Assembly: GCF_010500815.1 (NCBI RefSeq)
Contig: NZ_JAAAMG010000002.1
Span: 197,730-261,729, forward strand
Source: Jiella pacifica
GTDB lineage: Bacteria > Pseudomonadota > Alphaproteobacteria > Rhizobiales > Rhizobiaceae
Length of the DNA stretch: 64,000 bases
Direction of reading: 5' to 3'
In this document: positions 1 through 64,000 of the stretch, piece after piece
How the letters are laid out: each line of letters opens with the position of its first letter
Position numbering within the stretch: position 1 is the stretch's first letter
Notes under the pieces: model-generated
Told to the model about the DNA's origin: nothing
The model's input: only the letters and a program-made list of their open reading frames with translations
Database searches by the model: none
Translations under genes and position numbers: made by a program

Positions 1-375
1 GTCGGTGTCGCCTCCGTTCCCGGCTCCAGCGGCGGCGCCGACGCCGTCGAGGTTCTGATCTTTCCCAAAGCCATGGCCGGCACTGGCGAGGGCAGCTATC
101 CTTGGGATCTCGAGCCGGATTCCACGATGACGAACGCCACAGTCTCCAACAAGGTCGAGAATGCCGACGGCCGCGAGCTCACCTTGACCTACCCGTCCGG
201 CGAAAAGACCGTGTCGCTGCCGGAGGGCATCCCGATCGTCACCTTTGCCGAAGCGACGAAAGCCGACCTCGAACCCGGCGCCCCGGTCTTCGTGCCGGCG
301 CAGAAGGCATCCGACGGATCGATCTCCACCGCCTTCGTCGTCGTCGGCAACCAGGGCGTCGTCCCGCCGATGTGA
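1..375 (+). CDS. C-terminal part of a conserved hypothetical protein (cut by window edge)
   Basis: The frame is open from base 1 and ends at the TGA at 373-375, so only the last 124 residues are visible. They contain phrases such as MAGTGEGSYPWDL and TMTNATVS, then a beta-rich stretch with a repeated 'TLTYPSGEKTVSLPEG' type pattern, ending in VVPPM. I recall similar proteins as small exported DUF5666-like proteins that are often mislabelled 'metal ABC transporter permease', but there is no membrane segment here. Function is unknown. A signal peptide cannot be judged because the N-terminus is missing. Confidence 0.6.
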   Translation, partial: VGVASVPGSSGGADAVEVLIFPKAMAGTGEGSYPWDLEPDSTMTNATVSNKVENADGRELTLTYPSGEKTVSLPEGIPIVTFAEATKADLEPGAPVFVPAQKASDGSISTAFVVVGNQGVVPPM

Positions 376-408
376 TCGTCTGCGCGATCGGATCGACGCA
401 TTCAGCCG

Positions 409-436
409 GCCGGCCGGGGCTCCGGTCCCGGCCGGC
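409..436 (+). terminator. GC-rich hairpin after the first gene
   Basis: Arms 409-419 and 426-436 can form an 11 bp stem (one G-T pair) with a 6-base loop, 33 bases after the stop of the preceding gene. There is no T-tract after it, so it is only a possible terminator. Confidence 0.35.
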
Positions 437-615
437 GTCATCGCCGCGCGGAGCCTGGCGCCGATCTTCCTGGTTGGCATCGGGAAGCGCTTTCGCCTAT
501 CTGAGGCGAGTTGCCTCAGCCAGCGAACGGGCGCCCCTTGTCTTCGACCGAAACGTTACCGTCTTCGAGCGAAACGATACCGAAGCCCGGCAAGGCTCTC
601 GCCGGCGATAACGCC

Positions 616-1692
616 GTGGTTCTCGGCATCGAGACGAGCTGTGACGAGACCGCCGCCGCCGTGGTCCGGCGTACGCCGGCGGGCGGGGCGGAGATCCTGT
701 CCAACGTCGTCCTGTCGCAGATCGAGGAACACGCGGCCTTCGGCGGCGTCGTGCCGGAGATCGCGGCACGAGCCCATGTCGAAGCCATCGACGGCATCGT
801 GCGCGCCGCGCTGATCGAGGCCGAGGTGACGCTCGCCGACATCGACGCCGTCGCCGCGACGGTCGGGCCCGGCCTCGTCGGCGGGCTGCTCGTCGGGGCG
901 ATGACCGGTAAAGCGATCGCCGCCGCACGGGGTCTGCCCTTCCTCGCGATCAATCATCTCGAGGGCCACGCCCTGTCGCCGCGCCTGTCGGACGGCGTCG
1001 CCTACCCCTATCTGCTGCTGCTGGTTTCCGGCGGCCACAGCCAGATCCTGCTGGTCCGGGCGCTCGACGACTACGAACGCTGGGGCTCGACCATCGACGA
1101 CGCGCTGGGCGAGGCCTTCGACAAGACGGCGAAGCTCCTGTCGCTGCCCCAGCCAGGCGGGCCGAACGTCGAGAAAATGGCGGCCGGAGGCGATCCGAAG
1201 CGCTTCGCCCTGCCCCGGCCGATGAAGGGGGATGCACGGCTCGACTTCTCGTTTTCCGGACTGAAGACGGCAGTCCGCCTCGTCGCCGAGGCCCATGCGC
1301 CGCTTTCCGACGAAGACGTCGCCGATCTCTGCGCCAGCTTTCAGCGCGCCGCGGCCGAGACCGTCGCCGACCGCGTCCGGCGCGCCCTGATCCGCTTCCG
1401 GGAGACCTTTCCGGGCCTCGCCGATCCCGTCCTCGGAGTCGCGGGCGGGGTCGGCGCCAACCAGGCGATCCGGGACGCGCTTCTCACCGAATGCGAGGCC
1501 GCCGGTGCCCGGTTGGTCGCACCGCCGCTGAAGCTCTGCTCGGACAATGGGGCGATGATCGCCTATGCCGGGCTGGAGCGCTTCGAGGCGGGGCTGATCG
1601 ATCGACTGGACGCGCCCGTGCGCTCGCGCTGGCCGCTCGACGAAAAATCCGCGCCGCTCGTCGGCCATGGCAGACGGGGAGCCAAGGCATGA
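616..1692 (+). CDS. tsaD: tRNA N6-adenosine threonylcarbamoyltransferase TsaD
   Basis: TsaD transfers the threonylcarbamoyl group to A37 of ANN-decoding tRNAs, working with TsaB, TsaE and TsaC. The protein starts [17 protein letters not shown], the family N-terminus, and keeps the metal-binding histidines in the [10 protein letters not shown] region, LLVSGGHSQ, and [10 protein letters not shown] with [12 protein letters not shown] near the C-terminus. The start is uncertain. GTG at 616 gives the usual N-terminus, while in-frame TTG codons at 538 and 511 would add up to 35 residues of low-complexity sequence; none has a convincing ribosome site. The stop overlaps the gpsA start by 4 bases (ATGA), so the two genes are probably co-transcribed. 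Confidence 0.93.
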
Positions 1693-2669
1693 GCACGATC
1701 GCCGTTCTCGGCGCCGGCGCCTGGGGCACCGCGCTCGCCGCGCTTTATGCCCGGGGCGGCGAAGCGGTGCGCCTGTGGGGCCGCGACGCCGCAACGATCG
1801 CCGCAATCGAGGCGCGCCGCGAGAACCCGCGCTATCTCCCAGGGATCGCCCTGCCGCCTTCGATCCGCCCCACGACCGCCCCCGCCAAAGCATTGGCGGG
1901 GGCGGACCTCGTCCTTCTGGTGGTTCCCGCGCAAAGCCTCGGCGGGCTTGCGGCCGATCTCGCCGAGGACCTCCCGGCGCATGCGACGCTCGTCCTCTGC
2001 GCCAAGGGAATCGAGCGGCGGACCGGCCGGTTCATGTCCGACATCGTCGCCGAGGTCCTGCCCGACCGGCCGGTCGGTATCCTTTCCGGCCCGAGCTTTG
2101 CCAGCGACGTCGCCTGCGGCCTGCCGACGGCTGTGACCGTCGCCGCGAAAGACGGCGAGACCGCCGACGCGCTCGCCCGCGGTCTGTCGACCGAGAGTTT
2201 CCGCTGCTATGCCAGCGACGATCTTCGCGGCGTCGAGGCGGGCGGTGCCTTGAAGAACGTTCTGGCGCTCGCGGCCGGCGTCGTCATCGGCCGGAGCCTC
2301 GGCGCATCGGCCCAGGCGGCGCTGGTGACACGCGGTTTTGTCGAGCTGCGCCGGCTCGGCGAGGCGCTGGGCGGGCGCGCGGAAACGCTGATGGGCCTGT
2401 CCGGCCTCGGCGACCTGATCCTCACCTGCTCCTCGCCGCAGTCGCGCAATTTCGCCTATGGCGCGGCGCTTGGACGGGGCGAGGATCTTTCCGGCCTGAA
2501 GCTCGCCGAGGGTGTCTTCACCGCGGCGATCGCGGCACGACTGGCCCGAGAGAACGGCATCGAGGCGCCGATCGTCGAGACGGTCGCCGAGCTCTTGTCG
2601 GGCGAGCTTTCGGTGGACGAGGCGGCCCAGCGCCTTCTGCAGCGGCCGCTGAAGCGCGAAGTCGGTTGA
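1689..2669 (+). CDS. gpsA: glycerol-3-phosphate dehydrogenase [NAD(P)+]
   Basis: GpsA reduces dihydroxyacetone phosphate to sn-glycerol 3-phosphate for phospholipid synthesis in the cytosol. The 326-residue protein opens with the Rossmann motif [12 protein letters not shown], then has [23 protein letters not shown], the catalytic lysine region [14 protein letters not shown], and the C-terminal [12 protein letters not shown]. The ATG at 1689 overlaps the tsaD stop by 4 bases, a translational-coupling arrangement. Length and motif order are typical of the family. Confidence 0.95.
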
Positions 2670-2763
2670 AAGCCGGACGATCCCGCGATAGCTCCTCGCT
2701 CACCATGCATTCGCCGCCAGTCGCCGCCGCTTGCCGGCGCCGACCAACATTCGGGAAACGTCC

Positions 2764-3054
2764 ATGCTGTTCGCCGTCCTCTGCACCGACAAGCCGGATC
2801 ATCTCCAGGTTCGGCTGGACAATCGTCCAGAGCATCTGAACTTCCTGAACTCGCTGGGTGAGAAGCTGAAATTCGCTGGCCCCTTCCTCGGCGACGACGA
2901 GAAGCCGAATGGCAGCCTCGTCATGATCGATGCGGAGTCGCTCGAGGCTGCCAAGGCCCTCGCCGCCGAGGACCCCTATGCCAAGGCCGGCCTCTTCGAG
3001 AGCGTGACGGTGAAGCGCTGGAACTGGTCGGTCAAGAACCCGGACGCCGCCTGA
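2764..3054 (+). CDS. YciI family protein
   Basis: This small 96-residue protein (MLFAVLCTDKPDH...) has the YciI alpha-beta fold signature: an N-terminal strand, an LGEKLKFAGPFL segment, and a C-terminal AGLFESVTVKRWNW. YciI proteins are ferredoxin-like dimers with a conserved His-Asp pair. Their substrate is unknown, though they are distantly related to muconolactone isomerase-like enzymes. The ATG at 2764 is chosen because the upstream in-frame codons are not family-like. It sits between gpsA and the EVE gene with only 1 base between its stop and the next start, so it is likely in the same transcript. Confidence 0.85.
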   Translation: MLFAVLCTDKPDHLQVRLDNRPEHLNFLNSLGEKLKFAGPFLGDDEKPNGSLVMIDAESLEAAKALAAEDPYAKAGLFESVTVKRWNWSVKNPDAA

Positions 3055-3055
3055 C

Positions 3056-3493
3056 ATGCGCTACTGGCTCTACAAGTCCGAGCCCGCCACGTGGTCCTGG
3101 GAGCAGCAGAAGGCGAAGGGCGAGGCCGGGGAAGAATGGACGGGCGTGCGCAATTATCAGGCCCGCAATTTCATGCGCGAAATGAAGCTCGGCGACCGTG
3201 GTTTCTTCTACCATTCCAACGAGGGCAAGGAGGTCGTCGGCATCGTCGAGGTGGTGAAGGAGATCCACCCTGATTCGTCCGCCGACGATCCCAAATGGGA
3301 GTGCGTCGACATCAAGGCGGTGATGGATGTGCCAGAGCCGGTGACGCTCGACCGGATCAAGGGCGAGCCCGCGCTGAAGAACATGGTGCTGGTCAACAAC
3401 TCCCGGCTGTCGGTTCAACCGGTGGCGGAGGACGAGTTTCGCCATGTCTGCGAAATGGGCGGTGTCGATCCGAAGACGGTCATGAAGAGCTGA
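3056..3493 (+). CDS. EVE domain-containing protein
   Basis: The 145-residue protein begins MRYWLYKSEPATWSWEQQ and contains TGVRNYQARNFMREMKLGDRGFFYHS, the hallmark of EVE (thymocyte nuclear protein 1-like) domains. EVE domains have a PUA-like fold and are thought to bind modified bases in DNA or RNA. Bacterial single-domain members have no settled role. The start is one base after the YciI stop. A hairpin at 3501-3524 closes the transcript. Confidence 0.9.
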   Translation: MRYWLYKSEPATWSWEQQKAKGEAGEEWTGVRNYQARNFMREMKLGDRGFFYHSNEGKEVVGIVEVVKEIHPDSSADDPKWECVDIKAVMDVPEPVTLDRIKGEPALKNMVLVNNSRLSVQPVAEDEFRHVCEMGGVDPKTVMKS

Positions 3494-3500
3494 GGACTTT

Positions 3501-3524
3501 GCCGCCGGGCTTGCGCTCGGCGGC
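3501..3524. terminator. hairpin between convergent genes
   Basis: Arms 3501-3510 and 3515-3524 form a 10 bp GC-rich stem with one G-T pair and a TTGC loop. It lies between the EVE gene (+) and the cysteine-containing small protein gene (-), so it may end transcription from both sides. There is no clear T-tract. Confidence 0.5.
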
Positions 3525-3547
3525 TCTCCCTCCCGCTCATTGCCACA

Positions 3548-3901
3548 TCAGCATTTGCCGAAGGTTTCCGAGACGACGGTGATGCCGGCGATGATGACCG
3601 AGACCTTCACGCCGGTGGGGAGACCCCAGGTCGTGCAGATCGTCAGGCATGCGCTGCCGGCCTCGCCGTTCGGAATGGTCAGCGGGATCGGAATGCAGTG
3701 CGTCCCCAGGCCCAACGGCAGTTCGACGCAGACCTTGTTATCCTGGACTGTGATCGCCACGCACTCGGCGAGCAGGCTTCTCTCGGTGCTGCGGGTGGTC
3801 ATCCCACGCTGCACCAGGGTCTGAACGTCTCCTTCGGCAAAGTCCTGTTTCGCCGCGTCCAGCGCAGCTTGAACCGCCCCCTGATCGAATTGATAGGCCA
3901 T
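3548..3901 (-). CDS. conserved hypothetical protein with six cysteines
   Basis: This 117-residue protein has a strong Shine-Dalgarno (GGGAGGA) before its ATG at 3901. The N-terminal half is helical (AVQAALDAAKQDFAEGDVQ). The C-terminal half is hydrophobic and beta-like, with cysteines at about residues 47, 58, 69, 85, 89 and 117, the last being the C-terminal residue. There is no signal peptide and no recognised catalytic motif. It is transcribed divergently from the DUF3072 gene. The cysteine spacing could suit metal binding or disulfides, but function is unknown. Confidence 0.7.
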   Translation of the reverse strand: MAYQFDQGAVQAALDAAKQDFAEGDVQTLVQRGMTTRSTERSLLAECVAITVQDNKVCVELPLGLGTHCIPIPLTIPNGEAGSACLTICTTWGLPTGVKVSVIIAGITVVSETFGKC

Positions 3902-4091
3902 AGCGTCTCCTCCCTTTATGGTTGCTGAGGAGCAGAACTATACAACCTTTGATAGTTACGTAAAGGCAGATTCGACCGCTACGCGAGTTGCGAGCGAATG
4001 CCGATCTCGACGGTGGTCGACAGGCATGCTTCGGGAACCAAGGAGACACCAGAACATTTGAGGAACGACACATCCGTTCCGGAGACAATCA

Positions 4092-4313
4092 ATGAGCGAC
4101 ATCACCCCGAAGAGCGACGATATCTCGAACACCGAAAAGGACCCGGCCGACTGGACGACGGGCGGCGAGCCGATGACCGGCGCGCAGGCCTCCTACCTGA
4201 AGACGCTGTGCGAAGAGACGGGACACCCGTTCGACGAGAGCCTGACCAAGGCCGACGCGTCGAAACTGATCGACCTGTTGCAGGGCGAGAGCAAGCGCGT
4301 CAGCGACGCTTGA
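4092..4313 (+). CDS. DUF3072 domain-containing protein
   Basis: The 73-residue acidic protein contains the family signature DPADWTTGGEPMTGAQASYL, then KTLCEETG and a lysine/aspartate-rich helix ending SKLIDLLQ. DUF3072 proteins are small, soluble and of unknown function, common in Rhizobiales and actinobacteria. The ATG at 4092 has GGAGA 7 bases upstream. The 190 bases upstream are relatively AT-rich and probably hold the divergent promoters for this gene and the six-cysteine protein. Confidence 0.85.
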   Translation: MSDITPKSDDISNTEKDPADWTTGGEPMTGAQASYLKTLCEETGHPFDESLTKADASKLIDLLQGESKRVSDA

Positions 4314-4401
4314 CGCTGAAAATCCCTTTCGTCCGATAATCGCGTTTCGCCAGCCTCGGCAGCCCGAGGTCGTCGGCGCCGGCGGCTGGCGCGTCGCCGG
4401 C

Positions 4402-5541
4402 TCAGAGATCGATGTCGACCCAGATGAGATGGTGATCGGAGGCGGCGTGTTTCTCCGCGGTCAGTTCGGGGTAGACCTTCCACCGACCGCTGGCGGTCCA
4501 GGCGCCTTTCCGGAAGATCCCACCTCTTGCGATCTTGGCGAAAAGGGCAGGTGACAGAAGGATGTAGTCGATCTTGTCCTTGTCGCGGCCGGTTCCGAAC
4601 GTGCCGATGCCGCGATCGCCGGTATTGGCGTTGAACTCGAAGTCGGTGAACCGTTCGTGGCGCGAGACGTCCGCAAGGTCGGTGTCGGCCAAGAGCGGCG
4701 CCAGCACATCGCTGTCCGGCGTGTCGTTGAGATCGCCGAGAACGACGACGTTTAGCATGCCTTCGCCCTGCAGCCGCCGATAGATTCCCGCCACGGCCTC
4801 GGCCTGTGCCCGGCGTTTGGCCTGCGAGGAAGGATCGTTGCCGCCGAACTTGCTCTTGAAGTGGTTGACGAGAAAGACGATTCGCGCGCCCGACGGCGTC
4901 TGCACGATAAATTCGGGGCAGTCGCGGCTGAACACCCGCTCGCCATTTGCCATCAGGTCGTCGACATGGCTGCGCATCGAGACGATGTCGTAGTCCTGCT
5001 TGGTGCCGATGGCGACGTCGATGCCACGCTGGTCGTTGCCGTCGATCAGCATGACATGGGCATAGGGCGGGGCGAGATCGAACTTCTTGGCCATGAAGTC
5101 CTGGAACATCGTCAGCACCGGTCGGCTTTCCGCCTCGACCACGCCGATGACGTCCGCCGAGACGTCGAAAATCACCCGGCCGGTCAGAACCATCGCCGTT
5201 TCATCGACGGCTTCGGTCTTCAGCTCCACCCAGCCAACCCAATCGCCGCGTCCCTCGGCGACGATCTCCTTCGGCTTCTCCCGATCGCGCGGACGGCGGA
5301 TCAGCTGGCCGCGGATCTGGCGCAACAGGGCGAATTGGCCGTCGTCATCCTTCAACAGATCGAGCGTGGCGAGCAGTTCCAGCATCCGCGCTTTGTCGGC
5401 CGCGGAGTATTCCACTTTCTCGAACAGCTTGGAGATTTCGGCATAGGCGTCAATGACGTCCTGATGGGCGCCTCTCGCGTCGTCGTTGAAGACCTTCGCG
5501 CGGTCGAAGAGATTTTCAACGTTGTAGCTGGCAATGCGCAT
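4402..5541 (-). CDS. endonuclease/exonuclease/phosphatase family protein
   Basis: The 379-residue protein begins MRIASYNVENLFDRAKVF, the EEP-superfamily opening with the metal-binding Asn. It later has FLVNHFKSKFGG, VVVLGDLNDTPDSDVLAPLL (catalytic Asp/Asn pair) and a C-terminal SDHHLIWVDI (catalytic Asp-His). These are the Mg-dependent phosphodiesterase residues shared by DNase I, exonuclease III and inositol phosphatases. The substrate cannot be assigned. Start at 5541 is chosen because the fold begins there; upstream codons encode unrelated sequence. No signal peptide is seen. Confidence 0.85.
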   Translation of the reverse strand: MRIASYNVENLFDRAKVFNDDARGAHQDVIDAYAEISKLFEKVEYSAADKARMLELLATLDLLKDDDGQFALLRQIRGQLIRRPRDREKPKEIVAEGRGDWVGWVELKTEAVDETAMVLTGRVIFDVSADVIGVVEAESRPVLTMFQDFMAKKFDLAPPYAHVMLIDGNDQRGIDVAIGTKQDYDIVSMRSHVDDLMANGERVFSRDCPEFIVQTPSGARIVFLVNHFKSKFGGNDPSSQAKRRAQAEAVAGIYRRLQGEGMLNVVVLGDLNDTPDSDVLAPLLADTDLADVSRHERFTDFEFNANTGDRGIGTFGTGRDKDKIDYILLSPALFAKIARGGIFRKGAWTASGRWKVYPELTAEKHAASDHHLIWVDIDL

Positions 5542-5713
5542 GACGGGCCTCCGAAACACGTCCGGGCAACATAGCGCAAGAATAACAACCTGTGATGACA
5601 CGGGTGCGTGTTCGGCTGCCCCCCGCATTTATTTCCACAAATCGGCCGCCACACGCGCCTTCATTTCAAGGCGACCATGCTTCCTTTCAGAGACACGCCG
5701 CGGCGCGGCCCGC

Positions 5714-6415
5714 TCAGTCCGCCTTCGCCACAGCGCCCTCGGCCGCGTCGCGGATCGCGGCCATGTTCCGCTCGTAGTGCTCCGGCGTGCCGCCTTTGAA
5801 CACCGCCGAGCCAGCGACGAGGGCATTCGCCCCAGCCGCGACCACCAGCGGCGCCGTCTCCGGCGTCACGCCGCCATCGACCTCGATGTCGATCGGCCGG
5901 TCGCCGATCATTGCCTTGACCCGCCGGATCTTGTCCACGACCGAGGGAATGAAAGCCTGGCCGCCGAAACCCGGATTGACGGTCATGAGCAAAACCAGAT
6001 CGAGCCGGTCGAGGACGTATTGGATGACGCTTTCGGGCGTCGACGGGTTGAGCGCGACGCCGGCTCGTCTGCCCGTCGCCTTGATCGCCTGGAGCGAGCG
6101 GTCGAGGTGCGTCGTCGCCTCGGCATGGACGGTGATGATGTCGCAGCCGGCATCGGCGAAGGCCTCGATGTAGGGGTCGCAGGGAGCGATCATCAGATGG
6201 CAGTCGAACACCTTCGCCGACGACGCGCGGATCGCTTTGACGATCGGCGGGCCGAAGGTGATGTTCGGCACGAAATGGCCGTCCATCACGTCCAGATGGA
6301 TCCAGTCCGCACCCATCCGGTCGACCGCGGCGACCTCCTCGCCGAGGCGGGAGAAATCCGACGACAGGATCGATGGGGCGATGACGATCGGGCGTGTCAT
6401 GGGCGGGCGGCTCAT
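5714..6415 (-). CDS. cbbE: ribulose-phosphate 3-epimerase (CbbE)
   Basis: The enzyme interconverts xylulose 5-phosphate and ribulose 5-phosphate, feeding the Calvin cycle with substrate for phosphoribulokinase. The 233-residue TIM-barrel protein has [41 protein letters not shown]-like [15 protein letters not shown] and [14 protein letters not shown], all family signatures with the two metal-binding His and Asp residues. The start at 6415 has GAGGAG 8 bases upstream and overlaps the cbbX stop by 4 bases, so it is the last gene of the cbb operon and translationally coupled. The housekeeping paralogue would be called rpe; the operon context supports cbbE. Confidence 0.94.
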
Positions 6416-7485
6416 GGGTGTCTCTCCTCTTCCCCCAATTCGCGGGGCCCCGTTTCGCGGGCAGCCGTCTCGGGGTGGACGGGTTCGGCGTTGTGTCCGG
6501 GCTTTTGCAGGAACACTCGGCTCGCCGCAATGTCCTCGGCTGCGATCTCCGACAGGGCCGCCGCATCGAGCGGGCCGGCGTCTTGTTCGAACAGCCGGTT
6601 TGCCTGCCTCAGCCGCGCCCGGTCGAGCGCATTGCGGATCGAGCGGGCATTGGCGAAATGCGGCTGGCCGCGCCGTTGCTCGATATAGCTCGCGAGGATC
6701 GTCGCCGCCTCGTCGGTGAGATGATAGTTCTGCCGCTCCAGCATGCCGACGGCGATCCGGTGCAGCTCGTCGTTGGAGTAGTCGGGAAAATCGATGTGGT
6801 GGGCGATGCGCGAGCGAAAGCCCGGGTTCGATTCGAAGAACTTGTCCATCCGGTCGGCATAGCCGGCGAGGATGACGACGAGGTCGTCGCGCTGGTTCTC
6901 CATGACCTGCAGGAGAATCTCGATCGCCTCCTGGCCGTAGTCCCGTTCGTTCTCGGGCCGGTAGAGATAATAGGCCTCGTCGATGAACAGGACCCCGCCC
7001 ATCGCCTTCTTCAGGATGTCCTTGGTCTTCGGCGCGGTGTGGCCGATATACTGGCCGACGAGATCGTCCCGCGTGACCGAGACCAGATGGCCCTTGCGGA
7101 TATAGCCGAGCCGGTGGAGGAGGTTCGCCATCTTCAGGGCGACCGTCGTCTTGCCGGTGCCGGGATTGCCGGTGAAGCTCATGTGCAGCGTCGGCGTCTC
7201 ATGGGCGAGGCCGAGCCGCCGGCGCGCCCGCTCGACCAGCAGCAGCGCCGCCGTCTCGCGGATGCGCTTCTTCACCGGCTTGAGGCCGATTAGCTCGCGG
7301 TCGAGTTCCTCCAGCACGTCGCGGACGCCGGCGTCCTCGTATTCGCGCTTGAGGTCGACGGTGGTGATAGGGGGCTCGGGGGCGGCCGTTTCCGCTGCGT
7401 CCTCAGGCGTGGCTGCGACTGGAGCCGGCTTGGCGGCGGCCCCGTCCGGTTTGCCACCCTTGTTCAACTGGTCGAGGTAGCTCAT
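6412..7485 (-). CDS. cbbX: red-type RuBisCO activase CbbX
   Basis: CbbX is a hexameric AAA+ ATPase that removes inhibitory sugar phosphates from red-type RuBisCO by pulling on the C-terminus of CbbL. The protein has Walker [10 protein letters not shown] (about residues 106-114), the pore loop [11 protein letters not shown], Walker [13 protein letters not shown], and sensor motifs in [15 protein letters not shown] and [11 protein letters not shown]. At 357 residues it is longer than the roughly 310 usual: about 40 extra Ala/Pro-rich residues lie at the N-terminus and a polar tail at the C-terminus. A good ribosome site (GGGAGG) precedes the ATG at 7485. Confidence 0.96.
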
Positions 7486-7588
7486 CTATGACCTCCCGTT
7501 GGATGAATGCTCGGGAATCGGGAATGACGTCGCGCCCGCGACCACCCCCTCGGCGCCGACGTCAAAGGGACGGGCGAAGGCCTGCCCC

Positions 7589-8011
7589 TCACACCCCGTA
7601 GCGCTCGCCTTCCGGCTTGGCGTCGGCGTAGGGCTCTGTCGTGTAGCGCATGTTGCGGCCGTTGCCCTCCTGGCGGCGGAGGCGATAGCCGGGCTCCTCC
7701 TTCGGCCGGTTGACGATGAAGGAGATCTTCACCGACTCCCAGCCATGGGTGGAATCGAAGGCCGACAGGCGGATGTAGCGGTCGCCGAAAGCCTTGCGGC
7801 AGCTCTGCAGCTCCATCATGACGCCGGCGGCATCGGCGATGTCGAACATCGGGTGGCCCCACATGTCCCAGTAGGTGTTCCGGGGATGCGGATCGTCGGT
7901 GTATTCGAGATTCACCGCCCAGCCGTTGTCGAGGCAGTACTGGATCTGCTTGGTGATCTGCTCGTCGGTGAGATCGGGCAGGAATGAGAACGTTCCTTGT
8001 GTCATGCGCAT
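7589..8011 (-). CDS. cbbS: RuBisCO small subunit, red type
   Basis: The 140-residue protein has TQGTFSFLPDLTDEQITKQI, the red-type small-subunit opening, then NPRNTYWDMWG-like PRNTYWDMWGHPMFD and the C-terminal extension (YRLRRQEGNGRNMRYT...) that forms a beta-hairpin in the central pore of form IC/ID enzymes. It pairs with CbbL in an L8S8 holoenzyme. The start at 8011 has AGAGGAG 8 bases upstream. It follows cbbL after a 97-base gap that holds a long hairpin. Confidence 0.97.
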   Translation of the reverse strand: MRMTQGTFSFLPDLTDEQITKQIQYCLDNGWAVNLEYTDDPHPRNTYWDMWGHPMFDIADAAGVMMELQSCRKAFGDRYIRLSAFDSTHGWESVKISFIVNRPKEEPGYRLRRQEGNGRNMRYTTEPYADAKPEGERYGV

Positions 8012-8048
8012 GGTATTGGCTCCTCTGATGGGTTCAGGCGACGGGACT

Positions 8049-8105
8049 GGCGTGAAGCGGCTGGGGCGGCCCTTGGGAGGAAAAACCCGCCCCAGCCCTC
8101 ACGCC
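8049..8105 (-). promoter_or_regulatory. long intercistronic hairpin between cbbL and cbbS
   Basis: Outer arms 8049-8055 and 8099-8105 (7 bp) and inner arms 8059-8069 and 8087-8097 (11 bp, all Watson-Crick) stack into an 18 bp stem with a small internal loop. The whole structure fits between the cbbL stop and the cbbS ribosome site. Such a structure could protect the cbbL message from 3' decay or tune the L:S ratio. There is no T-tract, so full termination is unlikely. Confidence 0.7.
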
Positions 8106-8110
8106 ACGGC

Positions 8111-9751
<1,641 letters not shown>

Positions 9752-10837
9752 CTATTCGGCGGCGACGGCCGTCATCTCGACCCGAGGATCGAGTTCGCCC
9801 GACTGATAGCGCGCCGCCATCCGGTCGAGCGGCAGCGGCCTGATCTTGCTCGCCTGCCCCGCGCAGCCGAATTGTTCGTAGCGGTCGAGGCAGAGCTTCT
9901 TCAAAGCGTCCATCGCCGGCACCAGGAACTTGCGCGGATCGAACTCCTCCGGCTTCTCCATCGCCACCTTGCGGAACTGCCCGGTCATCGCCATCCGGCA
10001 GTCGGTGTCGATGTTGACCTTGCGCACGCCGTGCTTGATGCCGCGGACGATCTCCTCGACGGGGACGCCATAGGTCTCGCGCATCCTGCCGCCATAGCGA
10101 TTGATGATCTCCTGGAGATCCTCCGGCACCGAGGAGGAGCCGTGCATGACGAGATGGGTGTTCGGCAGCTTCGAATGGATCTCCTCGATGACGTGCATCG
10201 CCAGGATCTCGCCATCGGGCTTGCGGGAAAACTTGTAGGCGCCGTGGGAGGTGCCCATGGCGATCGCCAGGGCGTCGACATGGGTGCGCCGGACGAAGTC
10301 GACGGCCTGGTCGGGGTCGGTGAGAAGCTTGTCGTGATCGAGCTTGCCCTCGAAGCCGACGCCGTCCTCCTTCTCTCCCTCGCCCGTTTCAAGCGAGCCG
10401 AGGACGCCGAGTTCGCCTTCCACCGAGGCGCCGACCCAATGGGCCATGCGGGTGACCCGTTCGGTGATCGCGACGTTGTATTCGTAGGAGGCCGGCGTCT
10501 TCATGTCGGCTTCGAGCGAGCCGTCCATCATCACCGAGGTGAAGCCGTGGCGGATTGCGGTGAGACAGGTCTGCTCGTTGTTGCCATGGTCCTGATGGAT
10601 GCAGACGGGGATCTGCGGGAACATTTCCACCAGCGCGTCCATCATCTTTTCCAGCATGATGTCCTTGGCGTAGGACCGCGCCCCGCGCGAGGCCTGCATG
10701 ATCACCGGCGCGTCGCTCTTGGCGGCCGCCTCCATGATCGCCAGCCCCTGCTCCATGTTGTTGATGTTGAACGCCGGCACGCCATAACCCTGTTCGGCGG
10801 CGTGATCGAGCAACTGCCTCAGCGTGATCTTGGCCAT
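9752..10837 (-). CDS. cbbA: class II fructose-bisphosphate aldolase
   Basis: CbbA condenses dihydroxyacetone phosphate with glyceraldehyde 3-phosphate (and with erythrose 4-phosphate to sedoheptulose bisphosphate) in the Calvin cycle. The 361-residue protein has [22 protein letters not shown] with the zinc-ligand His and catalytic Asp, [22 protein letters not shown], and HGSSSVPED. These are the type found in cbb operons and in Rhizobiales. Start 10837 has AGGAGG upstream. It lies 132 bases after the cbbT gene (in transcription order), a gap with two hairpins. Confidence 0.96.
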
Positions 10838-10873
10838 GGGATGCGACCTCCTCTTCGCACACATCTTTCCCGT

Positions 10874-10897
10874 GCGCGGGGAAGCGTTTCCCCGCGC
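10874..10897 (-). terminator. perfect 10 bp hairpin between cbbT and cbbA
   Basis: Arms 10874-10883 and 10888-10897 are perfect reverse complements around a 4-base loop. Together with the hairpin at 10929-10951 it makes the cbbT-cbbA gap strongly structured. It could act as a partial terminator or an mRNA stabiliser. No T-tract follows. Confidence 0.5.
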
Positions 10898-10928
10898 CTG
10901 TCGTCTCCATGCTGTCTTTCGGTATGCC

Positions 10929-10951
10929 GGGCCGGCCTCGTCAGCCGGCCC
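10929..10951 (-). other. second hairpin in the cbbT-cbbA gap
   Basis: Arms 10929-10936 and 10944-10951 form a perfect 8 bp GC stem with a 7-base loop, located 18 bases after the cbbT stop in transcription order. Likely a processing or attenuation structure within the operon. Confidence 0.4.
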
Positions 10952-10969
10952 AGTGCGCCTCGGAGGCGC

Positions 10970-12979
10970 TTACTGCTGCAGCATCTCGTGCGCCGCGGCG
11001 ACCACGGCATCGGCGGTGATGCCGAACTTCGCGTAGACTTCCGGCGCCGGCGCCGAGGCGCCGAAGCCATGCATGCCGATGAAGCGACCGTCCTCGCCGA
11101 TCCAGCGGTCCCAGCCGAGCCTTGCAGCGGCCTCGATGGCGATGCGCGGGGCATTGCCGAGGACGCTCTTGCGATAGGCCGCGTCCTGCTCCTCGAAGAG
11201 CTCCCAGCAGGGCATCGAGACGACGGCGACCTTCAGCCCCTTTTCCTCAAGCTTTCCGGCGGCTTCGAGGGCGAGCGAGACCTCGGTGCCGGTGGACAGG
11301 AGGGTGAAGTCGCGCGGGCCGTCGGTGTCCTTGAGGACGTAGGCGCCCTTGCGGGTCTTGTTCTCCGAGACCGAGCCGGAGCGCACCGTCGGCACGCCCT
11401 GGCGCGACAGCGCCATCACCGACGGACGCTTGGTCTCGCCCATGGCGATTTCCCAGGCTTCGTTGGTCTCGACCGCGTCGGCCGGGCGGAAGAGCAGGAG
11501 ATTCGGCGTCGCGCGGTGGATCGCCAGATGCTCGATCGGCTGGTGCGTCGGGCCGTCCTCGCCGAGACCGATACTGTCATGGGTCATGACATAGACGACC
11601 CGGATGCCCATCAGCGCCGACAGGCGAATGGCGCCGCGCGCATAGTCGGTGAAGCACATGAAGGTGCCGCCATAGGGCACGAAGCCGCCATGCAAAGCGA
11701 TGCCGTTCATCGCTGCGGCCATGCCGTGCTCGCGCACGCCGTAGCGGACGTAGCGGCCGGAATAGTCGCCGGGCGTGATGTCCTTCAGGCCCTTGGTCTT
11801 GGTGTTGTTCGACGGCGTCAGATCCGCCGAGCCGCCGATGGTGAACTCGCTCGCCCCGTTGATCACCTCGAGCGCCATTTCCGACGCCTTGCGGGTGGCG
11901 ACGTTCGGCTTCTCGGTGACGATGTCGGCGCGGGCCTTGGCCATCAGCTCGGCGAGGTTCTCCGGCAGCGTCGTCGCGTACTGCGCCTCGAAGGCGGCGC
12001 GGTTCGGCGCGGCGTCGCGGGTCTTCTCCCAAGCTTCCCGGGCCTCCCGGCCCTTCTGGGCGGCCTTGTGCCAAGCGGCGGTGATCGGCTCCGGCAGGAC
12101 GAAGGGCTCCGACGTCCAGCCGATGTTCTTGCGCGTCGCCGCGACCTCGTCCTTGCCGAGCGCGTTGCCGTGCACCTTGTCGGTGCCCTGCAGGTTGGGA
12201 GCGCCATAGCCGATGATGGTGCGGCAGGCGATGAAGGCCGGCTTGTCGCTGGCGCGGGCCTCGACGATCACCTTCTCGATCGCCTCCGGATCATGGCCGT
12301 CGACAGCCCAGGTGTTCCAGCCGTGCGCCTCGAAGCGCTCGCGCTGGTCGATCGAGGTGGCGAGCTTGGTATCGCCGTCAATCGAGATGTGGTTGTCATC
12401 GAAGAAGTAGATCAGCTTGTTCAGCTTCAGGTGGCCGGCGAGGTCGATCGCCTCGTGGGAGATGCCCTCCATCAGGCAGCCGTCGCCGCAGAAGACATAG
12501 GTGTAGTGGTCCACCAGATCCTCGCCGAAGCGGGCCGCGAGCATCCGTTCGGCCAGCGCCATGCCGACCGACATGGTGATGCCCTGGCCGAGCGGGCCGG
12601 TGGTCGCCTCGATGCCGGCGGCGTGGCCATATTCCGGATGGCCGGCGGTGCGGCTGCCGAGCTGGCGGAAATTCTCGATCTCCTCGATGGTCATCTCCGG
12701 GAACCCGAGAAGATGCATGACCGAGTAGAGCAGCATCGAGCCGTGGCCGTTCGACAGGACGAAACGATCGCGATTTGGCCAATCCGGCTGGCTCGGATCG
12801 ACGCGCAGGAACTTGGAGAACAGCACGGCGGCGACGTCGGCCATGCCCATCGGCATGCCGGGATGGCCGGAATTGGCCTTCTGGACGGCGTCCATCGACA
12901 GCGCGCGGATGGCATTGGCCATGTCGCGGGTCGAAACGCCCGCCATCTCTTGCGGCGTGTTTTCGGCGGCTTGGGACAT
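10970..12979 (-). CDS. cbbT: transketolase (CbbT)
   Basis: Transketolase moves two-carbon ketol units with thiamine diphosphate and Mg in the regenerative phase of the Calvin cycle. The 669-residue protein has [31 protein letters not shown] (the GDG...N-type TPP motif region), [33 protein letters not shown] and [16 protein letters not shown]. Length and motifs match the full-length two-chain-in-one transketolases. The ribosome site AAGGG precedes the ATG at 12979. It lies 30 bases after the cbbP stop. Confidence 0.96.
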
Positions 12980-13009
12980 GATGTTTTCCCTTGGAATCTC
13001 TTTTCGAGC

Positions 13010-13882
13010 TCAGGACGCGCGACGTTTCTTTTCCATCAGCTGGAGAATCAGCGGCGTCAGGATGAGCTGCATTGCGATGTCGAGCTTATTTCCCGGCGCA
13101 ACGATGGAGTTGGCGCGGGACATGAAGCTCCCGTGGATCATAGACAGAAGATAGGGAAAATCGATGCCCCGCGGCTTGGCAAAGCGGATGACGATCATCG
13201 ATTCGTCCGGCGTCGGGATCCAGCGCGCGATGAACGGGTCGGAGGTGTCGACGATCGGCACGCGCTGGAAGTTGATGTCGGTGCGGGCGAATTGCGGGCA
13301 GATGTATTTCACGTAGTCCGGCATGCGCCTGAGGATCGTGTCCATCACAGCCTCGGTCGAATAGCCCCTCGTCGCCTTGTCCCGGTGGATCTTCTGGATC
13401 CATTCGAGGTTGATCACCGGCACGACGCCGATCTTCAGATCGACCAGCGGCGCGAGATCGACCGTCTCGGTCTTAACGCAGCCATGCAGTCCTTCGTAAA
13501 ACAGCAGCTCGCTCTCCTCCAGCGGCGCCCAGTCCGAGAAGGTACCGGGCTCGCCGCCATAGAGCTCGACGTCCTTGACGTCGTGGATGTAGTGGCGGGT
13601 TTCGCCGCGGCCCTTGCGGCCATAGTCCTGAAAGACTTCCTGCAGCTTCTCCAGGATGTTGGCCTCCGGGCTGAAATGCGAGAAGTCGCGGTTGCCCTTC
13701 GCCTCCTCCTCCAGCATCTTCGCCTTCATCGCCTGCCGGTCGTAGCGGTGGAAGGCGTCGCCCTCGATGAAGGCGGCCATCACGTGCTCGCGGCGGAAGA
13801 TCTGGTCGAAAATGTTTTTCACCGACGTCGTGCCGGCGCCGGACGAGCCGGTGATGGCGATGATCGGATGCTTGGCAGACAT
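13010..13882 (-). CDS. cbbP: phosphoribulokinase
   Basis: CbbP phosphorylates ribulose 5-phosphate to ribulose 1,5-bisphosphate, one of two steps unique to the Calvin cycle. The 290-residue protein has the proteobacterial P-loop ITGSSGAGTTSVKN near the N-terminus, VAF-like AAFIEGDAFHRYDR, HFSPEANILEKL, and LLFYEGLHGC with the catalytic Asp/Glu region. It belongs to the octameric bacterial class that is typically activated by NADH. Start 13882 has GGGAGGG upstream. It is the second gene of the operon. Confidence 0.97.
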   Translation of the reverse strand: MSAKHPIIAITGSSGAGTTSVKNIFDQIFRREHVMAAFIEGDAFHRYDRQAMKAKMLEEEAKGNRDFSHFSPEANILEKLQEVFQDYGRKGRGETRHYIHDVKDVELYGGEPGTFSDWAPLEESELLFYEGLHGCVKTETVDLAPLVDLKIGVVPVINLEWIQKIHRDKATRGYSTEAVMDTILRRMPDYVKYICPQFARTDINFQRVPIVDTSDPFIARWIPTPDESMIVIRFAKPRGIDFPYLLSMIHGSFMSRANSIVAPGNKLDIAMQLILTPLILQLMEKKRRAS

Positions 13883-14039
13883 CGGTTTTCCCTCCCGAAA
13901 TCCGGCGCGCCTCCCAACGCGCCGGCAATCAATCACTCACGCATGCCGTGGCTCGCGCAGGGGCGGACGCCGGGCACTCGATCGAACGCCGTCTCAGCTC
14001 GATCCTCGGCGCCTTGCGAGCTCACGCCAGCGTTCCGGT

Positions 14040-15077
14040 TCACGGCCTGAAAAGGCTGCGCTTGCCGAACAGAGGCGAACGCTCGGCCAGCGCCGAGGGA
14101 TCGAGGATGTATCGGGCGACCCGTTCGACCTCGCGCTTGGAGCCGAAGACCAGCGGCGTGCGGTCGTGCAGGCCTTCCGGCACGATGTCGAGGATCGGCG
14201 TCGTTCCGTCGGTCGCCTTGCCGCCGGCGTTCTCGACGCAGAAGGCGACGGGGTTGGCCTCGTAGACCAGCCGCAGCCGGCCCTTCGCATATCCCTTCCG
14301 TCCGTCGCCCGGATAAAGGAAGATCCCGCCCCGCAAAAGGATGCGGTAGCAGTCGGCGACCAGCGACCCGACCCAGCGCATGTTGAAGTCGCGCTCGCGC
14401 GGACCTTCGCCGCCGGCGAGCAGATCGTCGATGTAGCTGCGGATCGGCTGGTCCCAGTGGCGGTAGTTCGAGGCGTTGATGGCAAATTCGTTCGCCTTGT
14501 CGGCGATGGCGATGGCCGCGCTCAGCTCGACGAAGCCGCCGAAGCTGGGCGAGAAGATGAAGACGTGGGTGCCGTTGCCCATCGACATGACGAGGAGCAG
14601 CTGCGGCCCGTAGACGAAGAAGCCGGCCGCGAGCTGCCGCGAGCCCTTCTGCCTGAACACCGTCGCGGGGTCGTTGCGATGCTCTTCCTCGACCGGCAGG
14701 ACCGAAAAGATGGTGCCGATCGTGACGTCGGTCTCGATGTTGGACGAACCGTCGAGCGGGTCGATCGCCATCGCCAGCCCGGCATCGGGCTTCATGAGAA
14801 CCGCCTCGTCCTGTTCCTCGGAGCCGAAGAAGGCGAGCGGCGAAGCCTCGGCCGCTTCCATGAATATCTTGTCGGCGACGACGTCGAGCTCCTTCTGCAC
14901 GTCGCCACCGGCGTTCGTGCCACCCCTTGCCTGGCCGAGACCTTCTCCGCCGGCGGTGATCTTGTTGCGAAGCTTGACCGCGGCGGCCGCGAGGTTGCGG
15001 ATCGTGGTGGCGACCTGACGCTTCAGCGGGTCGTTGCCGCATTGCGATTCGAGATGAGCGTCGAGGGACGATGCCAT
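14040..15077 (-). CDS. cbbF: class I fructose-1,6-bisphosphatase
   Basis: CbbF removes the 1-phosphate from fructose 1,6-bisphosphate (often also from sedoheptulose 1,7-bisphosphate in autotrophs). The protein has FFGSEEQDEAVL, then AIDPLDGSSNIETDVTIGTIF, the metal-binding signature, and a C-terminal KGYAKGRLRLVYEANPVAFCVENAGGKA, the substrate site. The start is set at 15077 because GGAGG lies 5 bases before that ATG; an ATG at 15089 would add four residues and lie over that ribosome site. It is the first gene of the cbb operon and is divergent from cbbR. Confidence 0.95.
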   Translation of the reverse strand: MASSLDAHLESQCGNDPLKRQVATTIRNLAAAAVKLRNKITAGGEGLGQARGGTNAGGDVQKELDVVADKIFMEAAEASPLAFFGSEEQDEAVLMKPDAGLAMAIDPLDGSSNIETDVTIGTIFSVLPVEEEHRNDPATVFRQKGSRQLAAGFFVYGPQLLLVMSMGNGTHVFIFSPSFGGFVELSAAIAIADKANEFAINASNYRHWDQPIRSYIDDLLAGGEGPRERDFNMRWVGSLVADCYRILLRGGIFLYPGDGRKGYAKGRLRLVYEANPVAFCVENAGGKATDGTTPILDIVPEGLHDRTPLVFGSKREVERVARYILDPSALAERSPLFGKRSLFRP

Positions 15078-15169
15078 GCTTTCCTCCATTGAGCTGCGAG
15101 GTTCTTCGCCCCGCTCGCTCGAGTGAAAGCAGCATGGGCGCCCGGGACGGGTAAGTAAAATTTATTATC

Positions 15170-15186
15170 TTTACGCAAGCGGTAAA
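15170..15186. promoter_or_regulatory. probable CbbR binding site in the cbbF-cbbR promoter region
   Basis: TTTAC at 15170-15174 and GTAAA at 15182-15186 are perfect inverted arms separated by 7 bases, fitting the LysR T-N11-A rule and the CbbR TNA-N7-TNA type consensus. It lies 18 bases before the cbbR start and about 90 bases before cbbF. A second AT-rich half-site region (15155-15168) is adjacent. This arrangement suits autorepression of cbbR and activation of cbbF-P-T-A-L-S-X-E. Confidence 0.6.
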
Positions 15187-15204
15187 TCAAACTAACTAAG
15201 GGCC

Positions 15205-16152
15205 ATGCGGAACCTCACTTTGCGCCAGTTGCGTTCGATCCAGGCGATCAGCCGGCACGGCACCATCGCCGCGGCCGCCAGACAAGTAGGGCTGACGGCG
15301 CCGGCTGTGACCTTACAGGTGAAACAGATGGAGGACGACGTCGGACTCGCCCTGTTCGACCGGACGAGCGAAGGCATGCGGCTGACCGTGGCCGGCGCCG
15401 CCGTGCTTGCGGCCGCCAATGCCATCGAGACGACGCTGCGGGGGCTGTCCGAGGAAATCGATTCGATCAAGGGCGTCAGGTCCGGCACCATCCATCTCGG
15501 CGTGGTCTCGACGGCGAAGTACTTCGCGCCGCGGCTGATCGCCTCTTTCCGCGAGGCCTATCCCCAGATCGACCTCAAGCTCAAGGTCGGCAATCGCCAC
15601 GACATCATCGCGGGCATCAAGGACTACAAGCTCGACGTCGCGCTGATGGGGCGCCCGCCGATCGAGTTTCCCGTCGAGTCGATCTTCTTCGGCGACCACC
15701 CGCTGGTGATCATCGCAGATCCGGCCCATCCGCTGGTGCGCGAGCGGGACATCGGGCGCGACCGGCTGCTCGCGGAGACGATCATCATCCGCGAGCAGGG
15801 CTCCGGCACACGGGCGGCGCTCGAAGGCTTCTTCGCCGAGCATCCCGATCGGCTCGCCGAGCGAAGCGTCGAGATGGGCTCCAACGAGACGATCAAGCAG
15901 GCGGTCATGGCCGGGCTCGGCATCGCCTTCATCTCGGCCCACACGATCGCCTTCGAGGTGGAGATGAGGCGGCTCGTGGTCCTCGACGTCGCCGACATGC
16001 CGATCCGACGCAAATGGTACGCCGTCTGCCGGAAGGACCGTATCGCCGCCCCGGCCGAGAGAGCCTTCAAGCAGTTCCTGGTGGAACGCGGCGCAAAACA
16101 CCTTCCACTGCTCGACCGGCTCTATCCGGCGGAGGCGATCGAGGCGGGATAG
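15205..16152 (+). CDS. cbbR: LysR-type regulator CbbR
   Basis: This 315-residue protein has an N-terminal winged helix-turn-helix (LTLRQLRSIQAISRHGTIAAAARQVGLTAPAVTLQVKQ region, about residues 4-60) and a LysR periplasmic-binding-like effector domain (GTIHLGVVSTAKYFAPRLIASF onward). Divergent transcription from a cbb operon identifies it as CbbR. CbbR proteins sense RuBP, ATP, NADPH or phosphoenolpyruvate depending on the species; which applies here is not visible. The start codon follows a weak AAGGG site. Confidence 0.94.
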   Translation: MRNLTLRQLRSIQAISRHGTIAAAARQVGLTAPAVTLQVKQMEDDVGLALFDRTSEGMRLTVAGAAVLAAANAIETTLRGLSEEIDSIKGVRSGTIHLGVVSTAKYFAPRLIASFREAYPQIDLKLKVGNRHDIIAGIKDYKLDVALMGRPPIEFPVESIFFGDHPLVIIADPAHPLVRERDIGRDRLLAETIIIREQGSGTRAALEGFFAEHPDRLAERSVEMGSNETIKQAVMAGLGIAFISAHTIAFEVEMRRLVVLDVADMPIRRKWYAVCRKDRIAAPAERAFKQFLVERGAKHLPLLDRLYPAEAIEAG

Positions 16153-16160
16153 CACCGCGA

Positions 16161-17213
16161 TCAGCCGGCAAGATCCGGCGGATTGATCAGCGGCGCCCGC
16201 TTCAATGCCTTAAGATCGGTCGAGCCGGTGCAGAAGCAGGCGATCCGAAGTTCCTCCACGACGGCGGCAAAATGCGCCACCACCGCTTCGGACGAATGAT
16301 CCGCCGCCGCCAGAGATGCCGCCGCCTGCCCGCAGAGGTCGGCGCCGAGCCGGATCGCCCTGGCGACGTCGAGACCGGTCTTCAGTCCGCCCGAGCCGAT
16401 CAGGAGGGTGTCGGGGCAGGCCGCCCTCGCCTCGGCAATGGCGCGCGCCGTCGGGATGCCCCAGTCGGCGAAGACCATGGCGGTCCGTTTCAGCCTCGCA
16501 TCCGCAGCGCGCTCCGCCTCGACGGCCGCCCAGCTCGTGCCGCCGGCTCCCGCGACGTCGATCGCGGCGACGCCGAGATCGACAAGCCGCCGGGCCAGGG
16601 ATGCGGAGATGCCGGCACCCACCTCCTTGACGACCAGCGGCACGGCGAGCTCCCGCGCCAACGTCCCGATCTTGCCGAGGACCCCGCGCCAGTCCGTGTC
16701 GCCGCCGGCCTGGACCGCTTCCTGCAACGGGTTGAGATGAACGATCAGCGCGTCGGCCCCGATCATCTCGACGGCCCGCATCGCCTCGTTGCGGCCATAG
16801 CCGAGGACGAGCTGCGCGGCGCCGATATTCGCCAGGATCGGGATCGAGGGGGCGCGGCGTCGCAGCGAGGCGTCGAGCCCGCCGCTGGCCCGCCCCTCGA
16901 TGGCGATGCGCTGCGAGCCGACGGCGAGCGCAATGCCGAGTTCCTCGGCGGCTTCCGCCAGATGGGCGTTGATTCGTGCCGCCCGCTCCGGCCCTCCGGT
17001 CATCGACGAGATCAACAGCGGCGCCTTCAGCCGCTTGGCGAAAAACGCCGCCGAAACGTCGATCTCGGCCAGCGACAATTCGGGCAGCGCGCAATGTTCA
17101 AAGCGCACGGCTTCGAGGCCCGTGGCGATCCGGTCGCTCTCGGAGGGGCTGGCGGCGAGCACGATGTCGATGTGGTCGCTCTTGCGTCCGGCGATGTCGG
17201 CGCCTTCTGCCAC
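16161..17213 (-). CDS. fni: type 2 isopentenyl-diphosphate delta-isomerase
   Basis: The FMN- and NADPH-dependent enzyme interconverts IPP and DMAPP and so supplies crtE with both substrates. The protein has the opening [57 protein letters not shown] and [16 protein letters not shown], which are FMN and substrate contacts in this family. The start is set at GTG 17213 (350 residues, usual length). TTG 17246 is an alternative. Upstream in-frame sequence out to 17645 is not family-like. It is divergent from crtE and ends 8 bases from the cbbR stop. Confidence 0.92.
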
Positions 17214-17545
17214 CGGTCCGTCGCGGGGCTCTCGTGGCTTGGTCAAGCGCGCTGGTCCTATCGTCGCAGCCTTCGGGCGGGAGCTTTCACGGCCTGCCGA
17301 TCCGGCTATTGTCCTGGGCGGATTCGTTTGCGACGATGACCATCGCCGCTGACTGGAAGCGCCACATACAACGCGTTTACGGCGAGGAAAGACTGTCGAC
17401 AAGGTCGGTTTCCGGTTAAAGGTCCAGTCGAACGTCGCCAATTGTCGATGCGGTATGGAGTTCAAGACGATAGCAATGCTCGCAGAATTCGCGACCTTCC
17501 CCTCGGCGGCCGTCCCGGCCCGCGCTTCGACCCGGCGAGGTGGCG
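17214..17545. other. divergent control region between fni and crtE
   Basis: About 330 bases without a convincing gene separate fni (-) from crtE (+). It must hold both promoters. I looked for the PpsR/CrtJ-type TGT-N12-ACA site common near photosynthesis and carotenoid genes and found no exact match. Confidence 0.5.
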
Positions 17546-18478
17546 ATGTCGCCTGAGCTCCTTCGCAGCCTGACCAAGCAGCGTGATCTGATCGATCGGC
17601 GGCTTCGATACCTGGTTCCCCGCGCCCTGCCCGGCCAGACGGCACTCGACGAAGCCATCGCGGCGAGTGTCCTTGCGCCGGGCAAGCGGCTCCGACCGAT
17701 GATGACCGTCCTGGTCGCCATGGATCTCGGCGGCGACGTCGAAACCGCCGTCGATGCCGGCTGTGCGGTCGAGATGGTGCATGCCGCCTCGCTCACCCTC
17801 GACGACCTGCCGTCCATGGACGACGCGACGATGCGACGTGGCCGTCCTGCCGTGCATGCGGCCTATGGCGAGGACGTCGCCATCCTTGCCGCCATCGCCG
17901 CGCTCTCCGGCGCCTTCGAGACGCTGGCGAAATTGTCCGGCGCGAGCGACCAGGTGCGGGCGGAAAGCGTCGTGATCCTTACCCGGGCGGTCGGCGTTTC
18001 CGGCCTCGTCGCCGGCCAGCTGGCCGATCTGCGCGACGGCGCCCATCAGCGGGACGTGACGGACATCGCCGCGACCAACAGCCTGAAGACCGGCTCCCTG
18101 TTCTCGGCGGCGGTGGAAATCGGCGCGGTCGTCGCCGGTGCCGACCACCGGGTGCGGATCTCGCTCCGCAACTTCGCCACCGAGCTCGGCCACGCGTTTC
18201 AGCTGCTCGACGATCTGCTCGACGAGGCCGTCAATGCTGGCCGCACCGGCAAGGACGTCGGCAAGGATGTCGGCAAGTCGACCATCGGTTCGGTCATCGG
18301 CAGCGATTCCGTCGTCGGACGGATCGGCGCTCACGTGAAGAGGGCACACGCCTTTCTGAACGAGTCGCTCGGCCCGAAGAGCTTGATGCACGGCTGCGTC
18401 GACTTCATCTTCGAAGAGGCGATACCTGCCGAGATGGCGCGTGCAGCCACCAGCCGGCAGGACGTCGGCGCGAATTAG
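17546..18478 (+). CDS. crtE: geranylgeranyl diphosphate synthase
   Basis: CrtE elongates allylic diphosphates to C20 GGPP, the precursor of carotenoids and of the phytyl/geranylgeranyl tail of bacteriochlorophyll. The 310-residue protein has [10 protein letters not shown], the first aspartate-rich motif [15 protein letters not shown], and the second [24 protein letters not shown] is also typical of trans-prenyltransferases. ATG 17546 is preferred over GTG 17540 because GAGG lies 5 bases before it. It is followed 70 bases later by crtZ on the same strand. Confidence 0.95.
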
Positions 18479-18548
18479 GCGGGCGCAGGACGTCGGTGAA
18501 GACATGTGGCGGCGCCGCCGAGAGGGGCCGCCAGCGATGGAGAAAGTT

Positions 18549-19085
18549 ATGACGACGCTCGAATTTCTCGGCCTCGGGGTAGTGGCGCTCGTCGTCTTTC
18601 TGGTGATGGAAGGCGTCGCCTGGGCGGCCCACAAATACGTCATGCACGGCTTCGGCTGGGGCTGGCACAAGTCCCATCACGAGGAGACCGAGGGTCTCTT
18701 CGAAAAGAACGACCTTTATGCCGTGGTGTTCTCGGTTCTCGCGATCGCGCTGTTCGTCGTCGGTTCGGACGGCCATCCGGTGGTGTTCGCCGTCGCCGTC
18801 GGCATCACGCTCTACGGCGTGTTCTACTTCGTGGTGCATGATGGCCTGGTCCATCAGCGCTGGCCATTCCGCCACATTCCGCACAAGGGCTATGCCAAGC
18901 GGCTCGTGCAGGCCCATCGCCTGCACCACGCGGTCGAGGGCAAGGAGGGCTGCGTCTCCTTCGGCTTCCTCTACGCGCCGCCGGTCGAGCAGCTGTCCTC
19001 GGAGCTGCGGCGCCGGGGAACGGTCGCGGCCGAGCGGCAAGCGCAGAAGGGCGAGCCGTCAGAGCCTCGTGCGCCGGTCTCCTGA
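18549..19085 (+). CDS. crtZ: beta-carotene hydroxylase
   Basis: CrtZ is a membrane di-iron enzyme that adds 3-hydroxyl groups to the beta-ionone rings, making zeaxanthin from beta-carotene. The 178-residue protein shows the histidine motifs AHKYVMHG, HKSHHEE, HDGLVHQRWP and HRLHHAVEG, plus EKNDLYAVVF. ATG 18549 has GGAGA 6 bases upstream; ATG 18537 is an alternative with four more residues. The 3' end overlaps the convergent crtB 3' end by 27 bases. Confidence 0.95.
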   Translation: MTTLEFLGLGVVALVVFLVMEGVAWAAHKYVMHGFGWGWHKSHHEETEGLFEKNDLYAVVFSVLAIALFVVGSDGHPVVFAVAVGITLYGVFYFVVHDGLVHQRWPFRHIPHKGYAKRLVQAHRLHHAVEGKEGCVSFGFLYAPPVEQLSSELRRRGTVAAERQAQKGEPSEPRAPVS

Positions 19086-20084
19086 CGTCCGCTCGGCGCC
19101 GGGCGCTTCCCCGAGCGGCCGCGCCCACAGCTTCGACGAACGCCTGACCGGCCAGGGGATTCGCGTTGCGCTTACCTTGAGGGCGCCGAGCCCGACATGG
19201 CGCAGCTTCGCCGCCCGGCTGGTCGAGACACGCTGGCCGTAGGCGGCCGCCCCCCGCGCCTTGATGTCGAGTCCGATCTGGCGATAGACGCCGTGCGCCG
19301 TGGCCACCGCCCAGGCCGAGCGGGCCGGAAGCGCGCTCAAGCCGAAGAAGGCGGAGCGATAATAGGGTTCGGCGAAATCAATCAGCCGCGCCGCCAGCGC
19401 CGCGACCTTCTCCCGTTTCGCCGGATCCGCGAGGTCCTTCGCCTCCAACCGGGCTTCGGCCAGCCACGCGGCGGGAACGTAGATACGCCCGAGGCGCGCG
19501 TCCTCGACGATGTCGCGGGCAATGTTGGTCAGCTGGAAGGCGATGCCGAGATCGCTCGCCCGGTCCAGAGCGCGCTCGCCCCTCGCCCCCATGATCATCG
19601 CCATCATCACGCCGACGACGCCGGCGACGCGGTAGCAGTAGGACAGCGTCTCCTCGATCGTCTCGTAATGCTCCTCGCCGACATCCATACGGTAGCCTTC
19701 GAGGTGCTCGACGAAGAGCCGTGTCGGCAGCTGGTGGCGATGGGCGACGTCGGCCATCGAGAGAAACGCGGGATCCACCCCTCCGTCGCCGTCGAGGGCT
19801 CGGAGCGTGTCGATGACGAGAAGGTTCAGCCGCTGCATCGGCTCCGGCTGCTCGGCCACCGGACGTCTCGAAAAGCCGAGATGCTGGCCGTCGATCACAT
19901 CGTCGCAATGCCGGCACCATGCATAGAGCATCATGGCGCTCTTTCGAACCTCCGGAGCAAACAGCTTCGCGGCCGCGGCAAAGCTCTTCGAGCCCTTGGC
20001 GATCGTGTCCTCGGCGAGGGCCGCGAGTTCGGCCCTGTCGGCGCGGGCGTGCGGCGGCGGCATCGGTTCGCTCGCAATCGACAT
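19059..20084 (-). CDS. crtB: phytoene synthase
   Basis: CrtB joins two GGPP head-to-head to give 15-cis-phytoene. Motifs are LYAWCRHCDDVIDG (first aspartate-rich motif) and LGIAFQLTNIARDIVEDARLG (second). Family features RLFVEHLEGYRMDV and YCYRVAGVVG are also present. The ATG at 20084 is 4 bases after the crtI stop; a GTG at 20099 overlapping crtI is the alternative. The last about 40 residues are basic and poorly conserved, and their coding overlaps the crtZ 3' end. Confidence 0.95.
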   Translation of the reverse strand: MSIASEPMPPPHARADRAELAALAEDTIAKGSKSFAAAAKLFAPEVRKSAMMLYAWCRHCDDVIDGQHLGFSRRPVAEQPEPMQRLNLLVIDTLRALDGDGGVDPAFLSMADVAHRHQLPTRLFVEHLEGYRMDVGEEHYETIEETLSYCYRVAGVVGVMMAMIMGARGERALDRASDLGIAFQLTNIARDIVEDARLGRIYVPAAWLAEARLEAKDLADPAKREKVAALAARLIDFAEPYYRSAFFGLSALPARSAWAVATAHGVYRQIGLDIKARGAAAYGQRVSTSRAAKLRHVGLGALKVSATRIPWPVRRSSKLWARPLGEAPGAERTSGDRRTRL

Positions 20085-20088
20085 CGTC

Positions 20089-21615
20089 TCAGCCCGCACG
20101 ATCCGCGATCATCAGACCGGCCGTCGCCTTGGCCGATCCGACGACACCCGGCACGCCGGCGCCTGGATGCGTCCCGGCGCCGACGAAATAGAGGTTGGCG
20201 ATCTTGTCGTCGCGGTTGTGTGGCCGGAACCAGGCGCTCTGGGTGAGCACAGGGTCGAGCGAGAAGGCCGAGCCGAGATGGGCGTTCAGCTCCGACTTGA
20301 AGTCGGCGGGGGTGAAGATCCGGCAGGTGGCGAGGTCGTCGCGAAGGCCGGGAATGTAGCGCTCCTCCAGATAGGCGAGGATCCTGTCGCGGTAGATCGG
20401 CCCTTCCCTTTCCCAGTCGATATCCGCATTGCCGAGATGCGGCACCGGCGACAGGACGTAGAAGGCGCCCGCCCCCTCCGGCGCAAGCGAGGGATCGGTG
20501 ACGCACGGATTGTGCAGATAGAGCGAGAAGTCGCCGGGCAGATCCGCGCCGTTGAAGATCTCGGAAATCAGTTCGCGGTAGCGCGCGCCGAAGCAGACGG
20601 TGTGGTGGCGGATGTCCGGCCGGTGGGTCTTCAAACCAAAGTAGATGACGAAGAGCGACATGGAGAAGCGCTTCTTCGTCAGCCGCTTCGCCTCGGAGGC
20701 GCCGCGGGCGCTGGCGCCGAGCAGGCCGCCATAGGTGTGGACGACATCGGCATTGGAGGCGACCATGTCGGCCTTGAAACGGCGCCCGTCCTTCAGCCGG
20801 ACGGCGCTCGCGCGGCCGTTCGCCATCTCGATCTCGGCGACTTCCGCCGAGAGTTCGATCCGCCCGCCGATGTCGGTGAACAGCTTGACGAGGCCGGCGA
20901 CGAGCGCGCCCGTGCCGCCCCGGGCGAACCAGACGCCCCATTGCCGCTCGAGGGCGTGGATCAGCGCATAGATCGAGGAAGTGGCGAAGGGATTGCCGCC
21001 GACCAGCAGCGAGTGGAACGAGAAGGTCTGGCGCAGCTGCTCGTTCTTGATGAAATCGGCGACCTTGGCATAGACGCTCTTCCACGCCTGCAGCCGGGCG
21101 AGCTGCGGCCCGGCGCGGATCATGTCGCGGAAATTCAGGAACGGCACGGTGCCGAGCTTCTCGTAGCCCTCCCGGAAGACGTCCTTCGAATAGGCGAGGA
21201 AGCGGCGATAGCCCTCGACGTCGGCCGGCTCGAACTCGAGAATCTGCCGGTCGAGCTCGGCTTGGTCGTTGACGTAGTCGAAGAAGCGGCCGTCTTCCCA
21301 GCAGAGCCGGTAAAAGGGCGAGACCGGCAGGAGTTCGACATAGTCCGCCATCGTCCGGCCGGCCGCGGCGAAAAGCTCTTCGAGCGCGCTCGGATCGGTG
21401 ATCACCGTCGGCCCGGCGTCGAAGGTGTAGCCAGCATCCTCGTAGACATAGGCCCGACCGCCGGGCTTGTCGCGCTTCTCGAGGAGCACCGTCTCGATGC
21501 CCGCGGCCTGCAGGCGAATGGCGAGCGCGATGCCGCCAAACCCTGCGCCGACGACCACCGCCCGGCGGCCGGCTGCAGCGGTGTCTCGTGTCGCATCCAG
21601 AGGCGCGGCGCTCAT
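20089..21615 (-). CDS. crtI: phytoene desaturase
   Basis: CrtI uses FAD to introduce the double bonds that turn phytoene into lycopene. The 508-residue protein has the dinucleotide motif VVVGAGFGGIALAIRL (about residues 19-34), LEKRDKPGGRAYVYEDAGY, DAGPTVITDP, and the C-terminal LYFVGAGTHPGAGVPGVVGSAK, all CrtI signatures. Because a lycopene cyclase follows, the four-step desaturation product lycopene is expected. The start overlaps the crtY stop by 4 bases. Confidence 0.96.
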   Translation of the reverse strand: MSAAPLDATRDTAAAGRRAVVVGAGFGGIALAIRLQAAGIETVLLEKRDKPGGRAYVYEDAGYTFDAGPTVITDPSALEELFAAAGRTMADYVELLPVSPFYRLCWEDGRFFDYVNDQAELDRQILEFEPADVEGYRRFLAYSKDVFREGYEKLGTVPFLNFRDMIRAGPQLARLQAWKSVYAKVADFIKNEQLRQTFSFHSLLVGGNPFATSSIYALIHALERQWGVWFARGGTGALVAGLVKLFTDIGGRIELSAEVAEIEMANGRASAVRLKDGRRFKADMVASNADVVHTYGGLLGASARGASEAKRLTKKRFSMSLFVIYFGLKTHRPDIRHHTVCFGARYRELISEIFNGADLPGDFSLYLHNPCVTDPSLAPEGAGAFYVLSPVPHLGNADIDWEREGPIYRDRILAYLEERYIPGLRDDLATCRIFTPADFKSELNAHLGSAFSLDPVLTQSAWFRPHNRDDKIANLYFVGAGTHPGAGVPGVVGSAKATAGLMIADRAG

Positions 21616-22784
21616 GCGAGATCTCCCGTCAGGCGGTGGCGGGCAAGGACGCGGATGGCATTGCCGAACGGGACAGGCGGCTTGCCCGTCAGAATCCGCA
21701 GCTTGTCCCGCGTCTTCAGCCGGGCGGCGTAGAAGCGCGCGACCAGCGGCGCGTCGAGCCGATAGAAATGTTCGAGGATGCGGTAACGCTGCGAGGCGTC
21801 GCCGGCGAAATAGAGAAGGCGGTTGAGCATGCGGAAAAAGCCGCGCTCCTTCCAGGTTGAGACGGAATGGGCCCGTGTCTCGGCATAGACGGCCTCGGCA
21901 TGAAGGTCCGGCAAACCGGCCAGGCGGTCGGCCAGCTTGACCGCATCCGGCAGCGAATAGCCGGTGGTCGGGTGAAACAGCCCGGCTGCAAGTCCGGAGG
22001 CGGGAACGCCGGCCTTCTCGTCCCAGAAGGCCTCGATGTCGCCATCGATGGCGATCGGCAGGATGCCCTCCTCCTCCCGGACGATCGTTTGAGCCTCCCA
22101 GCCATGGTCGGTCATGTACTGCCGGATCGAGGCCGTCAGCCGCGCACGATCGAGGTCGGCGCCGTCGGCGTAGTAGGTGTCTTCAATCAACAGCCGGGTC
22201 GCCGTCAGCGGCAGAAGATAGACGAAGCGGTAGCCGTCCGACTGCGGCACCGTCGCGTCCATGATCACCGGCCGGTCCACTCCATGGGGCTCTGCCATCT
22301 CGATTTCCTGGCCGAGAAATTTCTGGAAGCCGAGCCGCATGTGCCGGCTCGGCGCATGGCCGCGCCCGTCGACGACGCAGCCGGCCTCGATCTCGGTGCC
22401 GTCGTCGAGCAAGACGGAGGTCGGCGTCACGCCCCTAACCGGAGAGCCGCACAGTATCCGCTCACCCAGCCGCGCCGTCAGCAGTTCCCGGAACCTCTCG
22501 GAGGAGACGCTGCAATAGCCGGTGCCGAGGCGCTTGCGGCGGTTCGGAAAACGCACCTCGTTGTCGCTCCAGCGATAGGTCACGAAGGGCGCCATCCAGG
22601 CGTGTTCGGGGGACGTCAGATCACCCTCGTGAAACGACCATGTGTGGTTGCCGCCGACCTCGGGGCCCGCTTCGATCAGCCGGAAACGCAGTTCGGGACG
22701 CAGTTGCGACAGGCGCCAGGCGATGAGGCCGTTGGCGAGCCCGCCTCCGACGAGCGCGATGTCGAGACGTTCAGGTTCCGACAT
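21612..22784 (-). CDS. crtY: lycopene beta-cyclase
   Basis: CrtY closes both ends of lycopene to beta-carotene. The 390-residue flavoprotein-fold enzyme has ALVGGGLANGLIAWRL, NHTWSFHEGDL, VDGRGHAPS, FQKFLGQEIEM, LLIEDTYYADG and GLFHPTTGYSLPDAVKLAD, all typical of the proteobacterial CrtY family. The start lies inside the crtX 3' end (14-base overlap) and the stop overlaps crtI. Confidence 0.95.
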   Translation of the reverse strand: MSEPERLDIALVGGGLANGLIAWRLSQLRPELRFRLIEAGPEVGGNHTWSFHEGDLTSPEHAWMAPFVTYRWSDNEVRFPNRRKRLGTGYCSVSSERFRELLTARLGERILCGSPVRGVTPTSVLLDDGTEIEAGCVVDGRGHAPSRHMRLGFQKFLGQEIEMAEPHGVDRPVIMDATVPQSDGYRFVYLLPLTATRLLIEDTYYADGADLDRARLTASIRQYMTDHGWEAQTIVREEEGILPIAIDGDIEAFWDEKAGVPASGLAAGLFHPTTGYSLPDAVKLADRLAGLPDLHAEAVYAETRAHSVSTWKERGFFRMLNRLLYFAGDASQRYRILEHFYRLDAPLVARFYAARLKTRDKLRILTGKPPVPFGNAIRVLARHRLTGDLA

Positions 22785-24063
22785 GGCTGTCCCGACCGGC
22801 CGGCCGCTCGAAGGCGCCGGGGGCTGCCACGGCCCGCTCGATGATGTCTCCCGCCAACTTCACTCCACCGGACCGTTGGATGTCGCGCCCGATGCGCAAC
22901 ACATTGTCAGTGAAACTAGACATTCTCAGCAATCGCTCAAGGCAGGCGGCAATGGATCGCGTGGACAAATGGCCGCGTGTCAGACGCAGGCCGACGCCGT
23001 GATGGACGATGCGGGCGGCAATTCCCGGCTGATCGAAGGCCATCGGGATCGCCAGCATGGGCGTGCCCGCTTCCAGCGCGTCGAGGACGGTGTTCATTCC
23101 GGCATGGGTGACACAGACGTCGGCCTCGGCGAGCATCGCGCGCTGCGGCACGAAATCTGTGACGAGGCGGGCCCCGATCGTCGCCGCTTCCGCCTCGGTC
23201 AAGCCGCCGCAATGGGCGACGACGCAGTCCGCGCCGACCCGCTGGCATGCTTTGGCGATCTTGCGGAACAGGCGCAGACGATGGCCCTGCAGCGTACCGA
23301 AAGAGACGAAGACGAGGGGGCGAGCCGGGTCGCGCCGGATCGGCAGCCCCGCTTCGTCGAGTCCTCTTCGGCGGATCGGCCCGACGGCATGGCGGATCGG
23401 TGAGGGCTGGCGCGGGAAGTCGAAGCCGTCGGCGAGTTGGCTGATCTGGCAGGTCGTCGACAGGCAGTCGCCCAGCGTCGCGATACCAGGCAGATCGAAG
23501 ACATTAGCCCAACGGACGATGGTCTTCTTCTGCCGGGCCAGCAGGAGGCCAGCCACCGTCACCCCGCCCCGGTTGCGCTTCAGCCCCGTCTCGCTCGGAT
23601 CGTAGGGCCAGCCGAGGAACGGCAGCGGCACCGTCGGATCGTCATGCACCGGCAGCGCCGAGGCGACCGAGACGAGCGGCAGGCCGAGGTGGCGGGCGAT
23701 CAGCCCGGCGGCCGGCTCCATCTGATCGCCGACCATCGCCGTGACGTCCAGTTCCCGGCACAGCGCTGGCGCCTCGCGGCAGAGATCCTCCGTCAAACGC
23801 GCGGCATCGCGCACCGTCCTCAGCACCGCCAAAGGCGTGCCGCCGCCAGCCGCCCTGGCGATCAGCCGGTCGAGATCGTGACGCGAACGCCGGCCGACCT
23901 CGTGGACGAAGATCCCCTCGCCGGCGGCGGAGATCATCTCGGCGGCGCCTGCATTGACGATGAAGTGAACGCCATGGCCGCGGCAGCGCAACTCCTCCGC
24001 CAGGGCTTCGAAGAGGCGCATATGGCTGTAATAGGGTGGACAGACGACGGCAAATTCGGTCAT
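22771..24063 (-). CDS. crtX: zeaxanthin glucosyltransferase
   Basis: CrtX transfers glucose from UDP-glucose to the hydroxyls of zeaxanthin, giving mono- and diglucosides. The 430-residue GT-B fold protein begins MTEFAVVCPPYYSHMRLFEALAEEL and has VFVSFGTLQGHR and the nucleotide-sugar region FVPQRAMLAEADVCVTHAGM with NTVLDALEAGTPMLAIP. It is first of the crtX-Y-I-B minus-strand operon. The end of the frame overlaps crtY by 14 bases. Confidence 0.93.
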   Translation of the reverse strand: MTEFAVVCPPYYSHMRLFEALAEELRCRGHGVHFIVNAGAAEMISAAGEGIFVHEVGRRSRHDLDRLIARAAGGGTPLAVLRTVRDAARLTEDLCREAPALCRELDVTAMVGDQMEPAAGLIARHLGLPLVSVASALPVHDDPTVPLPFLGWPYDPSETGLKRNRGGVTVAGLLLARQKKTIVRWANVFDLPGIATLGDCLSTTCQISQLADGFDFPRQPSPIRHAVGPIRRRGLDEAGLPIRRDPARPLVFVSFGTLQGHRLRLFRKIAKACQRVGADCVVAHCGGLTEAEAATIGARLVTDFVPQRAMLAEADVCVTHAGMNTVLDALEAGTPMLAIPMAFDQPGIAARIVHHGVGLRLTRGHLSTRSIAACLERLLRMSSFTDNVLRIGRDIQRSGGVKLAGDIIERAVAAPGAFERPAGRDSHVGT

Positions 24064-24301
24064 CGAGAGGGGCTTTGCGGCAGATGCAGCTTGAAACGCT
24101 CGGCGGGCATGACATCCTTAGGCCAAGCCTTCCAGCCGCGCCATTCCCGCGCTTGGTTCATTGCCGTTCCAGCCACCGAAGTCCTCTCTTCAGCAAGCGC
24201 CCTTGTCTCTTCCGTCAGATCAAAGTGCCGCAGCGCCCTCCAGCACACAGAAGGCGCGCCACAATCCTCTGCAGTCGGCAAGGCACGCGATCAGCGAGCG
24301 C

Positions 24302-24856
24302 ATGCCGGCGAAGGTCGACAGATCGATCTTCCAGTCCTTGGGCGTCAGCGTCTTTGCCGGCGCCGCCGTGTTTGCGGGCCTCGTCCTGTGGCTGCGCATT
24401 CTCGGCCGTCCCTGGATCTGTCCCTGCGGGATCGTCGAGATCTGGCAAGGCGAGCTGACGCAGGCCCAGAACAGCCAGCAGTTCTCGGACTGGTACTCGG
24501 CGCTGCACGTGATCTTTGGCATGGCGCTTTACGGCTTCGTGACGGTCATGGCGCCCCGCTGGCCGCTCGCCAAGCGCGCCGTCCTGGCCGTTCTGTCGAG
24601 CGCCGCCTGGGAGGCGATGGAGAACACACCGCTCCTCATCGCGACTTTCAGCCACTCCCCCGACGCGCCCGACTATTTCGGCGACTCGATTCTCAATGCG
24701 AGCGGCGACACGTTGTTCGTGCTCGCCGGTTTCTTCATGGCGGCAAGGCTTCCGGTCTGGGTGACGGTCGTCATGGCCGTCGCGCTCGATCTGACCATCG
24801 AACTGGCGATCGGCGACGGCTTCGTACTCGGCACGCTGCGGCTGATTTCCGGCTGA
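24302..24856 (+). CDS. DUF2585 (UPF0314) family membrane protein
   Basis: The 184-residue protein has several membrane segments (SVFAGAAVFAGLVLWL, LHVIFGMALYGFVTVM, TLFVLAGFFMAARL, VWVTVVMAVALDLTIEL) and the family signatures GRPWICPCGIVEIWQGE, NSQQFSDWYS and SAAWEAMENTPLLI. The family is almost restricted to Alphaproteobacteria and its function is unknown. ATG 24302 is chosen because upstream residues are not membrane-family-like. It is divergent from crtX across about 240 bases. Confidence 0.85.
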   Translation: MPAKVDRSIFQSLGVSVFAGAAVFAGLVLWLRILGRPWICPCGIVEIWQGELTQAQNSQQFSDWYSALHVIFGMALYGFVTVMAPRWPLAKRAVLAVLSSAAWEAMENTPLLIATFSHSPDAPDYFGDSILNASGDTLFVLAGFFMAARLPVWVTVVMAVALDLTIELAIGDGFVLGTLRLISG

Positions 24857-24875
24857 CGCAGGCGCGAGAAACGTT

Positions 24876-26453
24876 CTACCCGCTCGTCCGCGCCAGCCTT
24901 GCCGCGCGCCTCGCCCGTGCCTCGTCGATGCTGTCGAGCCTGACCTCCGGCAGCTTGGTCCGCCAGTCGGTGCCCGATATCGTCACCACCCGGTTGCCGC
25001 GGAAGTCGCGGTCGGCCTTGATCAGACCGCGCTCGTCCATGAAGGACAGGAGGAACCGGCCGCGCGACGGCGAGTGGCTGCCATAGGCCCGCGCCAGCGC
25101 TTCGTCGGAGGGGCATTCGGCCTGGTCCCTGGCGGCCCTGGCGAGCATCATGAAGACGCCCTGCATCTCTTCCGGCAGTTCCCCGGCGAGCGCGATCACC
25201 GCCTGCCATTCCGGATCGTCGGTGGCCTCGCCGATACCGGCCCTGGCCAGCGACAACCGGCGGCGGAACGCCGTCATGTCGGTGGCAGCGCCCGAGATGC
25301 GCTTCAGCCGGCAGTGGGTCAGGAACTCCTGATAGAGCACCGGCACCGGCCGGAAGGCGGCTTCCGGGTCGTCGAGCATTTCGGCAAAGATCGCGTCGAC
25401 GGCGGCAGCACGATCTTCGGCAGACCGCGGGTCCTCGTCCTCGACCGGTTCCGAAACAGACGGGCTCTGGCTGACACGCTCCAGGATCGCCCGGGTGGGC
25501 ACGGCCGCGTCGGCAGGATCGAGGCGCGGCGCGGCGGGCGCCGGCGGAAAGCCCGGCGTCTGGCGCCGGGACTGGCGGCGCTCGGCCTCCTGCTCTTCCG
25601 GGCTGGCGGTGAAGACGAGATCGGCGAGATCCTCCGGCGCGAGTTCCGGCAGCGGGGCCAGCGTCGGCCGTCCGGCCTTCGAATGGGTCTCGGTCGTGCC
25701 GATCCGGATCGGCATGGGGCGGCGATAGAGCGCCGGTCCGAGGGCGACGAATTCGCCGGTGTTCAAGTCGCGGAACCGCTCGGCGGCGCGCCGGTCCATG
25801 CCGAGGAGATCGGCAGCGCGGGCCATGTCGATATCGAGGAAGGTGCGGCCCATCAGGAAGTTCGAGGCTTCCGCCGCGACGTTCTTGGCGAGCTTGGCGA
25901 GGCGCTGGGTGGCGATGACGCCGGCAAGGCCGCGCTTGCGACCGCGGCACATCAGGTTCGTCATCGCGCCGAGCGAGGCTTTCCGCGCCTCTTCGGAATG
26001 TTCGCCGGACATCGAGGGGGCGAACAGATGCGCCTCGTCGACGGCGATCAGCATCGGGAACCAGAAGGCCCGGTCGGCCTCGAACAGCCCGTTGAGGAAC
26101 GCCGCCGAGCACAGCATCTGCACCTCCGCGTCGAGGCCTTCGAGATTGAGCACCACGGAGGCGCGATGCTGGCGGATGCGGCCGGCGATGCGGGTCAGCT
26201 CGGCAGGGGTCCGATTGGCGTCGACGACGACGTGGCCGTATTTCTCGGCGAGCGTGACGAAGTCGCCCTCCGGGTCGACGATCGCCTGCTGCACGTGGCC
26301 GGCACTGCGCTCCAGGAGACGGCGCAGGAGATGCGACTTGCCCGAGCCGGAATTGCCCTGGACGAGCAACCGCGTCGACAGGAGCTCTTCCAGATCGAGT
26401 TCGGCGGGCTCACCGTTCTGGGTCGTGCCGAGATCGACGGCGACGGTCATCAT
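24876..26453 (-). CDS. HerA-like (DUF87) ATP-binding protein
   Basis: The 525-residue protein has Walker A VQGNSGSGKSHLLRR (about residues 33-40), an IVDPEGDF segment, Walker B MLIAVDEAHLFAP (DE at 139-140) and GVIATQRLAKLAKN. These are HerA/FtsK superfamily translocase features. A disordered Pro/Arg/Glu-rich linker (about 290-350) leads to a C-terminal winged-helix-like region. HerA enzymes normally pump DNA with the nuclease NurA, but no nuclease is next to this gene. Such proteins are common in Rhizobiales but uncharacterised. Confidence 0.8.
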   Translation of the reverse strand: MMTVAVDLGTTQNGEPAELDLEELLSTRLLVQGNSGSGKSHLLRRLLERSAGHVQQAIVDPEGDFVTLAEKYGHVVVDANRTPAELTRIAGRIRQHRASVVLNLEGLDAEVQMLCSAAFLNGLFEADRAFWFPMLIAVDEAHLFAPSMSGEHSEEARKASLGAMTNLMCRGRKRGLAGVIATQRLAKLAKNVAAEASNFLMGRTFLDIDMARAADLLGMDRRAAERFRDLNTGEFVALGPALYRRPMPIRIGTTETHSKAGRPTLAPLPELAPEDLADLVFTASPEEQEAERRQSRRQTPGFPPAPAAPRLDPADAAVPTRAILERVSQSPSVSEPVEDEDPRSAEDRAAAVDAIFAEMLDDPEAAFRPVPVLYQEFLTHCRLKRISGAATDMTAFRRRLSLARAGIGEATDDPEWQAVIALAGELPEEMQGVFMMLARAARDQAECPSDEALARAYGSHSPSRGRFLLSFMDERGLIKADRDFRGNRVVTISGTDWRTKLPEVRLDSIDEARARRAARLARTSG

Positions 26454-26701
26454 CTGCCTTTCGGGTGGATCGGGCTTGGGTTCGGCGGGGCGGCGCGCGG
26501 AACGCCGGAGCGGCGACCAGCACCATGGCTGAGACTAGCACGGCGCGGTGTAGCTTTGCCGCCGCAGATGCGGCTGTCCACAGAATCGCAAGTCCACTGT
26601 GGAGACACCTACAGTGGCCAAGGCCGGCCCGCGAGAATTCTGCAGCGCCCCTTCCATAGGCGTGCTCAGCGCGGCTGTCAGCAAACCACCGCCCCCGTTG
26701 C

Positions 26702-27994
26702 TCACCCCACCAGAATCACCCGGCAGTCGTTGACGTTCGTGTGCGTCGGTCCCGGTTCCAGCAGGTCCCCAAGCGCCGTGAAGAACCCGGTCGAATCGTT
26801 GTCAGCCAGCGCCGCGGTCGGATCGATGCCACCCGCCCGCGCCCGCTCCAGGGTGGAGGGCAGGACGAAGGCGCCGGCCGGGTCGGTGGCGAGGCCGGTG
26901 CCGCCGTCGGTGCCGTCGGTGTCGCCGGAGAGCGCGGCGATGCCTTCTTCGCCTTTCAGGGCGACGGCGAGGGCCAGCGCATATTCCTGGTTCGGGCCGC
27001 CCTTCCCCTCACCGCGGATCGTCACGGTGAGTTCGCCGCCCGACAGGATCGCGAGCTTTTCACCCCGAGCCCTCGCCTCCAGCGCCAGCCGCGCATGCTC
27101 GGCGGCAATGTCGCGCGCCTCGCCCTCGACATCGGCGCCGAGATTTTCGACGCGGTAGCCGGCGGCTTCCGCCGCCTGCGCGGCCGCGGCGAGCGCTTCG
27201 GCCGGCGTCGCGACGATGGCAAATTCGGCCCCCGCGAAAGCCGGATCTCCCGGCTTCGGGCTCTCGTTGGCGGGATCGTTCAACGCCGCGCGGCAACTTT
27301 CCGGCAGCGCGATGCCGCGGCTTTCGATGATCGCCAAGGCCTCGGCGAGCGTCGACATGTCCGGCACCGTCGGCCCGGAGGCGATGACGCTCGGATCGTC
27401 GCCCGGCACGTCGGAAATCGCCAGCGTCACCAGCCGCGCGCCCTTCACCCGCGCGGCGGCGGCGAGGCGCCCGCCCTTGATCCGCGACAGGTGCTTGCGA
27501 ACGGTGTTGATCTCGCCGATCCCGGCGCCGCTGCGCAGCAGCGCCTTGGTCACCGCCTGCTTGTCCGCGAGCGAGACGCCGTCCGCCGGCGCTAGCCAGT
27601 TCGCCGAACCGCCGCCAGAGATCAGCGCCAGGACGAGATCGCCCTCGCCGGCGCCGGCGGCAAGTTCCAGCACCTCCTCGGTCGCCGCGAGGCCCGCCTC
27701 GTTCGGCAGCGGATGGCCCGCCTCGACGACGCGGATCGGGCCGGCCGGCAGCGCGTAGCCTTCGCGCGTCACCGCAACGCCGGTGATCCGGGCAGGATCG
27801 AGGCCGCAGATGTCGCGGTAATGCTCGAAGGCGGCTGATGCCATCGAGGCCGCGGCCTTGCCGGCGGCAAGGACGACGATGCGGCCGGTGGGTGGCTCGG
27901 GCAGATGCTCCGCCAGGATCTTCGCCGGATGAGCCGCGCCGACGCAGGCGGTAAATATCTCTTCCAAACACCGTTTCGTCTGCGCTTCGTCCAT
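26702..27994 (-). CDS. gckA: glycerate 2-kinase (MOFRL family)
   Basis: The enzyme phosphorylates D-glycerate to 2-phosphoglycerate, used in hydroxypyruvate/glyoxylate and tartrate metabolism; next to a Calvin cycle it can recycle photorespiratory glycerate (inference). The 430-residue protein has VLAAGKAAASMASAAFEHY, LALISGGGSANWLAPADG, HLSRIKGGRLAAAA, SDVPGDDPSVIASGPT, AILSGGELTVTIRGEGKGGPNQE and GDTDGTDGGTGLATD, all MOFRL/GckA signatures. ATG 27994 has GGAGG 5 bases upstream; ATG 27997 is immediately before. It is divergent from cioA. Confidence 0.92.
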   Translation of the reverse strand: MDEAQTKRCLEEIFTACVGAAHPAKILAEHLPEPPTGRIVVLAAGKAAASMASAAFEHYRDICGLDPARITGVAVTREGYALPAGPIRVVEAGHPLPNEAGLAATEEVLELAAGAGEGDLVLALISGGGSANWLAPADGVSLADKQAVTKALLRSGAGIGEINTVRKHLSRIKGGRLAAAARVKGARLVTLAISDVPGDDPSVIASGPTVPDMSTLAEALAIIESRGIALPESCRAALNDPANESPKPGDPAFAGAEFAIVATPAEALAAAAQAAEAAGYRVENLGADVEGEARDIAAEHARLALEARARGEKLAILSGGELTVTIRGEGKGGPNQEYALALAVALKGEEGIAALSGDTDGTDGGTGLATDPAGAFVLPSTLERARAGGIDPTAALADNDSTGFFTALGDLLEPGPTHTNVNDCRVILVG

Positions 27995-28134
27995 CATGTC
28001 CTCCGCTTTTTCCTGCCATCCTGACAATGCATAGCGCAAAGAGCGAAAAAAGGTCGCATTCGCCTCGTGCTGCGTTGCAGGATGATTAGATTGAGTCCAG
28101 ACAACGCCTGTCCGAAACAACCGGGAGCCTTGAA

Positions 28135-29553
28135 ATGTTCGAGGGCTTCGATGCCGTCGACCTGGCCCGTTTCCAGTTCGCCTTCACCGTCTCGTTCCAT
28201 ATCATCTTTCCTGCCTTCACCATCGGCCTCGCCTCCTATCTGGCGGTGCTGGAGGGGCTGTGGCTGGCGACCGGCAAGCCGGTCTACATGGACACCTTCA
28301 AGTACTGGGTGAAGATCTTCGCCGTGTCCTTCGGCATGGGCGTCGTCTCGGGCATCGTAATGAGCTACCAGTTCGGCACGAACTGGTCGGTATTTTCGGA
28401 CAAGACGGGACCGATCCTCGGCCCGCTGATGGGCTACGAAGTCCTCTCGGCCTTCTTCCTTGAGGCCGGCTTCCTCGGCATCATGCTGTTCGGGCAGAAG
28501 AGGGTCGGCAACGGCCTGCATTTCTTCGCCACCGTCGTCGTCGCGATCGGCACGCTGTTCTCGGCCTTCTGGATCCTGTCGGTGAATTCTTGGATGCAGA
28601 CGCCGCAGGGCTACGGCATCAATGCGGACGGGCAGTTCGTCCCGGAAGACTGGTGGGCGATCGTCTTCAACCCGTCCTTCCCCTACCGCCTCGTCCACAT
28701 GGTGCTCGCCGCCTACTTGACGACGGCCTTCGTCGTCGGCGGCGTCGGCGCCTTCCATCTCCTGCGCAATCGCTACAATGCGAGCGCCCGGGTCATGTTC
28801 TCCATGGCGCTCTGGATGGCGACGATCGTCGCGCCGCTGCAGATCGTCGCGGGGGACTTCCACGGCGTCAACACGCTGGAGCATCAGCCGGCGAAGATCG
28901 CCGCGATGGAAGGGCATTTCGAGACCAACACCGACCATCCGATGCCGCTCACCCTGTTCGGCATTCCGAACATGGAAACGGCGCAGACCGACTATGCCCT
29001 CGACGTTCCCTATCTCGGCTCCCTGATCCTCACCCACTCGCTCGACGGCCAGGTGAAGGGCCTGAAGGACTTCCCGCGCGAAAACTGGCCCAACTCCACC
29101 GTCATCTTCTGGACGTTCCGGGTCATGGTGGCGATCGGCTTCGCCATGCTCGGCCTCGGCCTGTGGTCCCTTTGGAAGCGCTTCCGGGGTTCGCTCTACG
29201 AGTCCCACTGGCTGCAGCGGGCGATGATCCTGATGTCGCCGGCGGGATTCGTCGCCGTGCTGTGCGGCTGGGTGACGACGGAGATGGGCCGCCAGCCTTT
29301 CACGGTCTACGGCCTCCTGCGCACGGCCGAAAGTCATTCGCCGATCAGCGCGCCGGCGGTCGGCGCCTCGCTCGTCGCCTTCATCGTCGTCTACTTCCTG
29401 CTCTTCGGCGCCGGGACCTTCTACATCCTCCGCCTGATGGGCAAGGCACCGAGCCCCTACGAGGAGGATACGCCGCATCAGCCGACGCGGACGGCCGGCA
29501 TCACCCCCGCCCCCTCCCTGGAGGGGCGCAACGTCCCTGATCCGGCGGAATAG
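28135..29553 (+). CDS. cioA: cytochrome bd-type ubiquinol oxidase subunit I, cyanide-insensitive type
   Basis: CioA binds the haems and oxidises ubiquinol in the inner membrane, reducing O2 to water. The 472-residue protein begins DLARFQFAFTVSFHIIFPAFTIGLAS with the high-spin haem His, and has GVVSGIVMSYQFGTNW, GYEVLSAFFLEAGFLGIMLFG, and GWVTTEMGRQPFTVYGLLRT. It has the short quinol loop of the CIO/bd-II-like class. Start 28135 has GGGAG upstream. It is followed 9 bases later by cioB. Confidence 0.95.
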   Translation: MFEGFDAVDLARFQFAFTVSFHIIFPAFTIGLASYLAVLEGLWLATGKPVYMDTFKYWVKIFAVSFGMGVVSGIVMSYQFGTNWSVFSDKTGPILGPLMGYEVLSAFFLEAGFLGIMLFGQKRVGNGLHFFATVVVAIGTLFSAFWILSVNSWMQTPQGYGINADGQFVPEDWWAIVFNPSFPYRLVHMVLAAYLTTAFVVGGVGAFHLLRNRYNASARVMFSMALWMATIVAPLQIVAGDFHGVNTLEHQPAKIAAMEGHFETNTDHPMPLTLFGIPNMETAQTDYALDVPYLGSLILTHSLDGQVKGLKDFPRENWPNSTVIFWTFRVMVAIGFAMLGLGLWSLWKRFRGSLYESHWLQRAMILMSPAGFVAVLCGWVTTEMGRQPFTVYGLLRTAESHSPISAPAVGASLVAFIVVYFLLFGAGTFYILRLMGKAPSPYEEDTPHQPTRTAGITPAPSLEGRNVPDPAE

Positions 29554-29562
29554 GAGACAGCC

Positions 29563-30567
29563 ATGGATTTCGCGGTTCTCTGGGCGTTCCTCATCGCCTT
29601 CGCCGTCTTCGCCTATGTCGTCCTCGACGGCTTCGATCTGGGAACGGGGATCCTCTTTCCGTTTCTCGGCCGGCACGAGAGCCGCGATACGGCGATGAAC
29701 TCCGTCGCCCCGATCTGGGACGGCAACGAGACCTGGCTGGTGCTCGGCGGCGGCGGCCTCTTTGCCGTCTTCCCGTTGGCCTATGCGATCATCATGCCGG
29801 CACTCTACGCGCCGATCATCGCCATGCTTTTGGCGCTGATCTTTCGGGGGGTCGCCTTCGAATACCGGTTCAAGACGGTGCGCGGCCGCTGGATGTGGGA
29901 CGTATCCTTCTTCACCGGTTCGCTCGTCGCCGCCTTCTGCCAGGGTCTTGCGCTGGGCACGCTGGTGCAGGGCATCGAAGTCTCGAACAGAGCCTATGCC
30001 GGCGGCTGGTTCGACTGGCTGACGCCGTTCTCGCTGATGACGGGGGTTTCGGTCGTTGCCGGCTACGCGCTCCTCGGCGCGACCTGGCTGGTGATGAAGA
30101 CCGAAGGTGACGTCCACGACATCGCCCGCCGCTACGCCTATGTCCTCGCCGGCGCAACGCTGGCGGCGATCGGCATCGTCAGCCTGTGGATGGCCTATCT
30201 GCAGCCGGAATTTTATACGCGCTGGTTTTCCTCGACGGCGCAGTTCGCAAGCGTCGCGTGGGTGCCGCTGCTGCTCCTGGTCTTCGCCTTCAGCCTCTTC
30301 CAGTCGCTCATCGCAGGGCGCCATCACCGGCCGTTCTTCTCGGTGCTCGGCTTGTTCCTGCTCTGCTTCGTCGGCCTCGGGATCAACTTCTATCCGAACA
30401 TCATCCCACCGGACGTGACGATCTGGCAGGCGGCAGCGCCCGAATCCAGCCTGATCTTCCTGCTCGTCGGCGCCGCGGTTCTGATCCCGGCGATCCTGAT
30501 CTATACCGGCTTTGCCTACTGGATCTTCCGCGGCAAGGTGCGCGAGGGCGAAGGATATCACCATTGA
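29563..30567 (+). CDS. cioB: cytochrome bd-type ubiquinol oxidase subunit II
   Basis: The 334-residue membrane partner of CioA has the subunit II signature FAYVVLDGFDLGTGILFPFLG, then PIWDGNETWLVLGGGGLFAVFPLAYA and FRGVAFEYRFK. About eight hydrophobic helices are visible. The stop overlaps the TTG start of the small DUF2474 gene, so the three genes form one operon. Confidence 0.95.
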   Translation: MDFAVLWAFLIAFAVFAYVVLDGFDLGTGILFPFLGRHESRDTAMNSVAPIWDGNETWLVLGGGGLFAVFPLAYAIIMPALYAPIIAMLLALIFRGVAFEYRFKTVRGRWMWDVSFFTGSLVAAFCQGLALGTLVQGIEVSNRAYAGGWFDWLTPFSLMTGVSVVAGYALLGATWLVMKTEGDVHDIARRYAYVLAGATLAAIGIVSLWMAYLQPEFYTRWFSSTAQFASVAWVPLLLLVFAFSLFQSLIAGRHHRPFFSVLGLFLLCFVGLGINFYPNIIPPDVTIWQAAAPESSLIFLLVGAAVLIPAILIYTGFAYWIFRGKVREGEGYHH

Positions 30568-30704
30568 CCCCGGACGAGGTCAGACGAGAATCCGACGAAA
30601 GCCCGCGCTGGCATCGCTGGCTGTGGTTCGTCCTGTTCTGGATGGCCGGCGTCGGCATGGTCGGCGCGATCGCCCTGACGATCCGGCTTGCGCTGATCGG
30701 ATAA
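30564..30704 (+). CDS. DUF2474-type small subunit of the bd oxidase
   Basis: A 46-residue protein follows cioB, starting at a TTG that overlaps the cioB stop (TTGA). It is charged at the N-terminus, then has WLWFVLFWMAGVGMVGAIAL, a single membrane helix. DUF2474 proteins sit after cioB/cydB in many proteobacteria and correspond in position to CydX, a small stabilising subunit of the oxidase. Frame, position and helix support the call despite the unusual start codon. Confidence 0.75.
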   Translation: MTPDEVRRESDESPRWHRWLWFVLFWMAGVGMVGAIALTIRLALIG

Positions 30705-30802
30705 CATTGGGGTTTATCGGCATCCCCTCCGGCGTGATGGCATAGCCGCAGATATTCGCGCGAGAGTTCATCCCCTTCTTGTAAAGCCTGCGCCTTTTCA
30801 GG

Positions 30803-31726
30803 TCACTCGATGCAGAGTTTCCACGCGTCATGGCCTAGATTCGCAATGACCTGCGGATTCTGATCCGGCAAAGGGCTGCGGCAGCGGCCATCCGAACTCC
30901 ACCGACCCATGTATCGGTAGGGCTGGCCGCCGAATTCCACCCAGACCTCAGACAGATCGTTTTTGTCGGTTTGAACGATGTAGCTGAATTCGCTGCCTGA
31001 AGGGTCGTAGACAAGCTCCGCTTGGCCGTTGCCGATCGTCGGCGTCAGCGTCGCCGCCATGCAGCGGTAACTCGCATAGTCGGTTCGGCAATTGCCGACG
31101 AACTCCTCGCCGCGCCGGTTCGGGTCCGGCATTTGCGACGCGCCGGCCGATGCGGTGCGGGCAAGTGCGACTGGCCGCGCCGCGTTGCGTGGTGCTGCGG
31201 CACCCTCCGGATTGCCACGGCTCGCCACGCATTCCTGGACTTTCAGCGCAGCCGCCGCGGTGCCTTTCAATTGCATCTCGTACCAGATGTCGCCCAGGCG
31301 GATTTCCATCCGGCTACCCTTGGCAATCCTTTCGTACTCGCCCTTATGGGGAAACAGGATTACCCATTCGCCGCTGCCCCACCCGCTTATCCCCGACTTG
31401 TGTCCGTCGACTTCGAAGGTCCCATAAGGCGTTTCGCCGGAGAACGGGTGCTTGATGGCGATCTGCCACTGCGGGCCGATGTCGTAGCCGAAGCGCCATG
31501 TCAGTTCCGGCGTTGCCGTTTCCGCCGCACAGAAGGCGAATCCCTCGTCGGTGCTGCCGGAGACCACGTTCCAGCCGCGCGTCTCGGCGTAAAAATCGCC
31601 CTGCGTGACTTCGGGATCATCGACGATGGTGATGGAACCGTCGCCCCTCTCCGGTGCCTGAGCAAGTACAGGACCGCCAAGCCAAAGGAGAAGTGCACAG
31701 GCGAACCAACGGGACGAACCGATCAT
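30803..31726 (-). CDS. exported hypothetical protein
   Basis: The 307-residue protein has a clear signal peptide (WFACALLLWLGGPVLAQA) and no other membrane segment. The mature part contains several aromatic beta-like segments and five cysteines, two of them in NCRTDYASYRCMAATL, which may form a disulfide. An Ala/Pro/Arg-rich linker divides an N-terminal domain from a C-terminal one. No family is recognised. It is convergent with the cio operon. Confidence 0.7.
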   Translation of the reverse strand: MIGSSRWFACALLLWLGGPVLAQAPERGDGSITIVDDPEVTQGDFYAETRGWNVVSGSTDEGFAFCAAETATPELTWRFGYDIGPQWQIAIKHPFSGETPYGTFEVDGHKSGISGWGSGEWVILFPHKGEYERIAKGSRMEIRLGDIWYEMQLKGTAAAALKVQECVASRGNPEGAAAPRNAARPVALARTASAGASQMPDPNRRGEEFVGNCRTDYASYRCMAATLTPTIGNGQAELVYDPSGSEFSYIVQTDKNDLSEVWVEFGGQPYRYMGRWSSDGRCRSPLPDQNPQVIANLGHDAWKLCIE

Positions 31727-31925
31727 CTGAGCAGCCTTTCAGAAGCAAGTAGCGACGAGGACGCAGAACCGACGATAACGCCATGTTCCGCAGATTGATG
31801 GTGGCTGGATATGATGCTATTCAGGACACCGCATCGCAGAGTGAAAATCAACGCAAACGAAATGATCTTGCGCCCCGCGCGGTCGGTTTCCTGATCGTGC
31901 TAGGATCCGATGGATCGTCCGGCTT

Positions 31926-32417
31926 TCAAGAGTTCGCCTGGATACATTGCACCAGGCTGTTCGTGACGGTGGAGGTGTTGTCGCCGAGATCGACCTCGAC
32001 CGTCGTCGGCCCGACGACGGCGACGCCGCCGCCCTGTTGCGCGATGGCATCCAGCGAAAAATCCTCGATCGGTCCGAAGACGAGCAGATTGCCCGACGTG
32101 TAAGCGGGCGTGTCGATTGGGCCATCCGTCAGGTTCATGTGGGCCTTCGGATATTTCCCGTTCAGCCCGCGAGGGATCGGCGACACCGAGACGTACCATT
32201 TCCAGTTCGCATAGACATCGATCCGGTAGGTGCTGCCACTGCGGTTACGCGTTGCGCGACACCGGACCCTCCACTCCCCCTTCACCGCTTCCTGCGTGAG
32301 GCTCCAGCCGCTGATCGGCTGTCCGAAGGGTTCCGCCTGTACGTGAGCCGGCGAGCCGCCCACAATCATAGCCCCGACCAGCACGATGGCTCGTGCGGCG
32401 CGCTGAAAAGTCTTCAT
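31926..32417 (-). CDS. exported hypothetical protein
   Basis: The 163-residue product has a signal peptide (ARAIVLVGAMIVGGSPAHVQA) and a mature beta-rich domain with SGWSLTQEAVKGEWRVRCRAT and a C-terminal cysteine in SLVQCIQANS; two cysteines may pair. The start at 32417 is the Met just before the signal peptide. No family is recognised. The flanking 200 bases on its downstream side (31727-31925) contain nothing I can name. Confidence 0.6.
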   Translation of the reverse strand: MKTFQRAARAIVLVGAMIVGGSPAHVQAEPFGQPISGWSLTQEAVKGEWRVRCRATRNRSGSTYRIDVYANWKWYVSVSPIPRGLNGKYPKAHMNLTDGPIDTPAYTSGNLLVFGPIEDFSLDAIAQQGGGVAVVGPTTVEVDLGDNTSTVTNSLVQCIQANS

Positions 32418-32767
32418 TTCCTGTTTTGCCTTCGTGATGCCGACATCGCCGGCTGCTGTCCCGAGCACGCGCAGCGACCCCACCCGCCCCTTCCGCAACG
32501 TCAATATCACAGATGTTTGCGCTGAACAGCCTAGTGAACTGGGAGACCATCAAAAAATTTCAGTGTCGCACAGTGACGAGGTTCTTCAGATCTGAAGCCG
32601 CACGCTAGTGGTGTAGATCGAATCCGACTCACCTTATTGGTCCGAGAAAGAGAGAGATCACAGAGCTCAAGTCGATCCGAATACTTTCAATGTGTTCTGC
32701 TTCAAATGTGCCTGAAGGCGGGCGCCCAGTAGGGTTGCCGCTCATTCGGCTGATCCGGCCGCCCGCG
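32418..32767. other. 350-base intergenic region
   Basis: Between the exported hypothetical protein (start at 32417) and the end of tag. It is AT-richer than its neighbours around 32510-32690 and should contain a promoter for the minus-strand gene. No gene, RNA or strong hairpin was recognised. Confidence 0.5.
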
Positions 32768-33421
32768 CTACACGCGCAACGGCCGCTGGAACCGCACGCG
32801 CTCCGCCTCGCAGTCCGCTCGTACCGTACATCCCTCGATGTGGTCGTTGACGAAGCCCATGGACTGCATGAAGGCATAGACGGTGGTTGCGCCGACGAAG
32901 CTGAAGCCCTGCTTCTTCAGCGCCTTAGACAGGCGGATGGAGGCGGCGCTCGACGGAGTCGCGCGAATGAAGGCGATATCCACCTCATCCGGGCGCTCGC
33001 CTTTTTCAGGCTCGAACGACCAGAGAAACGCCGCCAACGAGCCGTGGCTCTCCTGGATAGCCGCGGCGCGCCGGGCATTGTTGATCGCCGAGACGATCTT
33101 GCCGCGATGGCGGACGATGCCGGGATTCGTCACCAGCCGCTCGACGTCCGCCTCGCCCATCCGTGCGACGCGCTCGATGGAAAAGCCCTCGAATCCTTCG
33201 CGGAACGCTTCGCGCTTCCTCAGGATCGTCAGCCAGGAGAGCCCGGCCTGGAAACCTTCCAGGCAGAGCTTTTCGTAGAGCCGATCGTCGTCGGCCGTCG
33301 GCCGGCCCCACTCCTCGTCGTGATAGCGGCGATAGAGCGGATCGGCGCCATGCCAGGCGCAGGCGAGCGAGCCATCGTCCCGGCGGATCAATCCGTCTGC
33401 GATGTGGTGATCGGCGTCCAT
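32768..33421 (-). CDS. tag: DNA-3-methyladenine glycosylase I
   Basis: Tag removes 3-methyladenine from alkylated DNA. The 217-residue protein contains CAWHGADPLYRRYHDEEWG, FQAGLSWLTILRKREAFREGF with the catalytic Glu/Trp region, and NDHIEGCTVRADC. The Zn ligands are a Cys near residue 20, the His of YHDEEWG, the His of NDH and the Cys of EGC; all four are present. Start 33421 gives the usual N-terminal extension for Rhizobiales. Confidence 0.94.
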   Translation of the reverse strand: MDADHHIADGLIRRDDGSLACAWHGADPLYRRYHDEEWGRPTADDDRLYEKLCLEGFQAGLSWLTILRKREAFREGFEGFSIERVARMGEADVERLVTNPGIVRHRGKIVSAINNARRAAAIQESHGSLAAFLWSFEPEKGERPDEVDIAFIRATPSSAASIRLSKALKKQGFSFVGATTVYAFMQSMGFVNDHIEGCTVRADCEAERVRFQRPLRV

Positions 33422-33522
33422 GGCCGAAAGCTCATGTCAGTCGGCGCGCCGGCTGGCAAGAGCTCAAACCGCCGTCGAACCCATGCCGGCGGCGAGGCTG
33501 CTGGCGCGTCCAGCAGACGATC

Positions 33523-33717
33523 TCACGCGTCCTTCAGCCGCCGCGACGAGCAGCGATAGCGCTGCAGCGACCATTTCGGCCGTCCGTTCATGTAGTTGGC
33601 GGCAACCGCCTGGCCGAACATAGCGCATTGCATGATCGAGCCGTCGAAGGCGACGTCCTCGGCATGGCAGTTGGCGGGCTGGGAATTCAGGCACATGACC
33701 AAAGTCAGGGCGATCAT
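33523..33717 (-). CDS. small conserved hypothetical protein
   Basis: The 64-residue protein has four cysteines (MCLNSQPANC, MQCAMF, RYRCSS) and the phrase PKWSLQRYRC. I recall many Rhizobiales genes with the same pattern (short hydrophobic N-terminus with NSxPxxC, then G..A..W/Y...HPKW.L..WRC). The N-terminus could be a short signal sequence. Function is unknown. Confidence 0.7.
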   Translation of the reverse strand: MIALTLVMCLNSQPANCHAEDVAFDGSIMQCAMFGQAVAANYMNGRPKWSLQRYRCSSRRLKDA

Positions 33718-34167
33718 GGATCGGCTCCGGGTGCTGGGCCGCTCCTCCCTGGCGGCACGGTGGATGGTCGTCCGCCTCTTCGGCCGGACGTGACCCTTTC
33801 GAACGCCTTCCCCGTGTCGGCCTCGAACGGGCCTTTGCTATCCGGCCTTCGCGACCTTGGCCTTGCCAGTGGAACCGGCAGACGCCGGCGATGGTAGCAG
33901 CTTTGCTGCACTGCACAACGCCCTCAAATTGGGCTATTTCTGTATTGCCTATGGTTTCATCGTCTCCTTGCACCAAACAGCTTTGCCACGCGGGTCGAGC
34001 GGGCCGCCGCGGCCGCGCGACAACCCCCTGTTAACCCTAGGGAACGGTTTCGAAAGATCGTTAGCGGCCAGGCGCTTGGGATTAACCATTCGCTTGGTCT
34101 TTCGCGCGAGCCTCTGAGGCGAGCCGGTCGCATGAGAGGCGACCGATCGTCACATGAGGAGACACAG
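33718..34167. other. 450-base intergenic region
   Basis: Between the small conserved protein (-) and the first L,D-transpeptidase (+). It must contain both promoters. The section 33900-34110 is AT-richer. No coding region, RNA or clear operator was recognised. Confidence 0.5.
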
Positions 34168-34893
34168 ATGCTTTCACGAGCAGCCCTCGCTGCGCTCGCC
34201 GTCGGCACGAGCCTGGCATTCTGCGCCGGTTCCGCCGGGGCGCAGGAGCGAAACGCCTGGCGCCCCGCCGTCCGCATCGCCCCCGGCGTCGGCGGACCCT
34301 GGATGATGGAATTCGCTTCGCCCAGCGGCGTGGTGCTCGGCGCCCGCACCCCCGATTCCGCCGCCGCGATCCAGTCTGTCGCGCTCGCCGGCCAGCCGGC
34401 TCAAGGTGGTCGCACCCTCGACCCGCGCCACGCGATCGATCCGAAGTTCCTGCCCCAGGACGTGGCCTATGCCGGCAACGAGAAGCCGGGCACCATCGTC
34501 ATCGATTCCAGGTCGCACTTCCTCTATCTCGTCGGCGAAAACGGCACCGCCCGCCGCTACGGCGTCGGCACCGGTAAGGAGGGCTTCGGCTGGTCCGGCA
34601 CCCACCGCGTCACCCGCAAGGCCGAATGGCCGGGCTGGACCCCGCCCGCGCAGATGATTGCCCGCGAGAGGAAAAAGGGTCGCAACCTGCCATCCCACAT
34701 GCCCGGCGGCCCGGCCAATCCGCTCGGCGCACGGGCGATGTATCTCGGCTCCACCCTCTACCGCATCCACGGCACCAACCAGCCCTGGACGATCGGCCGC
34801 AATGTCTCCTCGGGCTGCATCCGCATGCGCAACGAGGACGTCACGGATCTCTACGGTCGGGTGCCGGTGGGCACGAAGGTGATCGTCCTCTGA
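34168..34893 (+). CDS. L,D-transpeptidase (YkuD domain)
   Basis: The 241-residue exported enzyme would form 3-3 cross-links in peptidoglycan or attach proteins to it in the periplasm. It has a signal peptide (LAALAVGTSLAFCAGSAGAQ), KPGTIVIDSRSHFLYLV at the YkuD domain start, and the catalytic IHGTNQPWTIGRNVSSGCIRM with nucleophile Cys and conserved His. ATG 34168 has GAGGAG upstream. A second L,D-transpeptidase follows 312 bases downstream, sharing most of the catalytic domain. Confidence 0.92.
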   Translation: MLSRAALAALAVGTSLAFCAGSAGAQERNAWRPAVRIAPGVGGPWMMEFASPSGVVLGARTPDSAAAIQSVALAGQPAQGGRTLDPRHAIDPKFLPQDVAYAGNEKPGTIVIDSRSHFLYLVGENGTARRYGVGTGKEGFGWSGTHRVTRKAEWPGWTPPAQMIARERKKGRNLPSHMPGGPANPLGARAMYLGSTLYRIHGTNQPWTIGRNVSSGCIRMRNEDVTDLYGRVPVGTKVIVL

Positions 34894-34952
34894 AGATCGC
34901 CCAGCCGGGCAAGGCCGCCTGCGGTCGGCCGGCGCCGGACGCCATCCGCCCC

Positions 34953-34975
34953 GCCACGCCACGCCACGCCACGCC
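34953..34975 (+). repeat. short tandem GCCAC repeat
   Basis: The 5-base unit GCCAC is repeated 4.6 times in the 312-base gap between the two L,D-transpeptidase genes. The rest of that gap (34894-35205) contains the promoter region of the second gene and nothing else I recognise. Confidence 0.8.
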
Positions 34976-35205
34976 TCACGAAATTGTTACGAAATACGGC
35001 CATTTCGTGCGGGATCGATCCGTCGACCTTCCGCATTTGAAACATGGCGAAAACATGGTGGTGTGATGGCGTGCATCCGCCGGCCCGAAGCGGCCGGCCC
35101 ATCGGCCGAAGGCACCGATGGATGAATGCGAGGCCACTGGCAACGTCCGTGGCTGTAACCACAGAAAGCCTGCCGATCGAGCGGGCATTGGCTGGAGAGA
35201 AGTTG

Positions 35206-35937
35206 ATGAAAGTCTTGAACAAGCTCGTCATGGGCATGGCCGCAGTCGGCATGGTGTCGTCGCTTGCGGCCGAAGCCTCGGCGGAGACGACACGCCGTTA
35301 CAACTATGCGACCTTCTCGTGGGAAGAGGTGGACGCGAATGCGCCCGCCGCAAGGCAGCGCCAGATCCTGGCCCGCAAGCCGGCCGCCGAGTTCATGCGC
35401 CGCGAGGTCCGCATCCAGACCGACGAGAAGCCCGGCACGGTCATCGTCGATTCCAGCCGGCGCTACCTCTACTTCGTCGAGGGCAACGGCATGGCGACGC
35501 GCTACGGCGTCGGCGTCGGCAAGGAAGGCTTCGGCTGGTCCGGCACGATGAAGGTCGGCCGCAAGGCCGAGTGGCCGGGCTGGACGCCGCCGGCGGCCAT
35601 GGTCAAGCGCGAGCGGGCCAAGGGCCGCGAACTGCCGGCCTATATGGCGGGAGGCCCGGGCAACCCGCTCGGCGCGCGCGCCATGTATCTTTTCCGCGGC
35701 GGCCGCGACTCGATGTTCCGCATCCACGGCACCAACCAGCCCTGGACCATCGGCCAGATGATGTCGTCGGGCTGCATCCGCATGATGAACGAGGACGTCG
35801 AGCATCTCTACAGCCGCGTCCCCGTCGGCTCCAAGGTCGTCGTCATCGGCCCGGACGGCCGCGGCGCAGGCAATGTCTATGCCGAGGTCGGTCCCGCCCG
35901 CCAGCCCGGGCTGCTTCAAGCGATTTTCGGCGGCTGA
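35206..35937 (+). CDS. L,D-transpeptidase (YkuD domain), second copy
   Basis: The 243-residue paralogue of the preceding gene has its own signal peptide (GMAAVGMVSSLAAEASA), KPGTVIVDSSRRYLYFVEG and the catalytic IHGTNQPWTIGQMMSSGCIRM. It differs in having a short C-terminal tail (residues 225-243) that is Gly/Pro-rich. ATG 35206 has GGAGAG 8 bases upstream. A 9 bp hairpin follows at 35960. Confidence 0.92.
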   Translation: MKVLNKLVMGMAAVGMVSSLAAEASAETTRRYNYATFSWEEVDANAPAARQRQILARKPAAEFMRREVRIQTDEKPGTVIVDSSRRYLYFVEGNGMATRYGVGVGKEGFGWSGTMKVGRKAEWPGWTPPAAMVKRERAKGRELPAYMAGGPGNPLGARAMYLFRGGRDSMFRIHGTNQPWTIGQMMSSGCIRMMNEDVEHLYSRVPVGSKVVVIGPDGRGAGNVYAEVGPARQPGLLQAIFGG

Positions 35938-35959
35938 TCTCCCGCCCAGGACGGTTTCG

Positions 35960-35993
35960 ACGCCCGCCCTTCCCAACGAAGCGGCGGGCGTTT
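35960..35993 (+). terminator. intrinsic terminator after the second L,D-transpeptidase
   Basis: Arms 35960-35968 and 35983-35991 are a perfect 9 bp stem around a 14-base loop, followed by TT. It lies 22 bases after the stop. Confidence 0.6.
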
Positions 35994-36172
35994 GCGTGCC
36001 ATGAATGGCGCCCGCCTTGTCTCCCGGCAGCCCTTGCGCTATAGGCTCGGGCGTCCGCGCGGACACCCTTGGAGGCAGCGCGGAGTGAAGCGGCCCCGGC
36101 TCGGGCGCCGCTTTTCGTCGTTCCGGGCATGGGGCCCGTTCCGACCCCTCGAACATTGAAGGACGTTACGCC

Positions 36173-36838
36173 ATGCACCAGACCTTCACGGTCAAGGCCG
36201 AGGCGCGCGAAAAGGTCGGCAAGGGGGCCGCCAGACATCTGCGCCGCAACAACCAGATCCCCGCCGTCATCTATGGCGGCAAGGAAGAGCCGATGCCGAT
36301 CGCTCTGCCCTACAAGGAAACCTTCCTGGCGCTGCACGCCGGCGGTTTCATGACCTCGATCGCGACGATCGAAGTGGGCGGCAAGCAGATCAAGGTCCTG
36401 CCGAAGGACTACCAGCTCGAGCCGGTCCGCGACTTCCTCATGCACGTCGATTTCCTGCGCGTGTCCGAAGACACCCGCGTGACGGTCGAGATCCCCGTGC
36501 ATTTCGAGAACGAGGAAAAGTCCCCGGGCCTGAAGCGCGGCGGCACGCTCAACGTCGTTCGCCACGAGGTCGAGGTCGAGGCTCCGGCCGGCGAGATTCC
36601 GGAGTTCTTCACGATCGACCTGACCGGTCTCGAGATCAACGACTCGATTCACGCCTCGGCGCTGACCCTTCCGAAGGGCGTCGAGCTGACGATCACCGAT
36701 CGCGACTTCACCATCGCCACCATCGTTTCCCCGGCCGCGATGCGCTCGGAAGGCGACGAGGACGAGGCCGGCGAGACCGAGGTCACCGAGCAGAAGGCTC
36801 AGACCGTCGAGGGCGAGACCAAGGCCGGCAAGGAATAA
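36173..36838 (+). CDS. rplY: 50S ribosomal protein L25/general stress protein Ctc
   Basis: L25 binds 5S rRNA. The 221-residue long form (Ctc type) has the N-terminal L25 domain ([30 protein letters not shown]) and a C-terminal TL5-like beta domain ([35 protein letters not shown]), ending in an acidic Lys/Glu-rich tail. In Rhizobiales it commonly precedes pth and ychF, as here. Confidence 0.95.
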
Positions 36839-36869
36839 GCCTTTCGGCTTTGTCTTGCGACATCATGCG

Positions 36870-36894
36870 ACGGCCGGGCATTGTCCGGCCGTTT
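36870..36894 (+). terminator. terminator between rplY and pth
   Basis: Arms 36870-36877 and 36885-36892 form a perfect 8 bp GC-rich stem with a 7-base loop, followed by TTT. It lies 31 bases after the rplY stop and about 76 bases before pth. Confidence 0.65.
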
Positions 36895-36969
36895 CTGCGA
36901 GCGCCGCCTTGATGCCGCTCGCGCGCCGCTGCGAGCCATGAACGCCAGGCTCAATCACGGAGATCATCG

Positions 36970-37701
36970 ATGCTTCTGATCGCAGGTCTGGGCAATCCGG
37001 GATCGAAATATGCCGGCAACCGCCACAATATCGGCTTCATGGCCGTCGACGAGATCGCCCGGCAGAACAGTTTTCCCGGCTGGTCGAAGAAGTTCTCCGC
37101 CGAGATCGCTGAAGGTCTCATCGGCGGCGACAAGGTGCTGCTCCTCAAGCCGCAGACATTCATGAACGAGTCCGGCCGCTCGGTCGGCGAGGCGGTGCGC
37201 TTCTACAAGCTAGAGCCCAAGGACGTCGTGGTCATCCATGACGAACTCGACCTCGCGCCGGCCAAGATGCGGGTGAAGACCGGCGGCGGCCATGGCGGGC
37301 ACAACGGGCTGAAGTCGATCGACGCCCATCTCGGCTCGAAGGACTATCGCCGGGTGCGCCTCGGGATCGGCCATCCGGGAGGCAAGGAGAAGGTCAACCC
37401 GCATGTCCTTGGCGACTTCGCCAAGGTCGACCGGGAATGGCTGGAGCCCTTCCTCGACGCCATCGCGCGCAACGTCGAGAGCCTCGCCAAAGGCGAGGAC
37501 GCAATGTTCATGAATAAGGTCAGCGTCGCCACCGGCGGCCGCGAGGAGCCCGCCGGCGCCAAGGGATCGGGCGCGTCGAAGCCAGCCCCGAAGGCCCAGA
37601 GCCACATCCAGCAGGCCCGCTCGCCGAAGCCGACGATCAAGGTGCCCGAAAAGGGCCCGATGGCGGAAATGCTCAGGCGGATGTTCGGGGGGAATGAATA
37701 G
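36970..37701 (+). CDS. pth: peptidyl-tRNA hydrolase
   Basis: Pth cleaves peptidyl-tRNA that drops off ribosomes. The protein begins [22 protein letters not shown] with the catalytic His, then has [26 protein letters not shown] with the catalytic Asp, and [15 protein letters not shown]. At 243 residues it is longer than the usual 190: an extra C-terminal tail of Ala/Lys/Pro-rich sequence (about residues 193-243) is present, as in other Rhizobiales. Confidence 0.96.
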
Positions 37702-37712
37702 GGGAAACAGCG

Positions 37713-37847
37713 ATGACTTCGATTGTCGTCCTGCTCCACAGTACACTTGGCGCGCTTTTTCCCTACAAAAAGGCTGCCACGTTTCGCAACCACACTTGTT
37801 ACAACTATCGCCGTATACGTCCCTGGACTTCGCCGGAACCGTCTTAG
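37713..37847 (+). other. possible small open frame or gene remnant after pth
   Basis: A 44-codon frame starts at ATG 37713 with AGGGGA 7 bases upstream. It begins MTSIVVLLHSTLGALFPY and ends at TAG 37845. It runs into the AT-rich islet and may be the start of a gene cut off by the islet. Coding status is doubtful. Confidence 0.2.
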
Positions 37848-37884
37848 AGTGCGAATAAACCACGCATCTTATGCAGACCGAACT

Positions 37885-39351
37885 TCACCCCGGACCGCCC
37901 AATGACCGCTCGGGTAGCATAATGTAGTCAACTCGAAATTGATTATCGTTTGCGAGCTCGACGTCAGGCTTTCCCGGCCCCTGCCAACGGACTATGACCT
38001 CGATCATACCATCATTGATGTTGTACGATGTCGATGCACCATCTAGGTAAATCCCACCGCTTCGCGTATTAACAGATGATATAAATATTGGCTTATTTCC
38101 GAAAATGTTAATATCGAAGGGGATAAGCGCTCTTAAACTCATATTTGAAACATCATAGCAACGCTTTTCTGGACATAACTCCCACTCCCGGACTGATCCG
38201 ACGACCATTTCACTTCCAATCACGTCAATTATGCGATTTATATTATTTCTAATATTTTCTTGACCTTTTCCGAGTTCGGAAAATTGGTTCACGAAATATC
38301 TATATTGGCTTTCAAAATCGATACTATTGCGTTTCATTATCCCCATTTCGGTTTCGATCTCGTTGAGGTGCGCATCTTGACCAATATTCGCCGCCTGAAC
38401 TCGTGCAAGGCCCTCCTGTGCGATACGAAATTGATCATTCGAGCGATCTAATGCCTGTTGCAAACTTCCGACTTCAGCTGACAATGACGCGAATTTGACG
38501 CCAAATTCTAGCATTTCAGAAATCTCTTTGTTTTTCTTGATTAACTCAATATACTGAGTTAGTTTAACAAAATCCGCATTCGACAAAGTTGTCACTTGGT
38601 CGCGTAATTTATTAAGATTTTGGCTCGCATCATCAAGATCGGAATATAATAATTCTATCTTCCTTTTATAGTTCAGAGTTTCGACTTGAACAGAATTTGA
38701 AAGCTCTACTAAAGTACCTGTTATTCTTCTGGCCTCAACCTTTAGTCTTTCTTCTGTTCGGATGGTTTCTTCCTTAGTTTTCTCAAGGAGCTCCTCGGAG
38801 GAATTCAATTTCCCTTGCGCGGTCTGTAATATCGTACTTATCCCATTTTGGGCTTTCTCGTATACCTCCCTAAGATTTTCTGCTCGCTCGTCGATTTCTT
38901 TCTTTCTACTCGCCAGATTGGATGATGCCTCATCAACATTAGACAAATAATTCTGCAAGTTGTTGTTAGCAGCTTGGACCGACTTATTTATACTTTTGAC
39001 TGCATTGTCATTAACGTTTTTTGCATTTTCCTCGGCCAACTCCGCTGCCGCTTTTGCTGTGGCTATTCTATCTTCAAAGACGGCCATTTTTCTCTGAAGC
39101 TCCTCGGTGCCGATACGAACTTGTGAATCGAGCAATTCTTTAGATCTTGTGGACACTGCGCTAATTATGCTTTCCTTTACTTGCTTATCGAGATATTGGT
39201 AAACACCATACAGTGCAGCGCCATTGCCAAGCATAAATAATGTAATGCTTATAATTGTAATATTCCGGTAACGTCGATTTAATTCGCGCTTGACTACTTC
39301 CTGCACATCCGAAAGGGAGAGTCCAGTCGATTGTGGTGGTCCATCCGACAT
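37885..39351 (-). CDS. membrane-anchored coiled-coil protein in an AT-rich islet
   Basis: The 488-residue protein is unlike its neighbours in base and codon use (many AAA, ATT, TTA, AGA codons). It has a cytoplasmic N-terminus, one membrane helix (about residues 31-54, ITIISITLFMLGNGAALYGV), a long coiled coil (about 57-380) rich in Glu, Lys, Asn and Gln, and a C-terminal beta-rich domain (about 390-488) with PFDINIFGNKPIFISS and IEVIVRWQGPGK. The domain looks somewhat like small lectin or receptor-binding modules, but I cannot name it. It is on the opposite strand to pth and ychF, which are usually adjacent. Recent horizontal acquisition is inferred; function unknown. Confidence 0.75.
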   Translation of the reverse strand: MSDGPPQSTGLSLSDVQEVVKRELNRRYRNITIISITLFMLGNGAALYGVYQYLDKQVKESIISAVSTRSKELLDSQVRIGTEELQRKMAVFEDRIATAKAAAELAEENAKNVNDNAVKSINKSVQAANNNLQNYLSNVDEASSNLASRKKEIDERAENLREVYEKAQNGISTILQTAQGKLNSSEELLEKTKEETIRTEERLKVEARRITGTLVELSNSVQVETLNYKRKIELLYSDLDDASQNLNKLRDQVTTLSNADFVKLTQYIELIKKNKEISEMLEFGVKFASLSAEVGSLQQALDRSNDQFRIAQEGLARVQAANIGQDAHLNEIETEMGIMKRNSIDFESQYRYFVNQFSELGKGQENIRNNINRIIDVIGSEMVVGSVREWELCPEKRCYDVSNMSLRALIPFDINIFGNKPIFISSVNTRSGGIYLDGASTSYNINDGMIEVIVRWQGPGKPDVELANDNQFRVDYIMLPERSLGGPG

Positions 39352-39527
39352 GAGTGTGCTCCAACATCCATCAGACCACAATCTAAGATCGTAACGACGT
39401 TAGGTCAACTGGGCGCATTCGCTAGGCAGAATCCGAGCGCTGTTGACCCCCTGCCCTTTCGGCTGCAAACAGCGCTTCAAATTCCGGATCGCATGGCGAT
39501 CCCCCAGTCTTCCGAAGGATTGCCCCC

Positions 39528-40631
39528 ATGGGTTTCAGATGCGGGATCGTCGGCCTGCCGAATGTCGGCAAGTCGACGCTGTTCAACGCCCTCACCAAGA
39601 CGGCAGCCGCGGCCGCCGCGAACTATCCGTTCTGCACGATCGAGCCGAACACCGGCGACGTGCCGGTGCCCGATCCGCGGCTGAAGGACATTGCGAGGAT
39701 CGCCAAGTCGGCGGCCATTCTGCCGACGCGCATCACCTTCGTCGACATCGCCGGCCTGGTGCGCGGTGCCTCCAAGGGCGAAGGGCTCGGCAACCAGTTC
39801 CTCGCCAACATCCGCGAAGTGGACGCCATCGTCCACGTGCTGCGCTGCTTCGAGGATGACGACATCGTTCATGTCGAGGGCCGGGTCGACCCGGTCGCCG
39901 ACGCCGAGACGGTCGAGACCGAGTTGATGCTGTCGGATCTGGAAAGCCTGGAACGCCGCGTCGCTTCCACCCGCAAGAAGGCGACCGGCAAGGACAAGGA
40001 GGCGATCACCGTCCTCCCCGTCATGGAAAAGGCCCTTGGCGTCCTCAACGACGGCAAGCCGGTGCGCGTTCTCCTCGCCGACATGGACGAGGAGGAGAAG
40101 GCCATTCTGAGGAACCTCAACCTCCTCACCTCCAAGCCCGTCCTCTATGTCTGCAACGTCGCCGAGGCGGATGCGGCCACCGGCAACGCCCATTCGCAAG
40201 CCGTCGCTGCCATGGCCGAAAAGCAGGGCGCGAGCTCGGTGATCATCTCCGCCGCCATCGAGTCCGAAATCGCCCAGCTGCCAGAGGAAGAAGTCGGCGA
40301 CTATCTCGAAGCCATGGGCCTCACCGAGCCCGGCCTCGATCGCCTCATCCGCGCCGGCTACGAACTCCTCGACCTCATCACCTATTTCACCGCCGGGCCG
40401 AAAGAGACCCGCGCCTGGACCATCGACAAGGGCACCAAGGCCCCCCAGGCCGCCGGCGTCATCCACACCGACTTCGAAAAGGGCTTCATCCGCGCCCAGA
40501 CCATCGCCTTTACCGATTTCGTCGCGCTGGGTGGCGAAGTGGGTGCCAAGGAAGCCGGCAAGTCCCGCGACGAAGGCAAGGAATATGTGGTGGCGGATGG
40601 CGACATCATGAACTTCAAATTCAACGTGTGA
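39528..40631 (+). CDS. ychF: redox-regulated ATPase/GTPase YchF
   Basis: The 367-residue Obg-family P-loop protein has [56 protein letters not shown] and the C-terminal TGS domain ending in [16 protein letters not shown] and [15 protein letters not shown]. YchF hydrolyses ATP better than GTP and binds ribosomes. An imperfectly conserved start region upstream (39352-39527) contains only the promoter. Confidence 0.95.
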
Positions 40632-40716
40632 GGACGCGATCAATCGGCAACCCCAGCCGGCCACGCTGCTCGTCCTCCCACCGACGCATGAGAGCTGGCC
40701 TTGGCCTCTGAAACTG

Positions 40717-40747
40717 CGTCATCCTCGGCACAAGGCCGAGGATGACG
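40717..40747. repeat. perfect 13 bp inverted repeat between convergent genes
   Basis: Arms 40717-40729 and 40735-40747 are perfect complements with a 5-base loop. The arm core (GTCATCC) resembles the GTCATCC core of the larger element at 59409-59550, typical of small palindromic elements in Alphaproteobacteria. It lies between ychF (+) and the osmC remnant (-) and may also terminate transcription. Confidence 0.7.
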
Positions 40748-40764
40748 AGAATCATTGTGGCTCT

Positions 40765-41240
40765 TCACCCCTCGACGCTGATTTCGGCCTCGCACCCCAC
40801 CGGAAAATTCACCGATCGCGCGATGAAGCATTTGGCATGCGCCTCGTGGTGCAGCGCCATCGCCTGGTCCTGATCGCTCTCTGCGGCGATCGTGACCCTT
40901 GGCCGTAGGACAGCCCGGACGAATTCTCCACCGCCGTCCGCCGCCTCCCGCATCTCGCCCTCGGCGACATCCTCATAGGCAGTGACGACGACGCCGGCAC
41001 GGCGCACAGATGCAGATACCAGAGCTGGTGGCAGGAAGAGAGCGAAGCGAGCAGCATCTCCTCAGGATTCCAGCGGGCGGGATCGCCGCGAAAGGCGGGG
41101 TCGGCCGAGCCTTCGATCGTCGGCTTGCCTTCGCCTGAGATCACATGGTCGCGGGAATAGGCGCGGTAGTTCGCGGTGCCCTGCCCCAGATTGCCGGTCC
41201 ATTCGAGCCGGATCGCGTAGTGGTGTCGCTTCTCGCCCAT
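40765..41240 (-). pseudogene. OsmC family protein, disrupted by a frameshift
   Basis: The first part (41240 down to about 41000) encodes MGEKRHHYAIRLEWTGN to SSCHQLWYLHLCA, an OsmC N-terminal half with the reactive Cys of SSCH. The second part resumes in another frame (RRAGVVVTAYEDVAEGEM to IARSVNFPVG) and contains the other family Cys region (HAKCFIARSVNFPV). Together they make a complete OsmC-like peroxide reductase of the usual length. The frame changes near 40995-41005 and is consistent with loss of one base. It may be a true mutation or a sequencing error. Confidence 0.8.
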
Positions 41241-41366
41241 GGCTCTTTCCTCCTATCGCCGCACCCCGACGCGCCTCCGGCTGCTCTCGAGGCGGCGGTA
41301 ACCCTGTCTTACGACTGACGCCCGCTGCGCTTGCGAAGGCGCGTCCGGCAATGCTTATAAACTCCC

Positions 41367-41960
41367 ATGCAGTGCCTATCGCCCCCTTCGCGCGCTTTCG
41401 ACCGCCCTTTCGTCACCGCTTCGAAGACGATCTTCGCCGCGATCCTGCTCGCCGGAATGTTCGCGGCATTGCCGCTCCCGCTTGCCATGGCCCAGACGGC
41501 GCCGAAGTCCGAGGAGCGGTTGACGGCAAAGCCGGATGCTCTGGCCGAGCACAAAATCGCAACGATCGAGAGCGACGCCTGGATGCGGATTGCATCGCCG
41601 CTCGCGCCGACACGGCTGTCGCTGGTGCTGGCGCCAAGCGCCATCGATCCTGCCGCGACCGTGTTCATCGACGTCTATCTCCAACCGGTCGGCGACGAGA
41701 CCGAAAGCGGCGAGGAATCTGCGCCTGGTCCCGCCCGGCTGACGGAGGCGGATCGAAGCCGGCTCGCCGGCACTGTCGCCTTCACCGAGGCGGACACCGT
41801 TGGCGAGGAGGAATACTTCGTCGTCAACGTGCCGCCCGGCATGCGCTTCGAGAGCGGGGCTGCGATCGTCACCATCACCCTCGCGGGCACGCTTGCGGGC
41901 GCCGACGCCCCGCCGGCGAATTCGGCGGTGGAGCTGCGCCGCGCCAACCTCCTCAGATAG
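41367..41960 (+). CDS. exported or membrane-anchored hypothetical protein
   Basis: The 197-residue protein has a hydrophobic stretch (TIFAAILLAGMFAALPLPLAMAQ, about residues 21-43) that is a probable signal peptide after an unusual polar lead. The mature part is acidic with beta-like segments (FIDVYLQPVGDE, AAIVTITLAGTLAG). No family is recognised. It is divergent from the osmC pseudogene. Confidence 0.55.
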   Translation: MQCLSPPSRAFDRPFVTASKTIFAAILLAGMFAALPLPLAMAQTAPKSEERLTAKPDALAEHKIATIESDAWMRIASPLAPTRLSLVLAPSAIDPAATVFIDVYLQPVGDETESGEESAPGPARLTEADRSRLAGTVAFTEADTVGEEEYFVVNVPPGMRFESGAAIVTITLAGTLAGADAPPANSAVELRRANLLR

Positions 41961-42029
41961 GCGTTTCGCGGTGCGGGCCATGAGCCTATAACCCGGCCTG
42001 ATTTGTTCCGAGATGGGAGTCCGTCTGCG

Positions 42030-42488
42030 ATGAAACGCGCCTATGAGGATTTCGAGGACGGGCTGGAGATTCCTCTCGGCCCTTACACGGCCGAACGTGA
42101 CGAGATGATCGCCTTCGCCGAGGAATTCGACCCGCAGCCCTTTCACCTGGACGACGCAGCGGGCGGCGCCAACGAACTCGTGGGCTCGCTGACGGCGTCC
42201 GGCTGGCACACCTGTTCGATGCTGATGCGGACGATGGCCGACGGCTTCCTCCTGGACTCGACGTCCCAGGGCTCGCCCGGCGTCGACTTCGTGAAGTGGC
42301 GGGCTCCCGTACGCCCCGGCGACAGGCTGACCGGCACGGCCCGCGTTCTTTCGCGCCGGCTGTCGGCCAAGCGCCCGACCCTCGGCATCGCCAAGATGGG
42401 CGTCACCCTCGAAAATCAGGACGGTGTGACGGTGCTGGAGACCGAGTACACCCTCCTCGTCCTTACCCGCGAGGGAGCCGCCGCATGA
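42030..42488 (+). CDS. MaoC-like dehydratase
   Basis: The 152-residue hot-dog fold protein has YTAERDEMIAFAEEFDPQPFHLDD with the hydratase Asp and His of the FDPQ-x-FH motif, GSLTASGWHTCSMLMR, and VDFVKWRAPVRPGDRLTG. MaoC proteins hydrate 2-enoyl-CoA with R stereochemistry; the exact substrate is unknown. It overlaps the next MaoC gene by 4 bases (ATGA), so the two products may form a heterodimer (inference). Confidence 0.9.
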   Translation: MKRAYEDFEDGLEIPLGPYTAERDEMIAFAEEFDPQPFHLDDAAGGANELVGSLTASGWHTCSMLMRTMADGFLLDSTSQGSPGVDFVKWRAPVRPGDRLTGTARVLSRRLSAKRPTLGIAKMGVTLENQDGVTVLETEYTLLVLTREGAAA

Positions 42489-42955
42489 GGTTCTGGGACA
42501 CATTCGTCGTCGGTGAGCCGATTGCCCTCGGATCGCATCGATTCCTGGCCGAGGACATCATCCGCTTTGCCGAGAAGTACGACCCGCAGGTCTTCCACCT
42601 CGATCCGGAGGCGGCGAAGAATTCCGTCCTCGGGGGGCTCTGTGCCTCTGGCTGGCACACGGCAGCCGCATGCATGCGGCTCAACGTCGAATATCGCTAT
42701 GGTAGGCTGAAGGAGTGGGTCGAGGCCGGCCATACGGCGCCGAAGATCGGCCCCTCCCCCGGCTTCAGGAACATGCGCTGGCCGAAGCCCGTCTATGCCG
42801 GCGACACCGTGACCTTCACCCAGACGGTCACCGACAAGCGGGTTTCGGAGACGCGGCCGGGCTGGGGGATCCTCAGCTTCACCACCCTCGGGGTGAACCA
42901 GAACGGCGCGGAAGTCTTCGCCTTCGACGGTGCGGCGTTCCAGGGGACGGACTAG
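42485..42955 (+). CDS. MaoC-like dehydratase, second of a tandem pair
   Basis: The 156-residue protein has RFLAEDIIRFAEKYDPQVFHLDPE with the same Asp-His hydratase residues, GGLCASGWHTAAACMRL and MRWPKPVYAGDTVTFTQTV. Its start overlaps the stop of the first MaoC gene. The two share family motifs but are clearly diverged. The 250 bases after it (42956-43205) contain no recognised gene. Confidence 0.9.
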   Translation: MRFWDTFVVGEPIALGSHRFLAEDIIRFAEKYDPQVFHLDPEAAKNSVLGGLCASGWHTAAACMRLNVEYRYGRLKEWVEAGHTAPKIGPSPGFRNMRWPKPVYAGDTVTFTQTVTDKRVSETRPGWGILSFTTLGVNQNGAEVFAFDGAAFQGTD

Positions 42956-43205
42956 AACTTTCGGTACCGGCGCCAAGGATCGGCGAGCGCCCCGCAGCAT
43001 CCGCCATGCATACGAGGTTCATCAGCCCCGGCGGAAACGGCGCCGTCGCCGCACCAAGGAACCGAAAGAAACGAAATCCGAGCGAAACACAACGCGAAAT
43101 CAATCTGAAATACCGTGGGTCTAGAGGAGCGGCCGCCGAACGGTTCCCGAGGCAAGGTTGCCCGGATGCGTCCGTTGGTTTCGGCGTCTTTCGAGATCCA
43201 CTTCC

Positions 43206-43607
43206 ATGCGCAACATCGACAAGGTGTATGTGGCCGCCGGCTTCGGGTGGCTGATTTTTGCCGCCGGCTTCGGCACGTGGCTGGGTGCGAGCGGCCATTT
43301 CAACTTTTCCGAATCGCACGCCCATATCGGCCTGCTCGGCTTCGTCGCCTCCATGCTCTTCGGCCTCGTCCATCGTGGCTGGCCGGAACTGCGCGAGCGA
43401 ACGCTCGCCGTCATCCAGTTTGCCGTCTACGAGATCGGCGCCATCGTGCTCCTCGCCGGCAAGATCATGGTCGACGCGACCGGCGTCCCGAATGCCCTGC
43501 TGATGATCGGTTCGCCGATCGTCATCATTGGCGTCGTCCTCTTCCTCTGGCTGTTCCTCGCTTCCCCCGCACGAAGGAACACGCCGGAGATGGTGCCTGC
43601 GGAATAA
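43206..43607 (+). CDS. small four-helix membrane protein
   Basis: The 133-residue protein has four hydrophobic helices (VYVAAGFGWLIFAAGFGTWLG, IGLLGFVASMLFGLVH, QFAVYEIGAIVLLAGKI, LMIGSPIVIIGVVLFLWLFL). It contains SESHAHIGLLGF, which in a family of small proteins related to haem-copper oxidase subunit I provides histidines on one side of the membrane. Haem or quinone binding is speculation. A terminator at 43641 follows. Confidence 0.65.
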   Translation: MRNIDKVYVAAGFGWLIFAAGFGTWLGASGHFNFSESHAHIGLLGFVASMLFGLVHRGWPELRERTLAVIQFAVYEIGAIVLLAGKIMVDATGVPNALLMIGSPIVIIGVVLFLWLFLASPARRNTPEMVPAE

Positions 43608-43640
43608 TCCCCCAGATCCCGCATCCCCGCACCTGAAGGA

Positions 43641-43674
43641 AGCCCTGGCCGTTCCCCCACGGTCAGGGCTTTTT
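43641..43674 (+). terminator. rho-independent terminator
   Basis: Arms 43641-43651 and 43660-43670 form an 11 bp stem with one G-T pair and an 8-base loop, followed by TTTT. It ends the transcript of the small membrane protein and overlaps the last codons of the convergent tetR gene. Confidence 0.8.
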
Positions 43675-44265
43675 CGTTGGCAGATACTTGTCGAGGATGG
43701 CTTCGGCGACCTCCTGCACCGTCGCACGAGCCTCTTCCCGGCTTGCCTGCGCGACGTCGAGAAGCGAGATCATCGCCTCGACGCCGGTCGCCACCGACAG
43801 CGCCCGGACGAGCCGCGCCTGTTCCTCCTCGGTGAGATCGTGCGGCGTTTCGTCGAGCGCCCGTCGATACATCGCCGTACGGCGGGCGCCCCGTGGCGGC
43901 GCCTGCCGCCGATCGTTCTGGCCCGACGCATCGAGATTTCGTGCCAGGAAGCGGCGGAACTCGGCTTCGTGACCGAGCGCCAGATCGAACATTTCCAGAC
44001 CGATCGCCAAAAGCTTCTCGCGCAGCTTCGAGGAATGCACGACGATCGCCTCGTAGGGGCGAACGTCGAGGGCGAGCCCTGCCTCGGCAGCAAGGGTGTT
44101 GGGGTCGGAGAAATAGCGATAGGCCGTGGCCTTCGAGACGCCGACCTCGGCCGCCGCCGCCGCCACTGTCACGGCCTCTCCCCTGGCGATGAGCGCCCGC
44201 GCCCCGGCGAGCACGGCCTCCCGGGTGCGTGACTTCTGCTGCAGGCGTTCATGGGACAGGGACAT
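43663..44265 (-). CDS. TetR/AcrR family transcriptional regulator
   Basis: The 200-residue protein has an N-terminal helix-turn-helix (TREAVLAGARALIARGEAVTVAAAAAEVGVSKATAYRYFSD, about residues 13-53) and a variable ligand-binding C-terminal domain. ATG 44265 is preferred over GTG 44292, because the latter lies inside the palindrome that is the probable operator. It is divergent from the cupin gene, which it likely controls. Confidence 0.88.
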   Translation of the reverse strand: MSLSHERLQQKSRTREAVLAGARALIARGEAVTVAAAAAEVGVSKATAYRYFSDPNTLAAEAGLALDVRPYEAIVVHSSKLREKLLAIGLEMFDLALGHEAEFRRFLARNLDASGQNDRRQAPPRGARRTAMYRRALDETPHDLTEEEQARLVRALSVATGVEAMISLLDVAQASREEARATVQEVAEAILDKYLPTKKP

Positions 44266-44286
44266 CGGGACCCAAATTCTTTCGTG

Positions 44287-44298
44287 AGACACTTGTCT
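44287..44298. promoter_or_regulatory. palindromic operator for the TetR regulator
   Basis: AGACA (44287-44291) and TGTCT (44294-44298) are perfect inverted arms separated by two bases. The site lies in the 95-base region between tetR and the cupin gene, with AT-rich promoter-like sequence (TATAAA at 44299) next to it. It is a reasonable TetR binding site for both directions. Confidence 0.55.
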
Positions 44299-44359
44299 TA
44301 TAAAGAGACTGGTGTATTGTGAATGAATTGGGTGCTTCCCGCAACAGGAGACCGCAGCG

Positions 44360-44821
44360 ATGACCCGCCCCAGGACCTATCAGTCCCTTGGCATCCTGAT
44401 GAAATTCCACGCTTTTCCCGGTGATGTGCAGGACAAGTTCTGCCTGGTCGAGGCGGTGGTTCCGCCCGGCCTTGGAGCTCCGCCGAACCATCATGCGGGC
44501 GAGACCGAGGCCTTCTACGTTCTCGACGGCGAGATCGATTTCCGCTTCGGCACGGAACCCTTCACAGCCAAGGCCGGCGACTACGTGGCGGTGCCGGACG
44601 GCGCGGTCCACGCCTTCTCCGCCAGGGGACCGTCGCCGGCCCGCATCCTCATCCTCAACGCACCCGGCCACATGCACGAGCGCTTCTTCACGGAGCTCGG
44701 CGAGCCGGTCGCCGACGAGACCCGCGAGCCCGCCGGCATGGACGGCCCGCCGGATGTCGGGCGGATCGTCAAGACCGCAGAGGCCGTCGGCATGACGATC
44801 CTGCCGCCGCCCGGGCACTGA
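44360..44821 (+). CDS. cupin domain-containing protein
   Basis: The 153-residue protein has the cupin core: PPNHHAGETEAFYVLDGEIDFRFG with the metal-binding His-His and Glu, and GDYVAVPDGAVHAFS with the second His. It probably binds a divalent metal. Substrate unknown. GGAG lies upstream of ATG 44360. Control by the divergent TetR protein suggests induction by a small molecule. Confidence 0.87.
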   Translation: MTRPRTYQSLGILMKFHAFPGDVQDKFCLVEAVVPPGLGAPPNHHAGETEAFYVLDGEIDFRFGTEPFTAKAGDYVAVPDGAVHAFSARGPSPARILILNAPGHMHERFFTELGEPVADETREPAGMDGPPDVGRIVKTAEAVGMTILPPPGH

Positions 44822-44834
44822 GCGGCAACGAGAG

Positions 44835-45965
44835 CTACCGCACGATGGTGAGCTTCTCCGCCGCCCGGGTGATCGCCGTATAGAGCCAGCGCTCGCGGGT
44901 ATCGCGGAAGGCGAAGCTCTCGTCGAACAGCATGACGTCGTCCCACTGAGAGCCCTGCGCCTTGTGGACGGTCAGCGCGTAGCCATAGTCGAAATCGTCG
45001 AAGCGCTTCTTGGTCGCCCAGGGCACGTCGGCGTCCGGCTCCTCGAAGGCCTGCTTCAGGAGCCGGATCTTCGCCGCGCCCTGGTCGATGTCGTCGTCGT
45101 CCGGCTTGACGATCAGGTTGACGCCGGGCTTCGTCGTCTCGCGCGAGGCGGTCATCACCTGCCAGAGCGAGCCGTTGAGGAGCCCCTTTGGCGGATCGTT
45201 CCTGAGGCAGACCAGCTTGTCGCCCGCCATCGGCAGCGGCCCTTCGAAGCCCTTCAGCTCGCGCAGTCGGGCATTGTAGCGCCGCCGGGTGCGGTTGGTG
45301 CCGACGAGCACCTGGTCGGCGGCGAGCACTCTTTCCGTCTCCACCTCGCGCTTGGAGATCACCTGCGCGTTCTCGCCATAGTCGCCATACATCAGCTCGC
45401 GACCTTCCCGCACCGCGAGCGCCATCTCGATGATCGGATTGTCTCGCGCCTGGCGGTGGATCTCCGAGAGCAGGAAATCCGGCTCCGCCTCGGTGAAGAA
45501 GCCGCCGCCCGAGACCGGTGGCAACTGGCCCGGATCGCCGAGGACAAGGATGGGCGTGCCGAACGACAGGAGATCGCGGCCGAGCGCCTCGTCGACCATC
45601 GAGCATTCGTCGACGACGACGAGCTTGGCCTTGGCGACGGGGCTCTGGCGATTGAGCGAGAAGGTCGGCGAGACCCGCGAGACGCCGCTCGCCTCGTCCG
45701 AGACGGTTTCCTCGCCGCGCGGCCGGTAGATCAGCGAATGCAACGTCCGCGCCGACTTCGCGCCCTTGGAGCGCAGCACCTGCGCCGCCTTGCCGGTGAA
45801 TGCGGCGAATTGCACGGCGCCGTCGATCCCCTCGGCGAAGTGCCGGGCGAGCGTCGTCTTGCCCGTTCCGGCATAGCCAAACAGGCGGAAGATCGGTTGA
45901 TCGCCCCGATCGAGCCAGTCGGCGACGGCGCGCAGCGCGTCGTCCTGTTGCGGCGTCAGTTGCAA
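44835..45965 (-). CDS. ATP-dependent RecD-like DNA helicase
   Basis: The 376-residue superfamily 1B helicase has Walker A FGYAGTGKTTLARHF, FTGKAAQVLRSKGA, Walker B LVVVDECSMVDEAL, LGDPGQLPPVSGGGFF, TNRTRRRYNARLR, and YALTVHKAQGSQWDDVML with LYTAITRAAEKL. This is the stand-alone RecD2/Dda-like class. Convergent with the cupin gene. Biological role (phage Dda-like, or replication-fork repair) is not known. Confidence 0.92.
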   Translation of the reverse strand: MQLTPQQDDALRAVADWLDRGDQPIFRLFGYAGTGKTTLARHFAEGIDGAVQFAAFTGKAAQVLRSKGAKSARTLHSLIYRPRGEETVSDEASGVSRVSPTFSLNRQSPVAKAKLVVVDECSMVDEALGRDLLSFGTPILVLGDPGQLPPVSGGGFFTEAEPDFLLSEIHRQARDNPIIEMALAVREGRELMYGDYGENAQVISKREVETERVLAADQVLVGTNRTRRRYNARLRELKGFEGPLPMAGDKLVCLRNDPPKGLLNGSLWQVMTASRETTKPGVNLIVKPDDDDIDQGAAKIRLLKQAFEEPDADVPWATKKRFDDFDYGYALTVHKAQGSQWDDVMLFDESFAFRDTRERWLYTAITRAAEKLTIVR

Positions 45966-46128
45966 GGCGTCTCTCCCGCATGGCGTCGGCTCGGAATGAT
46001 CGCAGGCGTCGAAACGATGCGACCGACCGACACTTGGCAGCGGGCCGCGCAGTCATCAATCGAAAAGGTGAAGAAATCGGGGGATTGCGCCACGGCGCGA
46101 CGAAGGTCGCGCCGCCTGGAGCGAGCCG

Positions 46129-48150
46129 CTAGCTCAGGATCGCCGATGACGCGTGGGGCGGCATGGTGGCGACGCCGCCGCCGTTTCCGGCTTCGGCTCC
46201 CTCGAACACCGCGGCGATAACGGCTCGCAGATCGCGAATGCCGAAGGGCTTTTGCAGGCGAGCGGAGACCGTGCCGTTGCCCTCGACGATGTCTTCGGAA
46301 TAACCCGTCGCGAGAATGACGGGCAGAGACGGCCACTCGCTCCGCACGACCTGGGCCAGCTCCAATCCCGTCGTGCGTGGCATGGCATGGTCGGTGACGA
46401 TGAGATCGACCGGCCGTCGCGACGACCTGCTGTGCAGAAAGGTCAGTGCCTCCTCTGCCGAAGAAAGCGCAGTCGTTTCATGCCCCAGGTCCGTCAGCAA
46501 GGCTGCCGAGTTCATGAGGACCAGGGCGTCGTCGTCGACGACGAGGACGCGAAGCTTGCGCTCCAAGGGAGCTTGCACGTGGACCGTCTCCAATTCATCG
46601 CCCGCAAACACCTCGTCCGCTCGCGACGGCGCTGCCGGCAAAAGCAAGGTCACCGTCGTTCCCCTGCCGGGGCGGCTCTTGATCGACATCCGTCCTCCGA
46701 CGGTGTCGACAAGTCCTTGAACCATCGACAGCCCCAGCCCGGTTCCCTTCCCTGGCGGTTTGGTCGTGAAAAAAATCTCGCAGGCGCGAGAAAGCGTCTC
46801 GGCATCCATGCCGCATCCGTCATCGGTGACGTCCAACTGAACGTAGCGACCGGGCTCGCCGAAACCGTCCGTTCCGGCGGAGATCCGCCGGTTGCGCGCG
46901 GAAAGCCGGATCGTCCCGCCTTTCGTCATCGAGTCCCGGGCATTGATGAGAAGGTTCATCAACGCGAGTTCCAACTGATGCGGATCGATCCTCAGCGGTG
47001 CGAGCCTGTCGGGGAAGTTCGATTGGATGACGGTCTCCGGCCCGAGCGCCTTGGCGACGAGCTCGCAGAGTTCCTTAAAGAGAGCCGGCAATTCGATCGT
47101 CCTGACTTCGATCTCCTGCTCGCGCGCGAAGTTCATCATCCGACTTACCAGCGCGGCACCGCGCTGGGCGCCGACGATGGCGTTGTCGAGAAACCGCGTC
47201 ACGTCGCTGTCGGCAGGAAGGCGCCGGCGGCCGAGTTCGAGGTTTCCCAGGATGGCGCTCAAGAGATTGTTGAAATCGTGAGCGACACCACCGGTGAGTT
47301 GGCCGATCATTTCGAGCTTCTGCGACTGGAACAACGCTCGCCTCGCGGCGTCGAGCGCCTCCTCGGTGGCGGCCTGGGCCGACACGTCGCGCAATGCCAA
47401 GGAAAATCCGAGGTGCTCGCCAGTCTCCGTGCGGATCACGTCGATGACCTCGCTGGCATAGACCTGGGTCCCGTCCTTGGCCTTGCGCCAGCCGGTCTGT
47501 CGCAACCGCCCCTCGCGCAGGGCGTGCTCGAGGGCCTGGCTCGGAAGTCCCAACCGACAGCACTCCGCCGAAAAAAGCTCGGCATAGGCCCGGCCGACGA
47601 TTTCTCCCGAGCCATAGCCGAGCATCCGCTCGAGCGCCTCGCTCCAACTGTTGATCTGCCCGACCTGGTCCAAGGTGCAGGTCGCCAGATCGCGAAAACC
47701 GCCGATGAGGCGTCGAAACTGCTGCTCGCTACGACGGCTGGCGCCTTCAGCGCTGTAGCGCTGCGTCCGGTCCCGGCAGATCACCACGAAACCGGTCTTG
47801 GCAGGAGTCCCGCCGTCGATCCGCTGCAGGACGAGATGGCAGCGAAACCGGCCACCGTCCTTTCTCATGCACCACCCTTCGACCTCGTGGCGCATGCGGT
47901 GCTCGGATCCGTGGAGAATCTCGGCGATCTTCGCGTCGCCGGGCCGCTGCCAGTAAAAATCCGCAAAGAAATCGCGTCCGATGACCTCTCGTTCCGAGAA
48001 GCCTCTGAGCCGTTCCGCGCCTGCGTTCCAGGTAGCGATGCGTCCTTCCCGGTCCAACAGTATGATGGCGTAGTCGGTCACGCTTTCGACGAATAGCCGA
48101 TAGGTTTCATCGCCGAGGTGCCAGTCGGGCCGATCAATTCCAGAATCCAT
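46129..48150 (-). CDS. hybrid histidine kinase with two PAS domains and a receiver
   Basis: The 673-residue protein has PAS 1 (about residues 17-135), PAS 2 (about 145-260), a HisKA domain with phospho-acceptor His at about 291 in GQLTGGVAHDFNNLLSAI, a HATPase domain (NLLINARDSM, DDGCGMDAETL, PGKGTGLGLSMVQGLV), and a C-terminal receiver (VLVVDDD with phospho-acceptor Asp at about 587 in DLIVTDHAMP). No membrane segment is seen, so it is a cytosolic sensor. Ligand unknown. A 9 bp perfect inverted repeat lies right before its start codon. Confidence 0.93.
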   Translation of the reverse strand: MDSGIDRPDWHLGDETYRLFVESVTDYAIILLDREGRIATWNAGAERLRGFSEREVIGRDFFADFYWQRPGDAKIAEILHGSEHRMRHEVEGWCMRKDGGRFRCHLVLQRIDGGTPAKTGFVVICRDRTQRYSAEGASRRSEQQFRRLIGGFRDLATCTLDQVGQINSWSEALERMLGYGSGEIVGRAYAELFSAECCRLGLPSQALEHALREGRLRQTGWRKAKDGTQVYASEVIDVIRTETGEHLGFSLALRDVSAQAATEEALDAARRALFQSQKLEMIGQLTGGVAHDFNNLLSAILGNLELGRRRLPADSDVTRFLDNAIVGAQRGAALVSRMMNFAREQEIEVRTIELPALFKELCELVAKALGPETVIQSNFPDRLAPLRIDPHQLELALMNLLINARDSMTKGGTIRLSARNRRISAGTDGFGEPGRYVQLDVTDDGCGMDAETLSRACEIFFTTKPPGKGTGLGLSMVQGLVDTVGGRMSIKSRPGRGTTVTLLLPAAPSRADEVFAGDELETVHVQAPLERKLRVLVVDDDALVLMNSAALLTDLGHETTALSSAEEALTFLHSRSSRRPVDLIVTDHAMPRTTGLELAQVVRSEWPSLPVILATGYSEDIVEGNGTVSARLQKPFGIRDLRAVIAAVFEGAEAGNGGGVATMPPHASSAILS

Positions 48151-48180
48151 AATGTAACCCTTCGATCTAAAGTTACATTA
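48150..48180. promoter_or_regulatory. perfect 9 bp inverted repeat at the histidine kinase start codon
   Basis: TAATGTAAC (48150-48158) and GTTACATTA (48172-48180) are exact inverted arms separated by 13 bases. The inner edge is next to the ATG (48150, minus strand) and the spacer contains the likely ribosome site (AAGGG). It may bind a dimeric regulator or fold in the mRNA around the ribosome site. Confidence 0.6.
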
Positions 48181-48632
48181 CGTCCATCAGAGCTTGAACA
48201 CGATGCCACATCGGTCCGGAAATTCCAGAGACTGCAATGTACGCATGTGACAATTCGCCGCAAAATGGCGAAATTCCCAGGTCAACGGACAGATTTAGTG
48301 CCGAATATCACTGCGCAATACATTCTCTGCACGAACCAACTCGTGTCAAACGAATCACAATCAATCCGGACTGAACATCATTCAAAATCGGGTATCACTT
48401 CCACGAGCCGCCGCACCGTCGGGAGCTGCAGCGGTTGCCGCAGGTCGACCGTCGAAAAGCGGCGCGACGCTGCCGACGATATCAGCGACAGGCATCGAAA
48501 ACGGTTCATGCTTTCGTATCGCGGCTTCGTCGAGCCCTTGGCTCGAAGGCCGAGAAATGCCGGAATGTTCGGCGGACGGATGTGTCTGCGTCCTTGCCCG
48601 CCGGATATCAACCGACGGGCAAGGACGCAGAA
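48151..48632. other. 480-base intergenic region
   Basis: Between the histidine kinase start (-) and ilvH end (-). Beyond the inverted repeat at 48150-48180 and the hairpin at 48586-48630 I recognise no gene. The part 48240-48420 is AT-richer and probably holds the kinase promoter. Confidence 0.5.
48586..48630 (-). terminator. perfect 15 bp hairpin just after ilvH
   Basis: Arms 48586-48600 and 48616-48630 are perfect complements of 15 bp with a 15-base loop, beginning 2 bases after the ilvH stop. There is no T-tract on the minus strand. It can serve as a terminator or as a 3'-end stabiliser. Confidence 0.55.
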
Positions 48633-49208
48633 CTACATGCCCTCCCTGCCGCGGGACAACGCGGCGACTCCCGTTCGGCAGACTTCGACCAGCCCGAGCG
48701 GCGCCATCAGCGCGACGAACTTGTCGAGCTTCGAGGGGCGTCCGGTAATCTCGAAGACGAAATGCTCGATCGAGGAGTCCACCACTTTCGCGCGGAAGAC
48801 GTCGGCAAGCCGCAGCGCCTCGACCCGCTTTTCACCCTGGCCCGCGACCTTGACGATGCCAAGTTCGCGCTCGATCGGGCCGGTTTCGCCGGTCTCGCCA
48901 GCCGTGGCCGTGAGATCCACCACCCGATGGACCGGCACGATCCGGTCGAGTTGGCTCTTCAACTGCTCGATCACGTGGGGCGCGCCCCGCGTCACGACGG
49001 TGATGCGCGACAGATGCTTCTCATGTTCGGTCTCGGAGACCGTCAGGCTCTCGATGTTGTAGCCGCGGCCCGAAAACAACCCGATCACGCGCGCAAGGAC
49101 GCCCGGCTCGTTGTCGACGAGCACCGCGAGGGTCCGCGCGACCGCCGTTTCCTTTTCCGGAGTGATGAAATAGGCCGAGGCCGGCGGCTGGACGACGGGA
49201 TTGTTCAT
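48633..49208 (-). CDS. ilvH: acetolactate synthase small (regulatory) subunit
   Basis: IlvH binds valine and activates IlvI, the catalytic subunit for the first step of branched-chain amino acid synthesis. The 191-residue protein has an ACT domain (RTLAVLVDNEPGVLARVIGLFSGRGYNIESLTV) and a C-terminal IlvH domain (KVVDSSIEHFVFEITGRPSKLDKFVALM). Start 49208 is chosen as the Met just before the conserved region. It follows ilvI after 135 bases on the same strand. Confidence 0.95.
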   Translation of the reverse strand: MNNPVVQPPASAYFITPEKETAVARTLAVLVDNEPGVLARVIGLFSGRGYNIESLTVSETEHEKHLSRITVVTRGAPHVIEQLKSQLDRIVPVHRVVDLTATAGETGETGPIERELGIVKVAGQGEKRVEALRLADVFRAKVVDSSIEHFVFEITGRPSKLDKFVALMAPLGLVEVCRTGVAALSRGREGM

Positions 49209-49343
49209 GAAACTGGACCTTGCGGATGGAGACGCTGCGCTTTCAGCCTGCGCCCGTTCGGGTCTCCCCGGTCGCAAGATGCAGCCCCTATTGGAAGATG
49301 AGATCACGACCGGCGAACTCCCGCCGGCCGTGGGGTCAGAAAT

Positions 49344-51134
49344 CTAGACCAGCACCCGGTCCTTCGCGTCGATCGCCTTGGCGACGGCCTCATCGGTCGC
49401 CTCTTCCGGCAGCAGGATCTCGTTGTGCGCCTTGCCCGACGGAATCATCGGGAAGCAGTTGGCAAGGTTCGCGACCCGGCAATCGAACAGCACCGGCGCA
49501 TCGACCTCCAGCATCTCGGCGATTGCATCGTCGAGATCGCCGGGTTTCTCGCAGCGCAAGCCGACCGCCCCATAGGCCTCGGCGAGCTTGACGAAGTCCG
49601 GCAGCGCCTCGGTATAGGAATGCGACAGCCGGTTACCGTGGAGCAGCTGCTGCCACTGGCGCACCATGCCCATATACTGGTTGTTGAGGATGAAGATCTT
49701 GGCGTTGGCCCGGTGCTGCACCGCCGTCGACATCTCCTGCATGTTCATCAGCACCGAGGCGTCGCCGGCGATGCAGACCGACAGCGCGTCAGGATGGGCG
49801 ATCGCAGCGCCGATGGCGGCCGGCAGGCCGTAGCCCATGGTACCGAGTCCGCCCGAGGTGAGCCAGCGGTTCGGAGCCTCGAAGCCGTAGAACTGCGCCG
49901 CCCACATCTGGTGCTGGCCGACTTCGGTGGAGACATAGGTTTCGCGATGCTTCGTCGCTTCGTAAAGCCTCTGGACGGCATATTGCGGCATGATGACGTC
50001 GTCATGCGGCTTGTAGGCCAGGCAATTGCGCGCCTTCCAGGCCTCGATCTCGCTCCACCAGGCAGTCATCGCCGTACGGTCGACCGACGCTCCGGCACTC
50101 TTCCATTCGGCGACAAGATCCTTCATGGCATGGGCGACGTCGGCGATGATCGGCAATTCGACGCGGACGTTCTTGTTGATCGAGGACGGGTCGATGTCGA
50201 TGTGGATCTTCCGCGAACCCGGCGAGAAGGCATCCAGCCGGCCGGTGATGCGGTCGTCGAACCTGGCACCGATGCACAGCATGACGTCGCAGCCATGCAT
50301 GGCGAGATTGGCCTCGTAGGTTCCGTGCATTCCCAGCATGCCGAGCCAGCTCTTCCCGGAAGCCGGATAGGCGCCGAGGCCCATCAGCGTCGAGGTGATC
50401 GGAAAACCGGTCATCTCGACGAATTCGCGCAGGAGGCGCGAGGCTTCCGGGCCCGAATTGACGACGCCGCCACCCGAATAGATCATTGGGCGCTTGGCGC
50501 CGGCCAGCATCTGGACGGCCGCAGCGATGCGCTCGTGCTCGGGAGAGAGCCGCGGACGGTAGCTTTCGTGGGTGCGGGAGGGCGGCGGCGGCGTGTACAT
50601 GCCGACCGCGAACTGGACGTCCTTCGGCACGTCGACGACGACCGGCCCCGGCCGCCCCGTCCGCGCAACGTGAAAGGCCTCGTGGAGAATCCGCGACAGG
50701 TCGTTCACGTCCTTGACCAGCCAGTTGTGCTTGGTGCAGGGCCGGGTGATGCCGACGGTGTCGCATTCCTGAAAGGCGTCGGAGCCGATCAGCGTCGTCG
50801 GAACCTGGCCTGAGATGCAGACGAGCGGGATCGAGTCCATCAGCGCGTCCTGCAGCGCCGTGACGGCATTCGTCGCGCCGGGACCCGAGGTGACGAGCAT
50901 CACGCCGGTCTTGCCGGTCGAGCGGGCATAGCCCTCCGCCGCATGGCCGGCGCCCTGCTCGTGCCGCACCAGGACGTGGCGGACTTCGTCCTGCTGGAAG
51001 AGCTCGTCATAGATCGGCAGCACGGCCCCGCCCGGATAGCCGAAGATGTCCGTGATCCCGTTGTCGATGAGTGCGCGGACCACCATCTCGGCGCCCGTCA
51101 TCTCCCGTGCTTCACTCTCGGCCTTGATATCCAT
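49344..51134 (-). CDS. ilvI: acetolactate synthase large (catalytic) subunit
   Basis: The thiamine diphosphate enzyme makes 2-acetolactate or 2-aceto-2-hydroxybutyrate from pyruvate. The 596-residue protein has [96 protein letters not shown] and [23 protein letters not shown]. Start at 51134 leaves room for the leader at 51205-51310. It is preceded by an attenuator. Confidence 0.96.
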
Positions 51135-51204
51135 CGCTTCGGTCTTTCTCGTTTCCGCCCAGTCTCGTCCCGGCGGACCATTCACAGAATTTCGGGCAAT
51201 AAAA

Positions 51205-51224
51205 AAGGGCCTCCAGGGGCCCTT
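51205..51224 (-). terminator. attenuator terminator in the ilvI leader
   Basis: Arms 51205-51211 and 51218-51224 form a perfect 7 bp GC-rich stem with a 6-base loop, followed on the minus strand by a run of six T. It lies between the leader peptide (51260-51310) and ilvI (51134) and is a standard rho-independent terminator. Confidence 0.85.
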
Positions 51225-51230
51225 CGTTTC

Positions 51231-51282
51231 GCGCACACGTGGCTATCGCCGGGCGGTCCTCAGACCGCCACGCGTGTGCGCC
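51231..51282 (-). promoter_or_regulatory. pause/anti-terminator hairpin in the ilvI leader
   Basis: Arms 51231-51239 and about 51273-51282 pair over 9 bp, with further pairing inside after a small bulge, including a 7 bp inner stem (51252-51258 with 51263-51269). The left side overlaps the end of the leader peptide. Ribosome position on the peptide would decide whether this or the terminator forms. Confidence 0.55.
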
Positions 51283-51310
51283 TTCCTACGAGAATCAGCT
51301 TCGTGATCAT
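51260..51310 (-). CDS. ilvIH leader peptide
   Basis: A 16-codon frame, MITKLILVGRRTRVAV, lies before a hairpin and a terminator upstream of ilvI. Seven of its 16 residues are Ile, Leu or Val, the end products of the pathway. Stalling of the ribosome when these tRNAs are uncharged would favour transcription of ilvI. The order leader, alternative hairpin, terminator, ilvI is the classic attenuator plan. Confidence 0.8.
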   Translation of the reverse strand: MITKLILVGRRTRVAV

Positions 51311-51388
51311 GGGCCATAAGCTAGGCGCCCCCCGGGACGCCGTCAACGGGTTTTTCGCACCCCTGTTCCGACGGCAGCCGGCGCCGGC

Positions 51389-52237
51389 TCAGCCGACGTC
51401 GGGAACGTCCGGCATGTTGATCCGACGATAGACCGCCTCCATAACGGAATAGATGCCGAAGGCGATCAGGCCGAGACCCGTCAACGACAGGAACAACCAT
51501 CCGAAGCTCCAGCCGGAAATTTCCTGAAGCGCTGCATCCAGACCCGGTGTGTCTCCGGAACTGTAGCCCGCAGCGCCTGTCGCCAGAAGTCCGGCGATAA
51601 CGACGAAGGTCAGCGCCCGGGCGGTGAGGCCGAACTGGCAGACCGGCTTCAACAGCCAGCGTCGATCCCCGGGGATCGCCATGTATTTCTCGAAGCCCGC
51701 CTTGGCTGCCTTGACGATGTGGGCGATCGCCGCGGCTGCCATTCCTGCCGCGATCAGATAGGTCAGCCAGACGCCGTAGCCCTGCTCGTAGGCATAAGCG
51801 ATCGCACCGGTCTTGCCGCCGCCGCCGCCGCCGCCGCCGCCGCCTTCGGACGCGCTGCCGAGCAGCAGGGTCGTCGCATAGAAGGCAAGACCGCCGTAGG
51901 AAAACGCGCTGATCAGCAATCCGGCTCGCACGAACAATCCCTTGGCATCCTTGCCATGGTGATCGACATCCATGAACACCTGGATGAGCCGCCAGATCGC
52001 GAAGGCTGCCAAAGCCAACACCATGACCGCGAGCAAGGCGACCCCGAAGCCCGAGCCGGCGATGACCTCGAGGGCGTCCTTGGAGTCCATCGCCTCGCCG
52101 CTTGCAAACGCCGCGCGGAACGAAAAGTAGCCGACGATCAGGAAGACGAATCCTCTGGCGGCATAGCCGGCACGGGCCGCGGATTTGAGCCATCCCTTGC
52201 CGTCCTGGGGGGTAATCCTGTCGATCGTGCTCGTCAT
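51389..52237 (-). CDS. DUF1206 domain-containing membrane protein
   Basis: The 282-residue protein has three DUF1206 repeats of two membrane helices each: ARAGYAARGFVFLIVGYFS with WRLIQVFMDVDHHGKDAKG, LLISAFSYGGLAFYATTLLLG, and CQFGLTARALTFVVIAGLLA with GLIAFGIYSVMEAVYRRIN. Between the first two and third units lies a run of ten glycines encoded by the GCC repeat at 51815-51844. The family is common in Alphaproteobacteria and actinobacteria; its function is unknown. Confidence 0.9.
   Translation of the reverse strand: MTSTIDRITPQDGKGWLKSAARAGYAARGFVFLIVGYFSFRAAFASGEAMDSKDALEVIAGSGFGVALLAVMVLALAAFAIWRLIQVFMDVDHHGKDAKGLFVRAGLLISAFSYGGLAFYATTLLLGSASEGGGGGGGGGGKTGAIAYAYEQGYGVWLTYLIAAGMAAAAIAHIVKAAKAGFEKYMAIPGDRRWLLKPVCQFGLTARALTFVVIAGLLATGAAGYSSGDTPGLDAALQEISGWSFGWLFLSLTGLGLIAFGIYSVMEAVYRRINMPDVPDVG
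51815..51844 (-). repeat. (GCC)10 trinucleotide repeat coding for ten glycines
   Basis: Ten consecutive GCC units on the plus strand (GGC on the coding strand) encode Gly10 in a loop of the DUF1206 protein. The tract is in frame, so copy-number change would change length without breaking the protein. Confidence 0.9.
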
Positions 52238-52317
52238 CGGATGCCTTTCCTTTGCGGGAAGACGCACAGGCGGCGGCGCTGGTTCCTTGAAGGGCGCACA
52301 AACTGCCCCCACGACCG

Positions 52318-53100
52318 TCAGATGATAACCCGGTTCCGTCCGCCCTGCTTGGCCTGATAGAGATTGACGTCGGCCCGCTTGGTGAGGCTGCCCGGCCCGT
52401 CTTCGGGTCCGGCGAGGGCAATGCCGATCGAAGCGGTCACGCCGAGCCGAACCTCGCCGACCGTGAGCGTTACACGCGAGATCTCGTGCCGGAGCTTTTC
52501 GGCAAAGCGGCGCAGTTCGTCGAAGCCGAGGTTGGGCGCGATGATGGCGAATTCCTCGCCGCCGATCCGCGCCACCACGTCGTGGAACCGCGTCACCTCG
52601 AACAGGCAGAAGGCAACGGCGCGCAAAACCTCGTCGCCGGTGTCGTGGCCGTGGGAATCGTTGATCGCCTTGAAATGATCGAGGTCGATTAAAATGAGTC
52701 CGAGCGGCCGCTTGATCCGCTGGAACTCCTGCACGTACTGCAGCAGCGCCTCGTCGAAGAAGCGGCGATTGTGCGTTCCGGTCAATGGATCGGTCAGCGC
52801 CGCCGCTTCGAGTTTCTTGGAACGCTCCTTCAGGAGGACCGTCAGCGACCGGAGCTTGCCCTGCTCGCGGTTGTGGTGGCGCAGGAGCGGCAGGACGACG
52901 AAGAGCGAGCCGAAGCCGGCCGCTCCGACGAAGCCGAGGGCCAGGAAGGTCATCCGAGCGTATTGCTGGCGAAGCGCCTCGTCGGCCATTCCGCCCTGAA
53001 GTGAATCCGTCAGCTGATAGCTCGCATAGATCAGTGCCGCCGCCGCGAGGAGGGAGCAAATGACGAATGCGACCGACAGCTCTGCCCTGGCGACTTTCAT
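52318..53100 (-). CDS. diguanylate cyclase (GGDEF domain)
   Basis: The enzyme makes cyclic di-GMP from two GTP. The 260-residue protein has two N-terminal membrane helices (about residues 9-30 and 50-72), a short coiled linker and a GGDEF domain: DPLTGTHNRRFFDEAL, LGLILIDLDHFKAINDSHGH, and VARIGGEEFAIIAP with the active GGEEF motif. The inhibitory RxxD site (RFHD) lies five residues before GGEEF, so product inhibition is likely. Target process unknown. Confidence 0.93.
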   Translation of the reverse strand: MKVARAELSVAFVICSLLAAAALIYASYQLTDSLQGGMADEALRQQYARMTFLALGFVGAAGFGSLFVVLPLLRHHNREQGKLRSLTVLLKERSKKLEAAALTDPLTGTHNRRFFDEALLQYVQEFQRIKRPLGLILIDLDHFKAINDSHGHDTGDEVLRAVAFCLFEVTRFHDVVARIGGEEFAIIAPNLGFDELRRFAEKLRHEISRVTLTVGEVRLGVTASIGIALAGPEDGPGSLTKRADVNLYQAKQGGRNRVII

Positions 53101-53165
53101 ATGCTCCGACGTCCGTAAACTCCCTGTCCTAGTTCATAGCGCCAAGCATCTAGCGACGTGTTAAT

Positions 53166-54080
53166 TTAAAGCTCCGCAACCTTGGAAATCGCCGCCTCCG
53201 GCGAGAGGCGCAGCCATCGTCGGTCGAATTGATGGCGGAACCAGGTTTCCTGGCGCTTGGCATATTGCCGGGTTCGGGTGACCGCGCGTTCGCAGGCTTC
53301 CTCATAGCCCATGTTTCCCTTGAGGTACGACGACAGCTCGGCGAGGCCGATCGCCTTGCCGGCGGTGGCGACGGCGCCCCGATAGGCCGTCTCGAAGGCG
53401 CGGACCTCGTCGAGCGCGCCTGCCTCCAACATGACGTCGAAACGCTCGGCGATGCGCTGGCGCAACTCGGCCCGGTCCGGCGTCAGAACGATCATCCGCG
53501 CTTGCTCCGGATCGATCAGCGCTTCTCCCCCGCCGCCTTGGAGCCGCGACAAGGAGGCGCCCCCCGCCTCACTCACCTCCAGCGCCCGGACGATCCGCTG
53601 CCCGTCGCGCGGCGAGAGCCTGGCCGCAGTCTCGGGATCGATGGCGGCGAGTTCGCCATGCAGGGGCTCGGGCCCCTCTTCGGCGAGCCGCGCCCGCCAT
53701 TTTTCACGGATCTCCGACGGAACCTCGGGCATCCGGTCGAGAAGGCCGAGAAGCGCCTTGAAGTAAAGCCCCGTGCCGCCGCAGAAGATCGGCAGTCGTC
53801 CTTGCCGGCGCAGATCCTCCAGAACCTTCTCGGCGTCGCGAAGGAAGGCGCCGGCGGAATAGTCGGTCCGCGGGTCGACATGCCCGTAGAGACGATGCGG
53901 CACGCGGCCCAGATCCGCCTCGGACGGGCGCGCCGTCAAGATCTCGAGGCCGTCGTAAACCTGCAGGGAATCGGCGTTGACCACGACGCCCCCGTGCCTT
54001 TCGGCGAGTTCGACGGCAAGGCGCGACTTGCCGCTGGCGGTCGGCCCGGCTATCAGGATGGCCTCGATTTTCCCTGTCAT
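53166..54080 (-). CDS. miaA: tRNA dimethylallyltransferase
   Basis: MiaA adds the dimethylallyl group from DMAPP to A37 of tRNAs reading UNN codons. The 304-residue protein has the P-loop LIAGPTASGKSRLAVELAE, VVNADSLQVYDGLEILTARPS, HVDPRTDYSAGAFLRDA, FCGGTGLYFKALLG, and RYAKRQETWFRHQF-like TRTRQYAKRQETWFRHQ. Start 54080 is set at the Met before the P-loop. It is divergent from serB, 27 bases away. Confidence 0.96.
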   Translation of the reverse strand: MTGKIEAILIAGPTASGKSRLAVELAERHGGVVVNADSLQVYDGLEILTARPSEADLGRVPHRLYGHVDPRTDYSAGAFLRDAEKVLEDLRRQGRLPIFCGGTGLYFKALLGLLDRMPEVPSEIREKWRARLAEEGPEPLHGELAAIDPETAARLSPRDGQRIVRALEVSEAGGASLSRLQGGGGEALIDPEQARMIVLTPDRAELRQRIAERFDVMLEAGALDEVRAFETAYRGAVATAGKAIGLAELSSYLKGNMGYEEACERAVTRTRQYAKRQETWFRHQFDRRWLRLSPEAAISKVAEL

Positions 54081-54107
54081 CGCCTCTTCTTCATCGGCAG
54101 TTTTCCC

Positions 54108-54998
54108 ATGCATGTCGCCACCCTGATCGCCAATCCGGCCGGCCGGCCCTTCACCGCGCAAGCGATCGCGGCGATCGGCGCCCGTCTCGGCGCCTCGCCG
54201 GGTGCCGCCGACTGGCTGGCCGAGGGCTTTGCGGCCGACCTGGTGCTCGCCGCGCCGCCTGCGGCCGAGGCGCGCAAAGCTGCGGCGGACGCGGCGGCCG
54301 AGTTCGGTCTCGATCTCGTCGTGCAGGAGGCGGCGAACCGCCGCAAGCGCTTTCTCATCGCCGACATGGACTCCACCATGATCGAGCAGGAGTGCATCGA
54401 CGAACTCGCCGCGGAGGTCGGCATCAAAGAGCGCATCGCCGCCATCACCGCGCGGGCGATGAATGGCGAAATCGCCTTCGAACCGGCCCTGCGCGAGCGG
54501 GTGAGCCTTCTCGCTGGGCTTGCCGAGGCCGTCGTCGAAAAAGTCATTGCCGAGCGGATCACCCATGCCGCGGGCGGCAGGCGCCTCATCGCCACCATGC
54601 GCGCCCATGGCGCCCACACCGCCCTCGTTTCCGGCGGCTTCACCGTCTTCACCGGACCGATCGGCGCGGCCCTCGGCTTTCACGAGACGCGGGCGAACCG
54701 TCTGATCGCCGAGAACGGCAAGCTGACGGGCGAGGTCGGCGAGCCGATCCTCGGTGCCGAGGCGAAGGTCGCGGCGCTGCGAGAGATCGCCGCCGAACGG
54801 GGCCTCGCCCCCGCCGACACCATTGCCGTCGGCGACGGCGCCAACGACCTGCCGATGCTGCAGCTCGCCGGCACTGGCGTCGCGCTGCATGCCAAGCCGA
54901 AGGTCGCCGCCAGCGCGCCGCACCGGGTCGACCACGGCGACCTGACGGCGCTCCTCTACATCCAGGGCTATCGGCAAGGCGAGTTCGTCAACGGCTGA
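54108..54998 (+). CDS. serB: phosphoserine phosphatase
   Basis: SerB removes phosphate from phosphoserine in serine synthesis. The 296-residue HAD-family protein has an N-terminal regulatory-like domain (about 1-80), then LIADMDSTMIEQECIDELA with the nucleophile Asp, LVSGGFTVFTGPIG and AVGDGANDLPMLQLAGTGVALHAKP. It is divergent from miaA with a 27-base gap, so promoters overlap. Convergent with the ClpP-like gene. Confidence 0.95.
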   Translation: MHVATLIANPAGRPFTAQAIAAIGARLGASPGAADWLAEGFAADLVLAAPPAAEARKAAADAAAEFGLDLVVQEAANRRKRFLIADMDSTMIEQECIDELAAEVGIKERIAAITARAMNGEIAFEPALRERVSLLAGLAEAVVEKVIAERITHAAGGRRLIATMRAHGAHTALVSGGFTVFTGPIGAALGFHETRANRLIAENGKLTGEVGEPILGAEAKVAALREIAAERGLAPADTIAVGDGANDLPMLQLAGTGVALHAKPKVAASAPHRVDHGDLTALLYIQGYRQGEFVNG

Positions 54999-55071
54999 AC
55001 CCCTCGCCCGAGCGACGCCGCGCCTGCCAGGCGGAGAGACCTTCGTTGCGGCAGATTTTTTCCGGTCGGGG

Positions 55072-56364
55072 TCAGCAGTCGTAGTCGGCGAGCATCTGAT
55101 CGTAGATCTCTACGAGGCCGCCGCTGCCGTCGCCAGCCGTCGGCAACGCGCCGGCGATCCTCGCGTCGCGCTCGATGATGCGTCGGCGCTGGGCCGCGAT
55201 GTCGGCGCAAATGCCTCGAGCCGGCTCGACTCCCGACCGGCGATCGGTGATCGGGTCGCCGCCGGCTTGATCCGCCGCATTCGCCGCGCCGGCGGACGGC
55301 GGATGCTCCGTTGCGGCGGCCGCTCCGACGTCGCCTGATCCGTGCGGCGCCTGGCGCGCAGCCGGCCGTGGCGGTGTTCCGAAACACACCCGCTGCACCG
55401 CCGTCGCGACGTTGGCGGCGCAGAGCTCGTCCATCTCGGGATGATGCATCTGCCGGACGCCGGCCTTCTTCATGAAGGCGAGGATCGCCGCTCCGTCGGC
55501 GCCGAGGCCGTCGGCATAGTCGCGGACGAGGTCGTAGACCTCGCTGTCGTCGGGGATCCCCAAGCCGTTGCTGGAGATCCGGTGGAAACCGAGTTGCGGA
55601 TAAGGCGACCAGATCCGCCGCTCGACGCCGCCGAGAAACACCAGCGAACAGGCCGAACGGCAATCGTTGTAGAGCTCCGTGTCGAGCCCGCGCGCGCGGA
55701 TGTACCGGCCGGCCTCGACGGCGTCGCCGACACCGCCGCCGGCCGAGCCGAGGACGATCCGCGTCACGTTCGGATTCGCCTCGACCGCGGCCTTCAGCTC
55801 TTCGAAGAACCCCACCTCGACATTGCCGAGGATGCGGATCGCGTCGCCGTTCACCTCCACCAGCGCGCGCCCGTCGTCCTCGCGAACGAAGTCCCGCCCG
55901 GCAATGCCGAACTTTCCGACGCAATCGAGATTCCAGGCGCGAACCCGCTCGACCGGTGATTCCGCCAGAAAGCCCTCGGCGAGGCCCGCCCAATTGGATC
56001 GGGAATTGCCTTCCACGCCCTCGGCGAAACCCGGCTCGTCCTCCGGCTGCGCAGGGTCCTTCGGCGCGACGAGAAGCGGCGTCAGATGGTCCTTGCCGAG
56101 CATGATCGACAGGATGTGGCAGGTATGGATGTCGACGTCGACCTCGTTCACCGCGGTGCCGAGCGCGAAGGTTCCCTTCGCGCGCATGACCTCCCACAGC
56201 CGCTCGGCCTCCGCCTGCGCCTTGGCGATCTCGCCGTTCCACCAGACGGGGTCGACGTTTGGGGGCGCGGCGAAAGCCCCTCGGGCAGACACGAGGAGGA
56301 GACCGGCCGCCAGGCACGAGACGACGACGCCACAGCGGCGAAGAAGAAGAGTTCGGATCGACAT
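55072..56364 (-). CDS. exported ClpP-fold protein (COG3904-like)
   Basis: The 430-residue protein has a signal peptide (CGVVVSCLAAGLLLVSARGAFA) and a ClpP/crotonase-like domain in which LVEVNGDAIRILGNVEVGFFEELKAAV is followed by IVLGSAGGGVGDAVEAGRYIRARGLDTELYND and CRSACSLVFLGGVERRIWSPYPQLGFHR. The Ser in CRSACS and the His in GFHR are in the positions of the protease catalytic pair. A long Ala/Gly/Pro linker and a coiled C-terminal region complete it. Peptidase activity in the periplasm is possible but not proven. GGAGG precedes ATG 56364. Confidence 0.75.
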   Translation of the reverse strand: MSIRTLLLRRCGVVVSCLAAGLLLVSARGAFAAPPNVDPVWWNGEIAKAQAEAERLWEVMRAKGTFALGTAVNEVDVDIHTCHILSIMLGKDHLTPLLVAPKDPAQPEDEPGFAEGVEGNSRSNWAGLAEGFLAESPVERVRAWNLDCVGKFGIAGRDFVREDDGRALVEVNGDAIRILGNVEVGFFEELKAAVEANPNVTRIVLGSAGGGVGDAVEAGRYIRARGLDTELYNDCRSACSLVFLGGVERRIWSPYPQLGFHRISSNGLGIPDDSEVYDLVRDYADGLGADGAAILAFMKKAGVRQMHHPEMDELCAANVATAVQRVCFGTPPRPAARQAPHGSGDVGAAAATEHPPSAGAANAADQAGGDPITDRRSGVEPARGICADIAAQRRRIIERDARIAGALPTAGDGSGGLVEIYDQMLADYDC

Positions 56365-56519
56365 CCCGTTCCTCCGCAATCGGCTCACGATTGGGGCCGC
56401 GGCCCCAAGTGTAGCCCGACGAGGCCGCTTTGAAATCCGCAAAGGCGCAGGGTATCCTCGCTGCCGGCCGGCCATGATAGCAAGGGCCTCGTTCCAACCC
56501 TCACGCCGGAGCGACCATC

Positions 56520-57101
56520 ATGGACATGCGCGAGCCCATCGTCACAACCCGGACGCGCATCCGCCCTTGGGCGGAACGCGATCGGCCGGCAATCCACCGC
56601 CTCAACAGCGACGAGACGGTGATGCGCTTCTTCCCGTTCCGCCGAAGCCGGGAGGAATCCGACGCGTTGCTCGACGAGCTGAGCCGGCGGCTCAAGGACG
56701 ACGGCTACTCCTTTCTCGCCCTCGACGTGGAAGGCTCCCGACAGGCAGTCGGCATGCTCGGCATGGTGAGGCTCGATCCGAAAATGCCCTCTGCGCCCGG
56801 CATCGAAATCGGCTGGCGCCTCCTGCCTGAACATTGGGGCAAGGGCTACGTCACCGAAGCATCGGCAGCTTGCCTCGATCGGGCCTTTGCCGACCCGGAT
56901 GCGCTCGACGAGATCGTCAGCTTCTGCGTCGACGGCAACCACGCGTCGGAAGCGGTGATGCTGCGTCTCGGCTTCGTCCGCGGGCCGGATTTCGACCATC
57001 CGAAAGTGCCGGCCGCGACGCATCCCGAACTCGTGCGTCATCGCTTCTATCGACTGTCTCGCACCGCATGGCTCGAAGCACGGACGGCCATGTCGAGCTG
57101 A
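56520..57101 (+). CDS. GNAT family N-acetyltransferase
   Basis: The 193-residue protein has TRIRPWAERDRPAIHRLNSDETVMRFFPF, AVGMLGMVRLDPKMPSAPGIEIGWRLLPEHWGKGYVTEA with the acetyl-CoA binding Gly-x-Gly-Tyr motif, and FCVDGNHASEAVMLRLGF. It is similar to RimJ/RimL-type acetyltransferases. The substrate cannot be told. It converges with the photosynthesis operon. Confidence 0.88.
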   Translation: MDMREPIVTTRTRIRPWAERDRPAIHRLNSDETVMRFFPFRRSREESDALLDELSRRLKDDGYSFLALDVEGSRQAVGMLGMVRLDPKMPSAPGIEIGWRLLPEHWGKGYVTEASAACLDRAFADPDALDEIVSFCVDGNHASEAVMLRLGFVRGPDFDHPKVPAATHPELVRHRFYRLSRTAWLEARTAMSS

Positions 57102-57174
57102 TCGCCGGATTCGGTCGTAGCAAGGGGGCCTGAAGCGTCCCGCCTCTCCCGCCGTCGCCCTTTGCGATCGGGTC

Positions 57175-59337
57175 CTATTCCGCCGGCAATATGTTCGCCG
57201 CCGGCGCCAGGAGGGAGAGCGGCGTCTCGGCGGTGGCCGCCGCCGCCCCGCCCGGCGAAGCCGTTTCGCCCGTCAGCCCGGCAAAGCCCCGGTCGAGCCA
57301 GACCGCATCCGGAGCGGAACCGATTGCCAGCGCCCGCGCCGTCTCGCCGGGCTTCGGCACATGCGCGGCCATCGAAGCCCTGCCGCCGGCGACGTCGAAG
57401 CGCAGCCATCCGGTCCCGGTCTCGACGATGCCCTTCATCCGGTCCACTCCGCCGGCCTCACCGGCGACGACCTCGGCGAGGACGGCGCGAAGCGCGTCCG
57501 CATCGACGCGGCCGGAGAGCCGCCGGCTCCAGGACGAGAGGCCGAGGCCCGGCTCGTCGTGGTGGTGATGGTCGTGGTCGTGGTGGTCGTGCCCGTCATG
57601 ACGGGCGTGCTCATGGTGGTCGTGGTGCCCATGGCTGGCATGGTCGTGGCTGGCGTGGCTGATATGAGTGTGATGGTCGTGATCATGGCTGGCATCAGCG
57701 CCATGGGCGTGTTGGCCGCTCTCACGCGGAGCACCAAGCCCATGATCGTGCCGGTCGCCGCCGCGATGGCCGGCATGGTCGTGGGTGTGTGGCTCGTGAT
57801 CGTGAGGACGCTCCGCTGCAGCGGGGTGCACCTCGGCCCGATGACTGTGGGCGGGCTGCGCCACGGCCGTGTGGTCCGCCTTTCCATGGGGCTCACGCGC
57901 CTTTGCCGCCTGCGCCTGGTGGGCGCGTTCCTGCGCCAGCTCGTCGTCGAGAAGGTCGCGGGTCTCGCTCTGCCAGTGCGACAGAGCCATGGCCGGATCG
58001 ACACCGCCTTCGACGATGCCGTAGCGGGCCGTCAGGATCGTCGCGGCAGGGTTTAGCGCAACCAGCGTTTCGCGGACGGTCTCGATCTCGCCCGCCGAGA
58101 CCAGGTCGGTCTTGTTGAGGATGAAGACCGGGGCCAGCTTCGCCTGGATGCGGAAATATTCCGGCATGCGGGCGAAATCCCTCAGGAACGCGCCGGCATC
58201 GATCACAGTGTAGAGCCGGAGCGCCTTGGTGAGGCTCGCGATTTCCGGCTCGTGCAGGACGCGCAGCAGCGAAGCGACGTCGGCAACGCCCGACGGCTCG
58301 ATCATCACCCGCTGCGGCTTGATCTTGGCGACGACCTCGCGCAACTGCGCCGACAGATCCTTGCGCAGCGAGCAGCAGATGCAGCCGTTGGAAAGTTCGA
58401 CGACGTCGGCGCCCTGCCCCTCGAGCAGCGACCCGTCGATGCCGAGCTCGCCGAAATCGTTGACGAGGACCACGGTCTTCACGTTCGGATCGGCCTCAGA
58501 CAGCATGTGGCGCAGGGTCGTCGTCTTGCCGGCGCCGAGGAAGCCCACGACGATCTCGGCCTCGAAGGGCTGGCTGGTGCCGCGCGACTTCAGACCGGGC
58601 GACCACAGCGTCGCCGTCGGCATCGGCAGGACGAGCATCCAGTGTTCGAGGATCGCCAGGGCCATCAGGACGGCGAGGAAGGTGTAGCCGGCCTTCTCGA
58701 AGGCGGACGCCCCTTCCGCCATCGCGGCGACGACGAGAAGCGCAGTGATCACCGTCGAGATGGTGACGGAGAACGGGAACAGGAGGTTCATCGAGCGCTT
58801 GTTGAGGAAGCCTTTCAGGAACTCCAGATGCTCGGGCAAAAACTCCTCGTTGAGGTTTCGGACGCCGAAGAAGACGTTGAGCTTGGCGCTCTGATGCATC
58901 CACCACAGCACCATGAAGGTCCACATGCCGATCTGGTTCGGCGCGCCCCAGGTGAGCCAGACGACGAGGCCGGCCGCCGCAATGATCGCCAGCTCGTGAT
59001 AGAGACTGGTCTGCACGGCATGGACGAAGTGGGCAAAGCCCTTGCAGTTCTCCGGACAGGGCTGCTTCCGTGGGCCGGTGACGTAGCCCATGTAGAAGCT
59101 CATCTCCTGCCAGCCCCAGGCGAGCAGGCCGAAGGTGAAGGCCAGATAGGCGCCGGTGATGCTGGCGTCCTGCGCCGAGGTCTGCAGGCCGATCAGCGAG
59201 ACGGCGAAGATCGCCGTCGCCCCGACCATCGAATACTTGAACGTCCAGCGCGGCAGCCCGTCGAGATAGATGATCGCCACCGTCGAGGCCCACCAGACCA
59301 CGAGGGCGAACAGTGCCGGGTACAGATATTCGGTCAT
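57175..59337 (-). CDS. puhE: PuhE fused to a CobW/COG0523 metallochaperone GTPase
   Basis: One open frame of 720 codons joins two proteins. Residues 1 to about 257 are PuhE (DUF3623): TEYLYPALFALVVWW, GYVTGPRKQPCPENCKG, MWTFMVLWWMHQSAKLNVF, FGVRNLNEEFLPEHLEFLK, with several membrane helices. PuhE is a photosynthetic-complex assembly factor. From about 260 comes a COG0523 GTPase: Walker A VVGFLGAGKTTTLRH (GFLGAGKTT at 265-273), the metal motif GCICC (CxCC at 319-322), IEPSGVAD, NKTD at 408-411, then a His-rich region (about 485-593, many HDH/HHD units) and a CobW C-terminal domain. Start 59337 is the Met of MTEYLY. COG0523 proteins deliver Zn, Co or Fe. The fusion and the neighbour acsF suggest metal supply for bacteriochlorophyll enzymes; that is inference. 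Confidence 0.92.
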   Translation of the reverse strand: MTEYLYPALFALVVWWASTVAIIYLDGLPRWTFKYSMVGATAIFAVSLIGLQTSAQDASITGAYLAFTFGLLAWGWQEMSFYMGYVTGPRKQPCPENCKGFAHFVHAVQTSLYHELAIIAAAGLVVWLTWGAPNQIGMWTFMVLWWMHQSAKLNVFFGVRNLNEEFLPEHLEFLKGFLNKRSMNLLFPFSVTISTVITALLVVAAMAEGASAFEKAGYTFLAVLMALAILEHWMLVLPMPTATLWSPGLKSRGTSQPFEAEIVVGFLGAGKTTTLRHMLSEADPNVKTVVLVNDFGELGIDGSLLEGQGADVVELSNGCICCSLRKDLSAQLREVVAKIKPQRVMIEPSGVADVASLLRVLHEPEIASLTKALRLYTVIDAGAFLRDFARMPEYFRIQAKLAPVFILNKTDLVSAGEIETVRETLVALNPAATILTARYGIVEGGVDPAMALSHWQSETRDLLDDELAQERAHQAQAAKAREPHGKADHTAVAQPAHSHRAEVHPAAAERPHDHEPHTHDHAGHRGGDRHDHGLGAPRESGQHAHGADASHDHDHHTHISHASHDHASHGHHDHHEHARHDGHDHHDHDHHHHDEPGLGLSSWSRRLSGRVDADALRAVLAEVVAGEAGGVDRMKGIVETGTGWLRFDVAGGRASMAAHVPKPGETARALAIGSAPDAVWLDRGFAGLTGETASPGGAAAATAETPLSLLAPAANILPAE

Positions 59338-59408
59338 GGCCGGGGTCCTTATGGGCACGCGATTGATGTCAGGTGCTGACCTTCACGCCTGGTCACAGCG
59401 TTGCAACG

Positions 59409-59550
59409 GTCGTCATCCCGGGCTTGACCCGGGATCCATTCCTCTGCCTCGCCAAGGCTCGCTCGACGTCGAAGCTCCATCGACCCACTGACCCGTCTCG
59501 GCAGTTTTGCCGATTTGGAATGGGTACCGGGTCAAGCCCGGGATGACGAC
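59409..59550. repeat. 142 bp inverted-repeat element in the acsF-puhE gap
   Basis: Arms 59409-59442 and 59517-59550 are 34 bp each and match at 31 positions as inverted repeats. Each arm has its own palindrome (CCCGGG...CCCGGG) and the sequence GTCATCC, like small palindromic elements known as RIME-type in Rhizobiales. The 74-base centre has no coding frame. No target-site duplication was seen. It lies in the 289-base gap (59338-59626) between acsF and the puhE fusion. Confidence 0.8.
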
Positions 59551-59626
59551 GTTCGATGCTTTCGCCTGTTCTTTGACGCGATCGTTGGCCTGGGGCTGTG
59601 GCCAACGAGGCTTTGACGGTTCGTCA

Positions 59627-60718
59627 TCACCAGGCAGGAACGAGCTTGCTCTCCTTCGGGATCTCGTTCTTGATCACCGGCAGGGTGTAGAGCCGGGCGA
59701 AGGCGAGCGTCGCCGCCGCCTTGCCGCGCCAGACCTTGAGCTTGCCGGAAACGCCGCCCTGACGCGCCGCGGCGTCGATGTCGCGGCTGATCTTCAGGAG
59801 CCGTTCGAGCCCCGCCTTGAAGCGCGGGTTGTCGATGTCGAGCATCAGCGGGAAGACCTGCTTGGAAATCTCGTTGGTGATCCGGAAGACCTTGAAGCCG
59901 TATTCCGACGGGTCGAGCCCCAGCGCCTTGTGGAACTCCGGACGGGCGTGGTCGCGGACATACATCGTCGCGTAGACCGCCAGCAGGAAGAAGCGGATCC
60001 ACAGCTTGTTGCGGCCTTCCAGCGTGTGCCGCTCGGCCCGCATCAGCAAGGAAAACGCCTCGCCATGGCGGAACTCGTCGTTGCACCACTTCTCGAACCA
60101 CTTGAAGATCGGATGGATGCGACGCTCGGGGTGATGCTCGAGATGCCGGAAGATGGTGATGTAGCGGGCGTAGCCGATCTTCTCGGAGAGATAGGTGGCG
60201 TAGTAGATGAACTTCGGCTGGAAGAAGGTGTATTTCTTCTCCTTGGTCAGGAAGCCGAGATTGACGCCAATGCCGAATTCCTTCAGCGCGTCGTTGATGA
60301 AGCCGGCATGGCGGGCCTCGTCGCGGCTCATATAGGAGAAGAGCTCGCAGATGTCGGGGTTCGTCCCGCGCCGCTTCATCTCCTTGTAGAGGACGCAGCC
60401 GGAGAATTCCGCCGTCAGCGAGGAGACGAGGAAGTCGACGAACTCCTTGCGCAGCCCCTCCGGCAGATCCTCCAGCTCGATCTTGTCCCAGTTCTCGTCG
60501 CGCTTGAAATGACCCCGATTGGGATCCGCCTTCATCTCGGCGATCAGCGCGTCCCATTCGCGCCGGACACCCGAGACGTCGACCTTGTCGAGCTTGTCGA
60601 AATCGGTGGTGTAGAAGCGCGGCGTCAGCAGCGTGTCAGCTTGCGCGATCTTGGTGGTCTCGTTCGGCGCCTCGGCGCGGACGGGCGCAGCGCCCGAGAT
60701 TTTCGCGTGCGCGTTCAT
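59627..60718 (-). CDS. acsF: Mg-protoporphyrin IX monomethyl ester (oxidative) cyclase
   Basis: AcsF is the di-iron, O2-dependent enzyme that closes ring E of bacteriochlorophyll. The 363-residue protein has [32 protein letters not shown] (first diiron Glu-x-x-His motif), [21 protein letters not shown] (second Glu-x-x-His) and [21 protein letters not shown]. This is the oxygen-dependent form, as expected in aerobic phototrophs. The start overlaps the bciE stop by 4 bases. Confidence 0.97.
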
Positions 60719-61017
60719 AGCGTCGCCCTTTCCGAGAAGGAGAATTCGCAAAGTTCCATGAATTCGAAGTCGCCGGTCGCCCGCGTCCACTGGCGCTCCA
60801 GCCAGCCGGCCCGGCGGATCGTCGCGCGGCGCCTGAGATAGGCGGTTTCGCCATAGGGCACCTCGACGGGCTCCCCGTGCACCAGCACCTCGTCGCCCGG
60901 CTCGACGGTCACGCCGCCGTCGAAGCGCACATGGGCGTGCAGGCTCTCGAAGGTGTTGGAGACCTCGACGGTGCAGCAGACCTCCTCGGCCTTCTTCTTC
61001 AAAAATCGGTCGATCAT
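60715..61017 (-). CDS. bciE: probable BciE, AcsF cyclase subunit
   Basis: A 100-residue soluble protein lies between puhC and acsF, overlapping both by 4 bases. It has [56 protein letters not shown] and a C-terminal [13 protein letters not shown]. In alphaproteobacterial phototrophs a small gene just upstream of acsF (BciE) is needed for cyclase activity; length, position and operon fit this. I recall BciE by position more than by sequence, so the symbol is moderately sure. Confidence 0.7.
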
Positions 61018-61526
61018 TTCTCACCTCCCGTGATTTCGGCGCCTGCGGCCGGCAGCAGACCGACGAAAGCCCTCGCCTGCTTCTCGCCGAAGGCCCTCAG
61101 TTCCACCTGCTGGCTGGTCTCGGGGTCCTCGAGAACCAGACGCCCGTCCGACTTCAGGGCCAGGACGTAGGCCCCGCCGGCCGGAACGCCCTTGCGGACC
61201 CGATCCCGCGCCAGGTTGCGCAGAGCCTCGACCGCGAAGGCGCCCTCGCCCACTCCGACGGAGATCAGCGGCGCGCGGGTTCCGGCGTCGATAACGGCGG
61301 CCGAGCCGTCCTCGTGCTCGGCGAGCTGCAGGGCGCGGTGGGCTATCGTCCGCATCTCCGGCGTGTCGGCGAGACCAACGCCGGTGGTCCGGCCGGTCGC
61401 GATCGAGACGAGAGCGACGAGGGCGAGAGCCCCGGCCGACATCAAAATCGGCCGGGGGATCGGCTTTTCCGGATCCGGGCTGATCTTGATCGAACCGTTG
61501 CGGATGGCGGCGGCAAGAGCGCGCAT
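61014..61526 (-). CDS. puhC: photosynthetic complex assembly protein PuhC
   Basis: The 170-residue protein has a cytoplasmic N-terminus, one membrane helix ([19 protein letters not shown], about residues 28-46) and a periplasmic domain with ITGRTTG-like [29 protein letters not shown] and [14 protein letters not shown]. PuhC is needed for reaction-centre/LH1 assembly. The stop overlaps the bciE start by 4 bases. It follows puhB after 15 bases. Confidence 0.9.
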
Positions 61527-61541
61527 GTCCTCCGAACTCCC

Positions 61542-62222
61542 TTACATCGCGGCCGGCTGGGCGCCAGCAAATCCTGGCCTACCGGGTTCCGCGTTCGCCG
61601 GACGCGCCGCCGGCACGGCGCCGCGCTTGCCGCCTTGCGAAGCGGCGAGCGCGTCGGCGACGAGCCGCGCGGCTTCGGCCGCATTCGGCACGGCCCGCAG
61701 CATCGGCTCGGCCGAGCCGAACTTCCACGGCCGGGCATAGGGCCAGAGCTGGAAGTAGGACGGCCGACCCTTCTTCGGGATCGTCAGCGGAATGTCGCCC
61801 GTCCCGTCGGCATTGAGCTTGACCGCCGCATGGTCGACGTGAACCAGCGGAATGTTCAGCTGCGCCGGCAGGGCGACGCCGAAACGCATCACCAGCCGCC
61901 GGCTGGTCAGGGTAAAGCGTGTTGCCCGGGCCGTCAGAAAGGCCAGCAGCATGATCAGTCCGACGCCGACTCCGAGCGCCGGCAGGAGCGTCGCGGCATC
62001 CGCGAAGCCCGCCGCCCAGGAGCCGGTGTCGTGATGGGTCACGCCGATCTTCCAGACGGCGAAGGCGAGGAACCACGCGCCCACCAGCTTCAGCCGGTAG
62101 GCGCCGAGCGCGAGGCGCCACCAGTCGGGCCGCGCCTGCCAGAGGATCGTCTCGCCCTTGGGAAGTTCCTCCTCGGTGACGACAGGCTTGATGTCGTCGA
62201 ACTCTTCCATGTGGGTGCTCAT
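61542..62222 (-). CDS. puhB: photosynthetic complex assembly protein PuhB
   Basis: The 226-residue protein has ELPKGETILWQARPDWWRLA, three hydrophobic segments and a PH-like domain (ATRFTLTSRRLVMRFGVALPAQLNIPL). PuhB helps assemble the reaction-centre H subunit. The start (62222) overlaps the puhA stop by 4 bases. The C-terminal tail is Ala/Pro/Gly-rich. Confidence 0.92.
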   Translation of the reverse strand: MSTHMEEFDDIKPVVTEEELPKGETILWQARPDWWRLALGAYRLKLVGAWFLAFAVWKIGVTHHDTGSWAAGFADAATLLPALGVGVGLIMLLAFLTARATRFTLTSRRLVMRFGVALPAQLNIPLVHVDHAAVKLNADGTGDIPLTIPKKGRPSYFQLWPYARPWKFGSAEPMLRAVPNAAEAARLVADALAASQGGKRGAVPAARPANAEPGRPGFAGAQPAAM

Positions 62223-63004
62223 GACAGGGCATCCTCCAGGGGTGAGCCGTCATAGAAGGCGCCGCCGGCGAAATAGCCGTTCAGGCGATCCTCCTCGCGC
62301 ATGGTGATCTGGTCGGGATTGGCGAGGGCCGGAACGCGGGAGAATTGCGGCCGGGTCAGCGACGAGAAGCGGATGATGCCGCGGCCGGCCTTGATGTCGG
62401 CGAAGGCGAAGGGGGCAAGCAGGCGCCGTCCACCGCTCTCGACATTCGCCTCGATCTCCAGATAGCGCGGGAAATATTCGTGGGCGTTAATCCAGACGTC
62501 GACGATCTTGCCGACCTCCAGACCCTCGCGACTGACCACCGTCATGCCGACCGGATCGACGTCGGTCGACTCCAGCCGGTATTGCGGATGGTTGCGCATC
62601 GGCGTCAGCTTCAAGGAGCCGTCGACGGTCAGATCCGGCGTGTCGGCCTTCAACGCGTAGGATGCCGGGCCGATCCCGTCGACCAGCGGGTCCCCGGCCG
62701 GCATGATCGGCGAGCCGGGGAATTCATAGGCAGGGAAGGCGTTGAGTTCGCGGGGGACCTCGCCGCGCGGGACACGGGTCTCGCCGCCATGCATCAGCCG
62801 GAAGACCTTCGGCGAGGGCATGGGCGGAAAGCCGACCACCTGGACCCGGCCGCCGGTCCCGGCAGTCCGGTCGCTCTCCAGCGGATAACCTTCCCGCTTG
62901 TCCTCGCCGCGCAGATAGTAGACGAGGCCGAGAAAGAAGAGGAAGAACAGAATGACGAGCAGCAGGGGGATATCGAGCTGCTCCGTGAGGGCATAGGCTG
63001 GCAA
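62219..63004 (-). CDS. puhA: photosynthetic reaction centre H subunit
   Basis: PuhA is the H subunit of the type 2 reaction centre. The protein has one membrane helix near the N-terminus (IPLLLVILFFLFFLGLVYYL), then GEDKREGYPLESDR, the family signature, FRLMHGGETRVPRGE, and a PRC-barrel domain (VVSREGLEVGKIVDVWINAHEYFPRYLEIE). TTG 63004 is preferred as start (product LPAYALTEQLD..., AGGGAG 8 bases upstream); a GTG at 63013 is the alternative. About 261 residues, typical. Confidence 0.94.
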   Translation of the reverse strand: MPAYALTEQLDIPLLLVILFFLFFLGLVYYLRGEDKREGYPLESDRTAGTGGRVQVVGFPPMPSPKVFRLMHGGETRVPRGEVPRELNAFPAYEFPGSPIMPAGDPLVDGIGPASYALKADTPDLTVDGSLKLTPMRNHPQYRLESTDVDPVGMTVVSREGLEVGKIVDVWINAHEYFPRYLEIEANVESGGRRLLAPFAFADIKAGRGIIRFSSLTRPQFSRVPALANPDQITMREEDRLNGYFAGGAFYDGSPLEDALS

Positions 63005-63032
63005 GACACGCACTCCCTTCGCTTGGGATTTT

Positions 63033-64000
63033 CTAGTTCGGCAGATCTGCAAGGCCGAAGCGCGCCGGCGGCGCAGCCCTCGGCTCGATACGACGCGGTT
63101 TGACGAGCGGCCCGAGGCAGGCGAGCGCCCCGAAAACGAGAAGGATCTCGACGAGATAGACGATGCTGTAGCCGCTGGCCGGGCTCTGAAAGGCCGAGCC
63201 GAGCCAGCCGGCATCGGCAAGACCGGTGACGGCATCCCGCACCAGGCCGCCGACGGCGACGGCGACACCGAGCGCCATCGCCTGGACCGCGCTCCAGGCG
63301 CCGAGCGCCAGGCCCCCGCGGCCGTCGCTGACCATCGCCATGGCGGCGATCAGCATGGAGACGGCAAAGAGGCCGCTGCCGAGCCCGATCATCACGGTGC
63401 CGGCCGAAAAGACGCCGACCGAGCCGAAGGGAGCGGCCATGATCACCGCGGCAAAACCCGGCAGGCCGAGCATCAGCCCGATCCCGGCGACGACGTAGGG
63501 ATTGCCGCCGCGGCTCATGAGCCGGGCCGAAATGAAGTAGCCGACGAGGCTTCCGGTGGCGAACAGCGCCGTCAGGAGCGTGGTCGAACCGACCCCCATG
63601 TGCAGCACCGAGCCGCCATAGGGTTCGAGCAGAACGTCCTGCATGCCGAAGGCGGCGGTGCCGACCGCAAGCGCCACAAGCAGCCGGTCGAGACCCTTCT
63701 GCTGGCGGAGCGCCTTCAGCGCCGCGCGGAACGGCTCCTTCGGCTGGCCTCCCGGCTGGATGTCCCGGCGCCGCGGCTCCTGCTTCCAGATGGCGATGCA
63801 GGTCAGCGTGATGGTGACGAGCGCCGAGCCCTGCAGAACCTGGATGAGACGCAGGGTCGAGAAGTCCGCCAGAAGCCGCCCGATCACGATCGCGCCGACG
63901 AACATGCCGACGATCAGCATGGTGTAGAGCATGGCGACGACCCGCGGGCGCTTCTCCGGCGGCGCGAGGTCGGTAGCAAGCGCGAGACCGGCCGTCTGCA
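63033..64000 (-). CDS. lhaA: light-harvesting 1 assembly protein LhaA/PucC family, 5' end outside the window
   Basis: The frame is open to the window edge, with QTAGLALATDLAPPEKRPRVVAM before the first internal Met (63932). The visible about 322 residues include several membrane helices of the PucC/LhaA major-facilitator-like family, with ATDLAPPEKRPRVV and DVLLEPYGGSVLHM as family signatures. LhaA and PucC help insert light-harvesting complexes. It precedes puhA by 28 bases, the usual position for lhaA. The start is not visible. Confidence 0.9.
   Translation of the reverse strand, partial: QTAGLALATDLAPPEKRPRVVAMLYTMLIVGMFVGAIVIGRLLADFSTLRLIQVLQGSALVTITLTCIAIWKQEPRRRDIQPGGQPKEPFRAALKALRQQKGLDRLLVALAVGTAAFGMQDVLLEPYGGSVLHMGVGSTTLLTALFATGSLVGYFISARLMSRGGNPYVVAGIGLMLGLPGFAAVIMAAPFGSVGVFSAGTVMIGLGSGLFAVSMLIAAMAMVSDGRGGLALGAWSAVQAMALGVAVAVGGLVRDAVTGLADAGWLGSAFQSPASGYSIVYLVEILLVFGALACLGPLVKPRRIEPRAAPPARFGLADLPN

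Follow-up and report, generated by a model that had tools for sequence, protein, structure and literature searches.

Comparative genomics of a conserved fusion of the photosynthesis protein PuhE with a COG0523-type GTPase in Jiella pacifica and other bacteria

In the window analysed here, a stretch of 64,000 nucleotides from Jiella pacifica, one uninterrupted minus-strand frame in the puh operon, downstream of acsF (57175..59337; ATG at 59337, stop at 57175–57177; 720 amino acids), joins the membrane protein PuhE to a GTPase of the COG0523 family. As judged by comparison of genome sequences, the fusion is a real and conserved architecture and is not rare; it unites two known families and is undescribed as far as searches of open PMC papers reach. 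The reading we favour, and to which we give somewhat better than an even chance, is that it is a membrane-tethered metallochaperone of the photosynthesis operon, whose client would be either AcsF or a putative metal site of PuhE itself.

The membrane half (residues 1–253; 58579..59337, minus strand) is a PuhE/DUF3623 domain scoring over curated cut-offs along the whole model (PF12291, covering residues 1–253 with a model of 256 positions, E = 1.3e-106, 356 bits against a cut-off of 27; TIGR03055, 319.7 bits against 164.05), and seven predicted membrane helices in an AF2 model together with the position in the puh–acsF operon agree with this assignment. The GTPase domain (residues 258–444; 58006..58566, minus strand) belongs to COG0523/G3E by its cobW nucleotide-binding domain (PF02492 at residues 262–435, E = 2.9e-42, 144.7 bits against 20.7), the Walker A motif GFLGAGKT (residues 265–272; 58522..58545), the CICC metal-site motif of the CxCC type (residues 319–322; 58372..58383), lying within NGCICC, the guanine-specificity motif NKTD (residues 408–411; 58105..58116) and a CobW_C domain. 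Domain matches and motifs thus bear out the first-pass annotation, made from the letters of the window, in joining PuhE to a full COG0523 GTPase in a single frame; the His/Asp-rich segment that it described is also present, but with 152 residues (445–596; 57550..58005, minus strand), 40 of them His and 29 Asp or Glu, it is longer than the roughly 110 given there, where the minus strand of the frame was also left unmentioned. The CobW_C domain (residues 597–686; 57280..57549, minus strand) matches a profile of fused proteins and, when the C-terminus is scanned alone, PF07683 (2.2e-6, 27.9 bits against 22); it was not listed at E 0.001 when the whole protein was scanned with Pfam, and the fusion was not among the five matches of a genome search with the PF07683 model.

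Within COG0523, whose members YjiA, CobW and ZigA share with the fusion the Walker A, CxCC and NKxD motifs, the His-rich linker and CobW_C, the fused GTPase falls far below the equivalog cut-offs for CobW (TIGR02475, 95.9 bits against 332.1), ZigA (NF038288, 97.7 against 600) and PRK11537 (83.1 against 361). Its nearest solved relative is Escherichia coli YjiA, the only protein in the PDB related by sequence at E 0.01 (E = 1.9e-21), and the modelled domain aligns to HypB with zinc (Z 15.2), UreG with nickel (14.6) and YjiA (13.1). Many SRP-type GTPases score like HypB and UreG in the fold search, so the fold alone is no argument for metal. The mutual arrangement of PuhE and GTPase is predicted with low confidence (pTM 0.63). 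YjiA, CobW and ZigA are soluble, stand-alone proteins, whereas the fused GTPase follows the seven membrane helices of PuhE in one chain and has its own branch in the GTPase tree.

On the same strand, the order puhA (reaction centre H subunit; 62219..63109; Pfam, TIGR01150), puhB (61542..62222; NF040894), puhC (61014..61526; TIGR03054), a 100-residue frame without Pfam or NCBIfam match that is probably bciE by position (60715..61017) and acsF (59627..60718; TIGR02029, 505 bits) leads to the fusion gene, and the neighbouring acsF is as first annotated. According to the passages available, puhBC–bciE–acsF–puhE is an ordinary operon order (PMC10576062) and the AcsF of Alphaproteobacteria requires BciE (PMC7319587). 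Between acsF and puhE lies an inverted-repeat element of about 135 bp (59412–59437, plus; 59522–59547, minus); its 23-base arm is present at 28 genomic sites with at most 2 mismatches (a control pattern at 0), 18 of which form nine facing pairs about 105–115 apart, as in a dispersed palindromic repeat. Near the photosynthesis operon, 49344–51236 (minus strand) encodes a putative thiamine-diphosphate enzyme, acetolactate-synthase-like by eye.

How widespread the fusion is, a question raised with the first-pass annotation, is answered by 39 distinct loci, one of them probably contamination, in all of which the junction lies at the same place and is 4–7 residues long. PuhE occurs in 26 of 199 genomes of the window's own family, nine of which, from four genera, carry the fusion with the junction at the same place; among frames long enough to hold a tail, none in this family ends in CobW_C only. 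Across the order, 75 of 397 genomes have PuhE (two fused, both of the window's genus, and eight with CobW_C only), and in the family of genome G913, 90 of 299 match at E 1e-55: 22 have both halves in a single frame (in one of them the contig ends within the GTPase), G1034 has the halves on two contigs, 10 are CobW_C-only, G988 is cut by a contig end and 56 have neither. Reading covered, in the two family samples and the order sample, all complete matches whose open frame reached 339 residues, while shorter frames, too short for the tail, were judged by length; among fragmentary matches it extended to G561, with G229 and G300 left out. A class sample (385 genomes, few candidates scored per genome) held at least 27 genomes with a PuhE match, at least 3 of them fused, and a phylum sample held 31 in 398, with 3 fused, all counted already in the other samples, and 3 outside the class, all unfused; the family, order, class and phylum samples overlap.

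Among the matches listed, all 12 loci in named genomes that are at least 45% identical over a long stretch of the GTPase are fused: Jiella avicenniae, J. mangrovi, Fulvimarina manganoxydans, F. endophytica, Caenispirillum salinarum, Rhodovibrio sodomensis, Lichenicoccus roseus, and MAGs of Croceicoccus, Acidocella (L040), a Rhodospirillales bacterium and two unplaced Proteobacteria. The placed carriers fall into four NCBI orders of Alphaproteobacteria (Hyphomicrobiales, Rhodospirillales, Acetobacterales and Sphingomonadales). An assembly error at the joint near 58560, the concern attached to the original proposal, can be dismissed, because the same-place junction recurs across genomes (9/26 in the family, 12/12 named loci among the matches listed). 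A locus on a 6.9-kb contig of Kouleothrix aurantiaca COM-B (Chloroflexota; L070:5824-6891) encodes a fusion that the contig end truncates and that has 70% identity to residues 1–73 of the GTPase query; probable contamination, or else transfer, would explain it. G124, G022 and G193, all of the window's family, have a second PuhE match beside the fused copy (frames of 272, 255 and 122 residues; the G193 match is partial), and G1014 has two fused copies (L168, L275).

PuhE was found in three architectures: of 160 distinct loci read, which are not a random sample, 103 were assigned to PuhE alone, 39 to PuhE–GTPase (in L174 and L070 the contig stops short of the tail) and 18 to PuhE followed by CobW_C without the GTPase. 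PuhE alone resembles the fusion in its full-length domain match, seven membrane helices and operon place after acsF, but its frame ends at most 62 residues past the domain in 95 of the 103 loci (among which L178, the contig-cut half of G1034, is probably fused), against 467 further residues in the fusion. A profile made solely from the first nine fused proteins matches all 18 CobW_C-only tails (E 7e-9 or better), and a more sensitive profile finds no such tail in the 103 PuhE-alone loci; of seven tails compared with Pfam, six match PF07683 with E no higher than 1, L192, L132 and L230 among them reaching or exceeding its cut-off, and L136 has no match. In L192 a His-rich stretch is kept between PuhE and CobW_C without the GTPase, which is what deletion of the GTPase would leave.

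Fission into a free-standing GTPase was considered and rejected for the matches listed, where 13 of 80 loci are at least 45% identical to the GTPase and all 13 are fused to PuhE (the 12 above and L070, with 73 residues matched). No free-standing copy of the fused GTPase was found among the loci listed nor among the 299 genomes of one family, where at most four candidates were scored per genome and, down to E 1e-55, all listed matches but the contig-split half in G1034 lie within PuhE frames; both searches would miss diverged or pattern-less copies.

Strong purifying selection acts on the GTPase of the fusion: across seven pairs of sequences omega was 0.03–0.15 for the GTPase, 0.07–0.15 for PuhE and 0.15–0.48 for CobW_C; for the linker, computable in three pairs, it was 0.27–0.45. 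In a GTPase tree that also holds 72 other COG0523 domains, a single branch (SH-aLRT 96) unites 37 fused copies with the contig-split part of a 38th; the tree carries a warning of long branches meeting that includes the base of this branch and L139. In a quick PuhE tree (159 rows, SH-aLRT only) 38 fusions lie within one group of 60 rows, whose support of 92 is below the starred level of 95 and which has 22 rows classed unfused, of which 21 lack the GTPase and one, L178, is cut by its contig end; the CobW_C-only forms lie outside this group, at several places. The distribution of architectures requires 11 changes on the tree, compared with 50.7 in shuffles. Simply read, the trees suggest one fusion with a whole COG0523 protein, predating the present group of fusions, after which the GTPase was lost repeatedly and CobW_C later, a reading that has to allow for weak deep branches and possible gene transfer. 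With 21 of the 60 rows lacking the GTPase and 18 loci keeping only CobW_C, the GTPase is dispensable, which counts against the favoured reading.

The motifs G[FY]LGAGKT, CICC and NKxD are kept in 33 of 36 aligned fused rows. The remaining three, L175–L177, have lost CICC and have at most 2 His in the linker; their NDF and EPSG stretches are partly altered, with GAGKT and NKxD kept. The linker is usually rich in His (at least 8 in 32 of the 37 fused proteins not cut before it; the exceptions are L034, L139, L175, L176 and L177); the His run is absent in 3/3 copies without CxCC versus 2/34 others (Fisher 0.0013). L175 and L176 share one genus, which makes these about two independent joint losses, and in this pair the part after PuhE has a higher omega (0.34) than PuhE (0.16). 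The joint loss of CxCC and His-rich run in all three decayed copies strengthens the case for a role in metal handling; L034 and L139, with an intact GTPase and no His run, indicate that the GTPase can do without the run. Also against the favoured reading, COG0523 motifs do not tell which metal is bound, and His-rich tails may serve storage instead of delivery.

The available text on DUF3623 gives seven transmembrane segments (PMC12423673), and the AF2 model of PuhE (mean pLDDT 93.3, pTM 0.90) has seven long helices and a terminal helix. Lys/Arg residues average 3.59 in loop 3, 3.75 in loop 5 and 1.80 at the C-terminus, against 0.05–0.22 in loops 2, 4 and 6, so that by the positive-inside rule, applied to the predicted structure, loops 3 and 5 and the C-terminus are predicted to be cytosolic. 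Five residues are nearly invariant in 122 PuhE rows (E78 in 119, H114 in 121, E115 in 122, E231 in 122 and H232 in 121), and helix limits in the model place E78, H114–E115 and E231–H232 near the predicted cytosolic ends of helices 3, 4 and 7, where, we suggest, they may form a metal site. These residues are kept in fused and unfused proteins alike, and the putative site therefore does not need the fused GTPase. Foldseek returned no PDB match to the PuhE fold at E 0.001 or better, a profile search no PDB relative at E 1, and VIA-align a best Z of 6.1, within its stated range of chance likeness; the absence of matches does not show that the fold is new.

On the favoured reading, that of a membrane-tethered metallochaperone, PuhE would anchor the GTPase, its putatively metal-buffering His-rich tail and CobW_C at the cytosolic membrane face, the place of assembly of bacteriochlorophyll enzymes and photocomplexes; a divalent metal (Zn, Fe, Mn or Co) would be gathered by the tail, the CxCC site would bind it, and a GTP cycle would release the metal to a client on the membrane side, for which the candidates are the diiron cyclase AcsF, encoded next door, and the nearly invariant Glu/His residues of PuhE. 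Such a machine had been proposed in the first-pass annotation; of that proposal, the genuine fusion with intact GTPase and CxCC motifs beside acsF, and the predicted cytosolic side of the GTPase, are supported, and AcsF as the specific client is not. AcsF is present in 32/32 genomes with the fusion and also in 17/18 with PuhE–CobW_C and 26/30 with PuhE only (the latter hand-picked, mostly as tree neighbours, and none of the samples random), and acsF–puhE adjacency is the ordinary order; since 43/48 unfused genomes have AcsF too, the co-occurrence is compatible with a link to the cyclase, is not distinctive and does not establish it, nor does it tell such a link from a role at PuhE itself. Cobalamin-dependent steps, also put forward at first, were rejected as a general client: BchE occurs in only 9/32 fused genomes (in one, G680, in two pieces below the cut-off), compared with 11/18 with PuhE–CobW_C and 12/30 with PuhE only, again not distinctive, so that a cobalamin or BchE role is not general. 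The Acidocella MAG (L040) prompts the speculative idea of a link to zinc-bacteriochlorophyll.

As a special case of the favoured reading, PuhE might itself be a membrane metalloprotein with the fused GTPase as its dedicated metal inserter, a tentative possibility to which the five Glu/His positions, conserved in 119–122 of 122 rows near the predicted cytosolic ends of three helices, lend some weight; against it, PuhE proteins without any GTPase keep these residues, and no Foldseek match at E 0.001 or better points to a metal enzyme. We would extend this with similar reserve: PuhE could be an unrecognised metalloprotein of photocomplex assembly, and lineages that do not need the inserter may have shed the metal motif, the GTPase and CobW_C in turn.

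Alternatively, GTPase, His-rich tail and CobW_C could act as a metal sensor that tunes the bacteriochlorophyll output of PuhE, as a brake and not as a delivery device. The absence of the GTPase where CobW_C is kept would suit an accessory regulatory module, CobW_C-only tails are under some constraint (omega 0.07–0.40 in eight pairs, compared with 0.07–0.31 for PuhE), and the title of Aklujkar et al. (2005) can be cited in its favour. We nevertheless consider it unlikely, because CxCC combined with a GTP cycle is how delivery proteins in COG0523 are built. By the title of PMC7895991, CobW acquires cobalt for B12.

In three loci (L187 of G329, L188 of G219 and L112/L274 of G361) no stop separates PuhE from a HemA-like protein in the same frame, by reading alone a putative 5-aminolevulinate synthase; two are of one genus, of which a third member, L190, has a stop, and the joining may be another type of PuhE fusion or reflect an overlapping start. 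Neighbours can evidently come to share a frame, as these loci (L112, L187, L188) illustrate, but an assembly or frameshift artefact was rejected, and it or a mere in-frame neighbourhood without joint function is extremely improbable for PuhE–GTPase, contradicted as it is by the same-place junction of 4–7 residues in 39 loci, purifying selection on both PuhE and GTPase, and the single GTPase clade.

In having a cytosolic G domain in one chain with a membrane domain, in the context of metal handling, the fusion recalls FeoB, reportedly a membrane protein that contains its own G protein (Marlovits et al. 2002). In FeoB, an iron transporter, the G domain is N-terminal, PuhE is not known as a transporter, and the likeness drawn here is one of architecture. 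The first annotation knew of no description of the PuhE–GTPase fusion, and searches of open PMC papers (preprints outside their scope) found none; the main text of a large COG0523 survey has none of the terms photosynth-, fused, fusion or chlorophyll (PMC2770081). The literature passages available give PuhE a mutant phenotype but no biochemical function. Nature provides a series of intact, metal-dead, GTPase-less and bare versions of PuhE, and this series and the conserved covalent link to a metallochaperone GTPase suggest that a metal step may belong to the work of PuhE. A long-obscure assembly factor thereby gains a testable function, with residues and strains named, and, if true, metal supply would be directly and physically coupled to the building of the photosynthetic apparatus.
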